Shown: one piece after another, positions 1 to 64,000 of the stretch
How positions within the stretch are numbered: position 1 is the stretch's first letter
How the letters are laid out: each line of letters begins with the position of its first letter
From: an uncultured Spirochaetales bacterium
GTDB taxonomy: Bacteria; Spirochaetota; Spirochaetia; Sphaerochaetales; Sphaerochaetaceae
NCBI GenBank assembly: GCA_944393005.1
Contig: CALXYO010000001.1
Span: 248,001 to 312,000, forward strand
Direction of reading: 5' to 3'
Length of the DNA: 64,000 nt
Made by a program: the position numbers and the translations under genes
Notes under the pieces: model-generated
What the model was told of the DNA's origin: nothing
The model's database searches: none
Seen by the model: only the letters and a program-made list of their open reading frames with translations

Positions 1-408
1 ACGGTCTGCAAGGAAACGTCCGCAGTGCGGGCAGAAAAGCTGCTCACTCTCCTCTTCCTTTATATAGCCGTTTTTATAAATCTCATTGAATATATCCTGA
101 ACAATCTCAGTATGACGCTGCGTGCTGGTGCGTCCGAAATAATCGAATGATATATTGAACCATTCGTAAATTGCCTTGTGTATTTTATGATAATGATCAC
201 ACAGCTCACGCGGTGTGACACCTTCCTGCAGGGCTCTTGTCTCGCTTGCAGTACCGTATTCATCCGTTCCGCAGACATAGAAGGTCTCAACACCGTAAGA
301 ACGTGAGAAACGGGCAAAAACATCTGCAGAGAGAACCTGTATCAGATTTCCCAGATGAGGAATATTGTTCACATAGGGAAGAGCTGAAGTTATGAGTCTT
401 TTTTTCAC
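1..408 (-). CDS. metG: Methionyl-tRNA synthetase, N-terminal part (cut by window edge)
   Basis: Charges tRNA-Met with methionine. The 136 visible residues contain the class I signature region (PHLGN, the HIGH-box equivalent, near residues 17-21), the conserved TDEYG segment and the start of the zinc-binding knuckle CPHCG near the window edge. The KMSKS loop and anticodon domain lie outside. The start is GTG at 408, well placed behind a GGAG about 7 bases upstream; no in-frame ATG is better. It is divergent from hflK. Confidence 0.95.
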
Positions 409-463
409 TGTTTTACTCCTTTCCATGGATGGCAGAGTGAATTATAGCCGGTTCGTCCTTAAT

Positions 464-492
464 TTTCTACTATCGCAGAAGTCCGTTGTCAA
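464..492 (-). promoter_or_regulatory. Candidate sigma-70 promoter of metG
   Basis: On the minus strand TTGACA (487-492) is followed after 17 bases by TAGAAA (464-469). A TATAAT at 441-446 on the same strand is an alternative -10. Confidence 0.45.
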
Positions 493-512
493 AAGCCGTC
501 AGAGTGCAAAAA

Positions 513-526
513 CACAGAATTCTGTG
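513..526. repeat. 14-bp perfect palindrome between metG and hflK
   Basis: CACAGAATTCTGTG lies in the divergent gap, about 45 bases upstream of the hflK -10 box. It could be an operator; no copy was noticed elsewhere in the window. Confidence 0.35.
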
Positions 527-567
527 AATTGCATGATGCCTGTATGTAGGAAATATATTGCCGCTCT

Positions 568-575
568 GCTATAAT
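568..575 (+). promoter_or_regulatory. Extended -10 promoter of hflKC
   Basis: TGCTATAAT (an extended -10, TGnTATAAT) ends at 575, about 20 bases before the hflK ATG. No good -35 is seen, as is usual for extended -10 promoters. The leader would be only about 15 bases and has no clear Shine-Dalgarno sequence. Confidence 0.55.
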
Positions 576-596
576 TTCCCTATCTTTTTGAACACT

Positions 597-1583
597 ATGA
601 ACGACGAAGAAAAAATTGTAAAACCGGCTAAGGGAGGAGGATTCTCCTTAAGCCCGAAGATCATCATCGTGGTTTTGATCGCAGTCTTTCTGATCATAGC
701 GGCGGGTTCTTCCTTCTTTGTTGTGGACCAGACCGAGCAAGCTGTTGTCCTCAGGCTCGGACGCTACAACAGGACGGTGGGACCGGGACTGCAGACAAAA
801 CTTCCTTTCGGCCTCGAACAGAGCTACACAGTGCCGACACAGCTCGTGCAGACTCTGACTTTCGGCTACAGGTCAAATGACATGACAGGAACAGGACTTG
901 CAGGTGCAAGTGCATATGAGGACGAGTCAGTCATGCTCACCGGAGACCTGAACATCGTGGATGTCGAATGGATCGTACAGTACAGGATCAATGATCCCAT
1001 GAAGTGGCTTTTCAACGTGGAAGACAAGGAAACCACCATACGCGACATTTCACAGTCCGTCATGAATGCGCTTGTAGGCGATCTGCCAATCCTGTCAGTG
1101 ATGACCAATCTGAGAACGCAGATTGAAATCGATGCGCAGGAAAACATGCAGCGTATCTTTGACGGCTATGATTTCGGCATTGAGGTCGTGACAGTGAAGC
1201 TGCAGAACATCGTCCCGCCTGAAGGTGAGGTTCAGGATGCCTTTGAAGACGTGAACAAGGCCATTCAGGACATGAACCGTTTCATAAATGAAGGAAAGGA
1301 ATATTACAATACTGCAATCCCCGAGGCGCAGGGCGAAGCCAGCAGGATAATCCTCCAGGCTGAAGGCTATGCCGCACAGAGAGTGAATGAGGCACAGGGT
1401 GATGTCGCAGCATTCAATGCAATGAGGGAAGCATATGAGGAAAACCAGGAAGTTACCGAAAAGAGAATCTACATTGAGACAATGAATGATATCTACTCAT
1501 CAGAAGAAGCCTCGCCTCTCACGCTCGTAGATTCTTCTCTTGAGAACTTTCTTCCTGTACAGAATGTAGGAGGTGCAATATGA
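597..1583 (+). CDS. hflK: HflK, SPFH/band-7 membrane protease modulator
   Basis: HflK and HflC form a membrane complex that modulates the FtsH protease. This 328-residue protein has a short charged cytoplasmic N-terminus, one membrane segment near residues 21-42, and a band-7/SPFH domain starting with DQTEQAVVLRLGRY. A long alanine- and glutamate-rich helix follows in the C-terminal half. I chose ATG 597 because the extended -10 box lies just upstream, which makes an earlier in-frame start at 558 impossible on that transcript. It overlaps hflC by 4 bases (ATGA), so the two are translationally coupled. FtsH itself is not in the window. Confidence 0.92.
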   Translation: MNDEEKIVKPAKGGGFSLSPKIIIVVLIAVFLIIAAGSSFFVVDQTEQAVVLRLGRYNRTVGPGLQTKLPFGLEQSYTVPTQLVQTLTFGYRSNDMTGTGLAGASAYEDESVMLTGDLNIVDVEWIVQYRINDPMKWLFNVEDKETTIRDISQSVMNALVGDLPILSVMTNLRTQIEIDAQENMQRIFDGYDFGIEVVTVKLQNIVPPEGEVQDAFEDVNKAIQDMNRFINEGKEYYNTAIPEAQGEASRIILQAEGYAAQRVNEAQGDVAAFNAMREAYEENQEVTEKRIYIETMNDIYSSEEASPLTLVDSSLENFLPVQNVGGAI

Positions 1584-2545
1584 AAAAACTCATAACGGTT
1601 CTTGTAATTATCGCACTCCTCCTGGTTGTCTTCCTGCTGCTTGGTCCGTTCTATATCCTCAGCGAAGGGGAACAGGCCGTGGTCACACGTTTTGGAAAGA
1701 TTGTGGACACACAGACTGCCTCCGGCCTCAAATTCAAGATGCCTCTTGTGGACAATGTGGTCAAATACTCATCAAAGCTGCAGAGCTGGGACGGGGAAGC
1801 ACAGAGAATTCCCACAAGCGAAAACCAGTTCATCTGGGTTGACGCGACTGCCCGCTGGTATATAGCCGATCCGGCACTTTTCTATGAAACTGTCGGTACG
1901 GTCTCATCCGGACTCGGACGTCTGAACGACATCATAGATTCAACGATCAGGACCGTGATATCGGAGAACAGCCTCAATGAAGCTGTACGCTCCACAAACC
2001 AGATCAATGAGATAAACGTCGTGGAGGATTTCCAGGATGTCGACTCTGCGGAAGATGCACAGACGCTGCAGACTCTCACTGCAACCACAACAGTACAGCA
2101 GAGCATTGAAATCGGACGTGAAGGTATTTCAAACATGATTCTCGAACAGGCATCGACATTCACCGACACATACGGCATCGCGCTTGAGGATGTGATCATA
2201 CGTCAGATCCGCTACTCTGACGACCTGACTGAATCCGTCTACGAGAGAATGATCAAGGAGAGGAACCAGATTGCAGAAGCATACCGCTCCTACGGCCGCG
2301 GCCAGCTTGCCGAGTGGCAGGGTACCACCGAGAGGGACATGAACACGATTCTCTCAGAAGCTGAAGCTGAAGCTGCACGCATACGCGGTGAAGCGGATGC
2401 CGAGGCCAGCCGAATCTATTCGGAAAGCTACAGTGCTGATCCTGAATTCTTCGAGTTCTACAGCACAATGCAGTCATACAGGAATACAATTCCATCCATG
2501 AACAAGATACTCTCGACAGACAGTGAGTATTTCAAATACATCTGA
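1580..2545 (+). CDS. hflC: HflC, SPFH/band-7 membrane protease modulator
   Basis: Partner of HflK. The 321-residue protein has an N-terminal membrane anchor (about residues 4-24), then the SPFH domain beginning EGEQAVVTRFGKIV. Near residues 260-285 is the Ala/Glu-rich helix (SEAEAEAARIRGEADAEA) typical of HflC. The start ATG overlaps the hflK stop as ATGA. A terminator follows at 2554, so hflKC appears to be a two-gene unit. Confidence 0.93.
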   Translation: MKKLITVLVIIALLLVVFLLLGPFYILSEGEQAVVTRFGKIVDTQTASGLKFKMPLVDNVVKYSSKLQSWDGEAQRIPTSENQFIWVDATARWYIADPALFYETVGTVSSGLGRLNDIIDSTIRTVISENSLNEAVRSTNQINEINVVEDFQDVDSAEDAQTLQTLTATTTVQQSIEIGREGISNMILEQASTFTDTYGIALEDVIIRQIRYSDDLTESVYERMIKERNQIAEAYRSYGRGQLAEWQGTTERDMNTILSEAEAEAARIRGEADAEASRIYSESYSADPEFFEFYSTMQSYRNTIPSMNKILSTDSEYFKYI

Positions 2546-2553
2546 CATCATAT

Positions 2554-2584
2554 GATCCTGCCCTGCACGGCAGGATCTGTTTTT
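2554..2584 (+). terminator. Rho-independent terminator after hflC
   Basis: A perfect 9-bp stem (GATCCTGCC/GGCAGGATC) with a 6-base loop is followed by TGTTTTT. It ends just before the ATG used for the next gene. Confidence 0.85.
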
Positions 2585-2587
2585 CAC

Positions 2588-3190
2588 ATGAAAACAGATT
2601 ACACAAAAGAATCAAACCTGATCATCCCCGCGCAGTACATAAAAGATGAACATGTTCTTTTCGATGACGGTCATACTCTTGCCGTCAGCTTTCACGGTCA
2701 TCTCCTTATAACAGCCGCTCCGCAGGGTATTACGGAAAAACTGGCAAAGGATCCTTCATTCACGACAGTGCTCTACCCTTCATCATCAAATGTGAACAGA
2801 TACCTCCTTTACAAGGAAAGAGAGAGGACACAGTGGCCGGAAAAGATTCCAAGCCCTGCAGAGCTGGAAGCTTTCTATTCTTCCTTCTCTCCATGGAATA
2901 CAGATGAAGAATACCTTACAGCGCTCAGAGACAGCGGAGAGGAGTTCTTTGCAGTGTGGGATGATGACACTCTGGTCTCAGCAGCCTACAGCACAAAAGG
3001 CCGACGTCAGTTTTCCTCATTCTTCACAAGAGAAGAATACCGGGGAAAAGGATATGGAAGCCACCTGCTTGAACAGGCAGGGAACATATATCTTTTCACA
3101 GATGACCAAAACCTTCTCAGGTTCTATACTGAAAGAGGATTTGTCATAAGACAGACATACCATTTCACTGACAGGAGAATTAGAAAATGA
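2588..3190 (+). CDS. GNAT-like N-acetyltransferase
   Basis: 200 residues. The C-terminal half looks like a GNAT fold: a strand EEFFAVWDDDTLVSAA, then FTREEYRGKGYGSHLLEQ, which is the acetyl-CoA-binding R/Q-x-x-G-x-G/A motif, then FYTERGF. The substrate is unknown. The N-terminal half is not recognised. An in-frame ATG at 2552 would place the start inside the upstream terminator, so I use 2588, although it has no strong ribosome site and its promoter is not evident. It overlaps the next gene by 4 bases. Confidence 0.8.
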   Translation: MKTDYTKESNLIIPAQYIKDEHVLFDDGHTLAVSFHGHLLITAAPQGITEKLAKDPSFTTVLYPSSSNVNRYLLYKERERTQWPEKIPSPAELEAFYSSFSPWNTDEEYLTALRDSGEEFFAVWDDDTLVSAAYSTKGRRQFSSFFTREEYRGKGYGSHLLEQAGNIYLFTDDQNLLRFYTERGFVIRQTYHFTDRRIRK

Positions 3191-3957
3191 AGATAGCTGC
3201 ATTCGTGCCATTTGATGAAGAATCCATCTGTTACGGTCTCATTGACGGAGAGAACATCAGAGAAATAAATGATCCGTTTACAGGAGAAGAGATAAAGGAA
3301 AGCGGGAAAGTCTACAAGAGAGCAGATGTCATACTTGTGAACCCCTCATTTCCCGTAAAGGCGCTGTGCATCGGTCTCAATTACCGCGACCATGCCGAGG
3401 AGTTCGGACTGCCCGTACCGGAAAGTCCTGTCGTGTTCATGAAAAGCGAGAATGCCATCATCGGCCCTGAAGACTATATCATCAAGCCGGCAATGTGCAG
3501 AGACCTTGATTATGAAGCCGAGCTGGCTGTTGTCATAAAGAAAGAATGCAAGAACATAAGCGAGGATGAAGCCTCTGACTACATACTTGGCTACTGCTGT
3601 GCAAATGATGTGACAGCACGTGATCTGCAGCCGAAGAACGGACAGTGGACAATTGCAAAAGGCTTTGACACATTCCTGCCTCTTGGTCCTTTCATCAGCG
3701 ATGAAGTCGATCCGTCATCTCTTGATATTGAATGCCGCCTCAATGGCAGAACGGTCCAGAAATCAAATACGAGGAATCTTATCTTCCCTGTGCCGTATCT
3801 CGTCAGCTATCTGTCAAAATGCATGACACTTCATGCCGGAGACGTAATACTCACAGGAACGCCGTCAGGAACAAATCATATGAATAACGGCGATGTGGTC
3901 GAAGTTGAGATTGAGGGACTCGGAGTCCTCAGGAACACTGTGGAGGATGAAGCGTAG
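3187..3957 (+). CDS. Fumarylacetoacetate hydrolase family protein
   Basis: 256 residues of the FAH superfamily, metal-dependent enzymes that hydrolyse or decarboxylate acylpyruvates and oxaloacetate-like acids. Family landmarks are visible: CIGLNYRDHAEE near residue 60, PVVFMKSENAIIGP, the metal-ligand region DYEAELAVVIKK near residue 116, NDVTARDLQ, KGFDTFLPLGP and the C-terminal GDVILTGTPSG. The exact substrate cannot be assigned. It overlaps the acetyltransferase by ATGA, so they form an operon. Its stop is one base from the stop of the convergent MATE gene, with no terminator between. Confidence 0.9.
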   Translation: MKIAAFVPFDEESICYGLIDGENIREINDPFTGEEIKESGKVYKRADVILVNPSFPVKALCIGLNYRDHAEEFGLPVPESPVVFMKSENAIIGPEDYIIKPAMCRDLDYEAELAVVIKKECKNISEDEASDYILGYCCANDVTARDLQPKNGQWTIAKGFDTFLPLGPFISDEVDPSSLDIECRLNGRTVQKSNTRNLIFPVPYLVSYLSKCMTLHAGDVILTGTPSGTNHMNNGDVVEVEIEGLGVLRNTVEDEA

Positions 3958-3958
3958 C

Positions 3959-5329
3959 TCATACGGCAACGCTTCTCTGCTTCTCCCTCTTCTCAAGACC
4001 GTGTATCCAGTCAGCCCTGAACATGTAAATGATGAAGATGACAGAGCTGACTGTCCATGTGAGCGGATAAGCTGAATAGACGATTTCTATATGATGATAG
4101 AAATGCAGGACCACCGTCAGGTATGTGACGCGCAGGGCACACCAGGAGCCGAACATAATAAGCATCGGGATGCTTGCCTTGCCGGCACCTCTCAGTATAC
4201 CTGCAATGCAGTGTGAAAGCGCGAGGAAGCAGTAGAAGAAGCCTTCTATCCTGCACTGACGGGTACCGTATGCCACAACTTCAGGATCACTGTTGAATGC
4301 AGAAATGAGCACCGGTGCAAGAATGAATACAGCAAGTCCGATAAGCTCGGCCATGGTGATTGAACAGAAGATCCCGAATACAGCGCTCTTCTTTGCACGT
4401 GTGTATTCCTTTGCACCCAGGTTCTGCCCGATACATGTCGTGAGTGCAAGAGAAAAGCTTGTGATCGGAAGGAAGGCGAATCCTTCTATCTTGCTGTATG
4501 CACCGCTTCCGGCAACAGCTGCGGATGCAAATGAATTGATGTTTGTCTGCACGACAAGATTGGCAATTCCGATAACGGAATTCTGGACTCCTGAAGGAAG
4601 TCCGAAACGGAGGATCTCCCTGAGAGTCTGTCTGTGAAATCTGATTTTTCGTATCTCGACTTTGTAAAGGCCGTCCTGCCCGCGAAAAAGACGCCTGAGG
4701 GAAAGAATCACGGACAATGCCTGACTGATGATCGTCGCAAAAGCCGCAGATCCTACCCCGCCGCCCATGTAACCGACAAAAATGATATCAAGAACGACAT
4801 TCGTTATTGAAGAGACAATCAGATAATAAAGAGAATGCCGACTGTCACCCAGTGCGTTCATGATTCCCATGCATGTGTTGTAAAGAAGTGAGAATATTAT
4901 GCCCAGACAGTATATACGGAAATACTCAATGCTGTTTGGCATTATATCTTCAGGCGTCTGCATCAGGGAAAGTATCGCAGGAGTGAAAAGACTTCCAGCA
5001 ATGGTCAGAAAGATACCTGCGACAACTGAGAAAGCAATGTCAGTGTGTATTGCCCTGTCCAGCCCTTTCTGGTCGCGTGCTCCGAAATTCCTTGAGATTA
5101 TGACACCGGCACCGATTGCCATACCGTTGAAGAAACCCACCATCATATTGATCAGAGGTGATGAGGATGATACGGCAGCAAGTGCTTCACGTCCAAGGTA
5201 ATTGCCCACAATGAGCGAATCAGCCGCATTGTACATCTGCTGGAAAAGATTTCCCAGAAACAGAGGGAAGGCAAATGCGATGAGATTCCTCTGTATTGAA
5301 CCCTGTGTGAAATCGATTGAACGTGCCAT
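3959..5329 (-). CDS. MATE family efflux transporter
   Basis: 456 residues with about 12 hydrophobic segments in two homologous halves, the normal size and layout of multidrug and toxic compound extrusion transporters, which use Na+ or H+ gradients. The N-terminus (IQRNLIAFAFPLFLGNLFQQMYN) carries the conserved proline, phenylalanine and glutamine pattern of the DinF/NorM group. The substrate is unknown. It is monocistronic and divergent from the gene at 5384. Confidence 0.92.
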   Translation of the reverse strand: MARSIDFTQGSIQRNLIAFAFPLFLGNLFQQMYNAADSLIVGNYLGREALAAVSSSSPLINMMVGFFNGMAIGAGVIISRNFGARDQKGLDRAIHTDIAFSVVAGIFLTIAGSLFTPAILSLMQTPEDIMPNSIEYFRIYCLGIIFSLLYNTCMGIMNALGDSRHSLYYLIVSSITNVVLDIIFVGYMGGGVGSAAFATIISQALSVILSLRRLFRGQDGLYKVEIRKIRFHRQTLREILRFGLPSGVQNSVIGIANLVVQTNINSFASAAVAGSGAYSKIEGFAFLPITSFSLALTTCIGQNLGAKEYTRAKKSAVFGIFCSITMAELIGLAVFILAPVLISAFNSDPEVVAYGTRQCRIEGFFYCFLALSHCIAGILRGAGKASIPMLIMFGSWCALRVTYLTVVLHFYHHIEIVYSAYPLTWTVSSVIFIIYMFRADWIHGLEKREKQRSVAV

Positions 5330-5383
5330 GTGTTATGGTTTAGCATTGCAGAATAAAAATTTCAATCAGGAGCTGAAATAAAA

Positions 5384-5932
5384 ATGACAGCAAAGGAAGA
5401 AACCGCGAAGCGTCTTCATCTCAGGCGCAAGCTGCTGTTCACAAAAACAGATCCCCTTCTCCTGCCGCTTGAGGAAAAGCTGTCTGTTGCTTCCCGTATC
5501 GCAGTTGCGCTATGGGCATTTGAAATATGCGGAAAGATAAAAGATGAGCTTTCCAGCAAAGATAAAGAACAGGCAGAAGAAGCGATAGAGATCTGCAGGG
5601 AATGGATGAATGGAAATGTTAAAATGAACAAAGCCCGTCATGCTATCCTTGCCCTTCACCACAGCGCGGGAGAAAAGGATCCGGTCACGCAGGCTAAAAT
5701 GCATGCCATAGCACAGGGCATATCATGTGTCCACACACCCGGTCATGCAATGGGAATCCCAATATATTATTTCACTTCTCTTATAAGGGAATACGGTATC
5801 GAGGATGGCTTTGAAAAGTGCATGAAAACCATTAAGGAGTATGAAGAAATTCTTGGTGAATATTGCAAAACAAGCAGTGATTCAAGCGTAAGATATGCCC
5901 AGTTTCTTTACAATGAAAGGAATTACAAATAA
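5384..5932 (+). CDS. Imm5-like putative immunity-domain protein
   Basis: 182 residues, mostly helical. The region around VHTPGHAMGIPIYY, together with the repeated Ala/His helices (ARHAILALHHSAGEKD), resembles the Imm-5-like immunity domain found in polymorphic-toxin loci and in many stand-alone proteins. No toxin gene is adjacent: the neighbours are a MATE exporter and a tRNA. No signal peptide is visible. The family call comes from pattern memory, and the function is not established. Confidence 0.6.
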   Translation: MTAKEETAKRLHLRRKLLFTKTDPLLLPLEEKLSVASRIAVALWAFEICGKIKDELSSKDKEQAEEAIEICREWMNGNVKMNKARHAILALHHSAGEKDPVTQAKMHAIAQGISCVHTPGHAMGIPIYYFTSLIREYGIEDGFEKCMKTIKEYEEILGEYCKTSSDSSVRYAQFLYNERNYK

Positions 5933-5957
5933 TAGTATCTTTTATTCAAAATCCTTA

Positions 5958-5987
5958 TTGACACTTCATCAGGCTTTTTGCTAGTAT
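5958..5987 (+). promoter_or_regulatory. Promoter of tRNA-Met
   Basis: TTGACA at 5958-5963, an 18-base spacer and TAGTAT at 5982-5987, about 17 bases before the tRNA. Confidence 0.75.
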
Positions 5988-6003
5988 CTCCATGTTGTCA
6001 CAT

Positions 6004-6076
6004 GGCGAGATAGCTCAGTTGGTAGAGCAATCGGCTCATATCCGATCGGTCGAGGGTCCGAGTCCCCCTCTCGCTA
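6004..6076 (+). tRNA. tRNA-Met (CAT)
   Basis: 73-base cloverleaf with a 7-bp acceptor stem closed by a G-T pair, a GCTC/GAGC D stem and a perfect anticodon stem ATCGG/CCGAT around loop CTCATAT. The CAT anticodon and sequence style fit elongator Met. An Ile2 (lysidine-modified CAT) identity is not excluded. The T stem has one A-C mismatch and the loop reads TCCGAGT. No CCA is encoded. Confidence 0.9.
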
Positions 6077-6079
6077 AAG

Positions 6080-6106
6080 TCCTTGCTTCTGCAAGGATTT
6101 TTTTTT
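6080..6106 (+). terminator. Terminator after tRNA-Met
   Basis: TCCTTGC/GCAAGGA stem with a TTCT loop, followed by a nine-T run. Confidence 0.9.
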
Positions 6107-6120
6107 GCCCTGATGACAAG

Positions 6121-6465
6121 TCAGCGCATCACAACATCTACCAGAAGTACCGTATAAAGTTCTCCTTCTCTGCGTGATGGAAGACACGGCACATCATCCG
6201 GAATATGTTCCTGCATCATTACTGCGACTGATTCAACTTTGATGAGACAAAGCGCATCCCCGTTGTTTCCAGTCACAACCTGGATATCACCGGTCTGGGG
6301 GAAATCCTCTCCTGTTGCATCATATACAGACTGTCCGACAGCAAATGATTTCAAATCTCCATTGAGAATCTTTTCTCCGATATACTCAGATACAATGCAG
6401 TGTGTATAATCAGTGACTTTTGGGTTCATCAATCTGTAATCAAGAAACATATCTTCTGGTGTCAT
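6121..6465 (-). CDS. ASCH-domain protein (short)
   Basis: 114 residues. The central part (EDFPQTGDIQVVTGNNGDALCLIKVESVAV) matches the ASCH/DUF984 pattern of a PxxGD turn followed by a strand with CxI-E/V-x-V. ASCH domains are thought to bind RNA or modified nucleotides. It is shorter than the usual 140-150 residues and lacks the C-terminal W-x-x-x-H segment. ATG 6465 is chosen because GGAGAG sits directly upstream; an upstream in-frame extension to 6636 is hydrophobic and would run into the tRNA-Leu promoter. Confidence 0.7.
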   Translation of the reverse strand: MTPEDMFLDYRLMNPKVTDYTHCIVSEYIGEKILNGDLKSFAVGQSVYDATGEDFPQTGDIQVVTGNNGDALCLIKVESVAVMMQEHIPDDVPCLPSRREGELYTVLLVDVVMR

Positions 6466-6587
6466 CTCTCCGGCCTCTTTTATGTATTTAATTATGCACA
6501 AGTGTGTAGCATGATTCAAACTTTTTTTAAGAAATCCGACAATAAAACAGAAAACGTAAAAAAATAAAAAATTTTTCGAAAACCTTA

Positions 6588-6617
6588 TTGACTTGATTAG
6601 GGAACATAGAGTAATGT
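6588..6617 (+). promoter_or_regulatory. Promoter of tRNA-Leu(GAG)
   Basis: TTGACT (6588-6593), an 18-base spacer and TAATGT (6612-6617), preceded by an A/T-rich stretch resembling an UP element. Confidence 0.6.
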
Positions 6618-6654
6618 CTTCCATGTTGTGAGTCACTCACAGCAACTACCGATT

Positions 6655-6738
6655 GCGGTCGTGGTGGAATTGGTAGACACGCTAGCTTGAGGTGCTAGTG
6701 GTCGAAAGGCTATGCTGGTTCAAGTCCAGTCGACCGCA
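6655..6738 (+). tRNA. tRNA-Leu (GAG)
   Basis: 84-base class II tRNA. Acceptor GCGGTCG/CGACCGC is perfect, the anticodon stem CTAGC/GCTAG encloses TTGAGGT (anticodon GAG), a long variable arm follows, and the T loop is GGTTCAAGTCC. Discriminator is A and no CCA is encoded. Confidence 0.96.
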
Positions 6739-6746
6739 ACTACTGA

Positions 6747-6780
6747 TGGGATAGAAGTTTATTCTATCCCATTTATTTTT
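6747..6780 (+). terminator. Terminator after tRNA-Leu
   Basis: 10-bp stem TGGGATAGAA/TTCTATCCCA with a GTTTA loop and a T-rich tail. Confidence 0.9.
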
Positions 6781-6806
6781 ATAGGCTGGCAACAAAACTT
6801 CACACT

Positions 6807-6828
6807 ATTGGTAGACAGGTCTACCAAT
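6807..6828. promoter_or_regulatory. 22-bp near-perfect palindrome, possible operator
   Basis: ATTGGTAGAC and GTCTACCAAT are exact inverted copies separated by only AG. There is no T tract, so it is not a terminator. Its size suits a dimeric winged-helix regulator. Confidence 0.5.
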
Positions 6829-6840
6829 GTTTCCGCATAA

Positions 6841-7059
6841 AAAGCAAAACATGCCATTGAAGATCATTTTGAAATAAAACAGACAACGTCACCGGTGTCC
6901 TCTTCTCACAACGTATCCAGGGACTCGAATCTAAAACAGATTTCTTTGTCTCCCCGATATATGAGATATCTTGAGCATATCAATCAATTCTCAATTCAAA
7001 ATGACATTTTTATTTTCCACCCATCTATCACCTTTTCATCCTTCTGCCAGAAAGTGTAG
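6841..7059 (+). pseudogene. Possible remnant of a MarR-type regulator
   Basis: This 310-base gap holds no intact gene. One open frame reads IEDHFEIKQTTSPV (6856-6897) and, after a frame change near 6897, continues RIQGLESKTDFFV. Joined, this resembles the recognition-helix region of MarR proteins (DIE-x-x-F-x-I-x-x-T-x ... R-L-E-x-K-G-F). No start codon, N-terminus or dimer helix is left. Identification rests on one short motif, so it could be chance. Confidence 0.3.
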
Positions 7060-7089
7060 ACTGAGGCAATCTCATTTCAGGAGGAATCC

Positions 7090-7827
7090 ATGTCATACAT
7101 AGAAAGAGCAAATTCCCTGCCTCTTTATCTGGTTGTGGGCATCATATTGCTTTTCATCATATTCATCTGCATAGTTTTTATGGTCAAAAGCTACAGGGCC
7201 GGAAAGAAAATCGGAATGGATGAAGCAGTTCTGAAGAAAGCTGTCACATCATCAGCCGCATTCACTTTCCTTCCTTCAATTTCAATTCTGCTTGGAGTAA
7301 TCGCACTGTCAGGAAGTCTCGGTGTACCCGTTTCATGGCTGAGGCTGTCGGTAATCGGAAATCTGCAGTACGAAGCGACAGTTGCGGAAATGGCAGCTGA
7401 GAACATGGGTGTAAGTCTGGACAGTTCTGTACTCACTATGGATAACCTTGTCACGATCCTTGCTGTGATGACATTCGGAATAATCTGGGGAGGTGTCCTT
7501 TCAATTTTCACATTGAAAAAATACTCGTCAAAGCTGAAACTGGTGAAAAAGTCAGGTTCATCGTCTGCTGGATTCGCATCAATAGCCATGAGCGCGATGA
7601 TGATAGGACTGTGCTCAACCTTCATCGGTTCATATATGTCTCAGGCAATAAGGATGACAGCATTCATCCCCTTCCTCACCGCGCTGGTATCGGCACTTGT
7701 CATGGCAGTTCTTGACTGGGTTTGCAGGAAGTATAAGCTGCAGGTTCTGGACAGTTTCTCTCTTGCACTTGCAATGCTCGCCGGCATGGCAGGCAGCGTA
7801 TTCATGAACATGGGAGGCCTTGTATGA
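7090..7827 (+). CDS. DUF5058-family membrane protein
   Basis: 245 residues with about six hydrophobic segments (near residues 13-34, 57-78, 117-140, 160-185, 195-212 and 222-243) and an internal GFASIAMSAMMIGLCSTFIG stretch rich in small residues, as in transport proteins. It fits the DUF5058 family by pattern memory. It overlaps the next membrane gene by ATGA and is followed by an M20 peptidase, so a role in uptake of a peptide or amino acid derivative is plausible. GGAGG lies 7 bases before the ATG. Confidence 0.65.
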   Translation: MSYIERANSLPLYLVVGIILLFIIFICIVFMVKSYRAGKKIGMDEAVLKKAVTSSAAFTFLPSISILLGVIALSGSLGVPVSWLRLSVIGNLQYEATVAEMAAENMGVSLDSSVLTMDNLVTILAVMTFGIIWGGVLSIFTLKKYSSKLKLVKKSGSSSAGFASIAMSAMMIGLCSTFIGSYMSQAIRMTAFIPFLTALVSALVMAVLDWVCRKYKLQVLDSFSLALAMLAGMAGSVFMNMGGLV

Positions 7828-8531
7828 GCATCAAAGATCAGGACATAGCATACGAAGCATACACAAACAGCATTCACAGCTGGGGAAGAAGCGGACTCAT
7901 CATTGCACTGACAATGCTGCTTGCAGCACCTTTCATCTTCTCATTCATCACAGGAGCATCCATCCAGTGGGACGGATTCATCAGGGCAAGTGCGGCCGTT
8001 CTTATTATCTATGTACCCTCCTGCATTGTGGAATATCTTATCTATGTACCTCTGCTGGGACCTGGCGCAAGCTATCTCGCCTTCATCACCGGGAACATAA
8101 CAAACCTCAAACTGCCGTGTGCATTCAACGCGCGTGAAACGGCAAAGGCAGAAGTCGGCAGCAGGGAAAATGAGATAATATCCACTCTGTCAGTGACAGC
8201 CTCATCTCTTGTGACCATGCTTGTCATATTCATAGGAGTCCTTCTCCTCATACCGCTTACTCCGGTATTGAACAATCCGGTGCTGAAGCCAGCCTTTGAC
8301 AATGTCATTCCCGCCCTTTTCGGTGCCCTTGCATGGCAGTACTTCAGGAAAAGCTGGCGTCTTACAATAATACCTCTGGCCTTTATGACTGTGCTGTGCA
8401 TTCTCGTCCCCTCAATGGTGAACTCCACAAGTTTTCTCATTATTGCATGCGGAGGAATATCAATAGGATGCGGTTACGTTTTCTACCGCAAAGGCTGGAT
8501 CAGACAGGAGGAAAAAAGAAATGAAGCTTGA
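7824..8531 (+). CDS. Integral membrane protein, partner of the DUF5058 protein
   Basis: 235 residues with six or seven hydrophobic segments. A polar start (about 25 residues) is followed by segments near residues 26-45, 55-85, 110-140 and 150-220. Segment two contains GPGASYLAFITGNITNLKLP, a glycine/asparagine-rich stretch that may be a re-entrant or substrate-contact element. I do not recognise a characterised family. Coupled on both sides (ATGA upstream, 11-base overlap downstream), it is probably the second half of a heteromeric carrier with the gene before it. Confidence 0.6.
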   Translation: MSIKDQDIAYEAYTNSIHSWGRSGLIIALTMLLAAPFIFSFITGASIQWDGFIRASAAVLIIYVPSCIVEYLIYVPLLGPGASYLAFITGNITNLKLPCAFNARETAKAEVGSRENEIISTLSVTASSLVTMLVIFIGVLLLIPLTPVLNNPVLKPAFDNVIPALFGALAWQYFRKSWRLTIIPLAFMTVLCILVPSMVNSTSFLIIACGGISIGCGYVFYRKGWIRQEEKRNEA

Positions 8532-9822
8532 AGAAAAACTCTCACGGATGATACAGGTTGACACTGTCAGCCAGAATGATGTCGATAACAGCACGAAATT
8601 CCGGGAATTCCATGCTGTTCTTGAAGAACTCTTTCCATCGGTATTCAGAACATGCAGTCTTGTTAAATTCAATGAGGCAATTCTTCTGAAATGGAAAGGA
8701 AAAACTGAAGACAGCCCGATTGTCCTCATGAGCCATCAGGATGTTGTGGAGGCAGCAGGAGAATGGAAAGTTCCTCCGTTTTCCGGCATGATAAGCGACG
8801 GAAGAGTATGGGGCCGCGGGGCTGTGGATACGAAATCTTCCCTGATGTGTATATTCGAGGCTCTGGAAGAGCTCATCAGTGAAGGATTCACGCCTGAAAG
8901 AGATATCTACATCTCGTCTTCAGACGGAGAGGAGATCAGCGGAGAGGGAGCAAAGCTTGCCGTTGATTACCTTGAAAGCAATGGTGTTCATCCGCTGCTG
9001 GTTCTTGATGAAGGAGGAATGATCAAGGAAGAACCGATCAAAGGCGCGAAAGGCAAATTCGCAATGATGGGAACGCTTGAGAAAGGAACATGCAATTTCC
9101 GTTTCATCGCAAAAGGAAAAGGAGGGCATGCTTCAGCCCCCGGAAAGAACACCCCGCTTGTAAGACTTGGTCAGTTCATGGCCGACATTGAGAAAAAGGA
9201 TCCATTCAAGGCAAAGATGAATGAAACGACAATCGAGATGTTCCGCCGTCTGGGTCCTGAAGTGAAAGGTTCCCTCGGTTTTCTGCTGGCACATGCCCGT
9301 TTCTTCTCACCTCTGCTTGAAAAGGTGCTTCCGAAGGTGAACAGGCTTGCAACCGCAATGATAAAGACAACGATTGCCTTTACCACGGCAAAGGGTTCTG
9401 ACGGACTTAATGTTCTTCCTTCATCTGCATATGTGACCGGCAACTGCAGGGTAATTCATCACACAGATGCTGATGAGACACAAAGGATCCTCACAGAAAG
9501 AGCCGCCCGTTATGATATTGAAGTGGAAGTAATCAATTCTAACAGAGCCTACCCCGTCGTCGATCATAACAGCAGCGTTTTCCGTAAAGTGGAAGCTGCG
9601 GTGAAGACATCTTTCCCCTCTGTGATCACATGCCCTTATGCAATGACAGGCGGCACAGATGCACATCATTTCAGCCGTATCTGCGACAATGTGATACGCT
9701 TTGCCCCGCTTGAAATCGATAACCAGCAGTATGAGTCGATACATGCGGCAAATGAGAATATAAACATATCGACACTGCGGCCCGGAGTCGATTTTTACAA
9801 GAAAATAATCACCGAATTCTAG
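8521..9822 (+). CDS. M20 family metallopeptidase (ArgE/DapE/CPG2-like)
   Basis: 433 residues, a zinc-dependent amidohydrolase acting on dipeptides or N-acylated amino acids. Ligand motifs are complete: SHQDVV (H72, D74), GRGAVDTKSS (bridging D103), SSDGEEISGEG (catalytic E137 and ligand E138), VLDEGG and the C-terminal GGTDAHHF. The insertion GKGGHASAPGKNTP marks the dimerisation domain. It starts inside the end of the preceding membrane gene behind an AGGAGG, so the three genes act together: the enzyme probably hydrolyses what the membrane pair imports. Its stop overlaps the convergent cadD-like gene by 4 bases. Confidence 0.92.
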   Translation: MKLEEKLSRMIQVDTVSQNDVDNSTKFREFHAVLEELFPSVFRTCSLVKFNEAILLKWKGKTEDSPIVLMSHQDVVEAAGEWKVPPFSGMISDGRVWGRGAVDTKSSLMCIFEALEELISEGFTPERDIYISSSDGEEISGEGAKLAVDYLESNGVHPLLVLDEGGMIKEEPIKGAKGKFAMMGTLEKGTCNFRFIAKGKGGHASAPGKNTPLVRLGQFMADIEKKDPFKAKMNETTIEMFRRLGPEVKGSLGFLLAHARFFSPLLEKVLPKVNRLATAMIKTTIAFTTAKGSDGLNVLPSSAYVTGNCRVIHHTDADETQRILTERAARYDIEVEVINSNRAYPVVDHNSSVFRKVEAAVKTSFPSVITCPYAMTGGTDAHHFSRICDNVIRFAPLEIDNQQYESIHAANENINISTLRPGVDFYKKIITEF

Positions 9823-10385
9823 AAGAAAATTCCATCTGAGATTATGAAAAGTCCCAGTGCGGTGAAAACGAAAGGCACCAGGACTTTTCTGTATCTTGCG
9901 ATTTTCTCCTTCAGTACGGGAATACTGGCAAGCATATATGCTCCAAAGCACAGCAATCCTGTCATCAGAATGAAGACAATTGCCGCTGTCAGTATTTCCG
10001 CTTTGCCGTATGAGGAGAACAGCGGAATATATATTCCCACATTGTCAGCACCACCTGATACAGTGACGGCCATTACGTTCAAAAGAGAGATTTTTCCTTC
10101 TTTTCCTTCCGCCTCTTCATCATTCCTGCACAGCCATGCCTTTATTCCGAGAACAAGCGGAACAAAGCCGAGAATCCAGACATAAGAGGAAAAAACGACA
10201 GCAAGCCCGGCTGAAATCAGCAGACTGAAAACAAAAAGAAGTCCCAGGCCGAAATACTGGCCCAGGACCACTTTCATTCTGTCGTAATCAGATGCTGAAA
10301 CAGAGAAGAACAGCATCAGTATGAAAATATCATCAATATTCGTGCTGATGAATGCCAGCATCGAGGAGACAAGTGCTGTGATCAT
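9819..10385 (-). CDS. CadD-like cadmium-resistance/cation transporter
   Basis: 188 residues with five hydrophobic segments. The opening, AFISTNIDDIFILMLFFS, is the signature of the CadD/LysE-like family (T-N-x-D-D in membrane helix 1), and a second acidic pattern, SGGADNVGIYIP, lies near residue 110. Family members export Cd2+ or related solutes. Its ATG overlaps the asnA stop (TGATG), so it is transcribed with asnA. Substrate not certain. Confidence 0.8.
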   Translation of the reverse strand: MITALVSSMLAFISTNIDDIFILMLFFSVSASDYDRMKVVLGQYFGLGLLFVFSLLISAGLAVVFSSYVWILGFVPLVLGIKAWLCRNDEEAEGKEGKISLLNVMAVTVSGGADNVGIYIPLFSSYGKAEILTAAIVFILMTGLLCFGAYMLASIPVLKEKIARYRKVLVPFVFTALGLFIISDGIFF

Positions 10386-11419
10386 CAGATGAGGCTGAAG
10401 CCGAGCTCATTGGCCTCTTCTCTTGCCTCCTTCTGCCATACGGAAGCCTGAACCTCCCCGATATGGGCTTTCTTGAGAAGGAACATGCACAGCCTGCTCT
10501 GTCCGATTCCGCCTCCGATTGTCTGCGGGAATTCACCTGCAAGAAGTCTCTTGTGCCAGTAAAGTCCGGCTCTTTCCTCACAGCCTTTTTCCTTCAGCTG
10601 AAAGAGAAGAGAATCCCTGCTGACTCTGATTCCCATTGAGGAAAGCTCAAGACTTGCGTTTCTTACAGTGTCCCATACGATTATGTCGCCGTTCAGTCCT
10701 GCATGCCCGTTTCCTGTAGGAGTAGACCAGTCATCATAGTCAGGGGCACGGCCTGAATGCGGCTTTCCGTCAGCAAGTCTGGCACCGATCCCTATAAGGA
10801 ATACCGCACCGTACTTTCTGGCAAGTTCCCTTTCCCTTTCACCAGAGGAGAGATCAGGATACATCTTCAGTGCATCCTCAGTGTGTATGAACGTGATCTC
10901 ATCAGGAAGACACGGTTCCAGTGCAGCATATGTTTCGTGGATGAGGAACTCGGTCCTCTTCAGTGCGGAATAGATTTCCCTCACAACCTTTTTCAGGTAT
11001 TCAAGATTTCTCTCTTCCTCTCCTATCACCTGTTCCCAGTCCCACTGGTCAACATAAATCGAGTGGATTTCGTCGATATCATCATCAGGGCGGAGGGCAT
11101 TCATATCCGTATAAAGTCCATAGCCCTTTGCAATCTTGTAATCGGCAAGCGCCATCCTCTTCCACTTCGCAAGTGACTGGACAATCTCCATTTTAGCATT
11201 GCCCATATTGCCCACCTCAAATGTGACAGGACGCTCAACTCCGTTAAGATCATCGTTGATACCGCTGCCGGAAGGAACGAACAGAGGGCTTGTGACCCTT
11301 GACAGCCGCAGTGCGCCTGAAAGCTCCTTCTCAAAGATGTCCTTCACTATTTTTATGGCACGTTCCGTCTCTCTCTCACTGAGTATCGGCTTATATCCTG
11401 AAGGGAAAAATTTCATCAT
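10385..11419 (-). CDS. asnA: Aspartate-ammonia ligase
   Basis: Makes asparagine from aspartate, ammonia and ATP in the cytoplasm. At 344 residues it has the usual AsnA length. Recognisable blocks include SGALRLSRVTSPLFVPSGSG near residue 35, the substrate region RPVTFEV, YVDQWDWEQVI and the C-terminal GGGIGQSRLCMFLL, which resembles class II synthetase motif 3. A GAGG precedes two consecutive ATG codons at the start. It heads the asnA-cadD-like pair and is divergent from mscL. Confidence 0.95.
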   Translation of the reverse strand: MMKFFPSGYKPILSERETERAIKIVKDIFEKELSGALRLSRVTSPLFVPSGSGINDDLNGVERPVTFEVGNMGNAKMEIVQSLAKWKRMALADYKIAKGYGLYTDMNALRPDDDIDEIHSIYVDQWDWEQVIGEEERNLEYLKKVVREIYSALKRTEFLIHETYAALEPCLPDEITFIHTEDALKMYPDLSSGERERELARKYGAVFLIGIGARLADGKPHSGRAPDYDDWSTPTGNGHAGLNGDIIVWDTVRNASLELSSMGIRVSRDSLLFQLKEKGCEERAGLYWHKRLLAGEFPQTIGGGIGQSRLCMFLLKKAHIGEVQASVWQKEAREEANELGFSLI

Positions 11420-11508
11420 CTTACCTCACGTATTGATTAAAAGTAACACATATGGTTATACTCCGGAAAAGTTATCATGAAATAAAAAAATAATATATAG
11501 GGGTTAAC

Positions 11509-11943
11509 ATGAAAGACACAGGTTTTTTCGCTGAATTCAAGAAATTCATCACCCGCGGCAACGTTCTCGACATGGCAGTCGGCGTTATCATAGGCGCTTC
11601 ATTCAATGCTATAGTTACAAGTCTCGTCAATGATATCGTGAGCCCGGTGATCGGAATCATCACGGGCGGTATTGACTTCGCATCAATGGTAATCACACTT
11701 GCGGCAGCAACTGAAACAACAGCTGCAGTGACAATCAACATCGGGGCATTCATAAATACAATAATCCAGTTCCTGCTTACCGCACTCACCCTCTTCGTCA
11801 TCGTGAAATCATTCAACAAGATGAATGAGATGAGAAAGAAGAAGGAAGAAGAGGCAGCAAAGGCTGCAGCACCTGCCGCACCGCCTGCAAAACCGGCAGA
11901 CATCGTTCTCCTTGAAGAGATCAGAGATCTTCTCAAAAAGTGA
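11509..11943 (+). CDS. mscL: Large-conductance mechanosensitive channel
   Basis: 144 residues. The N-terminal helix and TM1 (FKKFI-like EFKKFITRGNVLDMAVGVIIGASF) carry the glycines of the channel gate. TM2 (about residues 83-105) is followed by a charged, alanine/proline-rich linker and the C-terminal helix ADIVLLEEIRDLLKK. It opens under membrane tension to release solutes in osmotic downshock. The Ala/Pro linker (AAAPAAPPAKPA) is somewhat extended. It ends in a terminator at 11971. Confidence 0.97.
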   Translation: MKDTGFFAEFKKFITRGNVLDMAVGVIIGASFNAIVTSLVNDIVSPVIGIITGGIDFASMVITLAAATETTAAVTINIGAFINTIIQFLLTALTLFVIVKSFNKMNEMRKKKEEEAAKAAAPAAPPAKPADIVLLEEIRDLLKK

Positions 11944-11970
11944 GATGTCTTACCGATAAGAATTCTCAAG

Positions 11971-11995
11971 CCTCCCCGTGGGGAGGTTTTATTTT
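11971..11995 (+). terminator. Terminator of mscL, at the end of the convergent gene
   Basis: CCTCCC/GGGAGG stem followed by TTTTATTTT. The stop codon of the convergent frameshifted gene (11989-11991) lies within its tail. Confidence 0.85.
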
Positions 11996-12790
11996 ACTTC
12001 TTCAAGCACATAAACCGGAGAACCATCAACAGGATTCATGAATGCGATTTTCATGAAAAGGGAATCACCGTCCATCCGGTATTCAAGACAGCGTTCACCC
12101 TCATCATTATAGAAAAATCTTATGCTTGAATCAGTGTCGGCTGTGAAGCCGAATGCCTTACTGCTTACGGAAAAAAAACACCTCTGATGGTGATATCCTC
12201 ATTGAATTCAGCTTCCACCTTGACGGATTCACAGGTGACCTGTTTATAAGTTCGGCACATTTCCTGTAACTTTCTGCATAATAAGAGTCATCATCCCATT
12301 CTATCCAGCTTCCTTTTTCTTCACCAGGATTGAAAATCGGGAAGAAACGGTACTCTTTTCCATCTCTCAACACATATATTTCAGGATACTGTCCATATTC
12401 AGGGTTATATGCACTTTTCACCCTCATTGTCAGTGTTTTCATTTTTCCCCTGTTGTCATCATCACTTGTGTTTACCCAACGATATTCACCGTCCCATGAA
12501 AGCGTCCTGCACTTCTGTATCGAGACATCAAGATTGTTGTTTTCACCATCCCTTGCAGCCCATGACACCTTATATTCCCTGTTCCCCTCAAGGTTTTCAA
12601 CAGTGAAGGAAAGCTGGCTGCTGTCAAGCCGGGCTATGAAGCCGTCATCCATGTAGATATCATACCAGACCACATCTTCAACCTCATCCCATTCAAGAGC
12701 CAGACTGTTTGCAAGGCTTCTGACAGAGAGAGCGGCAAATGCCGAAAAGGAAACGGCAATGATAAGCATCATGGCAGCAATTTTCTTCAT
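11989..12790 (-). pseudogene. Secreted FN3-like protein with a frameshift at an A8/T8 tract
   Basis: The first 204 or so codons encode a signal peptide (MKKIAAMMLIIAVSFSAFA), a fibronectin-III-like region (about residues 28-90, with WYDIYMDDGFIARLD) and an unknown domain. The frame then stops at 12158. With one base fewer in the T8 run (12171-12178 as A8 on the plus strand), reading continues without a stop for some 60 codons (AFGFTADTDSSIRFFYNDEG ... VYVLEEVK) to a TAA at 11989-11991, right beside the mscL terminator. That continuation has the codon use of a real gene. It could be a mutation, a sequencing error or phase variation. Confidence 0.75.
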
Positions 12791-12970
12791 GAGCCAATTC
12801 TACACCTCTTTCGCGGGCTCTGCAAAATCTTTGCACCTCTTTGGTATCAGTTTTGAAAACGATGTGGCTGACTGAAAACTTCCCTTGTGAATTCATCTTC
12901 AAGTTTTATTTTTACTTATTTCAAACATAATAAGAAAATGTAAAAAGGATGTTAAAGAAAATGAAACCTA

Positions 12971-12999
12971 TTGACGAAAGGTTTGAAAGTTAGTATTAA
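12971..12999 (+). promoter_or_regulatory. Promoter of the gene at 13042
   Basis: TTGACG (12971-12976), a 17-base spacer and TATTAA (12994-12999). The rest of the 250-base gap 12791-13041 shows nothing else. Confidence 0.7.
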
Positions 13000-13041
13000 T
13001 ATGGCCGACAAAAGGAGAATTGAAATAGTGGAGGCGTTTTT

Positions 13042-13446
13042 ATGAAAGCGTCATATGTTACTTTGATTCTCAATTCTACCGGAGGATACTTCGACAAAGC
13101 CGATGTTCCTTCCCTCTATGTGGAAATCCAGAACCACAGGGCAGAACTTGAAAGAAACCTTTCAAGGCAGCTCACTTTCCATGATGCACTTTTCTCATGG
13201 ATGGAGAACATTTTCTCACCGATAATGAATGAAATCCTGTCAAGCCTGAAGCTTAAGCTCATCGCATCACAGAAAAGCATAAGCAAAGTATACTTTGAGC
13301 TTTATGATAAGGCAGAGGAAACGGACTTCAGGAACCTTGATGAGACAATCGAATCCTACATTCAGGAAAACGAAGTGAGCGTATTCAGGTTCATGTTCTC
13401 TCTCTTTCACCCGAAAAAGAGAGCTGTAGAAGAAATTGCAATCTGA
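13042..13446 (+). CDS. Hypothetical cytoplasmic protein
   Basis: 134 residues, not recognised. It has its own good promoter and a GGAGG site 9 bases before the ATG, so it is very likely expressed. A strand-like start (SYVTLILNSTGGYFD) is followed by mostly helical sequence, with IQNHRAELERNLSRQLTFHDALFSWMENIF near residues 29-58 and a basic C-terminus. There is no signal peptide or membrane segment. It stands alone, between the frameshifted secreted protein and the DJ-1 gene. Confidence 0.75.
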   Translation: MKASYVTLILNSTGGYFDKADVPSLYVEIQNHRAELERNLSRQLTFHDALFSWMENIFSPIMNEILSSLKLKLIASQKSISKVYFELYDKAEETDFRNLDETIESYIQENEVSVFRFMFSLFHPKKRAVEEIAI

Positions 13447-13451
13447 AGAAA

Positions 13452-13470
13452 GAGCCGCATCACGCGGCTC
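13452..13470. terminator. Hairpin between convergent genes
   Basis: GAGCCGC/GCGGCTC stem with a 5-base loop. On the minus strand it is followed by a TTTCTTC tract. It probably ends both converging transcripts, though the T tract is weak. Confidence 0.5.
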
Positions 13471-13475
13471 TCAAT

Positions 13476-14027
13476 TCAAATATTCCAGTAAATCGTCTTT
13501 TCCAGTTTCTCTGCAGCTTCACTGCCAAGCAGTCTTTCAACAAGAGTGAAGACAAGCGGCCAGGCATATGCCACAGATTTTGCCGTAATTATATTCCGGT
13601 CTTCCACCACCCCGTCACAAACGAAGCTGACCGAAGGACTGTAGTCCTCGCATCCGGGGAAGCAGGTTGCCTTTCCGCTGTGCAGAAGTCCAAGCGGGCC
13701 GAGCACGACTGCAGGAGCTGCACATATGGCACTAACAAGCCTGTCCTGCGCATGTTTTATTATAAGCTCATTGGCACTCCAGCACTGGGCAATGTTAGTG
13801 CTGCCCGGCATGCCGCCCGGTACATAGATCAGATCTGAGACATCATTATAATTCTCAACTAGCTCATCGCAGACAATCTCAACGCCATGAGAAGAAACCA
13901 CATTGAGGTTTCCTCCTACCGCAAGTTTCACGACTTTCACACCGGCTCTGACAAGTCCGTCATAAACAGTAAGCGCCTCGACTTCCTCAAAGCCGTATGC
14001 AAAAAGAATAACAGCACTCTTGCTCAT
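13476..14027 (-). CDS. DJ-1/PfpI family protein (YajL-like)
   Basis: 183 residues. The family glutamate lies in FAYGFEEVEA (E15-E18 region) and the reactive cysteine is C102 in the nucleophile elbow SAICAAPAVVLG. YPGG-type motif VPGGMPGSTN is near residue 70. Members are small chaperones or glyoxalase/deglycase-like proteins. The length fits the ThiJ/YajL branch rather than the PfpI protease. It overlaps the DAHP synthase gene by 4 bases, downstream of it. Confidence 0.9.
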   Translation of the reverse strand: MSKSAVILFAYGFEEVEALTVYDGLVRAGVKVVKLAVGGNLNVVSSHGVEIVCDELVENYNDVSDLIYVPGGMPGSTNIAQCWSANELIIKHAQDRLVSAICAAPAVVLGPLGLLHSGKATCFPGCEDYSPSVSFVCDGVVEDRNIITAKSVAYAWPLVFTLVERLLGSEAAEKLEKTIYWNI

Positions 14028-15085
14028 TTTCTCACCTCCCTTTCCCTCAAAAGCGCAGCTGAAGCCGTCAGGATTCTCTCCGTCTCCTCCCAGCCGATAC
14101 AGGAATCAGTGATGGACACACCGTATTTAAGATCAGGTCCTATCGGCTGATTGCCTTCATTTATATTGCTTTCAAGCATGAACCCTTTTATTGACTCATC
14201 GCCCCAGATAACCTGGTCGATGACACTTCTGAGAACCCTCTTCTGACGTCTGAAGTCCTTTCTGCTGTTGCCATGCGAACAGTCGATGATGATGGCATCA
14301 TTGAGCTTGTTGTCAAGCATGAGCTTGCGGGCAGCTTCAACCTCATCCTCATAATAATTGGGGCTTCTCTCGCCGCCTCTCATTATGAGATGGCACATGT
14401 CATTTCCCGTGGTGCGGAAAATGATTGACTGACCGTCCTTGCTGACACCTATGAAGGCGGCAGGACTTGAAGCACTCTTTATCGCATTGATCGCATGAGT
14501 GTATTCGCCTGATGTTGAATTCTTGAAACCGACAGGAAAGGACAGACCGCTTGCAAGGTTGCGGTGTGTCTGGCTCTCCGTCGTCCTGGCCCCTATACTT
14601 GCCCATGAGATTATATCATCGATGTACTGGGGAATGATCGGATCAAGCACTTCACAGCCCACAGGAAGTCCGATATGGGTTATGTCGATAAGCAGCTTGC
14701 GGGCCGTGCGCAGTCCTTTGTTGATATCATAGGAGCCGTCCAGATCAGGATCGAGAATGAGACCTTTCCAGCCTACAGTGGTGCGTGGCTTTTCAAAATA
14801 AGTCCTCATGATGATGAACAGCTGGTCACTCACCCTGGCGCTCAGGTCCTTGAGACGGCGGGCATAGTCAAGAGCGGCATCTGTGTCATGAATCGAACAC
14901 GGGCCGACTATGGCAAGCAGTCTTCTGTCTCTGCCGCTGAGGATGTCTCTTACACTCTGGCGGTATGAGAGGATCCTCTCTCCATCCTCCTGAGACATCG
15001 GAAACTGTGCGCATATCTCATTCGGAGTGAGGATCGGATCCATCGCCTTTATGTGAATATCATAACTGGGAATAATCTGTTTCAT
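14024..15085 (-). CDS. 3-deoxy-7-phosphoheptulonate synthase (class I)
   Basis: First step of the shikimate pathway: erythrose-4-phosphate plus PEP gives DAHP. 353 residues, normal for AroF/G/H. Landmarks are GPCSIHDTDAALDYARRL near residue 60, MRTYFEKPRTTVGWKGL near 95, the metal/PEP region CEVLDPI, and DCSHGNSRKDFRRQ near 270. Which feedback type (Phe, Tyr or Trp) cannot be told. No other shikimate genes are nearby. It is coupled to the DJ-1 gene by an ATGA overlap. Confidence 0.95.
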   Translation of the reverse strand: MKQIIPSYDIHIKAMDPILTPNEICAQFPMSQEDGERILSYRQSVRDILSGRDRRLLAIVGPCSIHDTDAALDYARRLKDLSARVSDQLFIIMRTYFEKPRTTVGWKGLILDPDLDGSYDINKGLRTARKLLIDITHIGLPVGCEVLDPIIPQYIDDIISWASIGARTTESQTHRNLASGLSFPVGFKNSTSGEYTHAINAIKSASSPAAFIGVSKDGQSIIFRTTGNDMCHLIMRGGERSPNYYEDEVEAARKLMLDNKLNDAIIIDCSHGNSRKDFRRQKRVLRSVIDQVIWGDESIKGFMLESNINEGNQPIGPDLKYGVSITDSCIGWEETERILTASAALLREREVRK

Positions 15086-15127
15086 GGAGCAATTATAAAA
15101 AGAAACAGATTTTTCTCCTAGCCGTTT

Positions 15128-16942
15128 TCAGCTTTTCTTTTCGTCACTGCCCTCTTTTTTCTTGGGATACAGGAACCTCTTGATCTTCTGTGTCGCAGTC
15201 CTCTCGAAGTCTTCCTCCTGAAGTTCCACAGAATCGATCCTGTTCTGTGAGGAAAGCTCCTTGTTCACCTCCCCACGGAGTGATGCAACATACTTCACGG
15301 CTTCCTTCTTCGCATCCTCAATGCTTATCTTCAGGCTCTTCGCCATCAGCTCAATATCTATCTTGATGAGGGCAAGGAGTCCGGTTCCCTGAGGAACGAC
15401 AAGTGATTCCTGTACGAACTGCATGTTGTTGATCACGGATTCAATCGACTCAGGATAGATGTTTTCACCTGCAGGACCGAGGATCATCGTCTTGCAGCGT
15501 CCTTTGATGTAAAGCCATCCTCTCTTATCGATGAAGCCAAGGTCCCCTGTCCTGAAATAACCATCACCCGTAAAGGCCTCAGCATTGAGCGCATCATTAT
15601 GGTAATAGCCCGGCGTTACGCTTGGCCCCTTCACTGCAATTTCGCCGACACCAGTGGAGTCGATCTCAAGCAGTTTCATGTCGACATCAGGATGGACCTT
15701 GCCGCAGGAACCGACCTTATGCTGCTTTCTCTTCGGACCGCATCCCGCCAGAAGCGGACTTGTCTCTGTAAGCCCGTAGCCAAGCGCATACGGAAAGCGG
15801 GCCCTGTAGAGGAAGTCCTCAACTTCCCTGTCAAGGGCAGAGCCTCCGATTCCGAAGAAAGCCAGCTTTCCGCCGAACGTGGACTGAAGCTTATGTCCGA
15901 TGAGACGGGCAACCAGATTCTTTGTAAGAGGATTGCGGTAGAACTTCGCAAGACTGCCTTCCCCCTTTATGACCGGAGCGACAGCGGCTTTGTAGACCTT
16001 TTCAATAAGAAGAGGAACAGTCTGTATGACATGTGGTCTTATCTTCTTGAGGGCCGGCAGGAGAATGGAGACCGCAGGCGGCTTGCCGAGGAAATGAATC
16101 TCAAAACCGCAGTTCATTGAAAGCAGCTGTCCTATCGTGAATTCATATATATGGCTTATCGGGAGAATTGAAAGAACCCTCATTCCCGGCTTGCCGACAA
16201 AGTATTCAAAACTGTCCCTGTCCGCATTCCTTATGATGTTCTTATGGGTGAGCACGACACCCTTGGATGATCCGGTGGTGCCTGATGTATAGATTATCGA
16301 GGCAATGTCATCTTCTTCCAGAGGAAGCGCGTTAAGCTCCCTCAGACTGAACTTTGTATGAGTGATGTCCACACCCGGCAGGGAGAGGAAGTTCTTGTCA
16401 TCTATCTGTCCGCGCACATCTTCAGGCAGATGGAAAAGATCCTCAAGACGGAATATCTCGTAATTGTTCTCCAGCACGAAATCCCTTACGGAATTAAACT
16501 GTCTCTGCTGTGCACATATGCCGGTACAGCCTGAATCCTTCATGGCAACTATGGCTTCCTTTCCGCTGAAGCCCGGAAGTATCGGAACGGCAATGCCTCC
16601 GATTGATGTGAGGCCAAGGTAGAACATCATCCACATCGGACTTGACTCGCCGTAGATGCATATCTTGTCGCCCTTCTTTATTCCCATGTTCAGAAGATAC
16701 TGGCTTATCGCATGGACCTTGAACCCAAGATACTGATATGAAAAACTGACCTCATCCTCTCCTCCGTATACAGTGTAGCAGAGAAGCTTGGAATAGCGGG
16801 CGCATACAGCCTCCACGAAATCACGGAATGTGTATTTCTTCACTCCGTACATCACAAGTCCGTCAGCTCTTTTTATCTTTCCGCATTCCCTGAAGGAATA
16901 TTCCTTTGCCTTGTCTGTTTTCTTTTTTTTCGCATCACCCAT
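15128..16942 (-). CDS. Long-chain fatty acid-CoA ligase (AMP-binding)
   Basis: 604 residues. Activates fatty acids as acyl-adenylates and then acyl-CoA. AMP-binding motif YTSGTTGSSKG is near residues 218-228, GYGLTETSPLLAG follows near 395, and FRTGDLGFIDKRGWLYIKGR is the core hinge region. A very basic N-terminus (DAKKKKTDKAKEY) precedes the enzyme domain. I use ATG 16942 because GGAGG stands 5 bases upstream; this overlaps the metallo-hydrolase gene by 8 bases. It is the last gene of the operon from 18028. A second ligase lies at 22857. Confidence 0.9.
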   Translation of the reverse strand: MGDAKKKKTDKAKEYSFRECGKIKRADGLVMYGVKKYTFRDFVEAVCARYSKLLCYTVYGGEDEVSFSYQYLGFKVHAISQYLLNMGIKKGDKICIYGESSPMWMMFYLGLTSIGGIAVPILPGFSGKEAIVAMKDSGCTGICAQQRQFNSVRDFVLENNYEIFRLEDLFHLPEDVRGQIDDKNFLSLPGVDITHTKFSLRELNALPLEEDDIASIIYTSGTTGSSKGVVLTHKNIIRNADRDSFEYFVGKPGMRVLSILPISHIYEFTIGQLLSMNCGFEIHFLGKPPAVSILLPALKKIRPHVIQTVPLLIEKVYKAAVAPVIKGEGSLAKFYRNPLTKNLVARLIGHKLQSTFGGKLAFFGIGGSALDREVEDFLYRARFPYALGYGLTETSPLLAGCGPKRKQHKVGSCGKVHPDVDMKLLEIDSTGVGEIAVKGPSVTPGYYHNDALNAEAFTGDGYFRTGDLGFIDKRGWLYIKGRCKTMILGPAGENIYPESIESVINNMQFVQESLVVPQGTGLLALIKIDIELMAKSLKISIEDAKKEAVKYVASLRGEVNKELSSQNRIDSVELQEEDFERTATQKIKRFLYPKKKEGSDEKKS

Positions 16943-17705
16943 AGAAACCTCCATATGTCCTGCCTCTTTCACACACAGTGAAGTTCTTTATCTCAAAATC
17001 GTCTGTGTAATTTTCCAGAACGGCATCAACAGTATTGTTGTTGTCAGAAAGATGCACGAGGAAAACGGTTTTATCCCCGGCGCCGATCTGAAAAAGGAAA
17101 TCCCTTGCCTGTCTGTTTGACAGATGTCCCCTCTCTCCGCTTATCCTGCGTTTCAGTACAAAAGGATATCTTCCACTCTCAAGCATGTCGTCATCGTAGT
17201 TGCTTTCAAGGAATACCACCCTGCTCGCCTTTGCCATCTCAAGGCTTTCCTGAGAATATATTCCCGTATCAGTCATGAGGAAAAATCTTGAATCCCCGTT
17301 TTCAATGAAATATCCTGCAGAGCCCGCACTGTCATGACTGGTCCTGAAAGGCACGGCATGGAAAGCCCCGGCAAAAAGCTCATCGCCGAAACTGAAGATG
17401 GAGATCATGTCCTCTTTCAGCCCGAGTTTTGCAAAAAGTCTCTCATCACTTTCAAAACACTGTCTGGATGCGTGGATGCACACGCCTTTGGCACGGTAAA
17501 GAACGCCCAGTCCCTTGCTGTGATCCGGATGCATGTGGGTGACAAGCACATCGGTGAGAGCGTCAAACGGGATGTCCACCTGCTCAAGCCGGCGTTTAAG
17601 GCCGGTCAGAGTGAGGCCGGCATCAACCAGAATGCAGGATTTCCCGTCATAGAATGCATAGCTGTTGCCGCAGCTTCCGGATGTGAGGACCGCATATTTT
17701 GTCAT
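16935..17705 (-). CDS. MBL-fold metallohydrolase (YycJ/WalJ-like)
   Basis: 256 residues. The metal-binding motif THMHPDH is at about residues 56-62; further ligands are likely in SHDSAG, MTDTG and HLSDNNN, the last typical of the YycJ branch (HLS-x-x-NN). YycJ-type proteins are DNA exonuclease-like hydrolases tied to cell-wall signalling in Firmicutes; the role here is not known. It is translationally coupled on both sides, 4 bases with the Spx-like gene and 8 bases with the acyl-CoA ligase. Confidence 0.88.
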   Translation of the reverse strand: MTKYAVLTSGSCGNSYAFYDGKSCILVDAGLTLTGLKRRLEQVDIPFDALTDVLVTHMHPDHSKGLGVLYRAKGVCIHASRQCFESDERLFAKLGLKEDMISIFSFGDELFAGAFHAVPFRTSHDSAGSAGYFIENGDSRFFLMTDTGIYSQESLEMAKASRVVFLESNYDDDMLESGRYPFVLKRRISGERGHLSNRQARDFLFQIGAGDKTVFLVHLSDNNNTVDAVLENYTDDFEIKNFTVCERGRTYGGFYG

Positions 17706-18028
17706 GAGTTCTCCTCCAGAAACTGTGCATTGAAACCGAGTGCGACCTTTCCCCTGCAGCGCAGTATCGGAGTGATGAAAAGCTCATTGTTCTCCTCAAG
17801 CTCCTGTGCCGCATCATAAACCATATATGCAAGTCTCTTCCTGTAGCAGGCACTGGTGGTATCTATGCAGTCCTGCGGGCTGAAGTGCATGAATATATTC
17901 TCAAGCTCTCTTTTTGAGAGAGAGCGCTCCTTCAGGTCGACAAACTGATACTCCTTCCTTCTCTCCTTGAGATAGCGGATGGCCTTTTTCGTATCATTCG
18001 AATTCAGATAACCTATTACCTGTATCAA
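17702..18028 (-). CDS. ArsC/Spx-like protein lacking the redox cysteine
   Basis: 108 residues of the arsenate reductase/Spx thioredoxin-like fold: an IQVIGYLNSNDTKKAIRYL start, FVDLKERSLSKREL, and the late ITPILRCRGKVALGFN that matches the family's cis-proline and R-x-x-x-K-x-x-x-GF region. At the place of the family's N-terminal CxxC or CxxS it reads YLNS, so no reductase cysteine is present. I prefer TTG 18028 (SD-like AGAGG 8 bases upstream, and families start at this point) over GTG 18046. It is the first gene of the operon. Confidence 0.75.
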   Translation of the reverse strand: MIQVIGYLNSNDTKKAIRYLKERRKEYQFVDLKERSLSKRELENIFMHFSPQDCIDTTSACYRKRLAYMVYDAAQELEENNELFITPILRCRGKVALGFNAQFLEENS

Positions 18029-18067
18029 GCTCAAAACCTCTGTCACTGATGAATATTAATATATTTA

Positions 18068-18097
18068 AAATAACATTAAAAAAGCTGGCATTGTCAA
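18068..18097 (-). promoter_or_regulatory. Promoter of the Spx-like/hydrolase/ligase operon
   Basis: Minus strand TTGACA (18092-18097), an 18-base spacer and TTATTT (18068-18073). Confidence 0.55.
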
Positions 18098-18118
18098 TTT
18101 TACCTGTGTTTTTTTCTC

Positions 18119-18136
18119 ATGGTGATTTTTCACCAT
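18119..18136. promoter_or_regulatory. Perfect inverted repeat in the divergent asnS upstream region
   Basis: ATGGTGA and TCACCAT flank TTTT exactly. It lies between the divergent Spx-like operon and asnS and may be an operator or leader hairpin. Confidence 0.4.
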
Positions 18137-18173
18137 ACAGGCCTTTTTCCAGATTTTCCGATGGCCAATCTTT

Positions 18174-18192
18174 GCCAGAGAGGCCCTCTGGC
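18174..18192. promoter_or_regulatory. Second inverted repeat upstream of asnS
   Basis: GCCAGAG/CTCTGGC with a 5-base AGGCC centre, about 80 bases before the asnS ATG. No T run follows, so it is not an intrinsic terminator. Confidence 0.4.
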
Positions 18193-18269
18193 GGCCCGTC
18201 TGACAATTGACTATAAAGATGAAAACTCCTAAAGTAGCACTAAATTATTTTCAAGGAGATTTCTTAATT

Positions 18270-19655
18270 ATGAAAGACAGAATCAGGGAAATCCTGTCCT
18301 CGGTTCCAAGTGAGAAAACAATAAAGGCCGAAGGATGGGTGAGAACGAAGAGAGACAGCAAAAACGTATGTTTTCTTGAAGTCAATGACGGCTCTGTTGT
18401 GAAGGGGCTTCAGGTTGTTATCGACAAGGCTTCTTTCAATAATGATGATCTCCTTTCACAGGTTACCACAGGAACTGCAGTGGAGTGCAGCGGAAAACTT
18501 GTAAAAAGCCAGGGCGGAAGCCAGGCTGTCGAGCTTGCGCTTGAGGATCTGAAGATCGTGGGCACATGTCCTTCCGACTATCCTCTTCAGAAGAAAAGGC
18601 ATTCAATCGAATTCCTCAGGGAAATCGCATATCTCCGCCCGAGGACAAACCTGATCGGTGCTGTCATGAGAGTGAGGAGCACGCTCAGCTATGCGATCCA
18701 CACATTCTTCCAGGAAAACGGTTTCTATTACGTCAACACCCCGCTGATCACAACAAGCGACTGCGAAGGTGCCGGTGAGACTTTCCAGGTCACGACACTT
18801 GATCTTGACAACGTGCCGAAGACGAAGGACGGCAGTGTCGATTACGACAAGGACTTCTTCTCCAAGAAGGCATCCCTCACTGTATCAGGACAGCTTGAAG
18901 GCGAGACTTATGCACTTGCACTTAAGAACATCTACACATTCGGACCGACCTTCAGGGCAGAGAACAGCAACACGACACGCCATCTTGCAGAATTCTGGAT
19001 GGTTGAACCTGAAATGGCATTCTGCGATCTTGAAGGTGACGAGGAGACGGCAGAAGCCTTCCTCAAATACATCTTCTCTTACGTGCTTGAGAAATGCCCT
19101 GAGGAGATGGAGTTCTTCGACAACTTCGTACTCAAGGGAAACATCGAAACTCTCAGACATGTCATAGACTCACCTTTTGCCCGTATGACATACACCGATG
19201 CCATAAAGGAACTTGAGAAAGTCAACAGCCAGTTCGACTTCCCCGTTCACTGGGGCTCAGACATCCAGACCGAACATGAGAAATACCTAACGGAAGTCGT
19301 GTGCAAGTCACCGGTCATCGTGACGGACTATCCGAAGGAAATCAAGGCTTTCTACATGAAGATGAACGAAGACGGAAAGACGGTGCGCGGCATGGATGTG
19401 CTTGTACCGCGTCTTGGTGAGATCATCGGAGGCTCTGAAAGGGAAGCCGACTACGACAAGCTTCTCGGCCGCATCAACGAGCTCGGACTCAACCCGAAGG
19501 ATTACTGGTGGTATCTTGAGACCAGACGTTTCGGTTCCGTTCCACACTCCGGCTTCGGACTGGGTTTTGAAAGAGCTATCCAGTACGTCACCGGTGTCGC
19601 GAACATAAGGGATGTCATTCCTTATCCGCGCTATGTGAGAAGCGCAGATTTCTAA
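18270..19655 (+). CDS. asnS: Asparaginyl-tRNA synthetase
   Basis: 461 residues, class IIb. N-terminal OB-fold anticodon domain (VRTKRDSKNVCFLEVNDGS near residue 25) then the catalytic core with motif 2 FRAENSNTTRHLAEFWMVEP near 235 and motif 3 GFGLGFERAIQYVTG near the C-terminus. The Asn- rather than Asp-type motif 2 and the absence of GatCAB here agree with direct tRNA-Asn charging. ATG 18270 follows AAGGAG by 11 bases. The gene stands alone with an unusual palindrome-rich leader. Confidence 0.95.
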   Translation: MKDRIREILSSVPSEKTIKAEGWVRTKRDSKNVCFLEVNDGSVVKGLQVVIDKASFNNDDLLSQVTTGTAVECSGKLVKSQGGSQAVELALEDLKIVGTCPSDYPLQKKRHSIEFLREIAYLRPRTNLIGAVMRVRSTLSYAIHTFFQENGFYYVNTPLITTSDCEGAGETFQVTTLDLDNVPKTKDGSVDYDKDFFSKKASLTVSGQLEGETYALALKNIYTFGPTFRAENSNTTRHLAEFWMVEPEMAFCDLEGDEETAEAFLKYIFSYVLEKCPEEMEFFDNFVLKGNIETLRHVIDSPFARMTYTDAIKELEKVNSQFDFPVHWGSDIQTEHEKYLTEVVCKSPVIVTDYPKEIKAFYMKMNEDGKTVRGMDVLVPRLGEIIGGSEREADYDKLLGRINELGLNPKDYWWYLETRRFGSVPHSGFGLGFERAIQYVTGVANIRDVIPYPRYVRSADF

Positions 19656-20092
19656 ACAGACAGGTGCAGAAGCGCCCATGAATGAAGCTGCTCGGCGGTC
19701 TTGAGATTAAGCCTGCCGAGTATTTTTTTGAGCATCTTGTAATAACCGCTCCGTGACAGCCCCATTTCGATACAGGTTTTCTTGACGACATCATCATTAA
19801 GCACATGCCTGATGAACTCTGTCTCCCTTCCTGTCAGATAGCGGCCGTCAGGATTTGAGACAAGCTCACATTCCTTCCTCTCCTGCGGCATGAATATGAG
19901 ATATACACAGTATGTTCTGCTGAGAGCATTCACGAAACCGCTTATGATCTCAATATCATTTTCCCTGCGGATCTGCAGTGCGACTGTCCGCTGCAGCCTT
20001 TCCTCCTGACTTTCCAACATCACACATCTGTAGCCTGCAGCCTCAATCATTTCCTTTGCCCTGAGATTCGAAAACACATAAAATTTTGTCAT
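19652..20092 (-). CDS. LuxR-type HTH DNA-binding protein
   Basis: 146 residues. The last 65 look like a GerE/LuxR helix-turn-helix: LTGRETEFIRHVLND followed by VVKKTCIEMGLSRSGYYKMLKKIL, where a recognition helix is preceded by the typical L-T-x-R-E-x-E start. The N-terminal part (YVFSNLRAKEMIEAAGYRCVML) is not a recognisable receiver domain. A transcription regulator of unknown target. Its stop overlaps the asnS stop region by 4 bases (convergent). Confidence 0.65.
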   Translation of the reverse strand: MTKFYVFSNLRAKEMIEAAGYRCVMLESQEERLQRTVALQIRRENDIEIISGFVNALSRTYCVYLIFMPQERKECELVSNPDGRYLTGRETEFIRHVLNDDVVKKTCIEMGLSRSGYYKMLKKILGRLNLKTAEQLHSWALLHLSV

Positions 20093-20127
20093 ACACCTTC
20101 ATATACAAAAATTTCATGCGATCCGGC

Positions 20128-20667
20128 TCACTTCTGAACAGAAAGCGATGTGATCATGCTGTCAAAGGCATTTGCGAACTTCTCCACTGTCCTGGCATCA
20201 AACCGTTTTGTCTTTTCGTCAAACACCTGCATCTCCCGGAGGATGCCGTTGACATCCCTCTCACTCAGCCTTGTCCTTATGTTTTCCTTTGTGTATACGT
20301 TTCCCCTGTCATCAATCGCAGCGGCGCCTTTTTCTATGGCGCGGGCAAGAAGCGGGATGTCATGGCTGATCACCAGGGAGTTCTCATCAGCAAGAGAGAT
20401 TATGTAATCATCGGCAGAATCCTTTCCCTGCGGGACGAGAGCCATCCTTATGCTGCTTCTGACTTTCCTTATTTCACTTCTGTCGAGTACCTGACGCAGC
20501 GGTGCCCTGAGCTGTACAGTGTGGTTTTTCATGGCTTCTTCAACATCCTTGAGAAGACGGTCGGATGCGAAGACTGTCTCAATATTGCCCTTCACTGCCC
20601 TGCGCAGTATGATCGCCCTCATGGCCGGCATCATGGAATCAGCATCAACAAGTATTTTAAAGCTCAT
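20128..20667 (-). CDS. YaiI/YqxD (DUF188) family protein
   Basis: 179 residues. The family pattern is clear: KILVDADSMM at the start (usually VDADACP), KDSADDYIISLAD and the strongly conserved VISHDIPLLARAIEKGAAAID followed by TKENIRTRLSERDVNGIL. The fold resembles PIN/NYN nucleases; function unknown. The usual cysteine and proline after DAD are replaced here by SMM. ATG 20667 is preferred over GTG 20673. Confidence 0.88.
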   Translation of the reverse strand: MSFKILVDADSMMPAMRAIILRRAVKGNIETVFASDRLLKDVEEAMKNHTVQLRAPLRQVLDRSEIRKVRSSIRMALVPQGKDSADDYIISLADENSLVISHDIPLLARAIEKGAAAIDDRGNVYTKENIRTRLSERDVNGILREMQVFDEKTKRFDARTVEKFANAFDSMITSLSVQK

Positions 20668-20762
20668 ACACACCCAGCATATTAGGTTTGCCGAAAGTAT
20701 TCTAGCAATTCTTTCTATTAATCTGTATGATTTCAGTCAGTACAAGAACAAGGAGTTGAAAA

Positions 20763-22421
20763 ATGACAATTTCACCTTTACAGAAAGCACGCTACGGCTA
20801 TCAGCCGAAACTGCCGAAGATTCTCCAGAATGACATCAGCAACGTCGCGATTGAATACGGCAAGGCCACACAGTCCGTTTCAGATCAGGACAAGATCAGG
20901 GAAATGTTCCCCAATACATACGGCATGAAGGAAATTTCCTTCCTTGCAGCTCCAAGCAAAGCCGAGAACAGAAAGCATATTGTAGGCGTGATCCTCTCAG
21001 GCGGACAGGCTCCAGGCGGACACAATGTCATCACAGGCCTTTATGATGCACTCAAGAAAGCCGGAAAGGACAATGTTCTACTCGGCTTCAAAGGCGGTCC
21101 GAGCGGTCTTCTTGAAGATGACTGTGTCGAGTTCACAGACGAATTCATCAACGAATACAGGAACACAGGCGGGTTTGACATCATCGGCTCCGGACGCACC
21201 AAGCTTGAGACAGTTGAGCAGTTCAAGGTTGCGGGAGAGGTTGCAAAAAAACATGGCCTCAACGCCATCGTGATCATCGGCGGCGATGACTCCAATACAA
21301 ACGCTGCAGTTCTTGCAGAATACTTTGCCAGCAACAATGCGGGCATTCAGGTGATCGGATGTCCCAAGACTATCGACGGGGATCTGAAGAATGACGTGAT
21401 TGAAACTTCTTTCGGTTTCGATACAGCCTGCAAGACATACAGCGAGCTTATCGGAAATATTGAAAGAGATGCCGCCTCTGCAAGAAAGTACTGGCACTTC
21501 ATCAAGGTGATGGGACGTTCTGCCAGTCATATAGCACTTGAATGCGCACTTGAATGCCAGCCGAACATCTGTCTGATCGGCGAAGAGGTTGAAGCAAAGA
21601 AGCAGAGCATGATGGATATCGTGAACTATATTGCCGATGTCGTGACAGTCCGCGCACAGGAAGGCTGCAACTTCGGTGTCGCGATCATTCCTGAAGGACT
21701 TATCGAGTTCATTCCTGAGGTCAAGATCCTCATCAGCGAACTCAACGACCTGCTTGCACAGAATGAAAAGGAGTACTCCCTCCTCTCTTCATTCGAGTCA
21801 CAGACAGCTTTCATATCAGCAAAGCTCAGCGAGAACAGCAGAAAGGTCTTTGCATCCCTCCCCTCAGATATCCAGAAGCAGCTCCTCATGGACAGAGACC
21901 CGCACGGAAATGTACAGGTCAGCAGGATCGAGACAGAAAAGCTTCTCATCACAATGGTCTCAGAAGAACTTGCAAGAAGGAAGAAGGAAGGGAAATACAG
22001 CGGAAAGTTCAATGCTCTCAACCACTTCTTCGGTTATGAAGGACGCTGTGCATTCCCGTCCAACTTCGATGCCGACTACTGTTATTCACTCGGTTATAAC
22101 GCATTCCTGCTCATTGCAAACGGCCTGACCGGCTACATGTCCGTAGTCACCGGCCTCAGTGAAGGCCCTGCAAACTGGAAAGCCGGCGGTATCCCGATAA
22201 CAAAAATGATGAACATTGAACGCCGCCATGGCGAATACAAGCCTGTTATAAGGAAGGCTCTTGTGGAACTTGATGGAAAACCATTCAAATACTTCGAAGA
22301 GCGCAGAAAGACATGGGAAAAGGAAACATGCTTCACCTTCCCCGGTGCAATACAGTATTACGGACCAGAGGAAGTATGTGATATCACCACCAGAACTCTT
22401 GTTCTTGAACAGTCAAAGTGA
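20763..22421 (+). CDS. pfp: Pyrophosphate-dependent 6-phosphofructokinase
   Basis: 552 residues, the long PPi-PFK type. Phosphorylates fructose-6-phosphate with PPi in a reversible step. GGDDSNTNA (residues about 172-180) carries the extra aspartate that blocks ATP use, and [10 protein letters not shown] near 200 has the lysine specific for PPi enzymes. [15 protein letters not shown] follows. AAGGAG precedes the ATG. It is monocistronic, ends in a strong terminator and, with the aldolase at 52344, sets a PPi-based glycolysis. Confidence 0.95.
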
Positions 22422-22442
22422 AGACAGAAGGACAGAACAGCA

Positions 22443-22470
22443 CAGGAGCCGGACCCCGGCTCCTGTTTTT
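22443..22470 (+). terminator. Terminator of pfp
   Basis: 10-bp perfect stem CAGGAGCCGG/CCGGCTCCTG with an ACC loop and five T. Confidence 0.93.
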
Positions 22471-22473
22471 GTC

Positions 22474-22788
22474 TCACCAGTTTAACTCCAGTGTTCTGAG
22501 ATTGAAGCGCCTTTCTTCCTTTTCATCAGCTTCTCTGTAATACACAGCCGTAAAGCCTGTGACTGCGATCAGGGAAGAATCAGTACGCCGGGCAAGAGAT
22601 GCTGCGATTTCAGCTGTTTCATCCTTATGGGACTGAAACTTCACCTTGACAAGCTCGTGGTGCTCAAGCGCCTGAGAAAGAGCACTGACAACCTCATTGC
22701 TTTCACCATCCTTTCCAACCATCACGACAGGCCTGAGAGTCTGCGCGCAGGAACGGAGAAAGGCTCTCTGTTGACTTGTAAATTCCAT
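22474..22788 (-). CDS. yhbY: YhbY-type (CRM domain) RNA-binding protein
   Basis: 104 residues, the full length of a single CRM domain. LTPxQR-like start (FTSQQRAFLRSCAQTLRPVVMVGKDG) and the GxxG-like loop, then LEHHELVKVKFQSHK and AVTGFTAVYYR. YhbY binds precursor 50S ribosomal particles. The ligase gene upstream (22857) ends in its own terminator, so yhbY is probably expressed separately. Confidence 0.93.
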   Translation of the reverse strand: MEFTSQQRAFLRSCAQTLRPVVMVGKDGESNEVVSALSQALEHHELVKVKFQSHKDETAEIAASLARRTDSSLIAVTGFTAVYYREADEKEERRFNLRTLELNW

Positions 22789-22805
22789 AATGTTTCCTTA
22801 TTACT

Positions 22806-22836
22806 GAAAAAGCCTACCCCAGATGGGATAGGCTTT
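22806..22836 (-). terminator. Terminator of the acyl-CoA ligase gene
   Basis: On the minus strand AAGCCTATCCC pairs with GGGGTAGGCTT (one G-T pair) around a short loop, followed by TTTTTC. Confidence 0.85.
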
Positions 22837-22856
22837 GCAATATACCATGAGCCTCC

Positions 22857-24596
22857 TCAGGCTTTGTTGAGCTCATTTTTATAAGCCTTCTCAACCTCAA
22901 ATCTCTTAACCTTCTTCGTTGAAGTCATGGCAAGAGGTTCTTTCGCGATAATGACCTTGGTTATCTTCTTATAACTCTGAAGCTCCTTGTTAACAAGAGA
23001 GACAATCGAGTTGATATGCTTCTCGATATCATCAGGATGGGTCTTGAGCGCATCAGCAGAAGGATAGATGACTGCTGCAATGCCTTCACTCTTGTCCTTT
23101 GCATCCATCACATAACCGCATACACAAATCTGATCAACATCATAATGAAGCTGGAAGTGGTCCTCGATCTCCTCAGGGAACACATTCTTGCCGCCTTCCG
23201 TGACAATGACGTTCTTTGCCCTTCCCGTGAGATAGAGATAGCCGTCTCTCTGATGTCCGACATCTCCGGTGTTGAGCCATCCGTCCTCGCTCAGAACCTC
23301 ACGTGTCGCTTCCTCATTGTTGTAATAACCTTTCATCACGACACTGCCTTTGATATATATTACGCCGTTTCCTTCGCTGTCCGGATCCACGATCTTCACT
23401 TCAAGACCAGGAATGACATGGCCCACGGAATCCTCATCATAGGCTTCGACCGGATTGAGGTGCGTGATCGGGCTTGTCTCGGTAAGTCCGTAGCCCTGGA
23501 CAAAATCAATTCCGAGTTCGTTGAACATCTTGAATGTTGAAGGAGGAAGAGGTCCTCCGCCGCAGATGCAGATTCTGGCGTTTTCAAGAGAAAGCTGCTT
23601 CAGAAGGAAAGAGAACCATTTCTTGCCGACCTTGATGTGCAGCCTCTTCTTCAGGAATCCGGAAACACCCATCATGCCCCTGATGAGGCCGTAAACGACA
23701 ATACCCTTCTTCCTTACTCCGTTCATGAGTGCGGAAAGCAGTTTGTTGAAAAGCAGAGGAACTGCGAGGAACATTGTGACCTTGCCCATCTTGAGTTCCT
23801 TGAGAACCTGCGGAACAATGAGTCTCTTGCCGAAAACACAGGAGGCACCGCATGAAATTGTCTCAAAGAAAACAGCCAGCATTGTATATGCGTGATGCAG
23901 AGGAAGGATCGCATAGAACACATCTTCCGGGTAAAGCTTCATGAGAAGCTGTGCCTGATAGCAGTCAGACACAAGGTTCTTGTGAGTCAGCTGGACACCT
24001 TTAGGAGTACCGGTTGTTCCGGATGTGAAGAGAATCGCAGCAACATCGTCTTCAACTGCTTTCTCCGGGGTGAATTTCCCTTCCGCGCTGAGGCTGAAAA
24101 GATAAGGATAGTTCCGGTTTCCTTCCTCAAGCGAATATTTCTCCACGAGGCTGACTTTTCCGGTCTTTGTACCTACATTGTCGACTCTGTCACTGTCAAT
24201 GAAGATCCTGCTGACACCGCCGAATGCCATGAGGGTCTCCATGTCGGTATCGTTGTACGTGATGTCAAGCGGCACGACAATGGCACCGGCATAAAGCACG
24301 GCCAGATAGGCGATCGCCCACTCGGGGCTGTTCTTGCCGGAAACTGCGATCTTATCGCCTTTCTTCACTCCGGTTGAAAGCAGATAATTGCTGATCTGCA
24401 GAACTTTCTCCCTCACTTCATTGTATGTGAGGAACAATTCCTTCGGATGGAAGGCCTTGAAACAAGGACGGTCCCCGAATCTCTTGCAGGAGATCTCAAA
24501 CATCTCCACAACTGTAGGCCAGGTGCCGGTAAAATCCTTTCCCCTGTACTGGTCAAGGAATGCGAACGCATCTGGATTAGGTACTTTGAATGCCAT
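22857..24596 (-). CDS. Long-chain fatty acid-CoA ligase (AMP-binding), second copy
   Basis: 579 residues. AMP-binding motif FTSGTTGTPKG is near residues 187-197, QGYGLTETSPITHLNP near 360, and GWLNTGDVGHQRDGYLYLTG with EGGKNVFPEEIE near 440-475. The C-terminal catalytic lysine is probably in TSTKKVKRFEV. The sequence differs clearly from the ligase at 15128, so the two are not a recent duplication. It is monocistronic. Confidence 0.9.
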   Translation of the reverse strand: MAFKVPNPDAFAFLDQYRGKDFTGTWPTVVEMFEISCKRFGDRPCFKAFHPKELFLTYNEVREKVLQISNYLLSTGVKKGDKIAVSGKNSPEWAIAYLAVLYAGAIVVPLDITYNDTDMETLMAFGGVSRIFIDSDRVDNVGTKTGKVSLVEKYSLEEGNRNYPYLFSLSAEGKFTPEKAVEDDVAAILFTSGTTGTPKGVQLTHKNLVSDCYQAQLLMKLYPEDVFYAILPLHHAYTMLAVFFETISCGASCVFGKRLIVPQVLKELKMGKVTMFLAVPLLFNKLLSALMNGVRKKGIVVYGLIRGMMGVSGFLKKRLHIKVGKKWFSFLLKQLSLENARICICGGGPLPPSTFKMFNELGIDFVQGYGLTETSPITHLNPVEAYDEDSVGHVIPGLEVKIVDPDSEGNGVIYIKGSVVMKGYYNNEEATREVLSEDGWLNTGDVGHQRDGYLYLTGRAKNVIVTEGGKNVFPEEIEDHFQLHYDVDQICVCGYVMDAKDKSEGIAAVIYPSADALKTHPDDIEKHINSIVSLVNKELQSYKKITKVIIAKEPLAMTSTKKVKRFEVEKAYKNELNKA

Positions 24597-24769
24597 ATAT
24601 TTCTCTCCGAACTTTTTACCTTATTCTATTAACATAATTCCTATTGTTCAATATTTTTCCTTACACATTTTCAAATTGCGTAATACTGTATAAAACCTCA
24701 TGGGGACAGAAAAGAACAGCCGGAAGGCAAAACTTGATTGTAAACCCGTCTTTGGCTAAACTTCTTGTC

Positions 24770-26092
24770 ATGAGTTTTTCATCATTCGGGGAAGTCACAT
24801 CCTATCTTGATTCATTTTCATACATGCAGACTTCCACACCGGGTCTTCTGAGGGAAGCTCGTCTTGAAAGGATGAGCCTGCTGCTTGATGCACTGTCCCA
24901 CCCTGAGGAATCATTCAAGGCGGTGCATGTTGCGGGAAGCAAGGGGAAAGGCTCCACCTGCTGCTATCTCTCTGCCCTGCTCACCGCTTCCGGACACAGG
25001 ACAGGGCTGTATCTTTCCCCTCATCTGTGTGACTACAGGGAACGTTTTTCCCTCAACGGCACTTTCTTTGACGACTCTCTCCTCATCAGCATTGCAGACA
25101 GGCTGGAAAAAACTGTGAGGAACTTTTCGCTTCCGCCCGAATACGGACAGGAGAAGCCTTCCACATTCGAGCTTTACACAGCATATGCATACATGCTTTT
25201 CAAGGCAGCCGGCTGTGAATATGCGGTCATTGAAACCGGACTGGGAGGAAGACTGGATGCAACTAACACGCTTGATCCCATTGCTTCCATCATCACGCCG
25301 ATTGAGCTTGAGCACACCAGCGTGCTTGGCAGCACGATAGAGAAGATCGCAACCGAGAAAAGCAAGATAATAAAAAAGAACCGGCCGGTTTTCCTCTCAA
25401 TGCTCAAAATGGATGCGATGCAGGTAATGAAAAAGGAAGCAGAAAAACAGAATTCTGTTCTGTACTCCCTTTCAGATGAACTTATGTCACTTCGGACCGA
25501 TACCAGGGAATGCGGTGAAGTCTGCACCTTTTCATTTGCTGACGGCTATGAAGCATCCCTTGTGCTCTCAATGCACGGCGAGGTGCAGGCGGAAAATGCG
25601 GCGCTTGCCCTTCTTACAGCTCGCAAACTTGGTTTCTATGTTAAAGGGGAAAGCGAGAAAGCACTGGAAAAGGCAGCCCTTCCCGGACGTTTCGAAATGC
25701 ACAGCTATAGGGGAAAACCTGTCGTGATGGATGTATGTCATACAAAAGTCTCGACATTGCATACGGTCTCGTCGTTCACGGCTCTCTATCCTCAGAGGAA
25801 CAGCAATGCCTGCATATTCGCCGCGATCGACGGCAAGGATATCGAAGGCATGCTTTCCATCATACTCCCCGCATTCAGGAAGGTTGTGATCTCAAAACCG
25901 GACTCGTTCAGGAAAAGCGACAGCAGGAAAATATATGAAAAGGCACTTGCAATGAAAAGTGATGACAATATCGTAGTGTATGAAGAAGAGTGCCGCAGTG
26001 CGCTTGATGAAGCTGTCAGTGACAGCTCTGCCGTGCTCATAGCGGGATCATTCTACCTTGCCAGCCGTTTCGGAGGTATTCTTGAATGTTGA
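24770..26092 (+). CDS. folC: Folylpolyglutamate synthase / dihydrofolate synthase family
   Basis: 440 residues, normal for FolC, which adds glutamate to (dihydro)folates. The Mur-ligase P-loop is VAGSKGKGSTCCYL near residue 50; IETGLGGRLDATN, TPIELEHTSVLG, TEKSKIIK and the LPGRFE/H-x region follow. At the usual DGAHN it reads DVCHTK, a variation from the consensus. ATG 24770 gives the family N-terminus; ribosome binding is weak. The gene heads an operon with NFACT, MEMO1 and the membrane protein (7-base overlap with the next). Confidence 0.9.
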   Translation: MSFSSFGEVTSYLDSFSYMQTSTPGLLREARLERMSLLLDALSHPEESFKAVHVAGSKGKGSTCCYLSALLTASGHRTGLYLSPHLCDYRERFSLNGTFFDDSLLISIADRLEKTVRNFSLPPEYGQEKPSTFELYTAYAYMLFKAAGCEYAVIETGLGGRLDATNTLDPIASIITPIELEHTSVLGSTIEKIATEKSKIIKKNRPVFLSMLKMDAMQVMKKEAEKQNSVLYSLSDELMSLRTDTRECGEVCTFSFADGYEASLVLSMHGEVQAENAALALLTARKLGFYVKGESEKALEKAALPGRFEMHSYRGKPVVMDVCHTKVSTLHTVSSFTALYPQRNSNACIFAAIDGKDIEGMLSIILPAFRKVVISKPDSFRKSDSRKIYEKALAMKSDDNIVVYEEECRSALDEAVSDSSAVLIAGSFYLASRFGGILEC

Positions 26093-27492
26093 ACAGCAAT
26101 GAAATAAGACTGCTGCTGAGCGAACTCAATCTGGAAGGCAGTTTCATCCAGAAAGTCAGCGAACATGATTACCACAGCTTCACGTTTTCCATGTTCTCAA
26201 AGGAGGAGAAGGCTTTCCTTCTCTATTTTGAGATAGGCACCAGAACCCAGCATTTCTGCAGGACCGGGATAATGAGGAAGAAAAGTGACAAGGCACAACG
26301 CTTCACGCAGTACATGAGGGCAAACATCACGGGCAGCAGAATAACAGAGGTTAAGCAGATTGATGGTGAACGCGTCTTCTATTTCACGCTTGTGAAGGCC
26401 GGTGAAATCAGGAGAATCTACTTCCGTTTCTTCTCCGGTCCTGGCAGCAACGTGATCATCACGGATGGTGATGACATAATCCTTGAAGTCCTCATGAGGC
26501 GGCCCAAACGCGGTGAAGAGCGCGGCTGGGCTTACAATGTGGAAGAAGCGAAATCCTGGGATGAGGAACGCTTTCCAGTACGTCAGTGGGAGGGAGAAAG
26601 CTTCAATTCCTTCATTGATCATTACTACAGCAATGCTGTCAGGGAAGAAAAGACAGATGCGGCATATCATCAGCTTGAAGAACAGACAAGAAAGGAAATA
26701 AGCGCGCTTGAAAGCCAGCTGAGGGATGTCAGGGAAAGAGTCAGGAGATCTTCCTCATATGAGTCCTACAAGGAAAGCGCTGACCTGCTCTCTTCATTCT
26801 CCTATATGGTCAGCAAAGGAGAAAGCAGCGTCATTCTTACGGACTTCAGCGGTTCTCAGGTCAGGATATCACTGGATCCGTCATTGAGCGTGAGCGGGAA
26901 CATAAATGCCTTCTACCAGAAATATAAAAGAGAAGAAAGGATCTATGCCAGTGCAGTGGAGGAACAGAAGAATCTTGAATCCAGACTGGAAGAGAAAAAG
27001 AAATTCCATGAGGAGCTGACAAGCCGGCAGGAACATGATCTCAGAGAACTGACAAAAAATCTCAGAAGCAGCCAGACTCCAGCAAGTAAAACGCCTATTG
27101 AAGCCGGCCTCCGCTTTGAAAGCTTCGGCTTTGAGATTCTTGTCGGCCGCAATGCAAAGGAAAACGACACACTGCTGCGCAGGAATGCAAGAAGCGGAGA
27201 CACATGGCTTCATACGAGAGACTATGCAGGAGGCTATGTGATCATCAGAGGAAGGAAGGACAAGTCGATTCCGCTTGACGTCCTGCTGGATGCCGGATGC
27301 CTGGCCATTCACTATTCAAAGGCAAAAACGCAGGGCAAGGCAGATCTTTACTACACGAAAGTAAAGTATCTGCGCCGTGTGAAAGACGGAAAACTCGGGC
27401 TTGTCGTTCCGACAAATGAGAAAAATCTTTATGTGACACTAGACGAAGAAAGAATCAAAAGACTACTTTTAAGCAAGGAGGAGAAGAATTGA
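26086..27492 (+). CDS. NFACT-family protein (RqcH/Rqc2/FbpA type), shortened
   Basis: 468 residues. N-terminal NFACT-N domain (about 1-150, with GPGSNVIITD), a coiled-coil middle (about residues 185-335) and a C-terminal NFACT-R domain with VGRNAKENDTLLRRNARSGD and TWLHTRDYAGGYVIIR. RqcH proteins bind stalled 50S subunits and recruit tRNA-Ala to tag nascent chains. Typical members are 540-580 residues; the helix-hairpin-helix region between NFACT-N and the coiled coil seems missing or reduced. Overlaps folC by 7 bases and the next gene by 4. Confidence 0.88.
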   Translation: MLNSNEIRLLLSELNLEGSFIQKVSEHDYHSFTFSMFSKEEKAFLLYFEIGTRTQHFCRTGIMRKKSDKAQRFTQYMRANITGSRITEVKQIDGERVFYFTLVKAGEIRRIYFRFFSGPGSNVIITDGDDIILEVLMRRPKRGEERGWAYNVEEAKSWDEERFPVRQWEGESFNSFIDHYYSNAVREEKTDAAYHQLEEQTRKEISALESQLRDVRERVRRSSSYESYKESADLLSSFSYMVSKGESSVILTDFSGSQVRISLDPSLSVSGNINAFYQKYKREERIYASAVEEQKNLESRLEEKKKFHEELTSRQEHDLRELTKNLRSSQTPASKTPIEAGLRFESFGFEILVGRNAKENDTLLRRNARSGDTWLHTRDYAGGYVIIRGRKDKSIPLDVLLDAGCLAIHYSKAKTQGKADLYYTKVKYLRRVKDGKLGLVVPTNEKNLYVTLDEERIKRLLLSKEEKN

Positions 27493-28259
27493 AACCATCA
27501 TACTTCATGGATCTGTACTACCCGTCTGACAGGAATGAACTTCTCGGTTACTGCAAATGCGAGCAGAGGGAAGGACATACCCCTTCTCTCATCCTGCTTC
27601 CCCACTCAAGCCTTGAATTCATTCACAGCATGTACCAGGAAGCATTCTCGCTTATCCATAATCCCAGGCGCATCGTGATCATTGCACCGATTCACAATGA
27701 GGTTTTCGAATCCGATGCAGGAGAATGCCTCTTCTCGCTCTCATCCGGCGACGTTCTCACTCCTCTTGGCGGTGTGCACATCGAGCAGGTACCTGGCGTG
27801 AAGATAAATGACGAGTATGCTGAAATAGAATACGCAATTGAGATTTTCTACCCTTATATCGCATGCAATTCTCCTCATAGCTCTCTTCTGCCTCTTTTCA
27901 CAAGTCTTGACAGCAAAGAAGACATCCTCACCCTGTCAAGACTGATGGCAAAACTCAAAAAGGAAGAGAATGACACGCTTTTCATCGTGTCCGGAAATTT
28001 CACATCCCTCGGCAGCAGCGAGGAGATCAACAGCATGGCAAAGACGCTGAAGGAGCTGCTTGAGAACAATGCTCCGCTGCTGGATGCAGGAAACAGGAAA
28101 AAGATATCAGGGTGTGCATACAAGATCATGGAAGCGGCCCGCACCGCATTTCCCGGTAAGTTCACGCTTAATGCGGCCAGATGCGGCAATTACATAGGAG
28201 AGAATATAAGCAATGCCGGAGACGGAAGGATCTGGCAGGTCTACGGAGTCAAGGAATGA
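27489..28259 (+). CDS. MEMO1 family (AmmeMemoRadiSam system protein B-like)
   Basis: 256 residues of the MEMO fold, related to extradiol dioxygenases. Family-like segments are LLPHSSLEFI (for P-H-A-G), RIVIIAPIHNEVFE, EYAIEIFYPYI (for E-H-S-x-E) and FIVSGNFTSLG (for S-S-D-F/x-x). Several metal-site histidines are replaced, so activity is uncertain. The partner AmmeMemoRadiSam proteins A and radical SAM enzyme are not adjacent. The start is TTG at 27489, overlapping the NFACT stop (TTGA), behind GGAGG. Confidence 0.8.
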   Translation: MKPSYFMDLYYPSDRNELLGYCKCEQREGHTPSLILLPHSSLEFIHSMYQEAFSLIHNPRRIVIIAPIHNEVFESDAGECLFSLSSGDVLTPLGGVHIEQVPGVKINDEYAEIEYAIEIFYPYIACNSPHSSLLPLFTSLDSKEDILTLSRLMAKLKKEENDTLFIVSGNFTSLGSSEEINSMAKTLKELLENNAPLLDAGNRKKISGCAYKIMEAARTAFPGKFTLNAARCGNYIGENISNAGDGRIWQVYGVKE

Positions 28260-29761
28260 AAGCCGGCAATATTGTAAACAAGATCATAGAGGGAGAAGAG
28301 AAAACCTGCATACTGCTTGGGGGAGAAGATCTTCAGCCGCCAAAGCATATGATGCAGGGAGAAAAGCAGAAGGGAGTCCTTTCACTGAACGGGGAAGACA
28401 ATCCGTGGACATGGACTGGGCTCTGCACAATCGAAGGCAGCCGATATGTCTATTTTGACAGAATAGACATAGAACCATTTGACAGCATCGCCTCCCTGCA
28501 CAGGGACAAGGCACTTCAGATTATTCTCACAATTGCCAGAATACTCACTCAGAATGGAGAGAAATTCGCATCCACAATCGTGAATATTATCCCGACATAC
28601 CGTTTCTACATCGTGAATGGAGGTGACGGTGTACTCGTCCTTCCACCGGATCTGGGAGACCTCATTTCCATATATCTGAGCGAGGAAGACCGCTACACCA
28701 CCCACGGCTGCTACATCAAGAACAATACTGAAGCCGGTTTCTCCCTTATAAGGCAGTTCGCACAGTTCATGTATTTCGCCCTTACCGGAATAAAACCATA
28801 TGAGGACATAAGCATAAGACAGTCCGGCTGTCATGATATCCCGCTTGAAATCTACAAGGAAGGACTCTTCCCCTCACTGAATGATGAAACAATAGGCTTC
28901 ATCAATTTCGTGATGCATGCGAAGGAAAGGGATCAGAGGGACATCATGGGCAACAGGGGCGCCTGCGACAATCTCAGATGGTTCATCACGAAAGCATCTT
29001 CCCTTGACTGGAGCGTTTCCAGCATCGATGAAGCCACGCTCAGAGCCAGAAGCAGCGAAATAGCCTCATCTGAAAAAGCCCGCTCCATGATGGAGAAGAT
29101 TGAAAAGGAGGCCAGGAGAAAAAACTTCTGGAGACAGAAAGGCAGCATAATAATCACGGCATCGATCGTCTTCATCGTTGTTGCCGCCATTCTGTTCAGC
29201 TATATCTCAAATCTGCTTGAGCCTCCATACACGAAGGACATGAACCAAGTTGAAATGATCCAGGCTTTCTATGAAGCACAGAACAACCTCAATGTCGATG
29301 AGCTTTCCGATGCCCTTGACGGCTGCTCTGCTCCTCAGGAAAGCGAAGTCATCAATCTGTACGTTACAAGGCAGACAAGAAGCGCATACGAAGGGGTTTC
29401 TCCGTTCATTCCCGTTGATGACTGGATCGAAGCCGGACGTCCGGCAATAAGCAGCACCTCAAGCATCTACGGCGTTACGGACCTTGAAATCACACAGACC
29501 GGAGAGAACACATATCATGTGGAAGGAACATATTACACACCCTATCCGTACAATGAGGAAGATCAGGCAGCTCTCAGCACGGCAGAAGGCAAATCACTGG
29601 CTTATGTCTACTCAATGAGCCAGGACTTCACATTCGCATGGAACAAACGCGGCTGGTGGAATATTACGGATGTATCGGACATAAGCGTTAAATTCACCGG
29701 TACTCTGTTAATCGATACTTTCGATCCAAGAGAGATAGCACCTGACAACACTGCGGATTGA
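28256..29761 (+). CDS. Single-pass membrane protein with kinase-like cytoplasmic domain
   Basis: 501 residues. A cytoplasmic part (1-290) shows a faint protein-kinase-like pattern, for example FMYFALTGIKPYED, which resembles the helix F region of bacterial Ser/Thr kinases, but there is no HRD or DFG motif. An Arg/Lys-rich stretch leads to a membrane span at about 295-320. The remaining 180 residues should lie outside and are unknown. Start ATG 28256 overlaps MEMO1 by ATGA. Its last 54 bases overlap miaA tail to tail. I would treat it as a pseudokinase candidate only. Confidence 0.65.
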   Translation: MKAGNIVNKIIEGEEKTCILLGGEDLQPPKHMMQGEKQKGVLSLNGEDNPWTWTGLCTIEGSRYVYFDRIDIEPFDSIASLHRDKALQIILTIARILTQNGEKFASTIVNIIPTYRFYIVNGGDGVLVLPPDLGDLISIYLSEEDRYTTHGCYIKNNTEAGFSLIRQFAQFMYFALTGIKPYEDISIRQSGCHDIPLEIYKEGLFPSLNDETIGFINFVMHAKERDQRDIMGNRGACDNLRWFITKASSLDWSVSSIDEATLRARSSEIASSEKARSMMEKIEKEARRKNFWRQKGSIIITASIVFIVVAAILFSYISNLLEPPYTKDMNQVEMIQAFYEAQNNLNVDELSDALDGCSAPQESEVINLYVTRQTRSAYEGVSPFIPVDDWIEAGRPAISSTSSIYGVTDLEITQTGENTYHVEGTYYTPYPYNEEDQAALSTAEGKSLAYVYSMSQDFTFAWNKRGWWNITDVSDISVKFTGTLLIDTFDPREIAPDNTAD

Positions 29762-30670
29762 ATCCAGATCATCAGGGTGGATGTCAACGACATCCGAAAA
29801 CGATCTGAAGAATGTCATCTGTCTCTTGGCGTAATGCCTTGAATTGCGGCAGATGGCATTTTTTATGTCATCCATGCTGCTGCAGCCGTTGTCAAAAGCC
29901 GAGAAGAATTCAGCATACCCTATTCCTGTAAGTCCGGGCCAGGAAGGCTCTGCTCCCATCTTCCTCAGTTTTCTTATCTCATCGACAAGGCCGAGTGAGA
30001 ACATTTCATCCACCCTCTGCTCAATTCTCCTGTAAAGATCTTCCCTGTCCCTGACTATATTGAGGACAAGAGGTCTCATACCACGGCGAGGCTTGTCAGG
30101 AAGCGCAAAACTTGAAAGCGGTCTGCCGCTCTGATACCACACTTCAAGAGCACGTGTTATGCGGTAGGTGTCATTGATGTTTATTCTTGCCGCACTGACA
30201 GGATCTGCCTGCCGGAGTCTCTCATAAAGGGCCTGGGCTCCATCCCTTTTAAGCTCTTCATCAACACGCCGTCTTATGCCTTCATCCGCAACAGGCGCAG
30301 ATGAGAGACCATAAAGGAAATGCTTGAAATAAAATGCAGTGCCGCCGGTTACAAGCGGGATATCGCCATCTGCATAAATTGAGTCTACAGCCTCATCGGC
30401 CTTTTCTATGAACTGTCCGACAGTGAACTGCTGCCACGGATCCAGTATATTGACAAGATGGTGCCGTATTTTTCCCATCAGCTCTTCAGACGGCTTTGCA
30501 GACCCTATATCAAGGTGTCTGTACACCTGAACAGAGTCTGCATTTACAATCTGATAGCCGGATGTGAACAATGCTTCCACCAGCGAAGTCTTTCCGCTGG
30601 CCGTCGGCCCGAAAAGGAAAATTATCGGCTTATTTTTCCTCGTCACCTGTTGTGTACTTGATTTCATCAT
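29708..30670 (-). CDS. miaA: tRNA dimethylallyltransferase
   Basis: Adds the isopentenyl group to A37 of tRNAs reading UNN codons. 320 residues. P-loop GPTASGKTS is at residues 21-29, then NADSVQVYRHLDIGSAKPS, the substrate region PLVTGGTAFYFKHFLYGL, and WPGLTGIGYAEF. The start lies inside rpoZ (41-base overlap); two ATG codons stand at 30670 and 30667, and a GTG at residue 9 is also possible. The end overlaps the convergent membrane gene by 54 bases. Confidence 0.93.
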   Translation of the reverse strand: MMKSSTQQVTRKNKPIIFLFGPTASGKTSLVEALFTSGYQIVNADSVQVYRHLDIGSAKPSEELMGKIRHHLVNILDPWQQFTVGQFIEKADEAVDSIYADGDIPLVTGGTAFYFKHFLYGLSSAPVADEGIRRRVDEELKRDGAQALYERLRQADPVSAARININDTYRITRALEVWYQSGRPLSSFALPDKPRRGMRPLVLNIVRDREDLYRRIEQRVDEMFSLGLVDEIRKLRKMGAEPSWPGLTGIGYAEFFSAFDNGCSSMDDIKNAICRNSRHYAKRQMTFFRSFSDVVDIHPDDLDSIRSVVRCYLSWIESID

Positions 30671-30833
30671 TCAAGACTTGTGAGAGGACATGAGTGGTGA
30701 CCTTCTCGCCGTTCTTCTCAATCTCATCCTTGAGGTTTGTACCCTGAATGACATTTGCTTCCTTGATGGCGACACAGGTCATTTCGTAAATATTGCCTTC
30801 TTTATCAATCAGCTTGTCTAATAAGATGCTCAA
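30630..30833 (-). CDS. rpoZ: RNA polymerase omega subunit
   Basis: 67 residues. LDKLIDKEGNIYEMTCVAIK followed by EANVI matches the start of spirochaete omega subunits (usually R-Y-x-L-V-x-x-A-x-x-R-A), which help assemble beta-prime. The C-terminal part (HVLSQVLNDEIKY) fits the family's short acidic end. The gene overlaps miaA by 41 bases. A neighbouring nucleotide kinase and yicC fit the common gmk-rpoZ-yicC style grouping. Confidence 0.85.
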   Translation of the reverse strand: MSILLDKLIDKEGNIYEMTCVAIKEANVIQGTNLKDEIEKNGEKVTTHVLSQVLNDEIKYTTGDEEK

Positions 30834-30884
30834 CTTGCTTCTCCTCGCTTAACTTGAGAATAATACAGAACATGAGAAAGTTTT

Positions 30885-31403
30885 TCAACTCCGTTTTTCC
30901 ACTTCATCCATAATAATGGCAACAATCTCCTCAGGCGTCTTGTTGTCAGTGGCAATTACGAGATCTGCCCTGGATGTGTCATTGTTGTCAATACCGTAGA
31001 TTCTTCTGTATCTGGCAGAGTCCCTTTCGTCGCGTCTGACAGTCTGCTCGAGACGCTCTTCATAGCTTCCGCCTTCCCTGTTGAAGATTCTTCGGGCTCT
31101 GGTGCCGGTATCTGCAGTCAGATAAACTTTTAGATCGGCATCTTCAAGCATCCAGATAGCAAGACGGGAACCGAGCACGCAGTTCTCCTCTGCCATTGCC
31201 ATCTCAACCTGACGACTGTCAAGCTGTCTGTCAATATTGTCATCATTCTCTGCCATCTGGCAGAAGGTCCAGAAATCAACACCCTTTTCCTCAGCCAGCT
31301 GGCGGAAGGTGAAATTGATAAGCTTGTAGCCGAGTTTTGAGGCAAGCAGCGTACACACTGTGGTATTGCCGCAGCCTGACTTTGAACTGATTGCAATTCT
31401 CAT
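30885..31403 (-). CDS. Cytidylate kinase-like P-loop nucleotide kinase
   Basis: 172 residues. P-loop SSKSGCGNTT at residues 6-15; DSRQVEMAMAEENCVLGSRLAIWML corresponds to the CMP-binding region of the archaeal-type CMP kinase family, and RRDERDSARYRRIYGID is the arginine-rich LID. In this position (yicC upstream, rpoZ downstream) many bacteria carry gmk, but this is a CMK-like protein. It overlaps yicC by 4 bases. Confidence 0.82.
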   Translation of the reverse strand: MRIAISSKSGCGNTTVCTLLASKLGYKLINFTFRQLAEEKGVDFWTFCQMAENDDNIDRQLDSRQVEMAMAEENCVLGSRLAIWMLEDADLKVYLTADTGTRARRIFNREGGSYEERLEQTVRRDERDSARYRRIYGIDNNDTSRADLVIATDNKTPEEIVAIIMDEVEKRS

Positions 31404-32269
31404 TCTATGTTCCTTATCTGTTCTCTTATGTTTTCCAGATCATCCTTCATCTGCACTGTCTCCAGCGTGATGCTGACATTCTGGCTCTTGCTTGCAGTGG
31501 TGTTTACCTCCCTGTTCATCTCCTGACAGAGGAAGTCGAGCTTCTTACCCACAGGCTCACAGGACTCAAGCAGCTTGAAATACTCCTTTATGTGGGTTTT
31601 GAGCCTGTTCTGCTCCTCATTGATGGAGTACTTCACTAGCAGGGCACCAATCTCCTGCAGCAGCTTTGTCTCATCATAGCGTGATGAAAGATCAAGCTCC
31701 TCATATTTCTCGATGAGAAGTTTCCTGAAATAGTTTTCATATTCAAGGACACTGCGTCCGATCCTCTCGTTGGCTTCTTCAAATGAGCGGCCCAGACGGT
31801 AGAGATCCTTCTTTGTTTCTTCTCCTTCCCTGCTGCGGCTGAGTGAGAAATCATGAAGGGCACCCTCAAGAGCCTCATCAAGCGCATCCTTGTACACTTC
31901 AGCATTCTTCTGGCAGGAAGTGGAGAAAAGATCCTCTATTTCCAGCAGGGAGGAAGCATCCACATTGAGATGAAGGGATGAGATTTCCTCAGCCCTGCGG
32001 AATGCCGCAAGGTACTGCCGGAAAAGAGCTTCATCAAGATGGACCTGAGTCTCACTCTCAAACACCTTGAGCTTGACGGAAAGCTCGATCTTACCCCTTC
32101 TGGCGACCTTCTTCACCTGTGATGTTATATAGCCTTCATATGAACTGAGGCTGCTGTTCATATAGCTTGCAATCTCAAGATACCTGTTGTTGTATCCTTT
32201 TATCTCAATCTCAATCTGATAGTCATCACGGCTCACACTTCTGTAGCCGTAGCCTGTCATGCTATTCAA
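31400..32269 (-). CDS. yicC: YicC family endoribonuclease
   Basis: 289 residues, the standard length. The N-terminus SMTGYGYRSV matches M-T-G-x-G, and the C-terminus has the conserved EPVGKKLDFLCQEMNREVNTTASKS and KDDLENIREQIRNIE. YicC proteins cleave small RNAs and mRNAs at structured sites. It is the first gene of the yicC-kinase pair, with rpoZ-miaA about 50 bases downstream. Confidence 0.95.
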   Translation of the reverse strand: MNSMTGYGYRSVSRDDYQIEIEIKGYNNRYLEIASYMNSSLSSYEGYITSQVKKVARRGKIELSVKLKVFESETQVHLDEALFRQYLAAFRRAEEISSLHLNVDASSLLEIEDLFSTSCQKNAEVYKDALDEALEGALHDFSLSRSREGEETKKDLYRLGRSFEEANERIGRSVLEYENYFRKLLIEKYEELDLSSRYDETKLLQEIGALLVKYSINEEQNRLKTHIKEYFKLLESCEPVGKKLDFLCQEMNREVNTTASKSQNVSITLETVQMKDDLENIREQIRNIE

Positions 32270-32303
32270 TTCTTTTCTCCTGTTTCATCTACCCTACTAT
32301 ATT

Positions 32304-33701
32304 TCACGATATTCTTCCAGCAGATGCTATCCTGTCAATCAGAGCCCTGTTGTCTCCAGCACCCAGTGTCACGAGAACATCACCCGGGATGAGAAACGAA
32401 GCGGTTCTCATGACTGCCTCATCATCGCTGTCACAGTATGCAACGCTGTTGAGTCTGCCGTAAAAGGTTCTGAAAACCTTTTTCTCAAGAGCCTTGTAAA
32501 GCTGCAATGAGGCTTCATTGCCTCCGTCGGAACGTGCGGATGAATAGACGTTCTGGATGAAAAGCGCATCAAATGCAGACAGCACCGTCACAAAGTCCTT
32601 CATCAAGGCTCTGGTGCGGCTTGCGGTATGCGGCATGAAAAGTGCGATGATCCGTCTTCCCGGATATTTGCGTCTCAGGTTGTCAAGACAGACCTTGATC
32701 TCATGTGGATGATGGGCATAGTCATCAATATAGGTAATTCCGTCTTCTGTTTTGACAACTTCTCCCCTGGCGGCAAGTCCCGGAAAATCCCTGATGGAGG
32801 AAAGCATCTGAGGAAGGAACGCAGCAACCGATGAAGCGGAGACTGTTCTGTTGTCTCTGTACAGCATCAGGGCCGAAAGTGATACGGCAGCTGCTATGTA
32901 ATCATATACGATGGCAGCATTTTTCTCATGGCAGATGAAACTTCCCTCCACACCAGTAAGAGTCCAGTTATCATCTGCATTCTTCGACAGTGAAAAGGGA
33001 CCTCTGTCACCATAGCCGATGAAAACAAGATCCGGCCTTTCGCTCTGCCAGTCCTTCACGTATCTGGATATATCGGTATTGTAAACGACAACAGCACCCT
33101 TTTTAAGGGAAGTCACCCTGTTTCTGAAACTCCTCTTCACGGCATCAAGATCCTCAAAGTAATCAGGATGATCGAACTCAATCGATGTCACGGTAAGAAC
33201 TGCCGGGTCATAGAGCATGAAATGATCCTGATACTCGCAGGCTTCAATGATGAGACCTTCATCGCCGTCGTGAAAAACCTTTTCCTCTCCTAAAAGAAAT
33301 GAACCGTAAACCGAACCGAATGGCAGGTTGAGAGAAGAAGCCAGAAAACTTGCGGCTGCACATGTCGTGCTCTTGCCGTGAGTGCCGCATACGGCAAGTG
33401 CCGGCATTGATGATGATAAAACAGCAAGCATCTGCGGGTATGACAATGCTTTCACGCCAGTTTTCCTGCCTTCTTCCATGGCGGAGACCATACGGTTCTC
33501 ATAGCTGGTGGAATAAACGATAAGATCCACTCCGGAAGGAAGAGGTGCATCTAGCGGATGCACAGTGATGCCTTTCAGTATTTCAGAAGTGAAGAAGTCC
33601 TCACTGACATCACAGCCTTCCACTTCATTTCCGCCTTTTGCAAGATAGGCGGCAAGATGGGAAAGGCCTGTGCCTTTGATACCAACAAGAAAATATTTCA
33701 T
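32304..33701 (-). CDS. murC: UDP-N-acetylmuramate-L-alanine ligase
   Basis: Adds L-alanine to UDP-MurNAc in peptidoglycan synthesis. 465 residues. The N-terminal Rossmann part starts FLVGIKGTGLSHLA, the ATP loop is CGTHGKSTT near residue 110, EACEYQDHF and TSIEFDHPDYF follow, and IDDYAHHPHEI with MPHTASRT is the diagnostic C-terminal domain. No other mur genes are near. A terminator separates it from the small upstream gene. Confidence 0.93.
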   Translation of the reverse strand: MKYFLVGIKGTGLSHLAAYLAKGGNEVEGCDVSEDFFTSEILKGITVHPLDAPLPSGVDLIVYSTSYENRMVSAMEEGRKTGVKALSYPQMLAVLSSSMPALAVCGTHGKSTTCAAASFLASSLNLPFGSVYGSFLLGEEKVFHDGDEGLIIEACEYQDHFMLYDPAVLTVTSIEFDHPDYFEDLDAVKRSFRNRVTSLKKGAVVVYNTDISRYVKDWQSERPDLVFIGYGDRGPFSLSKNADDNWTLTGVEGSFICHEKNAAIVYDYIAAAVSLSALMLYRDNRTVSASSVAAFLPQMLSSIRDFPGLAARGEVVKTEDGITYIDDYAHHPHEIKVCLDNLRRKYPGRRIIALFMPHTASRTRALMKDFVTVLSAFDALFIQNVYSSARSDGGNEASLQLYKALEKKVFRTFYGRLNSVAYCDSDDEAVMRTASFLIPGDVLVTLGAGDNRALIDRIASAGRIS

Positions 33702-33714
33702 ATTGGAAAAGTAT

Positions 33715-33744
33715 AAAAAAATCGAGGCTGAACAACAACCTCGA
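33715..33744 (-). terminator. Terminator of the small zinc-finger gene
   Basis: On the minus strand TCGAGG/CCTCGA closes a hairpin, followed by seven T. Confidence 0.75.
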
Positions 33745-33764
33745 CATTGAAGATCATGCTGATC

Positions 33765-33929
33765 TTATTTCTTGAGCTTGGCATTGCACTGCTTGCATAC
33801 ATTGAGCTTTGCACCGTCCATCTCCACTTCGTAAAGGCACTTTACTGCCTCTCTCTTGCAGACCGGACATGTTGCTCTACCCTGATTAGCCAGTTCTCTG
33901 ATGCCAGTACCTCTATGTGCTTTTGACAT
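33765..33929 (-). CDS. Small four-cysteine (zinc ribbon) protein
   Basis: 54 residues, too short for most scans but convincing. Start ATG 33929 follows AGGAG, has a consensus promoter and its own terminator. Two CxxC pairs (CPVC at 21-24 and CKQC at 45-48) would bind one zinc. The sequence is basic, beginning MSKAHRGTGIRELANQGR, and resembles ribosome-associated zinc ribbons such as L33 or L32 in size, though it is neither. I recall similar proteins in treponemes. Probably an RNA- or ribosome-binding protein. Confidence 0.85.
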   Translation of the reverse strand: MSKAHRGTGIRELANQGRATCPVCKREAVKCLYEVEMDGAKLNVCKQCNAKLKK

Positions 33930-33964
33930 TTTTGACTCCTATAGGTTTGAATTTGCGCATCGAC

Positions 33965-33994
33965 TATTTAGCCATTTATCGCTGCAAATGTCAA
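33965..33994 (-). promoter_or_regulatory. Promoter of the zinc-finger gene
   Basis: Minus strand TTGACA (33989-33994), an 18-base spacer and TAAATA (33965-33970). Confidence 0.75.
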
Positions 33995-34004
33995 TTACCC
34001 GGTC

Positions 34005-34427
34005 TTACTTTGTCTCTTCACTTTCACCAGGTTTGTTCTCACTGGCATCTTCTGCTTCACTCTCATGGCTTTCTTCCTTCACAGGATGAACAGGTTCTGT
34101 CCTGTATTCATGCACAGGTTCGTCTGTTGCCTTAGCCTTTACGCTCTCACCAATCTTCTTCTCTTTCCTTTCTTTAGGATTCTTTATGGCAAGATATGCG
34201 AAAAGGAACACTCCTGCGATACCAAGAATGAATGTCATCTGGCCGAATGTCGTAAGAAGCTTCGATTCAAGATTGTAATTGATGAAGGAAGATTCAAAAT
34301 AGACAACCCTTCCAAACCGGTATTCAAATGTATCATATGCACTTGAGATGCCGCATCCCACAAGCACGAAGCCTGCCACGATCAGCAGGACTGAGACAAT
34401 CAGCGTGATTAAAGTACTTTTCTTCAT
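34005..34427 (-). CDS. Hypothetical two-span membrane protein
   Basis: 140 residues, not recognised. Two membrane segments (about 4-25 and 63-81) flank a loop with tyrosines and phenylalanines (YDTFEYRFGRVVYFESSF). The C-terminal 55 residues are hydrophilic and highly charged (repeated Glu, Lys, Ser) with no predicted fold, likely cytoplasmic. ATG 34427 is the third in-frame ATG and sits 9 bases after GGAGG; the one at 34433 is also possible. It appears to be a single gene. Confidence 0.75.
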   Translation of the reverse strand: MKKSTLITLIVSVLLIVAGFVLVGCGISSAYDTFEYRFGRVVYFESSFINYNLESKLLTTFGQMTFILGIAGVFLFAYLAIKNPKERKEKKIGESVKAKATDEPVHEYRTEPVHPVKEESHESEAEDASENKPGESEETK

Positions 34428-34512
34428 TTCCATTTTCCTCCCGACATGAAACAATGTACTTCAATTCACCTTTTTTTCAATAGTCCTGAAGATATCTTCA
34501 CACAATCTCCTT

Positions 34513-35091
34513 TTACAGTTTTATGCATTCAAAGCAGACTGCATGAATTATGCCTTCCCCTTCAACCTCGCTGATGTTCTTTATCCTGAAACCTATCGTG
34601 ATCAGGGTGTTGAGCACATCCTGCATCGTATAATACTTCGTGAAAAGTTTCTCCGTATGGCTGAACCAGAGTGGCATTTCCTTTCCCTCATCAAGATCGA
34701 CCTTCAGGCTGTCCTGAAAAGAGAATGTGAAAAGTCCTCCTGTTTCAAGCGAGTCATAAACGTCAAACAGAAAGCTCACCAGCCTGTCCTTTGTGATATG
34801 GTTTATGTACATCGGAGCGAAGACGAAATCGAAAGTTCCCTCCACTCCCCGTCTGACAGGTATTCTTCCTTCAGGATCAATGCTGGTCCTGAAATCATTT
34901 ATGAACTCCAGATTGTCGCACATGACCTCAACATTCCCGCCAAGATTCTCGTCAAGAACTGCGGCGGCGACAAGGGAAAAAGGACCTACGGCAAGCACTT
35001 TCTTTCCTCTTTTCACAGAAAGAAGAGCTTCTTCAAGTGCATCATACACAGCGGCATTGTCTTTCAGCCAGATTTTGAATTCATTGACCAT
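34513..35091 (-). CDS. SAM-dependent methyltransferase-like protein
   Basis: 192 residues. The Rossmann start is VLAVGPFSLVAAAVLDEN (a variant of the E/DxGxGxG motif I), then EVMCDNLEF as the acidic residue after strand 2, and FDFVFAPMYINHI as motif IV. The glycines of motif I are partly missing, so catalytic activity is not assured. It is 43 bases downstream of the MTA phosphorylase gene and probably belongs to that operon; a SAM user next to MTA salvage would make sense but is not proved. Confidence 0.65.
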   Translation of the reverse strand: MVNEFKIWLKDNAAVYDALEEALLSVKRGKKVLAVGPFSLVAAAVLDENLGGNVEVMCDNLEFINDFRTSIDPEGRIPVRRGVEGTFDFVFAPMYINHITKDRLVSFLFDVYDSLETGGLFTFSFQDSLKVDLDEGKEMPLWFSHTEKLFTKYYTMQDVLNTLITIGFRIKNISEVEGEGIIHAVCFECIKL

Positions 35092-35134
35092 AAATACAGT
35101 ATAATCATTTTACGCCGTATGGTGCACAAAAAAT

Positions 35135-35824
35135 TCAGCTCAATGCCCTTAAGGCGGTGTCAAGAATATGACGGCAGAGCTTTGAGGTATCGCTGCTGGT
35201 GATGAACGACATTTCTCCTCCCCTCACTCCCTGTGCCCAGTTGATTGAATATGCAAGTGCACTGTATCTGAGGCCTAGCTCCTTCAGCAGTGATGCCTCC
35301 GTTGCCAGTGTCATGCCCACGACATCAGCTCCGAGACGGCAAAATGCCCTGATCTCGCCCGCGGTCTCAAGACGCGGTCCGTTTGTCATGACATAGACGA
35401 TGTCATCAGCAAGCTCACAGCCTGCAGCCTCCTTTATTTTCCTGTTCAGTTCAGAATCGAAAACATTGTCCATGCATGTATGTTTCAGAGGATTCTCCTC
35501 TCCGTTGAAGAACGAGATGCTGCGGCCTGAAAAATCCATGAAATCACCGACAAGAGCGAAAGATGAAGGAGGCAGCTTATCCGTAATTGAACCGACTGCA
35601 TAAATGCCTATGACTTCACTGCAGCCAAGACTCACAAGTGCGCTTATGTTGGCCTTGTAGTTCACCATTGACGGGCTATCCGTATGGTTTTTCCTGTGTC
35701 TCGGTATGATAATCACATCATCCTTGCGGTAATATGTCACATATCCGTAATACGTGTCCTCCATATTCTCCTCAAAGGATGAGAGGACTTCATCGACTCC
35801 GGTTCCGGCGATTACTGCTTTCAT
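35135..35824 (-). CDS. MTA/purine nucleoside phosphorylase family (PNP/MTAP)
   Basis: 229 residues. Cleaves a purine nucleoside with phosphate. IIPRHRKNHTDSPSMVNYKANI near residue 40 is the phosphate-binding and substrate region of MTAP (R-H-x-x-x-H-x-x-P-x-x-x-N-Y-x-A-N); YVMTNGPRLETAGEIR and GMTLATEASLLKELGL follow. ATG 35824 is chosen since AAGGAAGGG precedes it. It is between the MtnA-like gene and the methyltransferase-like gene in the same direction. Confidence 0.85.
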   Translation of the reverse strand: MKAVIAGTGVDEVLSSFEENMEDTYYGYVTYYRKDDVIIIPRHRKNHTDSPSMVNYKANISALVSLGCSEVIGIYAVGSITDKLPPSSFALVGDFMDFSGRSISFFNGEENPLKHTCMDNVFDSELNRKIKEAAGCELADDIVYVMTNGPRLETAGEIRAFCRLGADVVGMTLATEASLLKELGLRYSALAYSINWAQGVRGGEMSFITSSDTSKLCRHILDTALRALS

Positions 35825-35849
35825 TTTCCCTTCCTTCAAATTGTGTTTT

Positions 35850-36836
35850 TCAGCTGATGCTGCCATCTGGTGTGATGACGGCACTCACATATTCAGGGGC
35901 GATCACATCAAAACAGGGGTAAATTGCCCTTACATCTCCGCCTGTCACTGGGATTCCCTGACATTCCTTCACTTCCTCAGGATCCCGGAACTCGACCTCT
36001 TTCTCGCACAAAGTGGAATATGAATCATCGAATCCCATCGAGAAGGCATAATAAGGCACACCGTATTCATGACATGCAATGGCAGATGAAAGGGTCCCAA
36101 GCTTGTTGATGACCCATTTCTCTTTTGTGGCAAGATCACTTGCCGTCATGTATATATTCACCCTGCCGCTGCTTATGAAGAATGCAGTCATGTTGTCAGT
36201 GATCAGATAATGGTCAAAAGAGAGTTCTGCAAGAGAAGGTGCTGTAAGATGGGCTCCCTGAAGATAAGGCCTTGTCTCCTGTGCATAGACCGTGAATTTC
36301 TTCCCCTCTTCCCTGGCAAGGGAAAGCGAGAGAAAGAATGAATGCTCAGGAAAGCAGGTCGTCAGTATGCCGTCTCCGTCTTTTATCAGACGACAGCCGT
36401 ATTCAGCCATGGCAAGATACTTTTCATCATATTCCTCAAGACGTGAATTCACCAGCTCCTGAACCGAATCTGCAAAGTTCCTGCTGCCAATGCTTTCAAA
36501 CTCTTCAAGGAGAAAGGCGATCTCTCTTTTCATTGTCGTATTTGTTTTCCTTGCCGAGGAAAGCAGGCTTCCGGCCTTCCTCAGTTCATCCATGTTTTTC
36601 CCGCATTTGCGTGCAGTAAGAACCATGGCCTGAAGAGCCGTTTCCAGAGGGCCTCCGCCCTGCGTGACCATCATTCGTATCGCACATGCGGCATCAGAAG
36701 CATCATAAGCCTTGTAGAATTCCCGGCTGAAAGGAAGCTTTCTTCGGTCCTCTATAAGCAGGACATCATCTTCAATGTGTGCAATATTCTCATGACGGAG
36801 AACTGATGGAAGCAGTTTTTCTATGTTCAAGACCAC
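35850..36836 (-). CDS. MtnA/eIF2B-like sugar-phosphate isomerase
   Basis: 328 residues. Of the family that isomerises methylthioribose-1-phosphate (MtnA) or ribose-1,5-bisphosphate. TQGGGPLETALQAMVL resembles the R-x-A-P family block, the catalytic cysteine is likely in LTTCFPE, ETRPYLQGAHLTA is the classical E-T/S-R-P-x-x-Q-G motif, and the catalytic aspartate aligns with TASDLATKEKWVINKLGT. The glycines around GADR are replaced, so substrate may differ from true MtnA. It overlaps the deaminase by 10 bases and precedes the MTAP-like gene. Confidence 0.8.
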   Translation of the reverse strand: MVLNIEKLLPSVLRHENIAHIEDDVLLIEDRRKLPFSREFYKAYDASDAACAIRMMVTQGGGPLETALQAMVLTARKCGKNMDELRKAGSLLSSARKTNTTMKREIAFLLEEFESIGSRNFADSVQELVNSRLEEYDEKYLAMAEYGCRLIKDGDGILTTCFPEHSFFLSLSLAREEGKKFTVYAQETRPYLQGAHLTAPSLAELSFDHYLITDNMTAFFISSGRVNIYMTASDLATKEKWVINKLGTLSSAIACHEYGVPYYAFSMGFDDSYSTLCEKEVEFRDPEEVKECQGIPVTGGDVRAIYPCFDVIAPEYVSAVITPDGSIS

Positions 36837-37333
36837 ATACCCTCATGGTCTGCCAGAATTCTTTTCCTCAGCTTTTCATCTTCAGCCGGGCCTGCCACCA
36901 TTATATCTTTCTGCCCCGCACCTATGACATCCCTGCAGGAAAGGGAGAATGTCGGATTCTCTTCATTGTCTCCTGTCAGGCGGAGGAGATCTGCCTCGCT
37001 CACACCGTATACGATCCTCCCTATATTGGCCCAGTAGATGGCACCGGTGCACATGACACATGGTTCGAAATTCGTATACAGGGTGCACTTCGCAAGCTTT
37101 TCAGGCGGATAAAGCTTTGCTGCCCTGAGCGTAAGCAATGTCTCTGCATGGTAAGCAGAGCCGCCTGTTGTGAACTCGTTCTCCTGAGTCAGGAGGACCT
37201 CATCATTCTCATCCACGAGCTCGCTGGCAAAAGGATGATTGCCCTTGCTGCGGCTTGAAGCTGCAAGCTCAGCACATTCATAAAGATGCCTTATGTCTTT
37301 CTCTGTGATTCTGTCTTCAATTACCTTTCCCAT
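36827..37333 (-). CDS. Nucleoside/guanine deaminase (CDA fold)
   Basis: 168 residues. Zinc-dependent deaminase: HAE at residues 62-64 and PCVMC at 91-95 give the histidine, two cysteines and the catalytic glutamate. GNHPFASELV and TGAIYWANIGRIVYGV are close to guanine deaminase-type proteins rather than TadA (no tRNA-binding arginine-rich region). It leads the salvage cluster of deaminase, MtnA-like isomerase and MTA phosphorylase. Confidence 0.9.
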   Translation of the reverse strand: MGKVIEDRITEKDIRHLYECAELAASSRSKGNHPFASELVDENDEVLLTQENEFTTGGSAYHAETLLTLRAAKLYPPEKLAKCTLYTNFEPCVMCTGAIYWANIGRIVYGVSEADLLRLTGDNEENPTFSLSCRDVIGAGQKDIMVAGPAEDEKLRKRILADHEGMWS

Positions 37334-37432
37334 ATGAAAACTCCGCTGGAAAATCCTAACACACAGCTCAGTCTTTCTGGAAGTCCTTTCTGTAGTTGGA
37401 ATGAAGATGCTTCACAGTTTCTTCATATCGCC

Positions 37433-37461
37433 TTGACGAGTATATTCTCTTTGTTTAACTT
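37433..37461 (+). promoter_or_regulatory. Promoter of the FKBP isomerase gene
   Basis: TTGACG (37433-37438), a 17-base spacer and TAACTT (37456-37461), about 32 bases before the start. Confidence 0.55.
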
Positions 37462-37492
37462 GTCATTAACAACAAAAACAAAGGAAAAACAT

Positions 37493-38803
37493 ATGAAAAG
37501 AAAAATTCTTGCTTTCATGCTTATCCTGACTGTCATCTCAACTCTTGGCCTTTTCGCATCAGGCGCAAAGGAAATCAGCAGTGATGAGACAGTCGTGAAG
37601 GTCATTGAAATCTCACAGGATGAGAATGGCACATACCTGCTCAGAGTACAGAAAGAAGACGGTGTCATAATCGTCTACAGGGCAGATGAGGAAAACACTG
37701 TATGCTCGGTTCCTTTTGATCAGATTTCAGAGGGAAGCATACTTGCCATCAAGGACAACGGCATTGCCACAATGAGCATTCCTGCCCAGATGTGGGCTGT
37801 GGAAATAAGGGATCTGACCATCGGCGTGAATGCCGGAGCATATTCCTTCACCTTTGCTGATCCGTCGGATGTCTATGCAGTTCCTCCTGTTGCCGAGGAT
37901 ACGATTGCACCTTCATTATGGGAAATAACCCTTGATGATACAGTCGAATCCCGTTTCAGCTATGCATACGGCTATGATCTTGTATCAGGCTATACGGCTC
38001 AGGGCGTCACTTTCCGCGGCAGCTATTTCGCACGCGGCATCCTTGATTTCTGGAATGTCAGCGAACCGCTCATTCCCGCTGATAAGATGCCAGGTTATGT
38101 CGACGAGTACATTGACACAATCTTCACACCGGGAGTGGAAGAGACAACCGGAGAGGCTCCTTCAAGCCTTGATGAGATCTACGCGATAACGGACTTTGAT
38201 GACCTCAGCCAGCGTTTCAGCTACGCATACGGCTATGTCTCCGCATTCCAGGATTACTACTATGGAATAATGGTCCAGCCGGAGAAATTCGTTGAAGGCG
38301 CGCTCAGTGCAATATACGGTGTCACTCCGCTTCTCGACAATGCTGAAAGGCAGCAGGCAATTTCTGATTATATGGCACAGATGCAGGCTGAATACGAGGC
38401 ATATATAAGCGAACTCGCACAGAAAAACCTCAGTGCGGCAGAAGAGTTCCTCAGTGAAAATGCAGAAGCGGAAGGCATCATCGCCACGGAATCAGGACTT
38501 CAGTATGAAATCGTCAGTGAGGGAGACGGGGCGCAACCGGATGCAGACGATACGGTTACAGTAACCTACACTCTCAGGGACATTGACGGAAATCTCATTG
38601 ATCAGGGCGAGAATGTCGACTTTGCCCTTGCAAATCTCATTCCGGGTTTCAGCGAGGCTGTCTCAAACATGAAAGTCGGCGGAGAGGCAATTGCATATGT
38701 TCACCCGTCTCTGGGTTATGGTGAGTCAGGAGCCGGTTCAGTCGAGCCGAATTCCCTCCTTATTTTCGATATCCAGCTGCATGGAATTGTAGAGGAAGAA
38801 TAA
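37493..38803 (+). CDS. Exported FKBP-type peptidyl-prolyl isomerase
   Basis: 436 residues. Signal peptide MKRKILAFMLILTVISTLGLFASGAKE, ending in a signal peptidase I-like site; there is no lipobox cysteine. After an all-beta N-terminal region (about 25-140) come two copies of an FKBP-N dimerisation-like block (SRFSYAYGYDLVSGY near 162 and QRFSYAYGYVSAFQDYYYG near 240), a long helix, and the FKBP domain at about 329-432 (GDGAQPDADDTVTVTYTLRD, LIPGFSEAV, YVHPSLGYG). It probably folds exported proteins in the periplasm. It is monocistronic with its own promoter. Confidence 0.92.
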   Translation: MKRKILAFMLILTVISTLGLFASGAKEISSDETVVKVIEISQDENGTYLLRVQKEDGVIIVYRADEENTVCSVPFDQISEGSILAIKDNGIATMSIPAQMWAVEIRDLTIGVNAGAYSFTFADPSDVYAVPPVAEDTIAPSLWEITLDDTVESRFSYAYGYDLVSGYTAQGVTFRGSYFARGILDFWNVSEPLIPADKMPGYVDEYIDTIFTPGVEETTGEAPSSLDEIYAITDFDDLSQRFSYAYGYVSAFQDYYYGIMVQPEKFVEGALSAIYGVTPLLDNAERQQAISDYMAQMQAEYEAYISELAQKNLSAAEEFLSENAEAEGIIATESGLQYEIVSEGDGAQPDADDTVTVTYTLRDIDGNLIDQGENVDFALANLIPGFSEAVSNMKVGGEAIAYVHPSLGYGESGAGSVEPNSLLIFDIQLHGIVEEE

Positions 38804-38805
38804 AG

Positions 38806-38842
38806 TGAAAAAATAAGGCATGGGCTGCAAGCAGCCTATGCC
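38806..38842 (-). terminator. Terminator of the YhcH-like gene
   Basis: Minus strand stem GGCATAGGCTGC/GCAGCCCATGCC with a TT loop, then TTATTTTTTC. It overlaps the stop codon of the gene at 38836 and may also slow readthrough from the FKBP gene. Confidence 0.8.
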
Positions 38843-39219
38843 GGGAAAGAGAAATGAACTTCTCTGAAGCCTGAGGGCAGATTGGCACTCAGGCCTTTTT
38901 TATACTCTCCTTCGGTGAGAAGAATGAAGCTTCCTTCCGTGACTTTGAAAACCGCTGATGAGTCACCTGTGCTGACAAGACACTCTCCATCAAGAGCGGC
39001 AAGCAGCGCACACTCTCCTTTTTTCACAGTGAAAGGCAAACCTTTAGAGGATGTGACATAACTCTGTGTTACGTATGTCACATCCCTGTTTTCCTCACAC
39101 ACATAGCTGCCGTCAGGTTTGTCATACGGCAGGCTTCTGTCAAGAATGGAAATTACGAATGCCAGATTTCTGAAGCATGTCTGATAGCTTTCCATCTGGC
39201 TCAGCGTATCGTAGATCAA
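38836..39219 (-). CDS. YhcH/YjgK/YiaL (DUF386) family-like protein
   Basis: 127 residues. The start MIYDTLSQMESYQTC is the family's usual M-I-x-D-x-L-x-x-x-x-x-Y opening, and FVISILDRSLPYDKPDGSY and GLPFTVKKGECALLAALDGE resemble the cupin-like barrel. Members are linked to sialic acid or sugar metabolism. It is shorter than the usual 150 residues and only weakly conserved, so a changed function is possible. ATG overlaps the kinase gene upstream by 4 bases. Confidence 0.6.
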   Translation of the reverse strand: MIYDTLSQMESYQTCFRNLAFVISILDRSLPYDKPDGSYVCEENRDVTYVTQSYVTSSKGLPFTVKKGECALLAALDGECLVSTGDSSAVFKVTEGSFILLTEGEYKKGLSANLPSGFREVHFSFPA

Positions 39220-39860
39220 ATGTCATCTCCCCCGTGGGAGGCTGCGACTTCAGTAAACGAAAGTATCTGATCGACACATCCGTTTATACCTAGTACAGAG
39301 CTGTCAAGCGCAAGATCATAAGTCCTGCACATACCCCACTTCTTGTCAGAATAATAATTATAGAAGTTCGCACGGGTCTTGTCGGCTTTGAGACATACAT
39401 CCTCAGCCTTGTCAGCCGGCACTTCATAAACACCGACAGCCCTCTTAACCCTGGCATCAAGCGGAGCATGAATGAATACGGAGATCACGTTCGGGTTGTC
39501 ACGCAGAATGTAATCCGCACAACGTCCTATGATCACACAGCTGCCTGTGTCCGCAACCTTCTTTATTGTTTTTGACTGAATCAGGAAAAGCTGATCATTG
39601 AGAGGCATTTCATTAAACCCCAGTGTTCCTGTCGCCATAGGATAGTTTCCCATGACAAGAGAATAAAGCAGTGATGAGGTGGGTTTCTCATCCGCATTAT
39701 GGAAAAGAGCCTCGCTCAGTCCGCTGTCCTTTGCTGCCAGCGTCAGGATTTCCTTGTCATAAAACGGAATGCCGAGTCTCTCGGCAAGAGTGCGTCCGAC
39801 TTTGCGCCCGCCGCTTCCGAACTGACGTCCGATTGTGTATACAACTTTTGTCTTATCCAT
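39216..39860 (-). CDS. Cytidylate kinase-like family protein (Cytidylate_kin2)
   Basis: 214 residues. P-loop-like TIGRQFGSGGRKVGRTLAE near residue 10 and YDKEILTLAAKDSGL, CVIIGRCADYILRD and NFYNYYSDKKWGMCRTYDLALDSS are the hallmarks of this family, common in gut Clostridia and spirochaetes. The physiological substrate is not known. It is the first gene of a two-gene unit with the YhcH-like gene. A second, unrelated-looking kinase of this sort is at 30885. Confidence 0.9.
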   Translation of the reverse strand: MDKTKVVYTIGRQFGSGGRKVGRTLAERLGIPFYDKEILTLAAKDSGLSEALFHNADEKPTSSLLYSLVMGNYPMATGTLGFNEMPLNDQLFLIQSKTIKKVADTGSCVIIGRCADYILRDNPNVISVFIHAPLDARVKRAVGVYEVPADKAEDVCLKADKTRANFYNYYSDKKWGMCRTYDLALDSSVLGINGCVDQILSFTEVAASHGGDDI

Positions 39861-39940
39861 ATAACTCCTCCTGGATCAATTATACACGCAAAAGGAAGCA
39901 CAAACAAAGTTTTTTTATAGCAAAAGGAGGGCAGTAACAC

Positions 39941-40957
39941 TCAAAAAACCCTGCCGGCAAGGCCGAGCACAGTATTCCACACAGATTCATGCACGGGGAT
40001 ACCGTTTGCAAGATTGTCTTTTCTTGCTGCGGCAAGGCGTTCTCCGGCGTATCTGAGATTTTCTCCATCCCTTGTGCTGCATGAAGTGATGCTGTCAAGA
40101 ACCTTGCGAGTGTTTTTCCTTATGCTTTCCCCATCTGAGATTTTTGACGGATCGATGACCAGGAACACCTGACTCAGCCCCCTTTCCTCACCTTCCCTGC
40201 CGACATCCATGACGGAGAAACCGTTTGAAAGGACAACTGCGACAAGATCAAGCGCTATGGAAAGCGATGTGCCCTTCCAGAAGCCGAAAGGAATCACGGA
40301 GCTGTTTCTTTCAATTGCACACGGGTCTTTTGTCAGATGCCACTCATCATCAAAACCGCCGTCAACAGGCAGCATCTCACCTCTGAGTCTGTATTCCTCA
40401 AGCTTTCCGTATGAGAACTGAGACATTGCCGCATCAAATACAAAATGAATGCCATCATCAGAAGGAACACTGATCACAAGAGGATTATTGCCGATTCTGA
40501 GCTCACTGCTTCCCCACGGCATCATGTTTGGCTTGGTGTTTGACCATGCGATTGCGATACAGCCATTGTCAGCCGCGTAAAGCCCGTAAGTACTGCCGCG
40601 CAGCCAGTGGTTGTTGTGTGCAAGGGCGACAATGCCGGTGCCTTTGTCGTGGGCTATCTCAACAGCCCTCTGTACGGCACGGTACGCATTCACCGGCCCG
40701 ATTCCGAAATGCCCGTCATATGTTTCGATCACTCCGCAGGATGAGACCTTCTCCAGTTCGGCATTCACATCAAGAACACCAGTCTCAATATTGCTGACTA
40801 TTCTGGGAAATCTGTTTATCCCGTGTGTGTAGACTCCGTCAAGAGTATTGCCGTATACAATCTGCGAGAGTATTTCCGCCTTATCGGGAGAAAGCCCCCT
40901 TGAGAGAAGAATATCCTTTATTGTGCTGAAAACCTCATCAGCCCTGATCCTGAGCAT
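39941..40957 (-). CDS. Ldh_2 family malate/L-lactate/ureidoglycolate dehydrogenase
   Basis: 338 residues of the NAD(P)-dependent type 2 malate/lactate dehydrogenase family, unrelated to the classic Rossmann enzymes. Motifs are GVYTHGINRFPRIV near residue 40 with the family histidine, AHNNHWLRGSTYGLYAADNG with the catalytic histidine, and SNTKPNMMPWGSSELRIGNNP. Which 2-oxo or 2-hydroxy acid it uses is not clear. ATG 40957 is directly behind AGGAGGG. Monocistronic. Confidence 0.9.
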   Translation of the reverse strand: MLRIRADEVFSTIKDILLSRGLSPDKAEILSQIVYGNTLDGVYTHGINRFPRIVSNIETGVLDVNAELEKVSSCGVIETYDGHFGIGPVNAYRAVQRAVEIAHDKGTGIVALAHNNHWLRGSTYGLYAADNGCIAIAWSNTKPNMMPWGSSELRIGNNPLVISVPSDDGIHFVFDAAMSQFSYGKLEEYRLRGEMLPVDGGFDDEWHLTKDPCAIERNSSVIPFGFWKGTSLSIALDLVAVVLSNGFSVMDVGREGEERGLSQVFLVIDPSKISDGESIRKNTRKVLDSITSCSTRDGENLRYAGERLAAARKDNLANGIPVHESVWNTVLGLAGRVF

Positions 40958-41009
40958 GTCACCCTCCTGTAACAGGAAAGAGCATGACATAAAAACCGTA
41001 TTTGGAAAA

Positions 41010-41047
41010 GAAAAAAGAAACGGGCCCGCCTCTGAAGACAAGCCCGG
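41010..41047 (-). terminator. Terminator of the nucleoside ABC operon
   Basis: Minus strand CGGGC/GCCCG extended by G-T pairs to about 12 bp, followed by TTTCTTTTTTC. Confidence 0.75.
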
Positions 41048-41067
41048 AAAAGATCACGGCTCAGACC

Positions 41068-42012
41068 TCATGTCCTTATTTCCCTGTTGAACGGCTTGCC
41101 GAGAGCCGCAGGACTTGAAGTCTGGTCCTTTGATGTGAATGCGAGAACGACTATTACGACAACATAAGGCAACATGACAAAGAACTCATACGGCAGATTT
41201 ATACCAAGTCCCTGCACGTTGTACTGTATTGTCTGCGCGAATGAGAACAGAAGAGCGCCGAGCATGATCTTCACAGGATGCCAGTGTCCGAAATACACAA
41301 GCGCAACAGCAATGAAGCCGCGGCCCGCAATCAGTTCATCTGAGAACATCTTGACCTGACATACCGAAAGGTACGCACCTGCAAGACCGGCAAGTGCCCC
41401 GCCAAGCGCAAGTGCCTCATAACGGGTCCTGTTGACATTGATACCCATGCTGTCCGCTGCTCTCGGATAACTGCCCACAGCCCTCACCTTAAGGCCCCAG
41501 CTGGTTTTGAACAGCACATACCATGCAACAGGAACAAGGAGGAATGCAATGTATACCAGTATATTGTGGGAGAAAAAGATATCCCCGACCACAGGAATCC
41601 TGCTGAGCAGTGGAACGGGAGTGTCGGGAATACCGGGAATAGACTGTGTTCCGCCGACAAAATGGCGGAAGAGAGTTCCAGCTGTTCCGACTCCAAACAT
41701 CTGCAGTCCTATGCCGGCAATGCCCTGAGGGGCACGGAATGTTATCACGATAAGGCCGAAGAACAAGGCAAGAAGAGCGCCGCAGACTGTTGCGGCCAGA
41801 AGCCCTGCAACGTTGTAAACCTGGCTTACGTGCCCTCCCTGACCGACAGAGAACGGAATGAGCATTCCGAGGAAAGCGCCCATTGCCATGATTCCCTCAC
41901 AGCCGAGGTTGAAGACACCGCTGCGCTGATTGAACATTTCTCCGATCGACGCAAGCAGAAGCGCAACGGAGAACGGCACTGTCATTGCCAGAATATTAAC
42001 AATCAAATCCAT
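41068..42012 (-). CDS. Nucleoside ABC transporter permease (NupQ/YufQ-like)
   Basis: 314 residues with about nine membrane segments, the second permease of a BMP-type importer. LLLASIGEMFNQRSGVFNLGCEGIMAMGAF near residues 19-48 is the family block (N-x-G-x-E-G), and ALALGGALAGLAGAYLSV gives the ATPase-contact loop. It is the last gene of the four-gene operon, 3 bases after the preceding permease, and the terminator lies just beyond. Confidence 0.93.
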   Translation of the reverse strand: MDLIVNILAMTVPFSVALLLASIGEMFNQRSGVFNLGCEGIMAMGAFLGMLIPFSVGQGGHVSQVYNVAGLLAATVCGALLALFFGLIVITFRAPQGIAGIGLQMFGVGTAGTLFRHFVGGTQSIPGIPDTPVPLLSRIPVVGDIFFSHNILVYIAFLLVPVAWYVLFKTSWGLKVRAVGSYPRAADSMGINVNRTRYEALALGGALAGLAGAYLSVCQVKMFSDELIAGRGFIAVALVYFGHWHPVKIMLGALLFSFAQTIQYNVQGLGINLPYEFFVMLPYVVVIVVLAFTSKDQTSSPAALGKPFNREIRT

Positions 42013-42015
42013 CTT

Positions 42016-43110
42016 TCACGCCTCCTTCACGTCTTTCTTAGAGCACCACCAGCGGTAGACCTTGTCCTCAAGATAATTGTTCTGGAGAATCATCTGGGTG
42101 GTGACGATCACTATTATGATAAGTCCCTGCATGACTTCCACTATGTTCGCAGGAACGCCTACTGCTCTTGGTGTAAGTGTTGAGCCGTAGATGAGAAGCG
42201 CAAAGAAGAAAGATGCAGGTATGATGCCGAAGGGATGGAGCATGCCGAAAAGCGCAACGACAACTGCACTGAAGCCATAGTTGTTCGTTATTCCCTCGAT
42301 TGCCCTTCTGTGGACTGCCGCAATTTCTATACCTCCGGCAAGACCCGCAAATGCACCGGAAATGATCATGGCCACCGTAACGTATGCAGCCACGTTTATT
42401 CCGCCGTAGCGGGCTGCCCTGCTCTGGGCTCCGCTTGCCCTCATTTTATAGCCGAAGCTCGTCTTCCACATGAAGATGTAGACTATTACTGCAAGCACAA
42501 GGGCAATTAAAATGCCGTAATGCATTCTTCCCGTTATTCTTCCGATCTCGATGGAAGCCGTCAGACGTGCTGACTGCGGAGTGCCGGCACCGGAAAGCGC
42601 CTCGGCAGGATCCAGCATTGGAACACGCAGACAGAAGGAATAGAACTGTGCGGCAATGTAATTGAGCATTACGGTTGAAAGCAGCTCTGAAACTTGCAGT
42701 TTTGACTTGAGTATGCCGGGAATGAAACCCCACAGTCCGCCGCACAGCACAGAAGCAAGCAGGGCGAACGGCAGCAGAACTGCTCTTGGAAGATCAGGCA
42801 GTGCAAGTGCGACAGTTGTGAAACCGAGAATACCCATGGCCATCTGACCTTCAGCCCCGATATTTATGATTCCCGAGCGGTATGCGACAGCCACACCGAG
42901 TGCAATCACACACAGCGGAACCGCGCGGACCAGCACTTCGCTCAGATGTCCCATTCTTGTCAGCGGAGTGATGATTATCGTATAGAACGTCTGTATGATG
43001 TCAGCTCCGAGTATGATGAGAACGAAAGAGGACAGGAGCAGAGTTGCCAGCACGGCAAGAAGGATGATTGAAAGCTTGTAGATTATCTTGAAATTCCTAT
43101 TCATTGTCAT
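42016..43110 (-). CDS. Nucleoside ABC transporter permease (NupP/YufP-like)
   Basis: 364 residues, first permease. An N-terminal span (about 10-32) precedes the branched-chain-permease-like core. YRSGIINIGAEGQMAMGIL near residues 79-97 matches the family block and ISGAFAGLAGGIEIAAV the ATPase-contact region. Its start overlaps the ATP-binding gene by 14 bases, showing tight coupling. Confidence 0.93.
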   Translation of the reverse strand: MTMNRNFKIIYKLSIILLAVLATLLLSSFVLIILGADIIQTFYTIIITPLTRMGHLSEVLVRAVPLCVIALGVAVAYRSGIINIGAEGQMAMGILGFTTVALALPDLPRAVLLPFALLASVLCGGLWGFIPGILKSKLQVSELLSTVMLNYIAAQFYSFCLRVPMLDPAEALSGAGTPQSARLTASIEIGRITGRMHYGILIALVLAVIVYIFMWKTSFGYKMRASGAQSRAARYGGINVAAYVTVAMIISGAFAGLAGGIEIAAVHRRAIEGITNNYGFSAVVVALFGMLHPFGIIPASFFFALLIYGSTLTPRAVGVPANIVEVMQGLIIIVIVTTQMILQNNYLEDKVYRWWCSKKDVKEA

Positions 43111-44629
43111 CCTCCTCTTTCAGGCCGGCCATGAGAATGCCTAGATTCTCCTTATTCGCTTCCCCGTGGTTGAGCACTTTCTGTATTCTGCCCTTGTAGA
43201 TTACGGCTATCCTGTCGGAAAGGTTCATCAGTTCCTCAAGTTCCTCTGAGATGAGGAGAATTCCTATTCCCTCCCTTCTCTTTTTAAGAAGTTCCTGATG
43301 GATGAACTCTATGGCTCCCATATCAAGACCCCTCGTCGGATAGACCGCAATGAGAAATTTAGGAGATCTGGTGAGTTCCCTGGCAAGAATCACTTTCTGT
43401 ATGTTGCCGCCAGACAGGCTTCCAGCCGGAGTGTTCACACCGGGACAGCGGATGTCGAAAGACTTCCTGAGTTCCTCGGCGTTGTCGCTCACGGCCTTCC
43501 TGCTTATGATGCGGTGTTTTGCAAAAGGAGGCCTGTCGCTGTCCTTGAGGATGAAATTCTCCTTGATCGAAAAAGAAGGGACAATACCTTCCACATTCCT
43601 CTCTTCAGGTATGTATCCCATACCCTGGCTGATGATGAACGATGCACTTCTGCCGGTAATCTCGGTGCCGAAGAAGTCTATACTGCCGCTTTCAACGTTT
43701 CTCAGTCCGTTGATCGCTTCTGCAAGTTCTCTCTGGCCGTTTCCCGATACACCTGCAAGACCTACGATCTCGCCCTGCCTGACGTCAAGGGAGAAGCCGT
43801 CAAGGGCAAGAAATCCTCTGTCCGAACGGACGCACAGATTTTTGATGGAAAGTGCTGTCTCTCCGTTGAAATCCTGTTCCTTGTTTTCAGGAAGAGTTAT
43901 CTCATGCCCGGTCATCATGGCAGCAATCTGACGGGGTAAGTAATCGTCTGTGCTGCCGGAGAATACGACCTTGCCGTGCCTGAGAATGGCAATCTTGTCG
44001 CTCAGCGACTTTACTTCATTCAGCTTATGGGAAATGAAGATGATTGAGAGCTCATTCTTCATTCTCTTGAGAAGATCTATGAGCTCATCCGTCTCCTGCG
44101 GTGTCAATGCGCTTGTAGGCTCATCAAGTATGAGGAACCGGGCACCCAGGCAGAGCGTTTTGACAAGTTCGACTCTCTGCTGCTCACCTACCGAAAGCTG
44201 CCAGACATATGCATCAGGGTTTACAGCAAGCCCGTAGTGCTGACTGACCTGCATGACTCTGTCCCTGACCATTGAAAGATCCAGTTTCAGCGGCTTCCAT
44301 GCCTGTTTATAGCCAAGGGCAACGTTTTCCGTGACAGTCATGCCCGGAACCAGCATATACTGCTGGTGCACCATGCCGAGTCCCGCCTTGAAAGCATCAT
44401 CGGGTCCCTTGAAATGCACCTCCTCTCCGTTTATGAATATTCTGCCTTCATCCTGCTGGTAAATACCCATCAGAATATTCATAAGCGTTGTCTTTCCCGC
44501 TCCGTTCTCACCCACAAGGGCAAGAATCTCTCCTTCATCAACACTCAGACTGATGTGGTCAGATGCAAGAACGCCTGGAAAGCGCTTTGTGATATCTTCC
44601 ATTCTGAGTGATTTTATCCTTTTTTCCAT
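43097..44629 (-). CDS. Nucleoside ABC transporter ATP-binding protein (NupO/YufO-like)
   Basis: 510 residues with two ABC domains, as in all BMP-type importers. Domain 1 is intact: Walker A GENGAGKTTLMN near residue 40, signature LSVGEQQRVELV, Walker B FLILDEPTSA. Domain 2 lacks a proper Walker A (GVSGNGQRELAEA), as is usual in this family, but keeps LSGGNIQKVILARE. I use ATG 44629, 10 codons downstream of the longest frame, where the family start fits. Confidence 0.93.
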   Translation of the reverse strand: MEKRIKSLRMEDITKRFPGVLASDHISLSVDEGEILALVGENGAGKTTLMNILMGIYQQDEGRIFINGEEVHFKGPDDAFKAGLGMVHQQYMLVPGMTVTENVALGYKQAWKPLKLDLSMVRDRVMQVSQHYGLAVNPDAYVWQLSVGEQQRVELVKTLCLGARFLILDEPTSALTPQETDELIDLLKRMKNELSIIFISHKLNEVKSLSDKIAILRHGKVVFSGSTDDYLPRQIAAMMTGHEITLPENKEQDFNGETALSIKNLCVRSDRGFLALDGFSLDVRQGEIVGLAGVSGNGQRELAEAINGLRNVESGSIDFFGTEITGRSASFIISQGMGYIPEERNVEGIVPSFSIKENFILKDSDRPPFAKHRIISRKAVSDNAEELRKSFDIRCPGVNTPAGSLSGGNIQKVILARELTRSPKFLIAVYPTRGLDMGAIEFIHQELLKKRREGIGILLISEELEELMNLSDRIAVIYKGRIQKVLNHGEANKENLGILMAGLKEEDDNE

Positions 44630-44649
44630 AACACTCTCTAAAACACAGC

Positions 44650-44673
44650 GGGCACCCATGTCTCAAGGTGCCC
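44650..44673 (-). promoter_or_regulatory. Attenuator-like hairpin between the binding protein and transporter genes
   Basis: GGGCACC/GGTGCCC stem, 7 bp, 10-base loop, with only a weak T stretch (GTGTTTT) beyond. Such hairpins commonly leave more binding protein than membrane parts. Confidence 0.55.
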
Positions 44674-44692
44674 GGTAATTTTCAAATGACAA

Positions 44693-45718
44693 TCAGAGCT
44701 GAACGTCTGCCCAGTTGGAAAGAACGCCTGCCTGTGCAGTGAATTCTGCGATAGCCTCATCAACGGCACTTCTCATCTCGTCTGTGACAAGAGAGGAAAG
44801 CGCAGGGTTGTAATCAAATACAAAACCGCCGTTGTTGAAGTTCATCGGGATACATACACCGCCTTTTACCCCGGCATCGAGACTTTCGATGAGACCGACA
44901 ACAACTGCAGCATAGTTATAGCTGGATGCCGCAACACACTTTGCCTGTCCTTCAGGAGTGTCAAGCTGTGCGAGGTCCTGGCCGAGCCAGAGCACATCAT
45001 CATATTCGGCACATGCTCTCAGAGCACCGATTGCCTGCTGAGAAGCACCTGTGAGGACATCAGCACCGGCATTGATCTGTGTTGTTGCAAGCTCAGCGGA
45101 CTTTACATAGTCAGAGAAGCTTCCGATGAATGCCATGTTGATTTCAGCATCAGGATTTGCAGCCTCGACGCCAAGGACGAAGCCTCTTGCATAACGTGCA
45201 GCATCACCGCTGTCGACAGGACCTACGAAACCGATATTGTTGTCCTTTGTGAGCATGCCTGCAAGAATACCGGACAGATAACCTGTTTCCTCAGACTCAG
45301 GCATATAAGTGAAGACATTGTCTCCGACAATCTCACTGGAAGTGCCAAAAGCGAATGACACATCAGGGAATTCCGCAGCAAGGTCAGTGACCATGTTCTT
45401 GTACTGTGCGCCATGGGCGATGATAAGATCAAAACCGTCAGCAATGTACTGTCTTGCGATTGACTCGGAGTCGACTGTGGTCATCTTCTCGGAATACTCA
45501 TAGTGGATCTTGCCGGGAAGCTGTTCCTGTGCAGCAAGAATACCGTCATGCATTGACTGACACCAGCCTTTGTCATCAATTGTGTTCTCGATGATAAGAG
45601 CAACCTTATACTGACCGTCATCAGCACCTGCAGCCTCTTCACTTGCACCGCCGGCAAAGACGGCAAGAGGAGCAGCCATTAAAAGTACAACTAGAAAAAG
45701 AACAAGCTTCTTCATCAT
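44693..45718 (-). CDS. BMP-family nucleoside-binding protein (PnrA/TmpC-like)
   Basis: 341 residues. Periplasmic purine nucleoside receptor. Signal peptide MMKKLVLFLVVLLMAAPLAVFA ends at about residue 22, followed by a low-complexity GGASEEAAGADD linker. Unlike Treponema TmpC and most BMP proteins there is no lipobox cysteine, so it should be soluble. IENTIDDKGWCQSMHDGI and FAFGTSSEIVGDNVFTY lie in the ligand-binding lobes. It heads the four-gene operon behind a strong promoter. Confidence 0.92.
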   Translation of the reverse strand: MMKKLVLFLVVLLMAAPLAVFAGGASEEAAGADDGQYKVALIIENTIDDKGWCQSMHDGILAAQEQLPGKIHYEYSEKMTTVDSESIARQYIADGFDLIIAHGAQYKNMVTDLAAEFPDVSFAFGTSSEIVGDNVFTYMPESEETGYLSGILAGMLTKDNNIGFVGPVDSGDAARYARGFVLGVEAANPDAEINMAFIGSFSDYVKSAELATTQINAGADVLTGASQQAIGALRACAEYDDVLWLGQDLAQLDTPEGQAKCVAASSYNYAAVVVGLIESLDAGVKGGVCIPMNFNNGGFVFDYNPALSSLVTDEMRSAVDEAIAEFTAQAGVLSNWADVQL

Positions 45719-45748
45719 TATGCCTCCTGTAGTTTTATTCTATCCTCA

Positions 45749-45791
45749 TTATTAAGTGTATATCAGGGATTTGTCAAAACAATATTGACAA
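45749..45791 (-). promoter_or_regulatory. Promoter of the nucleoside ABC operon with overlapping palindrome
   Basis: Minus strand TTGACA (45772-45777), a 17-base spacer and TAATAA (45749-45754). The -35 forms one arm of TTGTCAA-N7-TTGACAA (45771-45791), a 21-bp inverted repeat that could be an operator. The rest of the gap to 45931 is A/T-rich with nothing else seen. Confidence 0.7.
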
Positions 45792-45930
45792 AATTCGCAA
45801 TAATGTGCTGCTCATTTTTTTGGTTTTCATAAATTTTTTATTTTAAAATCATGAAAATCATAAAAAATTAACTATCAGATATATTTTTTGAACTTTTTTA
45901 CTGAATTTTTCCAGAACATGCACACCGCCA

Positions 45931-47457
45931 TCACATGCCATCCGCGATACGCCCCGCAACAGCTATTCCGTCAAGCGCGGCGGAAACGATGCCTCCGGCG
46001 TAACCTGCACCCTCCCCACAGGGATAAAGGCCATCGACCTGACAGAAATTCTCATCCCTCAGTATTCTCACAGGACTGCTGGTACGGGTCTCAGGAGCGA
46101 TGAGAACAGCGTCATCCGTAAGGAAACGGCCGCGACTCATACGTACAAAGTCCTCAATACCGCTTCTCAGGCTCCCGGCGATGAGAGACGGCAGCACATC
46201 ATCCATCCGCATCATCTCAAGACCGGGGATGTAAGAAGAACGCGGCAGCGAGGAAGAAAGACGGTCCTTAAGGAAATCCGTCATTCTCTGGGCAGGTGCC
46301 CTGAAACCGGGGTTATAGCACTTTCTTTCAATCTCATTGATATACCGGAGCATGGCAAACTCATCCTGATGATCAAGATCAGATACCCTCAGCTGAACGA
46401 CGATACCGCTGTTTGCCCAGAAACTGCCACGTGCTGAAGGAGACATGCCGTTGACGACAAGATGCCCCTCTTCTGTTGCAGCCGGCACGACAATACCGCC
46501 GGGACACATGCAGAAGGAATATACCCCACGGCCCGAGGTCTGTGTAACGAACTTGTAGCTCGCAGAGGGAAGATACTTTCCTCTTCCCTCCATGCTGTGG
46601 TACTGCATCCGGTCTATGAGTACCTGCGGATGCTCAAGCCTCACTCCGATGGCCACATCCTTTGCCTCCAGAGTGAAACCGTCTTTCTGCAGGAATGAAT
46701 AAACATCAGATGCACTGTGACCTGTTGCCAGTATAACAGGACCACAGAATACCCGTCCGTCCGCACATGTCACTCCGGTGACCTTCTCACCATTGCGGAC
46801 AAGCGAGACCACTTTCGTGCTGAGGTGAACCTCTCCGCCATGTTTTTCTATCGTGTTCCTTATCTTTTCCACAACATAAGGTAGCTTATCGCTTCCGATA
46901 TGAGGATGTGCATCACTCAGGATTTCATTTGAGGCACCGTGCTGGACTAGAAGCGCAAGCACTTTGGAGACATCGCCCCTCTTGACAGAGCGGGTGAAAA
47001 GCTTTCCGTCCGAGAAGGCTCCTGCCCCGCCCAGACCGAATGCATAGTTTGACTCGCTGTCAAGACGCCCTTCCCTGTTGAGAACCGCCAGGTCCCTTTT
47101 CCTTTCACCAGCCCCCTTTCCTCTTTCAATCAGCACCGGTTTCAGCCCCTTCTCAAGCAGCGTGAGGGCCGCAAAAAGCCCTGCAGGTCCAGCACCGACA
47201 ACAATGACGGACGGCGCATCTTCTACGGATCTGAAAGTCACCGGTGTGAAAACAGGCTTTTCCTCTTCATCAATGAACACACGGACCCTTGCGTTCACCT
47301 TGATGTCCTTTCTTCTTGAATCAACCGACTTTTTCAGATAAACCGCAGATGTCACATCTTTGGCCTTAACACCGCATTTCGCCGCACATCTCTTCCTGAG
47401 AAGTTCTTTTTCATAAGCCTCCTGAGGAGAGAGGCAGAGGTCTATATCCTTGATCAT
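45931..47457 (-). CDS. FAD-dependent oxidoreductase (BFPP-like/YhiN-like flavoprotein)
   Basis: 508 residues. An N-terminal ferredoxin-like domain (about 1-85, with PQEAYEKELLRKRCAAKC) precedes the FAD-binding GAGPAGLFAALTLLEKG and the pattern LIERGKGAGERKRDL. GGAGAFSDGKLFTR and the C-terminal PCGEGAGYAGGIVSAALDGI are characteristic of a widespread family of uncharacterised NAD(P)/FAD flavoproteins. Substrate unknown. Single gene, divergent from the ABC-F gene. Confidence 0.88.
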   Translation of the reverse strand: MIKDIDLCLSPQEAYEKELLRKRCAAKCGVKAKDVTSAVYLKKSVDSRRKDIKVNARVRVFIDEEEKPVFTPVTFRSVEDAPSVIVVGAGPAGLFAALTLLEKGLKPVLIERGKGAGERKRDLAVLNREGRLDSESNYAFGLGGAGAFSDGKLFTRSVKRGDVSKVLALLVQHGASNEILSDAHPHIGSDKLPYVVEKIRNTIEKHGGEVHLSTKVVSLVRNGEKVTGVTCADGRVFCGPVILATGHSASDVYSFLQKDGFTLEAKDVAIGVRLEHPQVLIDRMQYHSMEGRGKYLPSASYKFVTQTSGRGVYSFCMCPGGIVVPAATEEGHLVVNGMSPSARGSFWANSGIVVQLRVSDLDHQDEFAMLRYINEIERKCYNPGFRAPAQRMTDFLKDRLSSSLPRSSYIPGLEMMRMDDVLPSLIAGSLRSGIEDFVRMSRGRFLTDDAVLIAPETRTSSPVRILRDENFCQVDGLYPCGEGAGYAGGIVSAALDGIAVAGRIADGM

Positions 47458-47510
47458 GGATCAAAGAATAGCTTGTATGAGGCCTGTCAATCAATTAGAA
47501 TGCACTTCTG

Positions 47511-49358
47511 ATGAACGTACTCTCAGTTGAAAACCTTTCTAAGACAGTTGATGACAAACCCCTTTTTGAAAATGTGACGCTGGGCCTGGAGGAAGGAGAG
47601 AAAGCCGGTATAGTCGGTGTGAACGGAGCCGGCAAAACCAGCTTCATCCACACTCTGACTGGACTGCTGCATCCTGACGAAGGCAGAATAAGCATCAGCA
47701 GTTCCGTCTTCATGGAAACCCTTGAGCAGAATGTCACCTCAGAAGAGGACGCCACAATAGGAAGCTTCCTTTATGAATCAGGCTGCTGGAAGATCCGTCT
47801 TCTGAATGATTACAATGCCGCAGTGGAAAGAGGAGACGTCAGGATGTATCAGCATCTTATGGGGGAGATCGAAAAGCACGATCTGTGGAATATAGGGAAC
47901 GACTATAAGGCACGTCTGACACAGTTCGGGCTGAGACTGCCGCTGGAAACTCCGATGAAGGCGCTCTCGGGCGGAGAGAGGAAAAAGGCCGCAATCGCAC
48001 GTCTTTTCGCACTCAACCCCGGCATAATGCTGCTGGATGAACCTACAAACCATCTTGATATAAAGACGATTGAACTGCTCGAGAGCGAACTGAGAAACAG
48101 CAGTGCCGCAGTCATAATAGTCACACATGACAGGTACATACTGAATTCAGTGTGCACAACAATATGGGAGCTTGACAGAGGAACATTCTACCGCCATCCG
48201 GGTAATTACGAAGCCTATCTTGAACGAAGGGCCGAGAGAATAAGCATGATGCAGAAAGAACAGGACCGGCTCGCATCGATCCTGCGCCGTGAGCTTGTCT
48301 GGCTGGAGAGGGGACCTCAGGCCAGGACAGGTAAGGACAAGAACAGGAAGGAGAGAATCGAGAACATGCTCGCATCTGTCCGTAACGTTCAGGATGCAGA
48401 ACAGACATGTTTCTCCTCTCTTGACAGGAGGCTTGGCAAGACAATTCTTGAAATCGACAATATTTCCAAGTCTTATGACGGGAGATGTCTTTTCAGGAAT
48501 TTCTCATATTCTTTCAAGAAAGGTGACAAGATAGGCATTGTCGGGGACAACGGCTGCGGTAAGTCCACTTTCCTTGATATAATTGCCGGGCTTGAGACAC
48601 CGGATGAAGGAAAAGCCGTTAAAGGCGTCAACACTTATTTCGCATATTATGATCAGCTCAGCCGTACACTTGATACGAAGAAAAGTGCAATTGAATTCAT
48701 AGAAAAGCTTGGAAGCCGGATAAACTTTGCGGGAACGGAGATGAGCGCACAGCAGCTGCTGGAACTCTTCGGCTTCTCAAGGGAGAAAAGCAGGACAAGT
48801 CTTTCCGTTTTCTCAGGCGGAGAAAAACGAAGGATATATCTCATTTCAAAAATTGTGCAGAATCCTAACTTCCTGATTCTTGATGAACCAACAAACGACC
48901 TGGACATAAAGACAATGGAAAATCTGGAAGAGTATATCTCGGCTTTCAGCGGATGCACGCTCATTGTCTCCCATGACAGGGCCTTCCTCAACTGCACCTG
49001 CACTTCCCTCTTCGTTTTTGACAATTCAAGAATACTCAATATCCCCACAACCTACAGCCAGTGGAAAAAGAATAATGATACGCCTCAGACTCAAGTCAGG
49101 AGCGATGTCAAAAAGACAGAAGAAAAACCCAGAAGGGAAAAGAAAGGACTTTCCTTCAAGGAACAGAAGGAATTCGATTCTCTTGAAGAAGAGATAACCA
49201 GACTTGAGGAGTATAAGGGAAAACTTGAGGCAAGTTTCTCAACGGCCCAGACTACTGAAGACGGCACCCTTCAGGAAAGAAATGAAAAATACAACAGGTT
49301 ATGTGAGGAAATAGAGGAAAAAACACAGCGTTACTTCTTCCTTGCAGAGAAAATATAA
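47511..49358 (+). CDS. ABC-F family ATPase (Uup/EttA-like)
   Basis: 615 residues, soluble protein with two ABC domains and no membrane span. Walker A GVNGAGKTSFIH (near 38) and GDNGCGKSTFLD (near 345); signatures LSGGERKKAAIA and FSGGEKRRIYLI; Walker B MLLDEPTNHLDI and LILDEPTNDLDI. The linker between the domains and the coiled-coil C-terminus (from about 540) fit the Uup group. ABC-F proteins act on the ribosome's E site to relieve stalling or give antibiotic resistance. Note the gene at 26086 is another ribosome-rescue factor. Confidence 0.93.
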   Translation: MNVLSVENLSKTVDDKPLFENVTLGLEEGEKAGIVGVNGAGKTSFIHTLTGLLHPDEGRISISSSVFMETLEQNVTSEEDATIGSFLYESGCWKIRLLNDYNAAVERGDVRMYQHLMGEIEKHDLWNIGNDYKARLTQFGLRLPLETPMKALSGGERKKAAIARLFALNPGIMLLDEPTNHLDIKTIELLESELRNSSAAVIIVTHDRYILNSVCTTIWELDRGTFYRHPGNYEAYLERRAERISMMQKEQDRLASILRRELVWLERGPQARTGKDKNRKERIENMLASVRNVQDAEQTCFSSLDRRLGKTILEIDNISKSYDGRCLFRNFSYSFKKGDKIGIVGDNGCGKSTFLDIIAGLETPDEGKAVKGVNTYFAYYDQLSRTLDTKKSAIEFIEKLGSRINFAGTEMSAQQLLELFGFSREKSRTSLSVFSGGEKRRIYLISKIVQNPNFLILDEPTNDLDIKTMENLEEYISAFSGCTLIVSHDRAFLNCTCTSLFVFDNSRILNIPTTYSQWKKNNDTPQTQVRSDVKKTEEKPRREKKGLSFKEQKEFDSLEEEITRLEEYKGKLEASFSTAQTTEDGTLQERNEKYNRLCEEIEEKTQRYFFLAEKI

Positions 49359-49366
49359 CCCGGCAT

Positions 49367-49401
49367 ACAAAAAACTCCTGACAGATTCACCCGTCAGGAG
49401 T
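49367..49401 (-). terminator. Terminator of the superoxide reductase gene
   Basis: Minus strand ACTCCTGAC/GTCAGGAGT perfect 9-bp stem then six T. Confidence 0.9.
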
Positions 49402-49423
49402 CATGTGCTGAATACAGATCAAG

Positions 49424-49798
49424 TTAAAGATCTGCTTTCCATAATCCATGAAGGTTGCAGTAGGCATAGACAGCCTTCGCCTTGTCACTTGGACTGAGTG
49501 CAAACACGACTTCCGGCTTGTCTCCGGCCTTGAGACTCTTTCTCTGTCCGCCTTCCTCTGTTTCAAGATATACCCACTGAATGAGATGTTCTTCTGTCAT
49601 CGGATGCAGAGTTGAGCCGATCTGGACTGTAATGAGATTACCTTCAGCAGATGCTACCGGAATGTGCTTTTCTGTAGCAGCTTCAGTTGTATTCGGAACA
49701 AGCTCAGCCATTTTTTCGCCGCAGCATACAACAGGAACACCCTTGTCCTGGATCTTTCCGATAATATTCTTGCAATGATTACAAATGTAGAATTTCAT
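49424..49798 (-). CDS. Desulfoferrodoxin / superoxide reductase
   Basis: 124 residues. Reduces superoxide to peroxide without making oxygen, typical of anaerobes. The desulforedoxin-type centre I is complete (C6, C9, C25, C26). Centre II ligands are E43/K44/H45 in ATEKHIP, H65 and H71 in GSTLHPMTEEHL, and the later C and H in AYCNLHG. ATG 49798 follows AAGGAG. It is the second gene after the coiled-coil protein at 49815. Confidence 0.95.
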   Translation of the reverse strand: MKFYICNHCKNIIGKIQDKGVPVVCCGEKMAELVPNTTEAATEKHIPVASAEGNLITVQIGSTLHPMTEEHLIQWVYLETEEGGQRKSLKAGDKPEVVFALSPSDKAKAVYAYCNLHGLWKADL

Positions 49799-49814
49799 AT
49801 TTCTTCTCCTTACA

Positions 49815-50282
49815 TTATTCTTTTTTATCTTCAATCTCGCTGATGACCTGTGCATCAGTCTTGATCGGTATAAGTTTCTTTATGAAAGCCTGAACTCCGA
49901 CATAAGTTTTCTCGAACTCCTCCTCGCTTTCCTTGAGCGCTGCCTGCCATGCGGCACCGAATCCGGGGCTGTTGATTATAAGTCTGTCAACCGCAGTCTG
50001 ATAGACGTTGAGACGCTGCAGTTCCTTCCTGCCGGGTTTCTGGGAATAAGTCTGGACTGTGATGCGCAGGTTCTCATTTGCTTTCCTGAGGTCTTCGTTT
50101 TCCTTCTTGAGCTTGTTGACGCCCTCGCTTTCCAGTTCCATTCTGTCAGTAAGCATCTGCTTATAGCGTGCCACATCCCTGTCCGCCTGATTTTTCTGAT
50201 TTTTAAGCTTGACAGCCATCACCATAAAAACCAGAAGCCCGGCTATCAGAGCAGCCGCAAGACAATACAATACCTGTGCCAT
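49815..50282 (-). CDS. Membrane-anchored coiled-coil protein
   Basis: 155 residues, not recognised. One N-terminal membrane segment (about 3-24), then a coiled coil (about 30-85, rich in Lys, Glu and Asn, e.g. LKKENEDLRKANENLRI) and a globular C-terminal domain with PGFGAAWQAALKESEEEF. It is 16 bases upstream of the superoxide reductase start, so they are probably cotranscribed. Function unknown. Confidence 0.75.
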   Translation of the reverse strand: MAQVLYCLAAALIAGLLVFMVMAVKLKNQKNQADRDVARYKQMLTDRMELESEGVNKLKKENEDLRKANENLRITVQTYSQKPGRKELQRLNVYQTAVDRLIINSPGFGAAWQAALKESEEEFEKTYVGVQAFIKKLIPIKTDAQVISEIEDKKE

Positions 50283-50396
50283 ACCTAAACCTCACCATAG
50301 AAAATACTATATTATTCAGTGTTAGACAAGAGAAAACAGCGGTACAGATTTTACTGAGAAAAAAACATTTATTTACAATATAATAAAATACAATTC

Positions 50397-50480
50397 TACC
50401 CGAAATGGGGCTTGAACCCATACGACCTTGCGGTCAAGGGATTTTAAGTCCCTTGCGTCTACCAATTCCGCCATTCGGGC
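50397..50480 (-). tRNA. tRNA-Leu (TAA)
   Basis: 84-base class II tRNA. Acceptor GCCCGAA/TTCGGGT (last pair G-T), anticodon stem AGGGA/TCCCT with loop CTTAAAA (anticodon TAA), variable arm GACCGCAAGGTC, T arm ATGGG/CCCAT with TTCAAGC. Discriminator A, no CCA encoded. Substrate of MiaA in the same window, since TAA reads UUA. Confidence 0.96.
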
Positions 50481-50732
50481 ATGATATTTCTGAACACAGA
50501 ACAGAGGCTATGATACACACTTTATGCCGCTAAGTCAATTTGATAGAGGAAAATGACAACATTTGCATGTTTTTTTCGGTGTACTAATTTTCACTCAATC
50601 ATAATGCAACACAACTTGAGCAAGTTTAAAATAAGTTATGAATATTTACATACCGTTTTAGGTCTAATATTTTATTTATATAAATTATCATCCTGTCTTT
50701 TCAAAGAAAGTACAGAAATGTATCATATTTCC

Positions 50733-51485
50733 ATGAATTATTTCGACACGCATTTTCACCTGACCGCAATGCAGGATAAAGGAATCGACCTGGACTCACT
50801 CAGAGGTATAGAAGGTATGGATATCGGATGCGATCCCGGAGATATTGTCCACCGCATTGAAGTGATCAGGAAATTTCCTTCTCTGTATTTTTCTGTCGGA
50901 GCAGATCCGGGTGCGGCGGCATCTGAAATAAATGCATCGGAAATTGCATCACAGATAAAAAAAGAGGCAGAAAAATACAAAGCGGATTTCATCGGCGAGA
51001 TCGGCCTTGATTACTACTGGAATTACGGTGCACCGGGAAAAATGGAAGATCTGTTTGCCCTGCAGCTTGATATTGCAGATGAGCTGAATCTTCCCGTTGC
51101 AATCCATACAAGAAATGCGGATATGAAAACGCTGGAAATACTTTCATCCCATAAAAACACAAAATGCGGACTGATACATTGTTTCTCATCTGACAAGGAG
51201 ACGGCAAAAGCTTTCCTCGATCTTGGCTTCTGCATTTCATTTGCGGGGAATGTGACTTACAGATCAAATGACTGCCTGAGAGCAGCGGCAGCATACACAC
51301 CTCTTGACAGAATCCTGCTTGAAACAGACTCCCCCTACCTTTCCCCTGTTCCTGTGAGAGGAAAAACAAACACACCTCTGAACATTGAGTATACTTACAA
51401 GGTGGTTGCGGAAATCAAGGATATAAGCTGCCAGGAGCTAAATGAGATTGTCAAGGAAAACTTCAAAAGGATTCTTGTGCTCTGA
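50733..51485 (+). CDS. TatD family metal-dependent hydrolase
   Basis: 250 residues. Metal ligands in FDTHFHLTAMQD (HxH, residues 6-8), GEIGLDYYWN (glutamate), VAIHTRNAD, GLIHCFSSDKE and ETDSPYLSP. TatD proteins are 3'-5' exonucleases of DNA and RNA. I chose ATG 50733; one at 50718 is possible. The upstream gap 50481-50732 is A/T-rich with no further gene. The last 48 bases overlap the convergent gene at 51438. Confidence 0.92.
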   Translation: MNYFDTHFHLTAMQDKGIDLDSLRGIEGMDIGCDPGDIVHRIEVIRKFPSLYFSVGADPGAAASEINASEIASQIKKEAEKYKADFIGEIGLDYYWNYGAPGKMEDLFALQLDIADELNLPVAIHTRNADMKTLEILSSHKNTKCGLIHCFSSDKETAKAFLDLGFCISFAGNVTYRSNDCLRAAAAYTPLDRILLETDSPYLSPVPVRGKTNTPLNIEYTYKVVAEIKDISCQELNEIVKENFKRILVL

Positions 51486-52235
51486 ATAAATATATGGAGC
51501 TGAAATGAATCCTTCCGTTTCTTCATCAAGAAGCAGTTCTGTCATCTGAGTGAAATCATAGCCGACCGTATCGGCTTTCTGCCCTGACTCAAAAGCGTTC
51601 TTATAAATACTGTCCACAATATATGTGCAGCCATCATCAATCTTCACAAGCTCGGAAGTTTTTGACGGATCATAGACTATCAGAGTATGTACACCGTTTG
51701 CAGCCAGTTCTGAAGAAAGACTTTCGGCGGCAACCCGGCTCAGACTTTCATCATAGCTGAACGAAGGAAACGATTCAGGGGCAAGTGATGCAAGCTCACT
51801 TTCCTCATTATCGCTTTCATCATATATAAGCGCAGGCAGCAGTGCATCCATACCGGCATTCTCATATGCAAGATTCCACTGACAGAGAATATCATCTGTG
51901 AAAACAACATCAAAATAGTCCAAAGCCTCAGCATCGCTGATTCCGAAACATGCACTTCTTGCACCAGGAGAGGCACCGTCCCTGATGAGTGAAAGTGCCG
52001 CAACAGGAGAATATATTGCCGCATCGGCACCATCCCATGTCTCCGGATATACGCTCACGGTGCATCTGTACGGTGCAAGGATCCCCTTTTCCGGCAGACT
52101 GCTGTATAGATACTCCTCATATCCGCTTACGACAAAATTGATTTTATCAAGAGAGAAATAACGGATGAGAAGCAGTGCTGCGGCAATAGCTGCCGCTGAT
52201 ATTACAGACTTTAACAGCAGATGTTTCCTTTTCAT
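51438..52235 (-). CDS. Hypothetical exported or membrane-anchored protein
   Basis: 265 residues, not recognised. A basic N-terminus (MKRKHLLLKSVIS) and a hydrophobic stretch to residue 26 form a signal peptide or anchor. The rest resembles two alpha/beta lobes of periplasmic ligand-binding proteins: VYPETWDGADAAIYSP, DVVFTDDILCQWNLAYENAGMD and HTLIVYDPSKTSEL. This is a guess from texture only. It overlaps tatD tail to tail by 48 bases. Confidence 0.6.
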   Translation of the reverse strand: MKRKHLLLKSVISAAAIAAALLLIRYFSLDKINFVVSGYEEYLYSSLPEKGILAPYRCTVSVYPETWDGADAAIYSPVAALSLIRDGASPGARSACFGISDAEALDYFDVVFTDDILCQWNLAYENAGMDALLPALIYDESDNEESELASLAPESFPSFSYDESLSRVAAESLSSELAANGVHTLIVYDPSKTSELVKIDDGCTYIVDSIYKNAFESGQKADTVGYDFTQMTELLLDEETEGFISAPYIYSEHKNPFEVFLDNLI

Positions 52236-52280
52236 TGCGCTTCATGATAAAGGAAAGGAATACCACACAGCAAGTCTCAA

Positions 52281-52309
52281 TTGACGAAGAGCAAACTAAA
52301 AACTAGAAT
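52281..52309 (+). promoter_or_regulatory. Promoter of the aldolase gene
   Basis: TTGACG (52281-52286), a 17-base spacer and TAGAAT (52304-52309), with an A-rich spacer; close to ideal, as expected for a glycolytic gene. Confidence 0.85.
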
Positions 52310-52343
52310 AATTGGCGAAATAATTATCAGGAGGAAAAATCCT

Positions 52344-53342
52344 ATGATCAGCTACAAGGACTTAGGTCTTGTCAACACCCGTGACATGTTCGCAAAGGCA
52401 ATCAAGGGTGGTTATGCAGTTCCTGCATATAACTTCAACAATATGGAACAGATGCAGGCAATCGTTCAGGCTTGTGTCGCTACAAAGAGCCCTGTCATTC
52501 TTCAGGTCTCACGCGGTGCCCGTGACTATGCTAATATCAACCTTCTCCGCAACATGGCAAGAGGTGTTGTCGAATATGCTCACGAACTCGGCTGCGATAT
52601 CCCAATAGTGCTTCACCTTGACCATGGTGACTCATTTGAAACATGCAAGGACTGCATCGACAATGGTTTCTCATCAGTCATGATCGACGGTTCAAGCCTT
52701 CCATATGAAAAGAACGTGGAAGTTACGAAGAGAGTTGTAGATTACGCTCACCAGTTCGACGTCACAGTCGAAGGCGAGCTCGGTGTTCTCGCCGGTATCG
52801 AAGATGAAGTTGCTTCTGAAGTGACTCACTACACAAAACCGGAAGAAGTTGAGGACTTTGTCTCAAAGACAGGTGTAGACTCACTTGCAATCTCAATCGG
52901 AACAAGCCACGGTGCAAACAAGTTCAAGCCGGAGCAGTGCACAAGAAACGCAGACGGCATCCTCATTCCGCCACCGCTCCGCTTCGACATCCTCAAGGAA
53001 GTCGAGAAGAGACTGCCGGGATTCCCGATCGTACTCCACGGATCATCATCAGTTCCTCAGGAATATGTGAAGATGATCAATGAACACGGTGGAAAGCTTA
53101 AGGACAGTGTAGGTATTCCTGAAGAACAGCTCAGAGAAGCAGCAAAGTCCGCAGTATGCAAGATCAACATCGACTCTGACGGCCGCCTTGCAATGACAGG
53201 AACGATCAGAAGGATCTTCGACGAGAAGCCTGCTGAATTCGATCCGAGAAAGTACCTCGGTCCTGCCCGTGACGCTCTCAAGGAAATGTATATGAAGAAG
53301 AACATCAATGTTCTCGGTTCTGCCGGACACGCACTTGACTGA
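52344..53342 (+). CDS. fba: Fructose-bisphosphate aldolase, class II
   Basis: 332 residues. Zinc-dependent cleavage of fructose-1,6-bisphosphate. HLDHGDS near residue 90 carries the catalytic aspartate and a zinc histidine; MIDGSSLPYEKNV, SIGTSHGANKF and LHGSSSVPQEY supply the other ligands and the phosphate site. AGGAGG precedes ATG 52344. Codon use is strongly biased toward a high-expression set. Monocistronic with its own promoter and terminator. Confidence 0.96.
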   Translation: MISYKDLGLVNTRDMFAKAIKGGYAVPAYNFNNMEQMQAIVQACVATKSPVILQVSRGARDYANINLLRNMARGVVEYAHELGCDIPIVLHLDHGDSFETCKDCIDNGFSSVMIDGSSLPYEKNVEVTKRVVDYAHQFDVTVEGELGVLAGIEDEVASEVTHYTKPEEVEDFVSKTGVDSLAISIGTSHGANKFKPEQCTRNADGILIPPPLRFDILKEVEKRLPGFPIVLHGSSSVPQEYVKMINEHGGKLKDSVGIPEEQLREAAKSAVCKINIDSDGRLAMTGTIRRIFDEKPAEFDPRKYLGPARDALKEMYMKKNINVLGSAGHALD

Positions 53343-53367
53343 TGCATCACTGCATATTCTGATATCC

Positions 53368-53398
53368 ATCCCGGGCATGTGTTTTGTCCGGGATTTTT
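53368..53398 (+). terminator. Terminator of fba
   Basis: 10-bp stem ATCCCGGGCA/TGTCCGGGAT (one G-T pair), 7-base loop, TTTT. Confidence 0.85.
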
Positions 53399-53438
53399 CA
53401 TTTTCAGTCTTTTTTGAATGAAATGTTCCTTAAACATT

Positions 53439-53468
53439 TTGACAGTAAACTGTTACCTGTGCTATATT
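53439..53468 (+). promoter_or_regulatory. Promoter of infC-rpmI-rplT
   Basis: TTGACA (53439-53444), an 18-base spacer and TATATT (53463-53468). It leaves a leader of about 65 bases before infC in which GTGG and CCAC can pair; a control role is possible. Confidence 0.75.
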
Positions 53469-53540
53469 CCTCAGTTGTGGGCAACCGCAAAACTTGAAAT
53501 TCAGAAAATAAGGCCACAGGGGTGGTTACAGGGAGTTTAA

Positions 53541-54074
53541 TTGGCTACTAGGGATTTACGCGTTAACAGGCAGATTCGTGCACATGAAGTGCGACTCATT
53601 GATGAGAATGGCGAACAGAAAGGAGTTATGAAAACATTTGATGCCATTCGAATGGCAGAGGAAGCAGGACTTGATTTAGTTGAAGTGTCTCCGAATGCAA
53701 ATCCTCCGGTCTGTAAGATTCTGGATTTCGGAAAATACCGCTACGAACTGGAAAAGAAACAGAGGGATGCAAAGAAAAACCAGGCTGTCATAAAGGTCAA
53801 GGAAATAAGAATGCAGCCCAAAATCGACAGGCATGACCTTGAAACAAAGAGCAAGTTCATTGCAGAGTTCCTCACGGAAGGCAACAAGGTGAAGGTTTCA
53901 ATCCGCTTCCGCGGCCGTGAGCTGGCACATCCTGAGCTCGGAAAAGATGTTCTTGACAGGATACTTGAGATTCTGAGCGAAAATGGTGTACAGTATAATC
54001 TTGATAAGGGTGCGTTCATGGAAGGCAAGATGATGAGCATGTTCGTCTCCCCTGTCAAAAATCAGAAGAAATAA
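53541..54074 (+). CDS. infC: Translation initiation factor IF-3
   Basis: 177 residues. N-domain [19 protein letters not shown] and basic linker [17 protein letters not shown], then C-domain [10 protein letters not shown] and [13 protein letters not shown]. The start is TTG behind GGGAG; no ATG or ATT gives an in-frame start here. Use of a rare start is notable because IF-3 discriminates against non-standard starts and so represses its own mRNA in E. coli, where the start is ATT. First gene of the infC-rpmI-rplT operon. Confidence 0.95.
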
Positions 54075-54075
54075 G

Positions 54076-54123
54076 AGCCGTACGGCTTTTATATAACGTA
54101 ACTTCAGGGGTTCTTGTTCCCTG
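54076..54123 (+). promoter_or_regulatory. Possible L20-type leader structure before rpmI
   Basis: AGCCG/CGGCT (54076-54086) and CAGGG/CCCTG (54105-54123) hairpins occupy the 74-base infC-rpmI gap. They may bind L20 for autocontrol; they are not strong terminators. Confidence 0.35.
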
Positions 54124-54148
54124 CAGTGCGATAAGGATGGGTAATAAA

Positions 54149-54346
54149 ATGCCAAAGATGAAAACAAGAAAGAGCGCTGCAAAGCGCTACAGGGTTACCG
54201 GTTCTGGCAAGGTGGCTTACAAGAAGATGGGCCTCCGCCATATTCTCACCAAGAAGAGTTCAAAGCGTAAGATGAATCTTAGACATGCTGGAATCTTAAA
54301 AGACGTGGAAGCAAAGAGAGCAAAGTCAATGCTTCCTTATGCATAA
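54149..54346 (+). CDS. rpmI: 50S ribosomal protein L35
   Basis: 65 residues, highly basic. [34 protein letters not shown] and [20 protein letters not shown] match L35. ATG 54149 is preferred over a nearby GTG/ATG upstream, since L35 starts with M-P-K-M-K-T and AAGGATGGG stands before it. Confidence 0.97.
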
Positions 54347-54359
54347 GGAGTGAGAAAAA

Positions 54360-54716
54360 ATGCCAAGAGCAGTTGACGGAACAAAACACAAGGACAGAAG
54401 AAAGAAAATTCTCGACCAGGCTAAAGGCTACTTCGGTCGCAGAAGCACCAATTACCGCGTTGCAAAGGATGCAGTTGCAAAGGCAGGCCAGTACGCTTAC
54501 CGCGGCAGAAAAGAGAGAAAGAGAGATTTCAGAAAGCTCTGGATCGCACGTATCAGTGCTGCTGTTCAGGCTGAGGGTCTCAACTACTCCCAGTTCATGC
54601 ATGGCCTGAAGCTTGCCAACATTGACCTTAACAGAAAGGCTCTTTCTAACATGGCAATCGAAGACAAGGCTGCATTCAGCGCACTCGTTGCACAGGTAAA
54701 GGCAGTTCTCGCATAA
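54360..54716 (+). CDS. rplT: 50S ribosomal protein L20
   Basis: 118 residues. [33 protein letters not shown], a basic N-terminal extension, and [21 protein letters not shown] are diagnostic. It binds 23S rRNA early in 50S assembly and typically represses its own operon. It is followed after 22 bases by the coiled-coil gene, probably cotranscribed. Confidence 0.97.
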
Positions 54717-54738
54717 GAGAAACCAAAAGGAGGTGGTT

Positions 54739-55077
54739 ATGTCTTTAATTGAAAGCAGTAAACTTCTTGAACAGCGTGTCAAGAAAGCAATCAGCCTGAT
54801 CAACAAGCTCAGGGCTGACAACACGGAGCTGACAGAGCGACTCAATCTGGTCAACAACCATAATGAGGAGCTTCAGGAACTCTTGAGCAAGACAAGTGCA
54901 GATACTGCTGTGATTGAGGAAGCAATCACCTCTGCCCTCGAATCTCTCGACAGTCTCAATCTGGACGACATGGGAGATTTCGGAACTCTCGATTCTGCCG
55001 AGCTCGCCGAAGCCGAGGACTTCACTCTCAACGGCGAAGGTCAGGAGCTCGATACATTCGAGGACGAGAATATCTGA
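54739..55077 (+). CDS. ZapB-like coiled-coil protein
   Basis: 112 residues. Residues 3-48 form a coiled coil (heptads in KLLEQRVKKAISLINKLRAD, then TELTERLNLVNNHNEEL) similar in size and position to ZapB/DUF904 cell-division proteins; the remainder is a strongly acidic, low-complexity tail. ATG 54739 is 3 codons into the longest frame, behind AAGGAGG. It is the last gene of the infC operon before the terminator. ZapB assignment is tentative. Confidence 0.65.
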   Translation: MSLIESSKLLEQRVKKAISLINKLRADNTELTERLNLVNNHNEELQELLSKTSADTAVIEEAITSALESLDSLNLDDMGDFGTLDSAELAEAEDFTLNGEGQELDTFEDENI

Positions 55078-55097
55078 GTCCCAAAACACAAGACTTT

Positions 55098-55129
55098 AAG
55101 GATGGGTTCTTCTTCCCATCCTTTTTTTT
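55098..55129 (+). terminator. Terminator of the infC operon
   Basis: Perfect 9-bp stem AAGGATGGG/CCCATCCTT with a pyrimidine loop, then six T. Confidence 0.93.
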
Positions 55130-55133
55130 GTAT

Positions 55134-55643
55134 TCATGTGAGAGCCAGCTCATATCCGGCTTCATCAAGAAAACGGTGCTCATCAATCATCTCATGCCAG
55201 ATTCCAGCTGCCTTTCTGAAGCCGTATTTCTCATACAGTCTTACTGCCATCCCGTTTGACACATCAACAAACAGCCGCAGGACATCATGCCCCGTCTTTC
55301 CGGCAAGTCTGACAGCTTCATCCAGCAGAACACTTCCACATCCTCTTCCACGGTATTCTGCCGCCACTGCAAGTTTCTCGATATAGACAGGTTTCCTGCC
55401 AGAAAGATTCCAAGTGACTTCCCCTGCACCTTTGTTCTCATCTTTCAAAGAGAAAGCACCTGCAAAACATTTCTCATCACACAGAATATAAAGGCATCCT
55501 GTCTGGATATCTTCCTCAAGAAAACTGCATGGATAGACATCATTCCAGATATCCAAGCCGGATTCATTCATATTTTTCACGACTTTGCTGTACATTGCCT
55601 TCAGATCATCAAGATCAGATATTTCAGCCACTCTCAGTCTCAT
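55134..55643 (-). CDS. GNAT family N-acetyltransferase
   Basis: 169 residues. R/Q-x-x-G-x-G/A acetyl-CoA motif is EYRGRGCGSVLLDEAV near residue 95, preceded by KPVYIEKLAVAAE and followed by DVLRLFVDVSNGMAVRLYEKYGFR, a typical motif B. The N-terminal start LRVAEISDLDDLKAMY is usual for amino-acid or aminoglycoside-type GNATs. Substrate unknown. ATG 55643 follows GAGAGGG. Confidence 0.9.
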   Translation of the reverse strand: MRLRVAEISDLDDLKAMYSKVVKNMNESGLDIWNDVYPCSFLEEDIQTGCLYILCDEKCFAGAFSLKDENKGAGEVTWNLSGRKPVYIEKLAVAAEYRGRGCGSVLLDEAVRLAGKTGHDVLRLFVDVSNGMAVRLYEKYGFRKAAGIWHEMIDEHRFLDEAGYELALT

Positions 55644-55777
55644 TTTCCCTCTCAAAGGCGCAGCTATATGTTCTCTCGCAGTATAAAATATAACTGAATT
55701 CATATCGTTTACGAATAATTTAAATATGGTAATTCAATAATAATCATTACAGCAATCTGTTTTCCTGCCATGCGCTG

Positions 55778-56314
55778 TCAATCAGCTTTCCCGCCGTCAT
55801 AAAATCTTTCATCATTCTCATCGATACTTCCGATCACACGGCATGGATTTCCATAGGCCAGAACAGATGAAGGAATGTCTTTCGTCACAACAGACCCGGC
55901 ACCGATCACAGTGTCATCACCTATACTGACACCGGGAAGTATTGTCACACCAGAGACGATGAAGCAGTTGTTTCCGATATGGACAGGCTTGTTGTACTGC
56001 GCTCCTTTCTGACGCAAGACTGAAGATAAAGGATGTGTTGCCGTTGCAATTGTGACACATGGCCCCAGCATTGTGTGATCTCCGATGAAAATATGTGTGT
56101 CATCAACAAGCGTAAGATTGAAATTCGCATAGCAGCCCTCCCCGAAATGAACGAATTTACCAGCCCAGTTTGCCCTGAAAGGAATTTCGATATAAGCACC
56201 ATGTCCGAAATATTCAAACATCTCTCTCAGCTTATTCTCCCTAAGTACAAAATCGGCAGGGTCCGTATCATTGTAATCCTTGAGCATACACAAACGCTCT
56301 TTCTGCTCCTGCAT
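55778..56314 (-). CDS. Sugar O-acetyltransferase (LbH, maltose/galactoside type), 5' end unusual
   Basis: 178 residues from the first ATG. Left-handed beta-helix with hexapeptide repeats: NFNLTLVDDTHIFIGDHTMLGPCVTIATATHP near residues 75-105 includes the catalytic histidine, then NNCFIVSGVTILPGVSIGDDTVIGAGSVVTKDIP. The maltose-acetyltransferase N-terminus (TGRHYKLNDSEI, matching the usual SGELY...D-x-E) lies in frame upstream of this ATG, from a CTG at 56354-56356, with no ATG, GTG or TTG before a stop. So the start is either CTG or lost. Confidence 0.85.
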   Translation of the reverse strand: MQEQKERLCMLKDYNDTDPADFVLRENKLREMFEYFGHGAYIEIPFRANWAGKFVHFGEGCYANFNLTLVDDTHIFIGDHTMLGPCVTIATATHPLSSVLRQKGAQYNKPVHIGNNCFIVSGVTILPGVSIGDDTVIGAGSVVTKDIPSSVLAYGNPCRVIGSIDENDERFYDGGKAD

Positions 56315-56401
56315 TATCTCACTGTCATTCAGCTTGTAATGCCTGCCTGTGTGCAGTATATCGTTTTGCTCATGCTGTCCATTATAAGGAGGAAAACCAG
56401 T

Positions 56402-56431
56402 TTACAAGAGTCCTTTTTTATGGTTTATATA
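56402..56431 (+). promoter_or_regulatory. Promoter of the 6S RNA gene
   Basis: TTACAA (56402-56407), an 18-base spacer and TATATA (56426-56431), 7 bases before the G at which the closing stem begins. Confidence 0.6.
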
Positions 56432-56438
56432 ACTCATA

Positions 56439-56600
56439 GGGCAGATGCATAGGTCTCTTGGCTCAAACTTTAAAATATGGAGACCGGTGAATAGAAGGAC
56501 TGAATTGCTCCTACCTCTTTACAATGTTTAAAGGAACAGAAAATCCTGCTCAACTAGGCCTCCCCCTTGAACATCAGGTTCAAGAGTACGCATTCTGCCC
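56439..56600 (+). ncRNA. ssrS: 6S RNA
   Basis: A regulatory RNA that mimics an open promoter and binds sigma-70 RNA polymerase. The ends pair: GGGCAGA (56439-56445) with TCTGCCC (56594-56600), extended by TGC/GCA across a one-base bulge. The 3' side has a perfect hairpin CTTGAAC/GTTCAAG (56566-56584), which is the same hairpin, in the same place, as in E. coli 6S (CCTTGAAC...GTTCAAGG). The 5' side GGTCTC...GAGACC and TTGGCTCAAAC resemble the 5' central-bubble side. About 162 bases, close to normal size. A promoter with correct spacing precedes it and a T-rich stretch follows. A covariance search was not possible. Confidence 0.82.
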
Positions 56601-56778
56601 GCTTTAATTTTTACATCACAACAGTTCGTGCAATGATTATGTATTATGCATATATGAAGTAGGATTTTGAATCTTAAGCCGATTTAAGGAATCTGTGAAA
56701 ATCTCATAATTCGTGGACAAACCGTGGACATTTTTCTGAAATGCATATCGGACAGGTTCTGTCAAACACAAGCACTGG

Positions 56779-56802
56779 CTGCTGTCTACCACATGGCAGC
56801 AG
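56779..56802 (+). other. Hairpin in the gap between 6S RNA and the TPR gene
   Basis: The 249-base gap 56601-56849 holds no gene. CTGCTGTC/GGCAGCAG, 8 bp, 8-base loop, is followed by ATTCTTCTTTTC and may attenuate transcription into the TPR gene. A direct repeat GTGGACA-N4-GTGGACA lies near 56713-56731. Confidence 0.4.
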
Positions 56803-56849
56803 ATTCTTCTTTTCACTCTGCCTTTTTCTTTATATACTTCACACTTGCA

Positions 56850-58103
56850 ATGAGTAAGTTAGATACAATCCAATTCATAAGTCTTCCCAAAAGCATGGAA
56901 GAGAAAATAACAGGTTTCAAAATTGACAGTTCAGTCCCGATTCCAGTTCAGTTGAAAGAAGGACAGAAACATCTCAGGGCCGAAGATGTGACAATAGAAT
57001 CCATATGTGCGGGAATGCTTGTGGTCATCGCATACAGGGAGAATGACAAGAACTTCAATTATTACAAGAGTTTCGTTCTTGCCTGTCAGCCGGATGCGAT
57101 ACAGGAGCTCAACGCCGCTGCAATCACAAAGGAAAAGCAGAAGGACTACCCTTTTGCCGAACAGCTGTTCCTCACCGTATACCATATGCTGCCGCAGAGT
57201 GCCAGCTGTATAAATCTTGCGACTCTGTATTCATCCTGGGCTGTCTATGAAGCTGATGCGAAAGATGAGAAAGCAGAAGATTTCTATTTGACAAAATGCC
57301 TCAACACACTGGAAGACGGACTTGAAAGATTCGGCGAGAATGAGGATATCCTGTGCGAGCTGGGTTCATTCCACACATATCTTGGCAATCTTGAAACCGC
57401 CCAGGATTATCTTGAACGGTACATGAAAGTTGCAGAAGAAGGTGAGAAAAAGCAGAAAATGAAGAAAATGCTGCGCGATGTCACCTTCCGTCTTGATTCA
57501 GATCAGGAGATCAAGCAGGCATATGATTTCATGATGCTCAATGAAGAGGACAAGGCCCTTGAAGTAATTGAGAAATTCATAAGCAAGAATCCCAGAATAT
57601 GGCACGGATACTTCATCAAGGGATGGGCATTGAGAAAACTCAAAAGATATGCAGAAGCGGAAGAAGCCCTTCTCAAGTGCATTTCCTGCGGCGAATCCAA
57701 TGCAGATATCTACAACGAGCTTTCAATATGCGCTCTTGAAAAAGGCAACAGGGAGCTTGCAAAAAGCTATCTTGATGCGGCTGTCGACCTTGACGGCGAG
57801 AATCTCACACTGGCCTCGAATTTGGCATTCCTTCATCTGATGGATGAAGACTACGACCAGGCAAAAGAATGGATTGAGAAATGCCGTATTCTCGCACCTG
57901 AAGACAGACAGGTGCAGTCAATGATGAAGGAATATACCGAGAAAACAGGAGAAGAATTCGGTCCTGTAATAAGAGAAGAATATGTTCATGATCCTGAAGG
58001 AAAGGAAAAAGACCATGAACATCATCATCACCATCACGAACATGGAGAGCACTGCACTCATGATCATGATGAGGACGCTGAAGAGGATGAAGAAGAAGAA
58101 TGA
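56850..58103 (+). CDS. Tetratricopeptide-repeat protein with histidine-rich tail
   Basis: 417 residues, cytoplasmic, no signal peptide. An N-terminal all-beta domain (about 1-75) precedes TPR-like helical pairs over residues 80-365, for example NLETAQDYLERYMKVAEEG, then KRYAEAEEALLKCISCGES and DYDQAKEWIEKCRILAP. The last 31 residues are a metal-binding-like tail with six consecutive histidines, then HEHGEHCTHDHDEDAEEDEEEE. It overlaps tsaE by 4 bases (ATGA). ATG 56850 has no good ribosome site. Function unknown; chaperone or scaffold. Confidence 0.8.
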   Translation: MSKLDTIQFISLPKSMEEKITGFKIDSSVPIPVQLKEGQKHLRAEDVTIESICAGMLVVIAYRENDKNFNYYKSFVLACQPDAIQELNAAAITKEKQKDYPFAEQLFLTVYHMLPQSASCINLATLYSSWAVYEADAKDEKAEDFYLTKCLNTLEDGLERFGENEDILCELGSFHTYLGNLETAQDYLERYMKVAEEGEKKQKMKKMLRDVTFRLDSDQEIKQAYDFMMLNEEDKALEVIEKFISKNPRIWHGYFIKGWALRKLKRYAEAEEALLKCISCGESNADIYNELSICALEKGNRELAKSYLDAAVDLDGENLTLASNLAFLHLMDEDYDQAKEWIEKCRILAPEDRQVQSMMKEYTEKTGEEFGPVIREEYVHDPEGKEKDHEHHHHHHEHGEHCTHDHDEDAEEDEEEE

Positions 58104-58522
58104 AGTATTTATCACACAGTGAGGATGAGACTCAGAAAATCGGTTATGAGGTTGCTGAAAAGATAAAGAAAGGTGATGTGATATCGCTTACGGGCTCGCT
58201 CGGTGCCGGCAAGACAGTTTTCGCAAAAGGCTTTGCGAAGCAGCTCGGAATCGAGGAAGCTATTGTAAGTCCCACCTTCACTCTCGTTCAGGAATATGAT
58301 GGAAGGATGAAGATGTACCATCTGGATCTTTACCGTCTCAGCGGTGAAGATGAATTTGAGTCAATGGGCGGTGAGGATTTCCTTTACAGCGACGGAGTCA
58401 CACTGATTGAATGGAGTGAGAAAATAGAATCCATGCTTCCGGATGATACCATCTATGTGAAGATCACGATCAATGAGGATCTGACAAGGACCATTGAGAT
58501 CACGGGAGGAATATATGACTGA
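58100..58522 (+). CDS. tsaE: tRNA threonylcarbamoyladenosine biosynthesis ATPase
   Basis: 140 residues. P-loop GSLGAGKTVFAKGF at 32-45, PTFTLVQEYDG and HLDLYRL match TsaE, which cooperates with TsaB and TsaD to make t6A37 in tRNAs that read ANN codons. Coupled to the TPR gene by ATGA and overlapping tsaB by 8 bases. TsaD is not in the window. Confidence 0.95.
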   Translation: MKYLSHSEDETQKIGYEVAEKIKKGDVISLTGSLGAGKTVFAKGFAKQLGIEEAIVSPTFTLVQEYDGRMKMYHLDLYRLSGEDEFESMGGEDFLYSDGVTLIEWSEKIESMLPDDTIYVKITINEDLTRTIEITGGIYD

Positions 58523-59216
58523 AATCAGGAACATACTTGCCTGCGACACATCCACTCCCACCCTTCACATCGCATTGAAATGCGAGGAAGGCTTTGAGGA
58601 GCGCATGATAGCAGGAGGTTTCCAGCATTCAGAAGATCTGCTTCAGGAAATCACATACATGCTTGAGCGCAGGAATCTGAAAGTGGCAGATCTGGATCTG
58701 CTTGTCTGTACAAGAGGCCCCGGATCATTCACATCCCTGCGCATCGCGATGTCCACACTGAAAGGTTTTTCTCTTGCAAAGAACATTCCTCTCGTATCAG
58801 TGCCGACGCTTGAGGCCATTGCCGGTGCATACATGATTCCTGACGTGCTCACGCTTGCGGTTCTTGATGCCAAGAAAAAAAGATACTATCTCGGACTGTA
58901 CAGAAACGGAATGAAAGAAGGTGAAAACATTGACGGCAATGTGGAAGACATCCTGCCCCTCATTGAGAAGGAGAGAACACTTGCACTCACCGGTCCCGAT
59001 GCCGGAAAATTCAGCAGCCAGATAAAAGAACATCTTCCATCATTGAATATCATCATGGACAGAATAAGCATAAGGCCGCTGGGCTCAGTTCTCATTGAAA
59101 TGGGAATAAGGCAGCTTGAGAAAGAAGGTCCGGATGACATCGGAACAGGTCCTGTATACATAAGACGCAGCGATGCCGAAGAAGCCCTGCTTGCAAAGGA
59201 GAAAAACAAGGAATGA
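58515..59216 (+). CDS. tsaB: tRNA threonylcarbamoyladenosine biosynthesis protein TsaB
   Basis: 233 residues, an ASKHA-fold scaffold partner of TsaD and TsaE. ILACDTSTPTLHIAL at the start, QHSEDLLQEITYML, and CTRGPGSFTSLRIAMSTLKGFSLA are the diagnostic blocks. ATG 58515 is set by GGGAGGA 7 bases upstream; the longer frame to 58494 lies inside tsaE. Next gene trxB overlaps by 4 bases. Confidence 0.95.
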   Translation: MTEIRNILACDTSTPTLHIALKCEEGFEERMIAGGFQHSEDLLQEITYMLERRNLKVADLDLLVCTRGPGSFTSLRIAMSTLKGFSLAKNIPLVSVPTLEAIAGAYMIPDVLTLAVLDAKKKRYYLGLYRNGMKEGENIDGNVEDILPLIEKERTLALTGPDAGKFSSQIKEHLPSLNIIMDRISIRPLGSVLIEMGIRQLEKEGPDDIGTGPVYIRRSDAEEALLAKEKNKE

Positions 59217-60118
59217 ATTCATCATACGACATAGTTGTCATCGGAGCGGGAGTTGCCGGTCTGTCAGCTGCCGGTTATGCAGCCCGTGCAGGATACTCAA
59301 CCCTCGCACTTGATGCGGCGGCACCGGGAGGACAGTTGCTTTTCATTGATACAATCGAGAACTATCCCGGAAGGGAAAGCATTTCAGGTTTCGCCCTTGC
59401 CGAGGAAATGGAAAAGCAGGCGCTCTCTTTCGGAGTCGAAATAGAATACAGTGAAGTCTCATCTGTCTCAAAAAAGGATGACGGCTTCACTGTCACAACT
59501 GCAGATGGAGAGGTAAAGTCGAAAGCCGTGATTCTTGCAATGGGCGCAAAGCATAGGCATCTCGATGTTCCGGGAGAAAGTGAATATGAAGGCAGAGGCG
59601 TAAGCTACTGTGCCACATGCGACGGTCCTTTCTTCAAGGGCAAGGTCGTGACTGTCGTAGGAGGCGGAGACACTGCCCTCACGGATGCAGTCTATCTCTC
59701 AAAGCTGTGCAGCAAGGTTTATCTGGTGCACAGGAGAAATGAATTCAGGGCCCAGAAAGTCCTTCAGGACAGAGTCAGGGCCTGCGGCAATATTGAAATT
59801 GTCACACCACATACGGTGAAGCAGATCAACGGTGATGGCAGCAAAGTCACATCCGTGACCCTTGACGACGGTACAGATCTCATCTGTGACGGCATATTCA
59901 TCTTCACCGGAATAATCCCCTCAAGCGGCATCGTGAAAGACCTTGTCGAGCTCGACAGACAGGGCTTCATCATTACAGATGCAAAGATGGAAACAAGTCT
60001 GCCCGGCATCTTCGCATGCGGAGATATCAGGACAACTCCGTTCCGCCAGGTCGTCACTGCTGCGGGGGACGGTGCAATCGCTGCCCACGGTGCGGATGAA
60101 TACATTTCCAGCCATTGA
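59213..60118 (+). CDS. trxB: Thioredoxin reductase
   Basis: 301 residues. FAD site GAGVAGLSAAGYAARAG at 11-27, redox pair CATC at about 132-135, NAD(P)H site VVGGGDTALTDAVYL near 150, and the C-terminal CGDIRTTPFRQVVTAAGDGAIAA. Keeps thioredoxin reduced and is important when oxygen defence is limited. Ends the TPR-tsaE-tsaB-trxB operon; terminator at 60153. Confidence 0.95.
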   Translation: MNSSYDIVVIGAGVAGLSAAGYAARAGYSTLALDAAAPGGQLLFIDTIENYPGRESISGFALAEEMEKQALSFGVEIEYSEVSSVSKKDDGFTVTTADGEVKSKAVILAMGAKHRHLDVPGESEYEGRGVSYCATCDGPFFKGKVVTVVGGGDTALTDAVYLSKLCSKVYLVHRRNEFRAQKVLQDRVRACGNIEIVTPHTVKQINGDGSKVTSVTLDDGTDLICDGIFIFTGIIPSSGIVKDLVELDRQGFIITDAKMETSLPGIFACGDIRTTPFRQVVTAAGDGAIAAHGADEYISSH

Positions 60119-60152
60119 TTAAAAGTACTGAAAAGCGCTTTTAATATGTTCA

Positions 60153-60182
60153 GAAAAGAGGCCTCTGTGCCTCTTTTCTTCT
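60153..60182 (+). terminator. Terminator of the tsaE-trxB operon
   Basis: 10-bp stem GAAAAGAGGC/GCCTCTTTTC, 6-base loop, then TTCTT. Confidence 0.8.
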
Positions 60183-60217
60183 TGACTTGAGAGCTCTTGT
60201 GAGTTGTAATTAGACAT

Positions 60218-61654
60218 ATGAAAATCTTGATGCTCACATCTGAAACAGTCCCATTCTCCAAATCCGGAGGACTTGCGGATGTTGTCGGTGCATTATCCGG
60301 CGCGCTCTCTTCAAATAACGAAGTGAGCATCATCATGCCCCTCTACGGCTTCATAAATACCGCAGGTTTCAGGCAGGATGGAGAATATGAGATCAAGATG
60401 CTGGACAAATCTGAAAAGGTTGAAGTCCTATCCAGACAGGTTGAGAATGTGACATATCTTGCACTGCGTCACCCTCTTTACACACAGAGAAACGGAATAT
60501 ACGGAGATTCGTCATTTTCGCCTTACAGTGACAATTTCTACCGTTATGCCCTGATGTGCAAGACAGCCGTGAAAATAGCAGGAGACATTCAAGCTGACAT
60601 ACTTCACTGTCACGACTGGACGGCAGGACTTGCATGCTACCTTGCAAAGGAAAGCAGACTGAGCTGTAAAACAGTATTCACAATACACAATCTTGCCTAT
60701 ATGGGGGAGTTTCCCCGTTATGATGCGCTTTCAGCATACTTCAGACCGACTGAGAAAATGCTTTCGGGCACCGGACTCACAAAATGCTTCAACATGCTGA
60801 AAACAGGAGTCGAATATGCAGATGCCATCACAACTGTCAGTCCCACATATGCACGGGAAATCCAGACAAGAGAACAGGGCTGCGGCATAGATGAGCTGCT
60901 CAGGAGCAGGAATTCAAGACTTTATGGCATCATAAACGGAATTGATACAGAAGAATGGAACCCGGAAACCGATGCGTTCTTCAAAGATCACTTCAGCATC
61001 AGTGATCTGAGCGGCAAGGCAGAACTCAAGGAAAGGGCACAGATTCAGTTCGGCCTCAGCGTCGAACCGCAAAAACCGCTGATCGCCATGATCTCAAGAC
61101 TTGCGGAGCAGAAAGGCTTCGGTCCCCTTCTTGAAGGTTCTCCATGTGCGCTTGAGCAGATTCTCTCATCAGACCGCTGCCAGTTCATCATAATCGGAAC
61201 GGGTGACAAGAGGTACGAAAACAAGCTGAAGGACATTGCAATGAAATACAGGAACATTTCTGTGAACATTGTGTTCTCACAGGCAATGTCACATCTTGTG
61301 GAAGCGGCTTCGGATTTCTTCCTTATGCCTAGCAAATATGAGCCGTGCGGCCTGAATCAGATGTACTCTCTCAGATACGGTACTATTCCAATAGCACACA
61401 GGACAGGGGGACTGAACGACACGATCCATGACATCAGCGAAGGAAAGGACAAGGCAGACGGCTTCCTTTTCGGCAATGTCTACTCAGATGAGATAGTGGA
61501 TACGGTGAACAGAGCTGTTGAATTCTACTACAGTGACAAGGAAGGAATGAAGGCATGCATCATAAACGGCATGAAGGAGGACTTCTCTTGGACAAGATCC
61601 GCGCAACAATATGAAGAAATATATAGAAAAACTTTAGGAGGAAACCAATTATGA
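60218..61654 (+). CDS. glgA: Glycogen synthase
   Basis: 478 residues, GT5 family. ADP-glucose binding KSGGLADVVGAL at residues 15-26, EHCHDWTAGLACY-like region ILHCHDWTAGLACYL near 130, and the C-terminal PSKYEPCGLNQMYSLRYGTIPI with the catalytic glutamate. Adds glucose from ADP-glucose to glycogen. First gene of the glgA-glgC pair, overlapping glgC by 4 bases. glgB and glgP are not in the window. Confidence 0.95.
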   Translation: MKILMLTSETVPFSKSGGLADVVGALSGALSSNNEVSIIMPLYGFINTAGFRQDGEYEIKMLDKSEKVEVLSRQVENVTYLALRHPLYTQRNGIYGDSSFSPYSDNFYRYALMCKTAVKIAGDIQADILHCHDWTAGLACYLAKESRLSCKTVFTIHNLAYMGEFPRYDALSAYFRPTEKMLSGTGLTKCFNMLKTGVEYADAITTVSPTYAREIQTREQGCGIDELLRSRNSRLYGIINGIDTEEWNPETDAFFKDHFSISDLSGKAELKERAQIQFGLSVEPQKPLIAMISRLAEQKGFGPLLEGSPCALEQILSSDRCQFIIIGTGDKRYENKLKDIAMKYRNISVNIVFSQAMSHLVEAASDFFLMPSKYEPCGLNQMYSLRYGTIPIAHRTGGLNDTIHDISEGKDKADGFLFGNVYSDEIVDTVNRAVEFYYSDKEGMKACIINGMKEDFSWTRSAQQYEEIYRKTLGGNQL

Positions 61655-62949
61655 GTAAAAAAGGAAAGAAGGTCATCGCCATCATTCTGGGCGGAGGCAG
61701 AGGTACGAGGCTTTATCCGCTTACTATGGACAGATCCAAGCCAGCTGTTCCTTTTGCAGGCAAATACCGTCTCGTTGATATCCCTATTTCCAACTGTCTC
61801 AACAGCGGAGTGAACAAGATATATGTTCTGACACAGTTCAATACTGCATCACTTCATAATCACATCGTCAACACATACCAGTTCGACCAGTTCTCTGGCG
61901 GATTCGTTGAAATTCTCGCAGCTGAGCAGACATATACTTCTGAAAGCTGGTATCAGGGAACCGCTGATGCTGTAAGGAAAAACCTCAAGCACTTCTCTGA
62001 CCATGAGGCTGATTACTACATCATTCTCTCAGGAGACCAGCTGTACAGCATGGATTTCCAGCTCATGCTCGACCGCCATATCAAGGCAGGTGCTGATCTC
62101 ACAATCGCTGCAAAGCCGATCAGCAGACAGCAGGCGACAGGACTTGGTATCATCGGAGCTGATGAGAACGGCATGATCAAGGCATTCTATGAGAAGCCGG
62201 CTCCCGATATGGACATCACTCAGTACAAGGTACCAAACAAGCTGATGCAGGATCAGCTCAAGCAGGACGTGACTGCTTCAAATGAGTATCTTGCATCAAT
62301 GGGTATCTATATCTTCAATGCAAAAGTCATGGAAGAGGTTCTCAACAACGATGAGACAGACTTCGGCAAGGAAATCATTCCTGAAGTCATAAAGACCCGC
62401 CCGGTTGCAGCATATCTCTTTGACGACTTCTGGGAAGATATCGGAACGATCAAGGCATTCTATGAGACAAACCTCAATCTCGCCTCCATCAATCCGAGCT
62501 TCAACTTCTATAATGAGGAAATGCCGATCTATACACACCGCCGCCACCTGCCGGCAACCAAGATGAACTTCTGCAACATCTCCTACTCTCTTGCTAGCGA
62601 AGGCTCGATCATCACCAATGCATATATCGTGAATTCGATTGTAGGTGTAAGAACCATCATTGAATCAGGAGCATCGCTTGACGGTGTATACTGCATGGGT
62701 GCCAGCCGCTACGAAACAGAAGAAGAGAAGATCGAGAATGCACGTAAAGGTATCCCGAATATCGGTATAGGAAAGGGAACAATCATCAGGAAGGCAATCA
62801 TCGACCAGAATGTGAGAATCGGCGATGGCTGCAGAATCGGTATCGATGACATCCCGCGTCCGGAAGGCGACTATGAGATGTATTCTGTCCATGACGGAAT
62901 CATAGTCATCAACAAGAATGCGGTCATCAAAAACGGCACTGTAATGTGA
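61651..62949 (+). CDS. glgC: Glucose-1-phosphate adenylyltransferase
   Basis: 432 residues. Makes ADP-glucose from ATP and glucose-1-phosphate. N-terminal GGGRGTRLYPLTMDRSKPAVPFAGKYRL, GTADAVRKNLKH, DQLYSMDF, and the C-terminal left-handed beta-helix (IIRKAIIDQNVRIGDGC) are characteristic. The start ATGA overlaps glgA, with AGGAGG upstream. A terminator follows. Confidence 0.96.
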   Translation: MSKKGKKVIAIILGGGRGTRLYPLTMDRSKPAVPFAGKYRLVDIPISNCLNSGVNKIYVLTQFNTASLHNHIVNTYQFDQFSGGFVEILAAEQTYTSESWYQGTADAVRKNLKHFSDHEADYYIILSGDQLYSMDFQLMLDRHIKAGADLTIAAKPISRQQATGLGIIGADENGMIKAFYEKPAPDMDITQYKVPNKLMQDQLKQDVTASNEYLASMGIYIFNAKVMEEVLNNDETDFGKEIIPEVIKTRPVAAYLFDDFWEDIGTIKAFYETNLNLASINPSFNFYNEEMPIYTHRRHLPATKMNFCNISYSLASEGSIITNAYIVNSIVGVRTIIESGASLDGVYCMGASRYETEEEKIENARKGIPNIGIGKGTIIRKAIIDQNVRIGDGCRIGIDDIPRPEGDYEMYSVHDGIIVINKNAVIKNGTVM

Positions 62950-62972
62950 ACCGTATTCATCTCCGACTTGAG

Positions 62973-63003
62973 CTGCCGGGATTTCATTCCGGCAGTTTCT
63001 TTG
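62973..63003 (+). terminator. Terminator of glgAC
   Basis: CTGCCGG/CCGGCAG perfect 7-bp stem, 9-base loop, then TTTCTTTG. Confidence 0.85.
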
Positions 63004-63004
63004 T

Positions 63005-63040
63005 AAAAAAAATCTGCTTCCGTTTTTCAGGAAGCAGATT
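63005..63040 (-). terminator. Terminator of ilvE
   Basis: Minus strand AATCTGCTTCC/GGAAGCAGATT 11-bp stem, short loop, then an eight-T run. Confidence 0.93.
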
Positions 63041-63063
63041 GAATTGTCAGATATGAGATAGTA

Positions 63064-64000
63064 TCAGCAGATCTTATGAACCCATCCGGCAGGACCTTCA
63101 ATCTCACCCATCTGGATACCTGTGATTGTTTCCCTTAGCTTCGTGAGGACCGGTCCCATTTCATCCATGCCACTTGGAATCAGAATATCCTTTTCCTTTG
63201 TATGGATAAGACCGACAGGACTTATTACAGCTGCAGTGCCGCACAGTCCGCATTCACTGAATGACGGGATCTCATCAAATCTCACAGGGCGTTCCTCGAC
63301 TTCAAGCCCGAGATAATCTTTTGCTATCACTGTAAGAGATCTTCTTGTGATTGAAGGCAGGATGGAATCAGACTTCGGAGTCACAACCTTCTTTCCGTCT
63401 GCGGAGACGAACAGGAAGTTGGCACCTCCTGTCTCCTCAACATATGTCCTTGTTGCCGCATCAAGATACATATTCTCGCTGTATCCCTGCTTATGTGCAT
63501 ATTCACCCGGATAGAGACTCATTGCATAGTTAAGACCAGCCTTTATGTTTCCGGTTCCATGCGGTGCAGCTCTGTCAAAATCGGAAAGCATGATTTTGAT
63601 AGGCTTTATGCCGCCTTTGAAATAAGGACCAACGGGAGTACAGAACATCCTGAATTCATATGCTGGAGAAGGAGCCACGCCGATAACCGGCCCGCAGCCG
63701 TAAATGAACGGCCTGATATAAAGAGTTGCTCCGCTTCCGAATGGAGGGACGTAACCGAGATTGGCTTTAACAAGTTCATCAAGAGCCTTGATGAAGTCCT
63801 CTGTTGAGATCTTTGGCATGATAAGACGGTCACATGTACTCTGAAGACGCTCGGCATTGAGATCCGGACGGAAGGCGACGATATCGCCATTCTTTGTCTC
63901 ATAGACCTTGAGACCTTCAAAACCTGTCTGTGCATACTGGAGCACACCGGCACACTCGCTGATTGTGACCTCTGCCTTGTCAGTCAGTTCACCTTCATCC
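63064..64000 (-). CDS. ilvE: Branched-chain amino acid aminotransferase (N-terminus off the window)
   Basis: At least 311 codons are present, continuing past the window edge. Fold-type IV PLP enzyme. Landmarks are QTGFEGLKVYE, RLMIP-like DRLIMPKIS, GYVPPFGSGATLYIRPF, VGPYFKGG, the PLP lysine in GNIKAGLNYAMSLYPG, LDAATRTYVEETGGANFLFV, and ITRRSLTVIA. It catalyses reversible transamination of Ile, Leu and Val. It is convergent with glgC and ends in its own terminator. Confidence 0.95.
   Translation of the reverse strand, partial: DEGELTDKAEVTISECAGVLQYAQTGFEGLKVYETKNGDIVAFRPDLNAERLQSTCDRLIMPKISTEDFIKALDELVKANLGYVPPFGSGATLYIRPFIYGCGPVIGVAPSPAYEFRMFCTPVGPYFKGGIKPIKIMLSDFDRAAPHGTGNIKAGLNYAMSLYPGEYAHKQGYSENMYLDAATRTYVEETGGANFLFVSADGKKVVTPKSDSILPSITRRSLTVIAKDYLGLEVEERPVRFDEIPSFSECGLCGTAAVISPVGLIHTKEKDILIPSGMDEMGPVLTKLRETITGIQMGEIEGPAGWVHKIC

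Follow-up and report, generated by a model that had tools for sequence, protein, structure and literature searches.

A one-nucleotide frame offset at a T8 run in a putative secreted-protein gene convergent to mscL in a spirochaete of the family Sphaerochaetaceae

The window, which is the whole stretch of 64,000 nucleotides analysed here, carries on its minus strand a gene coding a putative secreted protein that is divided between two reading frames and that converges with mscL. The features of the locus are the following, with the basis of each assignment in brackets.

11509-11943, plus strand: mscL, the convergent neighbour (name taken from the earlier note on this DNA)
11971-11996 (approximate), no strand assigned: mscL terminator-like hairpin and T-tract, the end region common to the two convergent genes (by eye)
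11989-12198, minus strand: second open frame, coding the conserved C-terminal ~60 codons (sequence and peptide search)
12158-12160, minus strand: early stop codon of the upstream frame (sequence)
12158-12790, minus strand: upstream part of the gene, an ORF of 210 codons (ORF list, alignment of relatives, Pfam)
12171-12178, minus strand: T8 run (A8 on the plus strand), site of the frame offset (sequence, orthologue alignment)

The 210-residue product of ORF 12158-12790 has an amino terminus that resembles a signal peptide, as judged by eye, followed by a weakly Fn3-like domain (about residues 25-83) and by the start of a conserved C-terminal module, the residues from the run onward being out of frame relative to the proteins of related genomes. 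Its stop at 12158-12160 agrees with the original prediction of a signal-peptide protein whose frame stops at 12158. The plus-strand A8 at 12171-12178 is a T8 on the coding strand, a few codons ahead of the early stop and about three quarters of the way (~77%) along the intact gene, and this repeat tract is present exactly at the point of frame change. Runs of eight A or T are unremarkable in themselves: the window has two A8, two T8 and one T9. Another eight-base A/T run is found at 16923-16930, near the 5' end of a 614-codon ORF (15128-16972, minus strand) whose frame is open across it. The second frame stays open from 12198 as far as a stop codon at 11989-11991, which lies within the T-tract 3' of the mscL hairpin and bears out the prediction of about 60 further codons ending at the mscL terminator. 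The earliest ATG, GTG or TTG of this frame is the ATG at 12075, with no start codon close to the break. The broken locus has one copy only in the assembly, as found by a pattern search with a variable gap in which any run length was allowed.

The family of the window protein was searched at E <= 0.001 in 61 genomes, namely the window's own (G000) and 60 relatives. It is present at 24 places in 20 genomes, all from the window's taxonomic family, with no internal stops in the matched part; no member was found at this threshold in the 41 others. The C-terminal module is reached at 23 of the 23 places other than the window copy, 22 of which stand in the alignment of 23 members while the last (L019), outside the alignment, was read separately. 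The window copy is the sole one of the 24 that stops short of the C-terminus. Among the 23 other places there is neither a homologue ending at the position of the 12158 stop nor one that lacks the downstream peptide, and the original description of a secreted protein whose gene is interrupted at the A8 run, while codons for its C-terminus persist downstream, holds on this evidence. Family members other than the one linked to mscL are found in 12 of the 16 genomes of the genus. The window's own genome has an intact paralogue on contig 2 (L002:1303-2127, minus strand), 37% identical to the window protein and located beside an ORF that we take to be topoisomerase-like.

Three members of the genus, G012 (the nearest), G009 and G008, have intact orthologues at the same position that are, respectively, 88, 73 and 49% identical to the window gene. 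The order asnA, mscL, orthologue of the broken gene, 134-codon ORF and DJ-1-like gene is identical in the three genomes (asnA and DJ-1-like are presumed names). When the second-frame peptide was searched in the 16 genomes of the genus (E <= 0.001), it was found in four of them, the window's own, G012, G009 and G008, and two further weak places correspond to other family members. The peptide is 89, 77 and 61% identical to the C-termini of the orthologues in G012, G009 and G008, and the split is therefore not due to a chance open frame. The relatives use a single uninterrupted frame; neither the slippery site nor the split-frame organization is conserved, and the window frame is disrupted relative to intact orthologues, as is characteristic of a pseudogene.

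The similarity of the family to Fn3 proteins (PF00041) is seen both in the window ORF, at about residues 25-83, and in the family profile. The Pfam match of the window ORF has an E-value of 0.0041 and 17.7 bits, which differs from accepted Fn3 proteins in being below the gathering cut-off of 25. Fn3 matches at E <= 0.1 are found in 12 of the 23 aligned members, and the family profile matches Fn3-named chains of the PDB (best E 1e-5, profile positions 31-80). All PDB matches of the profile end by position 102, so that the C-terminal module, the other difference from Fn3 proteins, has no solved relative among them. This module has six residues that are invariant in the 23 aligned members (G101, Y103, N107, N113, G115 and P151, in orthologue positions) and a near-invariant G241 (same numbering and members), and no convincing match to a named family was obtained for it in Pfam or NCBIfam with the same 23 members. 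Chance was considered to account for the remaining hits: seven other Pfam families, each in no more than three members (the strongest being CBM_4_9 at E 0.0023 in a single member), and five NCBIfam families, each in at most two (lowest E 0.015). A structure prediction of an intact orthologue from a two-row alignment, with a mean pLDDT of 37.9, was too poor for use. The gene product is likely an exported or envelope protein in which an Fn3-like domain is followed by an additional module.

The selective regime was compared on the two sides of the break. Compared with G012, the 204 codons preceding the break have a dN/dS of 0.079 and 58 codons that follow it one of 0.076, showing no relaxation of constraint past the lesion. 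When changes were assigned to lineages with G009 as outgroup, 7 synonymous and 2 non-synonymous ones fell on the window lineage in the part after the break. In the part before it the synonymous to non-synonymous counts are 12:10 on the window lineage versus 36:7 for G012 (Fisher p = 0.017), and those of the whole gene, both parts included, 19:12 versus 39:9 (p = 0.069); these lineage counts are rough, synonymous divergence from the outgroup being high (0.8 and 1.8 before the break, 2.5 and 1.5 after it). The non-synonymous excess on the window lineage relative to the G012 lineage is located at 12179-12790 and could reflect an older relaxation of constraint. Four neighbouring genes, when pooled, have no lineage difference of this kind (47:12 versus 51:14). 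The constraint that persists in the codons after the break implies that the break would be very recent, polymorphic or not real.

A long run at the T8 site is absent from the aligned DNA of G012, G009 and G008, whose T runs there do not exceed four, and because no such run is found in these three orthologues the tract most likely originated within the lineage of the window. Long A/T runs are avoided, not favoured, in the ORFs of this stretch of contig 1: four runs of at least eight were observed versus 12.8 (sd 3.0) expected from 200 synonymous-codon shuffles, and 33 runs of at least seven versus 46.1 (sd 5.4). These figures cover A/T runs only, in the 272 ORFs of at least 100 codons found in 312 kb of the contig, a mechanical set that includes doubtful ORFs. 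A survey of such tracts reports that the A/T runs of coding genes are preferentially placed towards 5' ends and that those longer than seven are generally not over-represented there, with a spirochaete, Borrelia burgdorferi, among the exceptions for runs of eight and nine (PMC2831843).

Frame breaks and run lengths were compared across about 266 kb of contig 1 of G000 aligned to contig 1 of G012, the longer blocks being 86-93% identical. Among the G012 genes covered, 17 of 243 look broken in G000, 4 of them by a change of frame and 13 by stops only, and the reverse comparison gives 22 of 249 in G012 (7 and 15, respectively); many of the stop-only cases are probably shadow ORFs. The frame-change cases of G000 are the broken window gene and those at 253.2 kb, 161.3-163.0 kb and 212.6 kb. 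The case at 253.2 kb was rejected as a broken gene since an apparent ORF is there fused to non-coding sequence ahead of a gene open in both genomes, and so was that at 212.6 kb, where the run directly precedes a probable ribosome-binding site and start codon (by eye). The run in question, at 212595 of contig 1 and thus outside the window, is eight long in G000 versus seven in G012. At 161289-163021, also outside the window, a gene named Lon-like/AAA+ by eye has several lesions in G000 and is a single 580-codon open frame in G012. The window gene, unlike this multiply broken gene of the same contig, has a single lesion.

The aligned part of G000 has 57 A/T runs of at least seven, 34 of which lie within an ORF of either genome. 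In four of the 34 the difference in length from G012 is not a multiple of three, and all four are longer in G000, whereas sampling from the G012 side (59 runs, 37 within an ORF) gives two of 37, one of them longer in G012; choosing runs from one genome biases the comparison towards longer lengths in that genome. The four G000 runs are the window T8 and those at 212.6 kb, at 221.6 kb, in the first codons of a mechanical ORF ahead of its likely start (by eye), and at 135.2 kb, in a shadow-like ORF (by eye). The two found from the G012 side are at 212.6 kb, again, and at 128.7 kb. Only the window T8 clearly interrupts a gene among the four (by eye), which makes a gross homopolymer error in the assembly unlikely. 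The three other A/T runs that are longer than in G012 could point to errors in run length, or to mutations of it, in this assembly.

The explanation tentatively preferred, with a probability that comes close to even, is one recent one-nucleotide frame break at the T8, arisen in the window lineage in a gene whose secreted product is uncharacterised and not part of a dedicated switch. It is supported by the intact same-position orthologues of three genus members and the intact paralogue, by the equal dN/dS on both sides of the break, by the absence of the run from the three orthologues and by the single lesion; the non-synonymous excess before the break (12:10 versus 36:7) could speak against it, and so could the three other runs that are longer in G000. 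Its chief rival, a real possibility that the original prediction also named and that we rate as less probable, is a miscount of the run in the assembly consensus, the gene being intact in the organism. Homopolymers are the usual place of sequence miscounts, every relative found is intact and the downstream codons show no decay, all of which speak for a miscount. The trend to longer runs in G000 (4 of 34 off-frame, compared with 2 of 37 from the G012 side) adds slight weight to it, but only one of the four runs clearly interrupts a gene, and G000 does not show flagged frame breaks more often (4 in 243 genes) than G012 does (7 in 249).

The original prediction also proposed that the break might be phase-variable, a reading in which slipped-strand mispairing at the T8 would make expression of the full-length secreted protein alternate between on and off states and which we regard as unlikely. 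The protein is by eye an exported one, a mononucleotide run lies exactly at the frame offset, the downstream codons remain constrained and A/T runs of at least seven have been treated as possible phase-variation sites (PMC3711429). This proposal is nevertheless left unsupported by the absence of the run from the three orthologues, which indicates a tract not maintained in related genomes, by the depletion of A/T runs of at least eight in the ORFs of contig 1 and by the single copy of the locus in the assembly; furthermore, the run stands in the last quarter of the gene, whereas coding A/T runs reportedly favour 5' ends (PMC2831843). The same contrasts, together with the lack of a second allele in the assembly, separate the window gene from homopolymer contingency genes such as Listeria inlA with its poly(A) tract (PMC2831843), which it resembles in having an A/T run, an exported product and an offset at the run. 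A species-specific form of phase variation, in which substitutions built the T run within the C-terminal module and toggling keeps the downstream codons under selection, is quite improbable. Least probable is recoding, in which slippage of RNA polymerase or a ribosomal frameshift at the run would allow some full-length protein to be made. A/T runs are potentially slippery sites, and a human case is cited in which slippage at an eight-A run gives about a tenth of full-length product, but the same source reports that in many bacterial genomes A/T runs show evidence of counter-selection only once they reach nine (PMC1088944). The orthologues, moreover, lack the run and are read in a single frame, and ribosomes slipping by -1 at the run would fail to enter the second frame. 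Re-initiation of translation was also rejected, since no ATG, GTG or TTG precedes 12075 in the second frame, which leaves that frame without a start codon close to the break. The positive support for phase variation and for recoding extends to the presence of the run and no further.

Under the preferred explanation, a recent frame break, the T run would have arisen in the window's lineage and replication slippage at the T8 would be the likely cause of the offset, now carried by the sampled strain or by part of its population. We infer that the break is recent: the gene would still look constrained after it because the lesion is young or polymorphic in the population. The product would be shortened by about its last quarter, the conserved C-terminal motif with it, and would probably be non-functional. 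Such a gene resembles a spontaneous homopolymer frameshift or young pseudogene in its one-nucleotide offset at a mononucleotide run, its intact relatives and the lack of decay after the lesion; it differs in that the lesion is known from the assembly consensus alone and could be a miscount.

These observations call for caution, since a homopolymer frame break in one assembled genome is weak evidence for phase variation, even when the protein concerned is exported. Alignment of orthologues combined with selection tests before and after the break is able to reveal such a lesion as recent or unreal. The window gene belongs to a secreted spirochaete family with a conserved C-terminal module that is unnamed in Pfam and NCBIfam and that is, as far as these searches show, uncharacterised.

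Follow-up and report, generated by a model that had tools for sequence, protein, structure and literature searches.

A divergent and very probable 6S RNA gene (ssrS) in an uncultured spirochaete, from a family in which Rfam-based annotation mostly misses 6S RNA

6S RNA is a widespread and ordinary bacterial regulator that sequesters RNA polymerase in starvation, and its presence in the spirochaete considered here, one of a group of gut spirochaetes, is therefore expected. As established in E. coli and B. subtilis, it imitates an open promoter and associates with the housekeeping RNA polymerase, from which the synthesis of a pRNA on its central bulge frees it again (summarised in PMC8414754). 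A spirochaete example is the 6S RNA of Borrelia burgdorferi (Bb6S), which was predicted by Barrick et al. 2005, seen by RNA-seq and found to be upregulated by the stringent response (PMC6041397); it belongs to another family.

The locus lies in a window of 64,000 nucleotides, which is the whole stretch of DNA analysed here, and an initial annotation had placed a 6S RNA gene in one of its intergenic gaps. That proposal has been borne out by homologs at the same locus in the family that exceed the Rfam 6S cut-off, by a match to a clade-specific model and by covarying helices; its strand, extent and position beside a TPR gene agree as well with what was found. The gap almost certainly holds, at 56436–56608 on the + strand, an ssrS gene making a 6S RNA, with a predicted length of about 165–180 nt. 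The analysis established the gene, its strand, its structure, its homology to 6S RNA and its single copy per genome, and on sequence grounds it appears to be a genuine, divergent member of the known 6S family. The features are as follows.

56401–56431, + strand: candidate promoter, with −35 TTTACA at 56401–56406, −10 TATATA at 56426–56431 and a spacer of 19
56436–56608, + strand: very probable 6S RNA gene (ssrS), conserved core 56439–56600
56439–56445, + strand: closing stem, 5′ strand GGGCAGA, pairing with 56594–56600
56454–56466, + strand: 5′ strand of the central bulge, UCUCUUGGCUCAA, almost invariant and predicted to template a pRNA with product UUGAGCCAAGAGA
56479–56485, + strand: base of the apical stem, 5′ strand GGAGACC, pairing with 56557–56563, with compensatory changes in the genus
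56497–56546, + strand: apical stem, GGA 56497–56499 with TCC 56544–56546 and GCTCCT 56507–56512 with AGGAAC 56532–56537
56557–56563, + strand: base of the apical stem, 3′ strand GGCCTCC, pairing with 56479–56485
56566–56584, + strand: hairpin CUUGAAC-AUCAG-GUUCAAG within the 3′ strand of the bulge, invariant in the genus and at the Rfam consensus position
56594–56613, + strand: closing stem, 3′ strand UCUGCCC (56594–56600), then the T-rich tail, from sequence and covariation
56850–58103, + strand: TPR protein gene, a syntenic neighbour and not part of the RNA (Pfam TPR_2, E = 2.7e-15)

In the predicted fold of the RNA, a closing stem leads into a large central bulge, whose 5′ strand is conserved and whose 3′ strand contains a hairpin, and beyond the bulge lies an apical stem with interruptions. 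In sequence, the core of the RNA measures 162 nt and is accompanied by a conserved −35-like site upstream and by a T tail. A protein-coding reading of the gap was tried and rejected: no ORF of at least 60 aa runs across the RNA, and the sole ORF touching it (56033–56452) is antisense to the acetyltransferase gene upstream and stops within the first bases of the RNA.

Compared with the E. coli ssrS type, represented by the Rfam model RF00013 (6S / SsrS RNA), the locus is alike in predicted size and in the order of its elements, which runs from the closing stem through a central bulge whose 3′ strand carries a CUUGAAC-GUUCAAG hairpin to the apical stem, whereas its closing stem is some 13 positions shorter and unrelated in sequence, and its score is 11.9 bits against a gathering cut-off of 46.4 bits. 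The initial annotation had named this model as its check and the lack of a significant match as grounds for rejection, and, read literally, a non-significant match is what the search returned. A gathering-level Rfam scan of the window yielded three tRNAs only and no 6S, and at E <= 5 over 56200–56900 the two matches, to snoRNA and miRNA families, are attributable to chance, with 6S below the limit. With a permissive limit in a narrow region, 6S was the sole match among 4227 Rfam families, and its score came from a full-length alignment of all 187 model positions; in the whole genome, RF00013 has no match at E <= 10 other than this locus. The gathering score is a detection threshold and not a biological feature, and, because relatives carry orthologs at this locus that pass the cut-off and other evidence points the same way, the criterion of no Rfam match is wrong for this clade: the sequences indicate that the cut-off is an invalid refuter here, and taken literally it would wrongly reject a real 6S gene.

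The 6S identity is supported by homology through intermediates, which leads from the window sequence to the same-locus homologs of the family and from these to sequences above the cut-off. A DNA search of the family matched the window sequence in 14 more members of the genus and, outside it, in 11 further genera; the matches have the RNA at their centre and for the most part leave out its flanks. The RNA keeps its position in 15 of the 16 genomes of the genus, this one counted. Same-locus homologs exceed the RF00013 cut-off in five genomes (G016, G020, G029, G031 and G034), all except G031 being DNA matches to the window sequence as well; the passing locus of G031 likewise lies beside a TPR gene. 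Motifs in common with the homologs are UCUCUUGG-UCAA, UUGAAUUGCUCC, GGAACA-GAU and CUUGAAC-loop-GUUCAAGAG. A covariance model (R1) built from 14 sequences passing the Rfam 6S cut-off, none of them from this genus, matched this genome at 56429–56612 with 57.8 bits (E = 1.8e-14), the runner-up reaching 12.7 bits (E = 0.54); the E-values of R1 are rough owing to a shortened calibration, yet the gap to the runner-up is large. The same model found exactly one match in each of 126 of the 139 family genomes (71 of 75 among those of high quality), whereas only 8 of the 139 exceed the RF00013 cut-off, so that any Rfam-based claim that these spirochaetes lack 6S RNA would be an artefact. Rfam annotation misses 6S systematically in this family, and the usefulness of the result lies in this annotation gap.

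At class level, R1 matched 98 of 248 genomes. A wider model, R2, was applied to the family genomes without a match, and no clear 6S was found by R1 or R2 in G021 (g7), G027, G161 and G162 (g13), three of which are more than 90% complete, at about 1.2 Mb; loss of the RNA or its further divergence is possible in these. G054, a class member of 1.2 Mb in 9 contigs, gave no match to RF00013 and weak matches only to R2 (best E = 0.106), and its 6S RNA, if any, is outside the reach of these two models. The Rfam-positive 6S RNAs of other Spirochaetia families (L029-L031, L033-L036, L038, L041) share with this locus a near-identical bulge strand UCUCUUGGGUCAA, the apical UUGAAUUGCUCC...GGAACA, the hairpin with GUUCAAGAG and, in some, the TPR gene alongside, but their closing stem is CCUGCGGUG/CACCGCGGG, in contrast to the GGGCAGA, CCAAGAC or CCGGGUGGC types of this genus. 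By a pattern scan of named genomes, the genus falls within Spirochaetales and includes Bullifex porci and Candidatus Aphodenecus pullistercoris, and since a Bullifex porci record is among the matches, the prediction is testable in a named strain.

The 5′ bulge strand shows little or no variation across the family and resembles its counterpart in the Rfam-positive 6S RNAs. Opposite to it, the hairpin pointed out in the initial annotation (CTTGAAC at 56566–56572, loop ATCAG, GTTCAAG at 56578–56584) is a perfect 7-bp hairpin found in all members of the genus, and Rfam aligns it to the same position as in its 6S consensus, in keeping with the relative place claimed for it. Being invariant, it has no covariation of its own, and an alternative pairing of CUCUUG (56455–56460) with CAAGAG (56581–56586) is conserved as well as the hairpin that it excludes; as both are invariant in the genus, conservation alone cannot choose between them, and the competing pairing may aid the refolding that would free the polymerase. 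By homology, the RNA would mimic an open promoter and bind the housekeeping RNA polymerase holoenzyme in nutrient shortage, the bound RNA would lower transcription from housekeeping promoters, and the copying of a short pRNA from the bulge by the polymerase would release it; both polymerase binding and pRNA synthesis are attributed to this RNA by analogy. The putative template, 56454–56466, is predicted to be read from a start opposite an A at about 56466–56467, giving UUGAGCCAAGAGA... In other bacteria, pRNAs are reported to carry a GG as a hallmark, either at position 4/5 or at 5/6 of the product (PMC8414754). This is a reported hallmark and not a defining feature of 6S RNA. Its absence from the predicted product is a point against the 6S reading, but the start of that product was itself guessed from the alignment, and its exact site is uncertain.

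Most members of the genus share the −35-like TTTACA upstream of the RNA, and promoter matches average 8.8 of 12 in the genus against 6.8 in shuffles. In this genome the −10 is weak, and the candidate was not among the sites given by the automatic sigma-70 scan. At the other end, the T-rich tail is present as CGCTTTAATTTTT 3′ of the RNA core.

The pairing of the two ends is likewise as annotated (GGGCAGA/TCTGCCC, 7 bp), and both it and the 3′ hairpin appear in the minimum-energy fold, with z = −2.2 and 3 of 200 shuffles as stable. Folding energy alone is a modest signal, insufficient as proof of an RNA gene, and it is this modesty that would favour chance pairing in intergenic DNA without any RNA gene; all the comparative evidence contradicts such a reading, conservation and covariation already refute it, and its probability is vanishingly small. 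Among 15 distinct sequences of the genus, standard pairs make up 96.8% over five helices (shuffled mean 89.2%, 0 of 500 as high), falling to 56% when the partners are slid by one column, and changes on both sides affect 11 pairs in 31 cells, compared with a shuffled mean of 9.9 cells. The closing stem is the clearest compensatory case, with six of its seven pairs replaced on both sides within the genus and the variants GGGCAGA/UCUGCCC, CCAAGAC/GUCUUGG and a one-column-shifted CCGGGUGGC/GCCACCCGG. The apical stem, with its conserved GAATTGCTCC and GGAACAGAA, is covarying and conserved across the family, its base holding one A-C mismatch in this sequence. Over 40 sequences, double-sided changes affect 26 of the 35 pairs, in an alignment that had itself been fitted to the model. 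RNAalifold did not retain the closing stem when run on the full set of 26 sequences, owing to differences in stem sequence and length, and genus-level and model-guided alignments were used to recover it; as 6S RNA is nearly palindromic, opposite-strand matches also arise in alignments. The closing stem, the central bulge and the apical stem with its internal loops are all present, the helices being supported by covariation. The shortness of the closing stem and its lack of the CUGCGGUG/CACCGCAG sequence count against 6S, and together with the very low RF00013 scores across the genus this shortness could suggest that the 6S RNA has decayed and lost its function here. Compensatory changes that preserve the stem pairs, a hairpin and bulge strand that are invariant or nearly so, and the presence of the gene in every genome of the genus except one that is 62% complete make such decay extremely unlikely.

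The neighbourhood raises the further possibility of another structured RNA, for example a cis-regulatory leader of the TPR gene, that came to resemble 6S RNA by convergence. The RNA is flanked upstream by a divergent maltose acetyltransferase-type gene and downstream by the TPR gene, tsaE and a TsaD-family gene, in this order; a TPR homolog adjoins it in nearly all sampled loci of the family, and its position upstream of this gene in the same orientation in most of the family is what a leader would predict. Against this stand the same-place homologs above the Rfam 6S cut-off, the TPR gene of L051, which is divergent and on the strand opposite the RNA, and, at the present locus, some 240 bp, a terminator-like hairpin (56779–56802) and a separate promoter-like site (56810–56838) before the TPR start, and we regard a leader as very improbable. 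With the RNA taken as 6S, a functional tie to the TPR protein is unlikely though conceivable: the protein might, for example, be a partner of 6S or of the sequestered polymerase, or its gene might be controlled through the 6S transcript. Three other families (L030, L033, L034) also have a TPR homolog immediately 3′ of an Rfam-positive 6S gene. This shared synteny adds support to the 6S identity, and the linkage across several Spirochaetia families is best regarded as a lead.

As for the TPR gene itself, it most likely starts at the ATG at 56850 and not at the mechanical ORF start at 56724. The terminator-like hairpin between 6S and this gene carries a T-rich tail and lies about 170 nt past the 6S end. 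In the promoter-like site, TATACT (56833–56838) ends 11 nt before the likely start codon, so that the TPR mRNA may be leaderless or nearly so, and TATATACTT, from the 56810–56850 region, recurs in several relatives.
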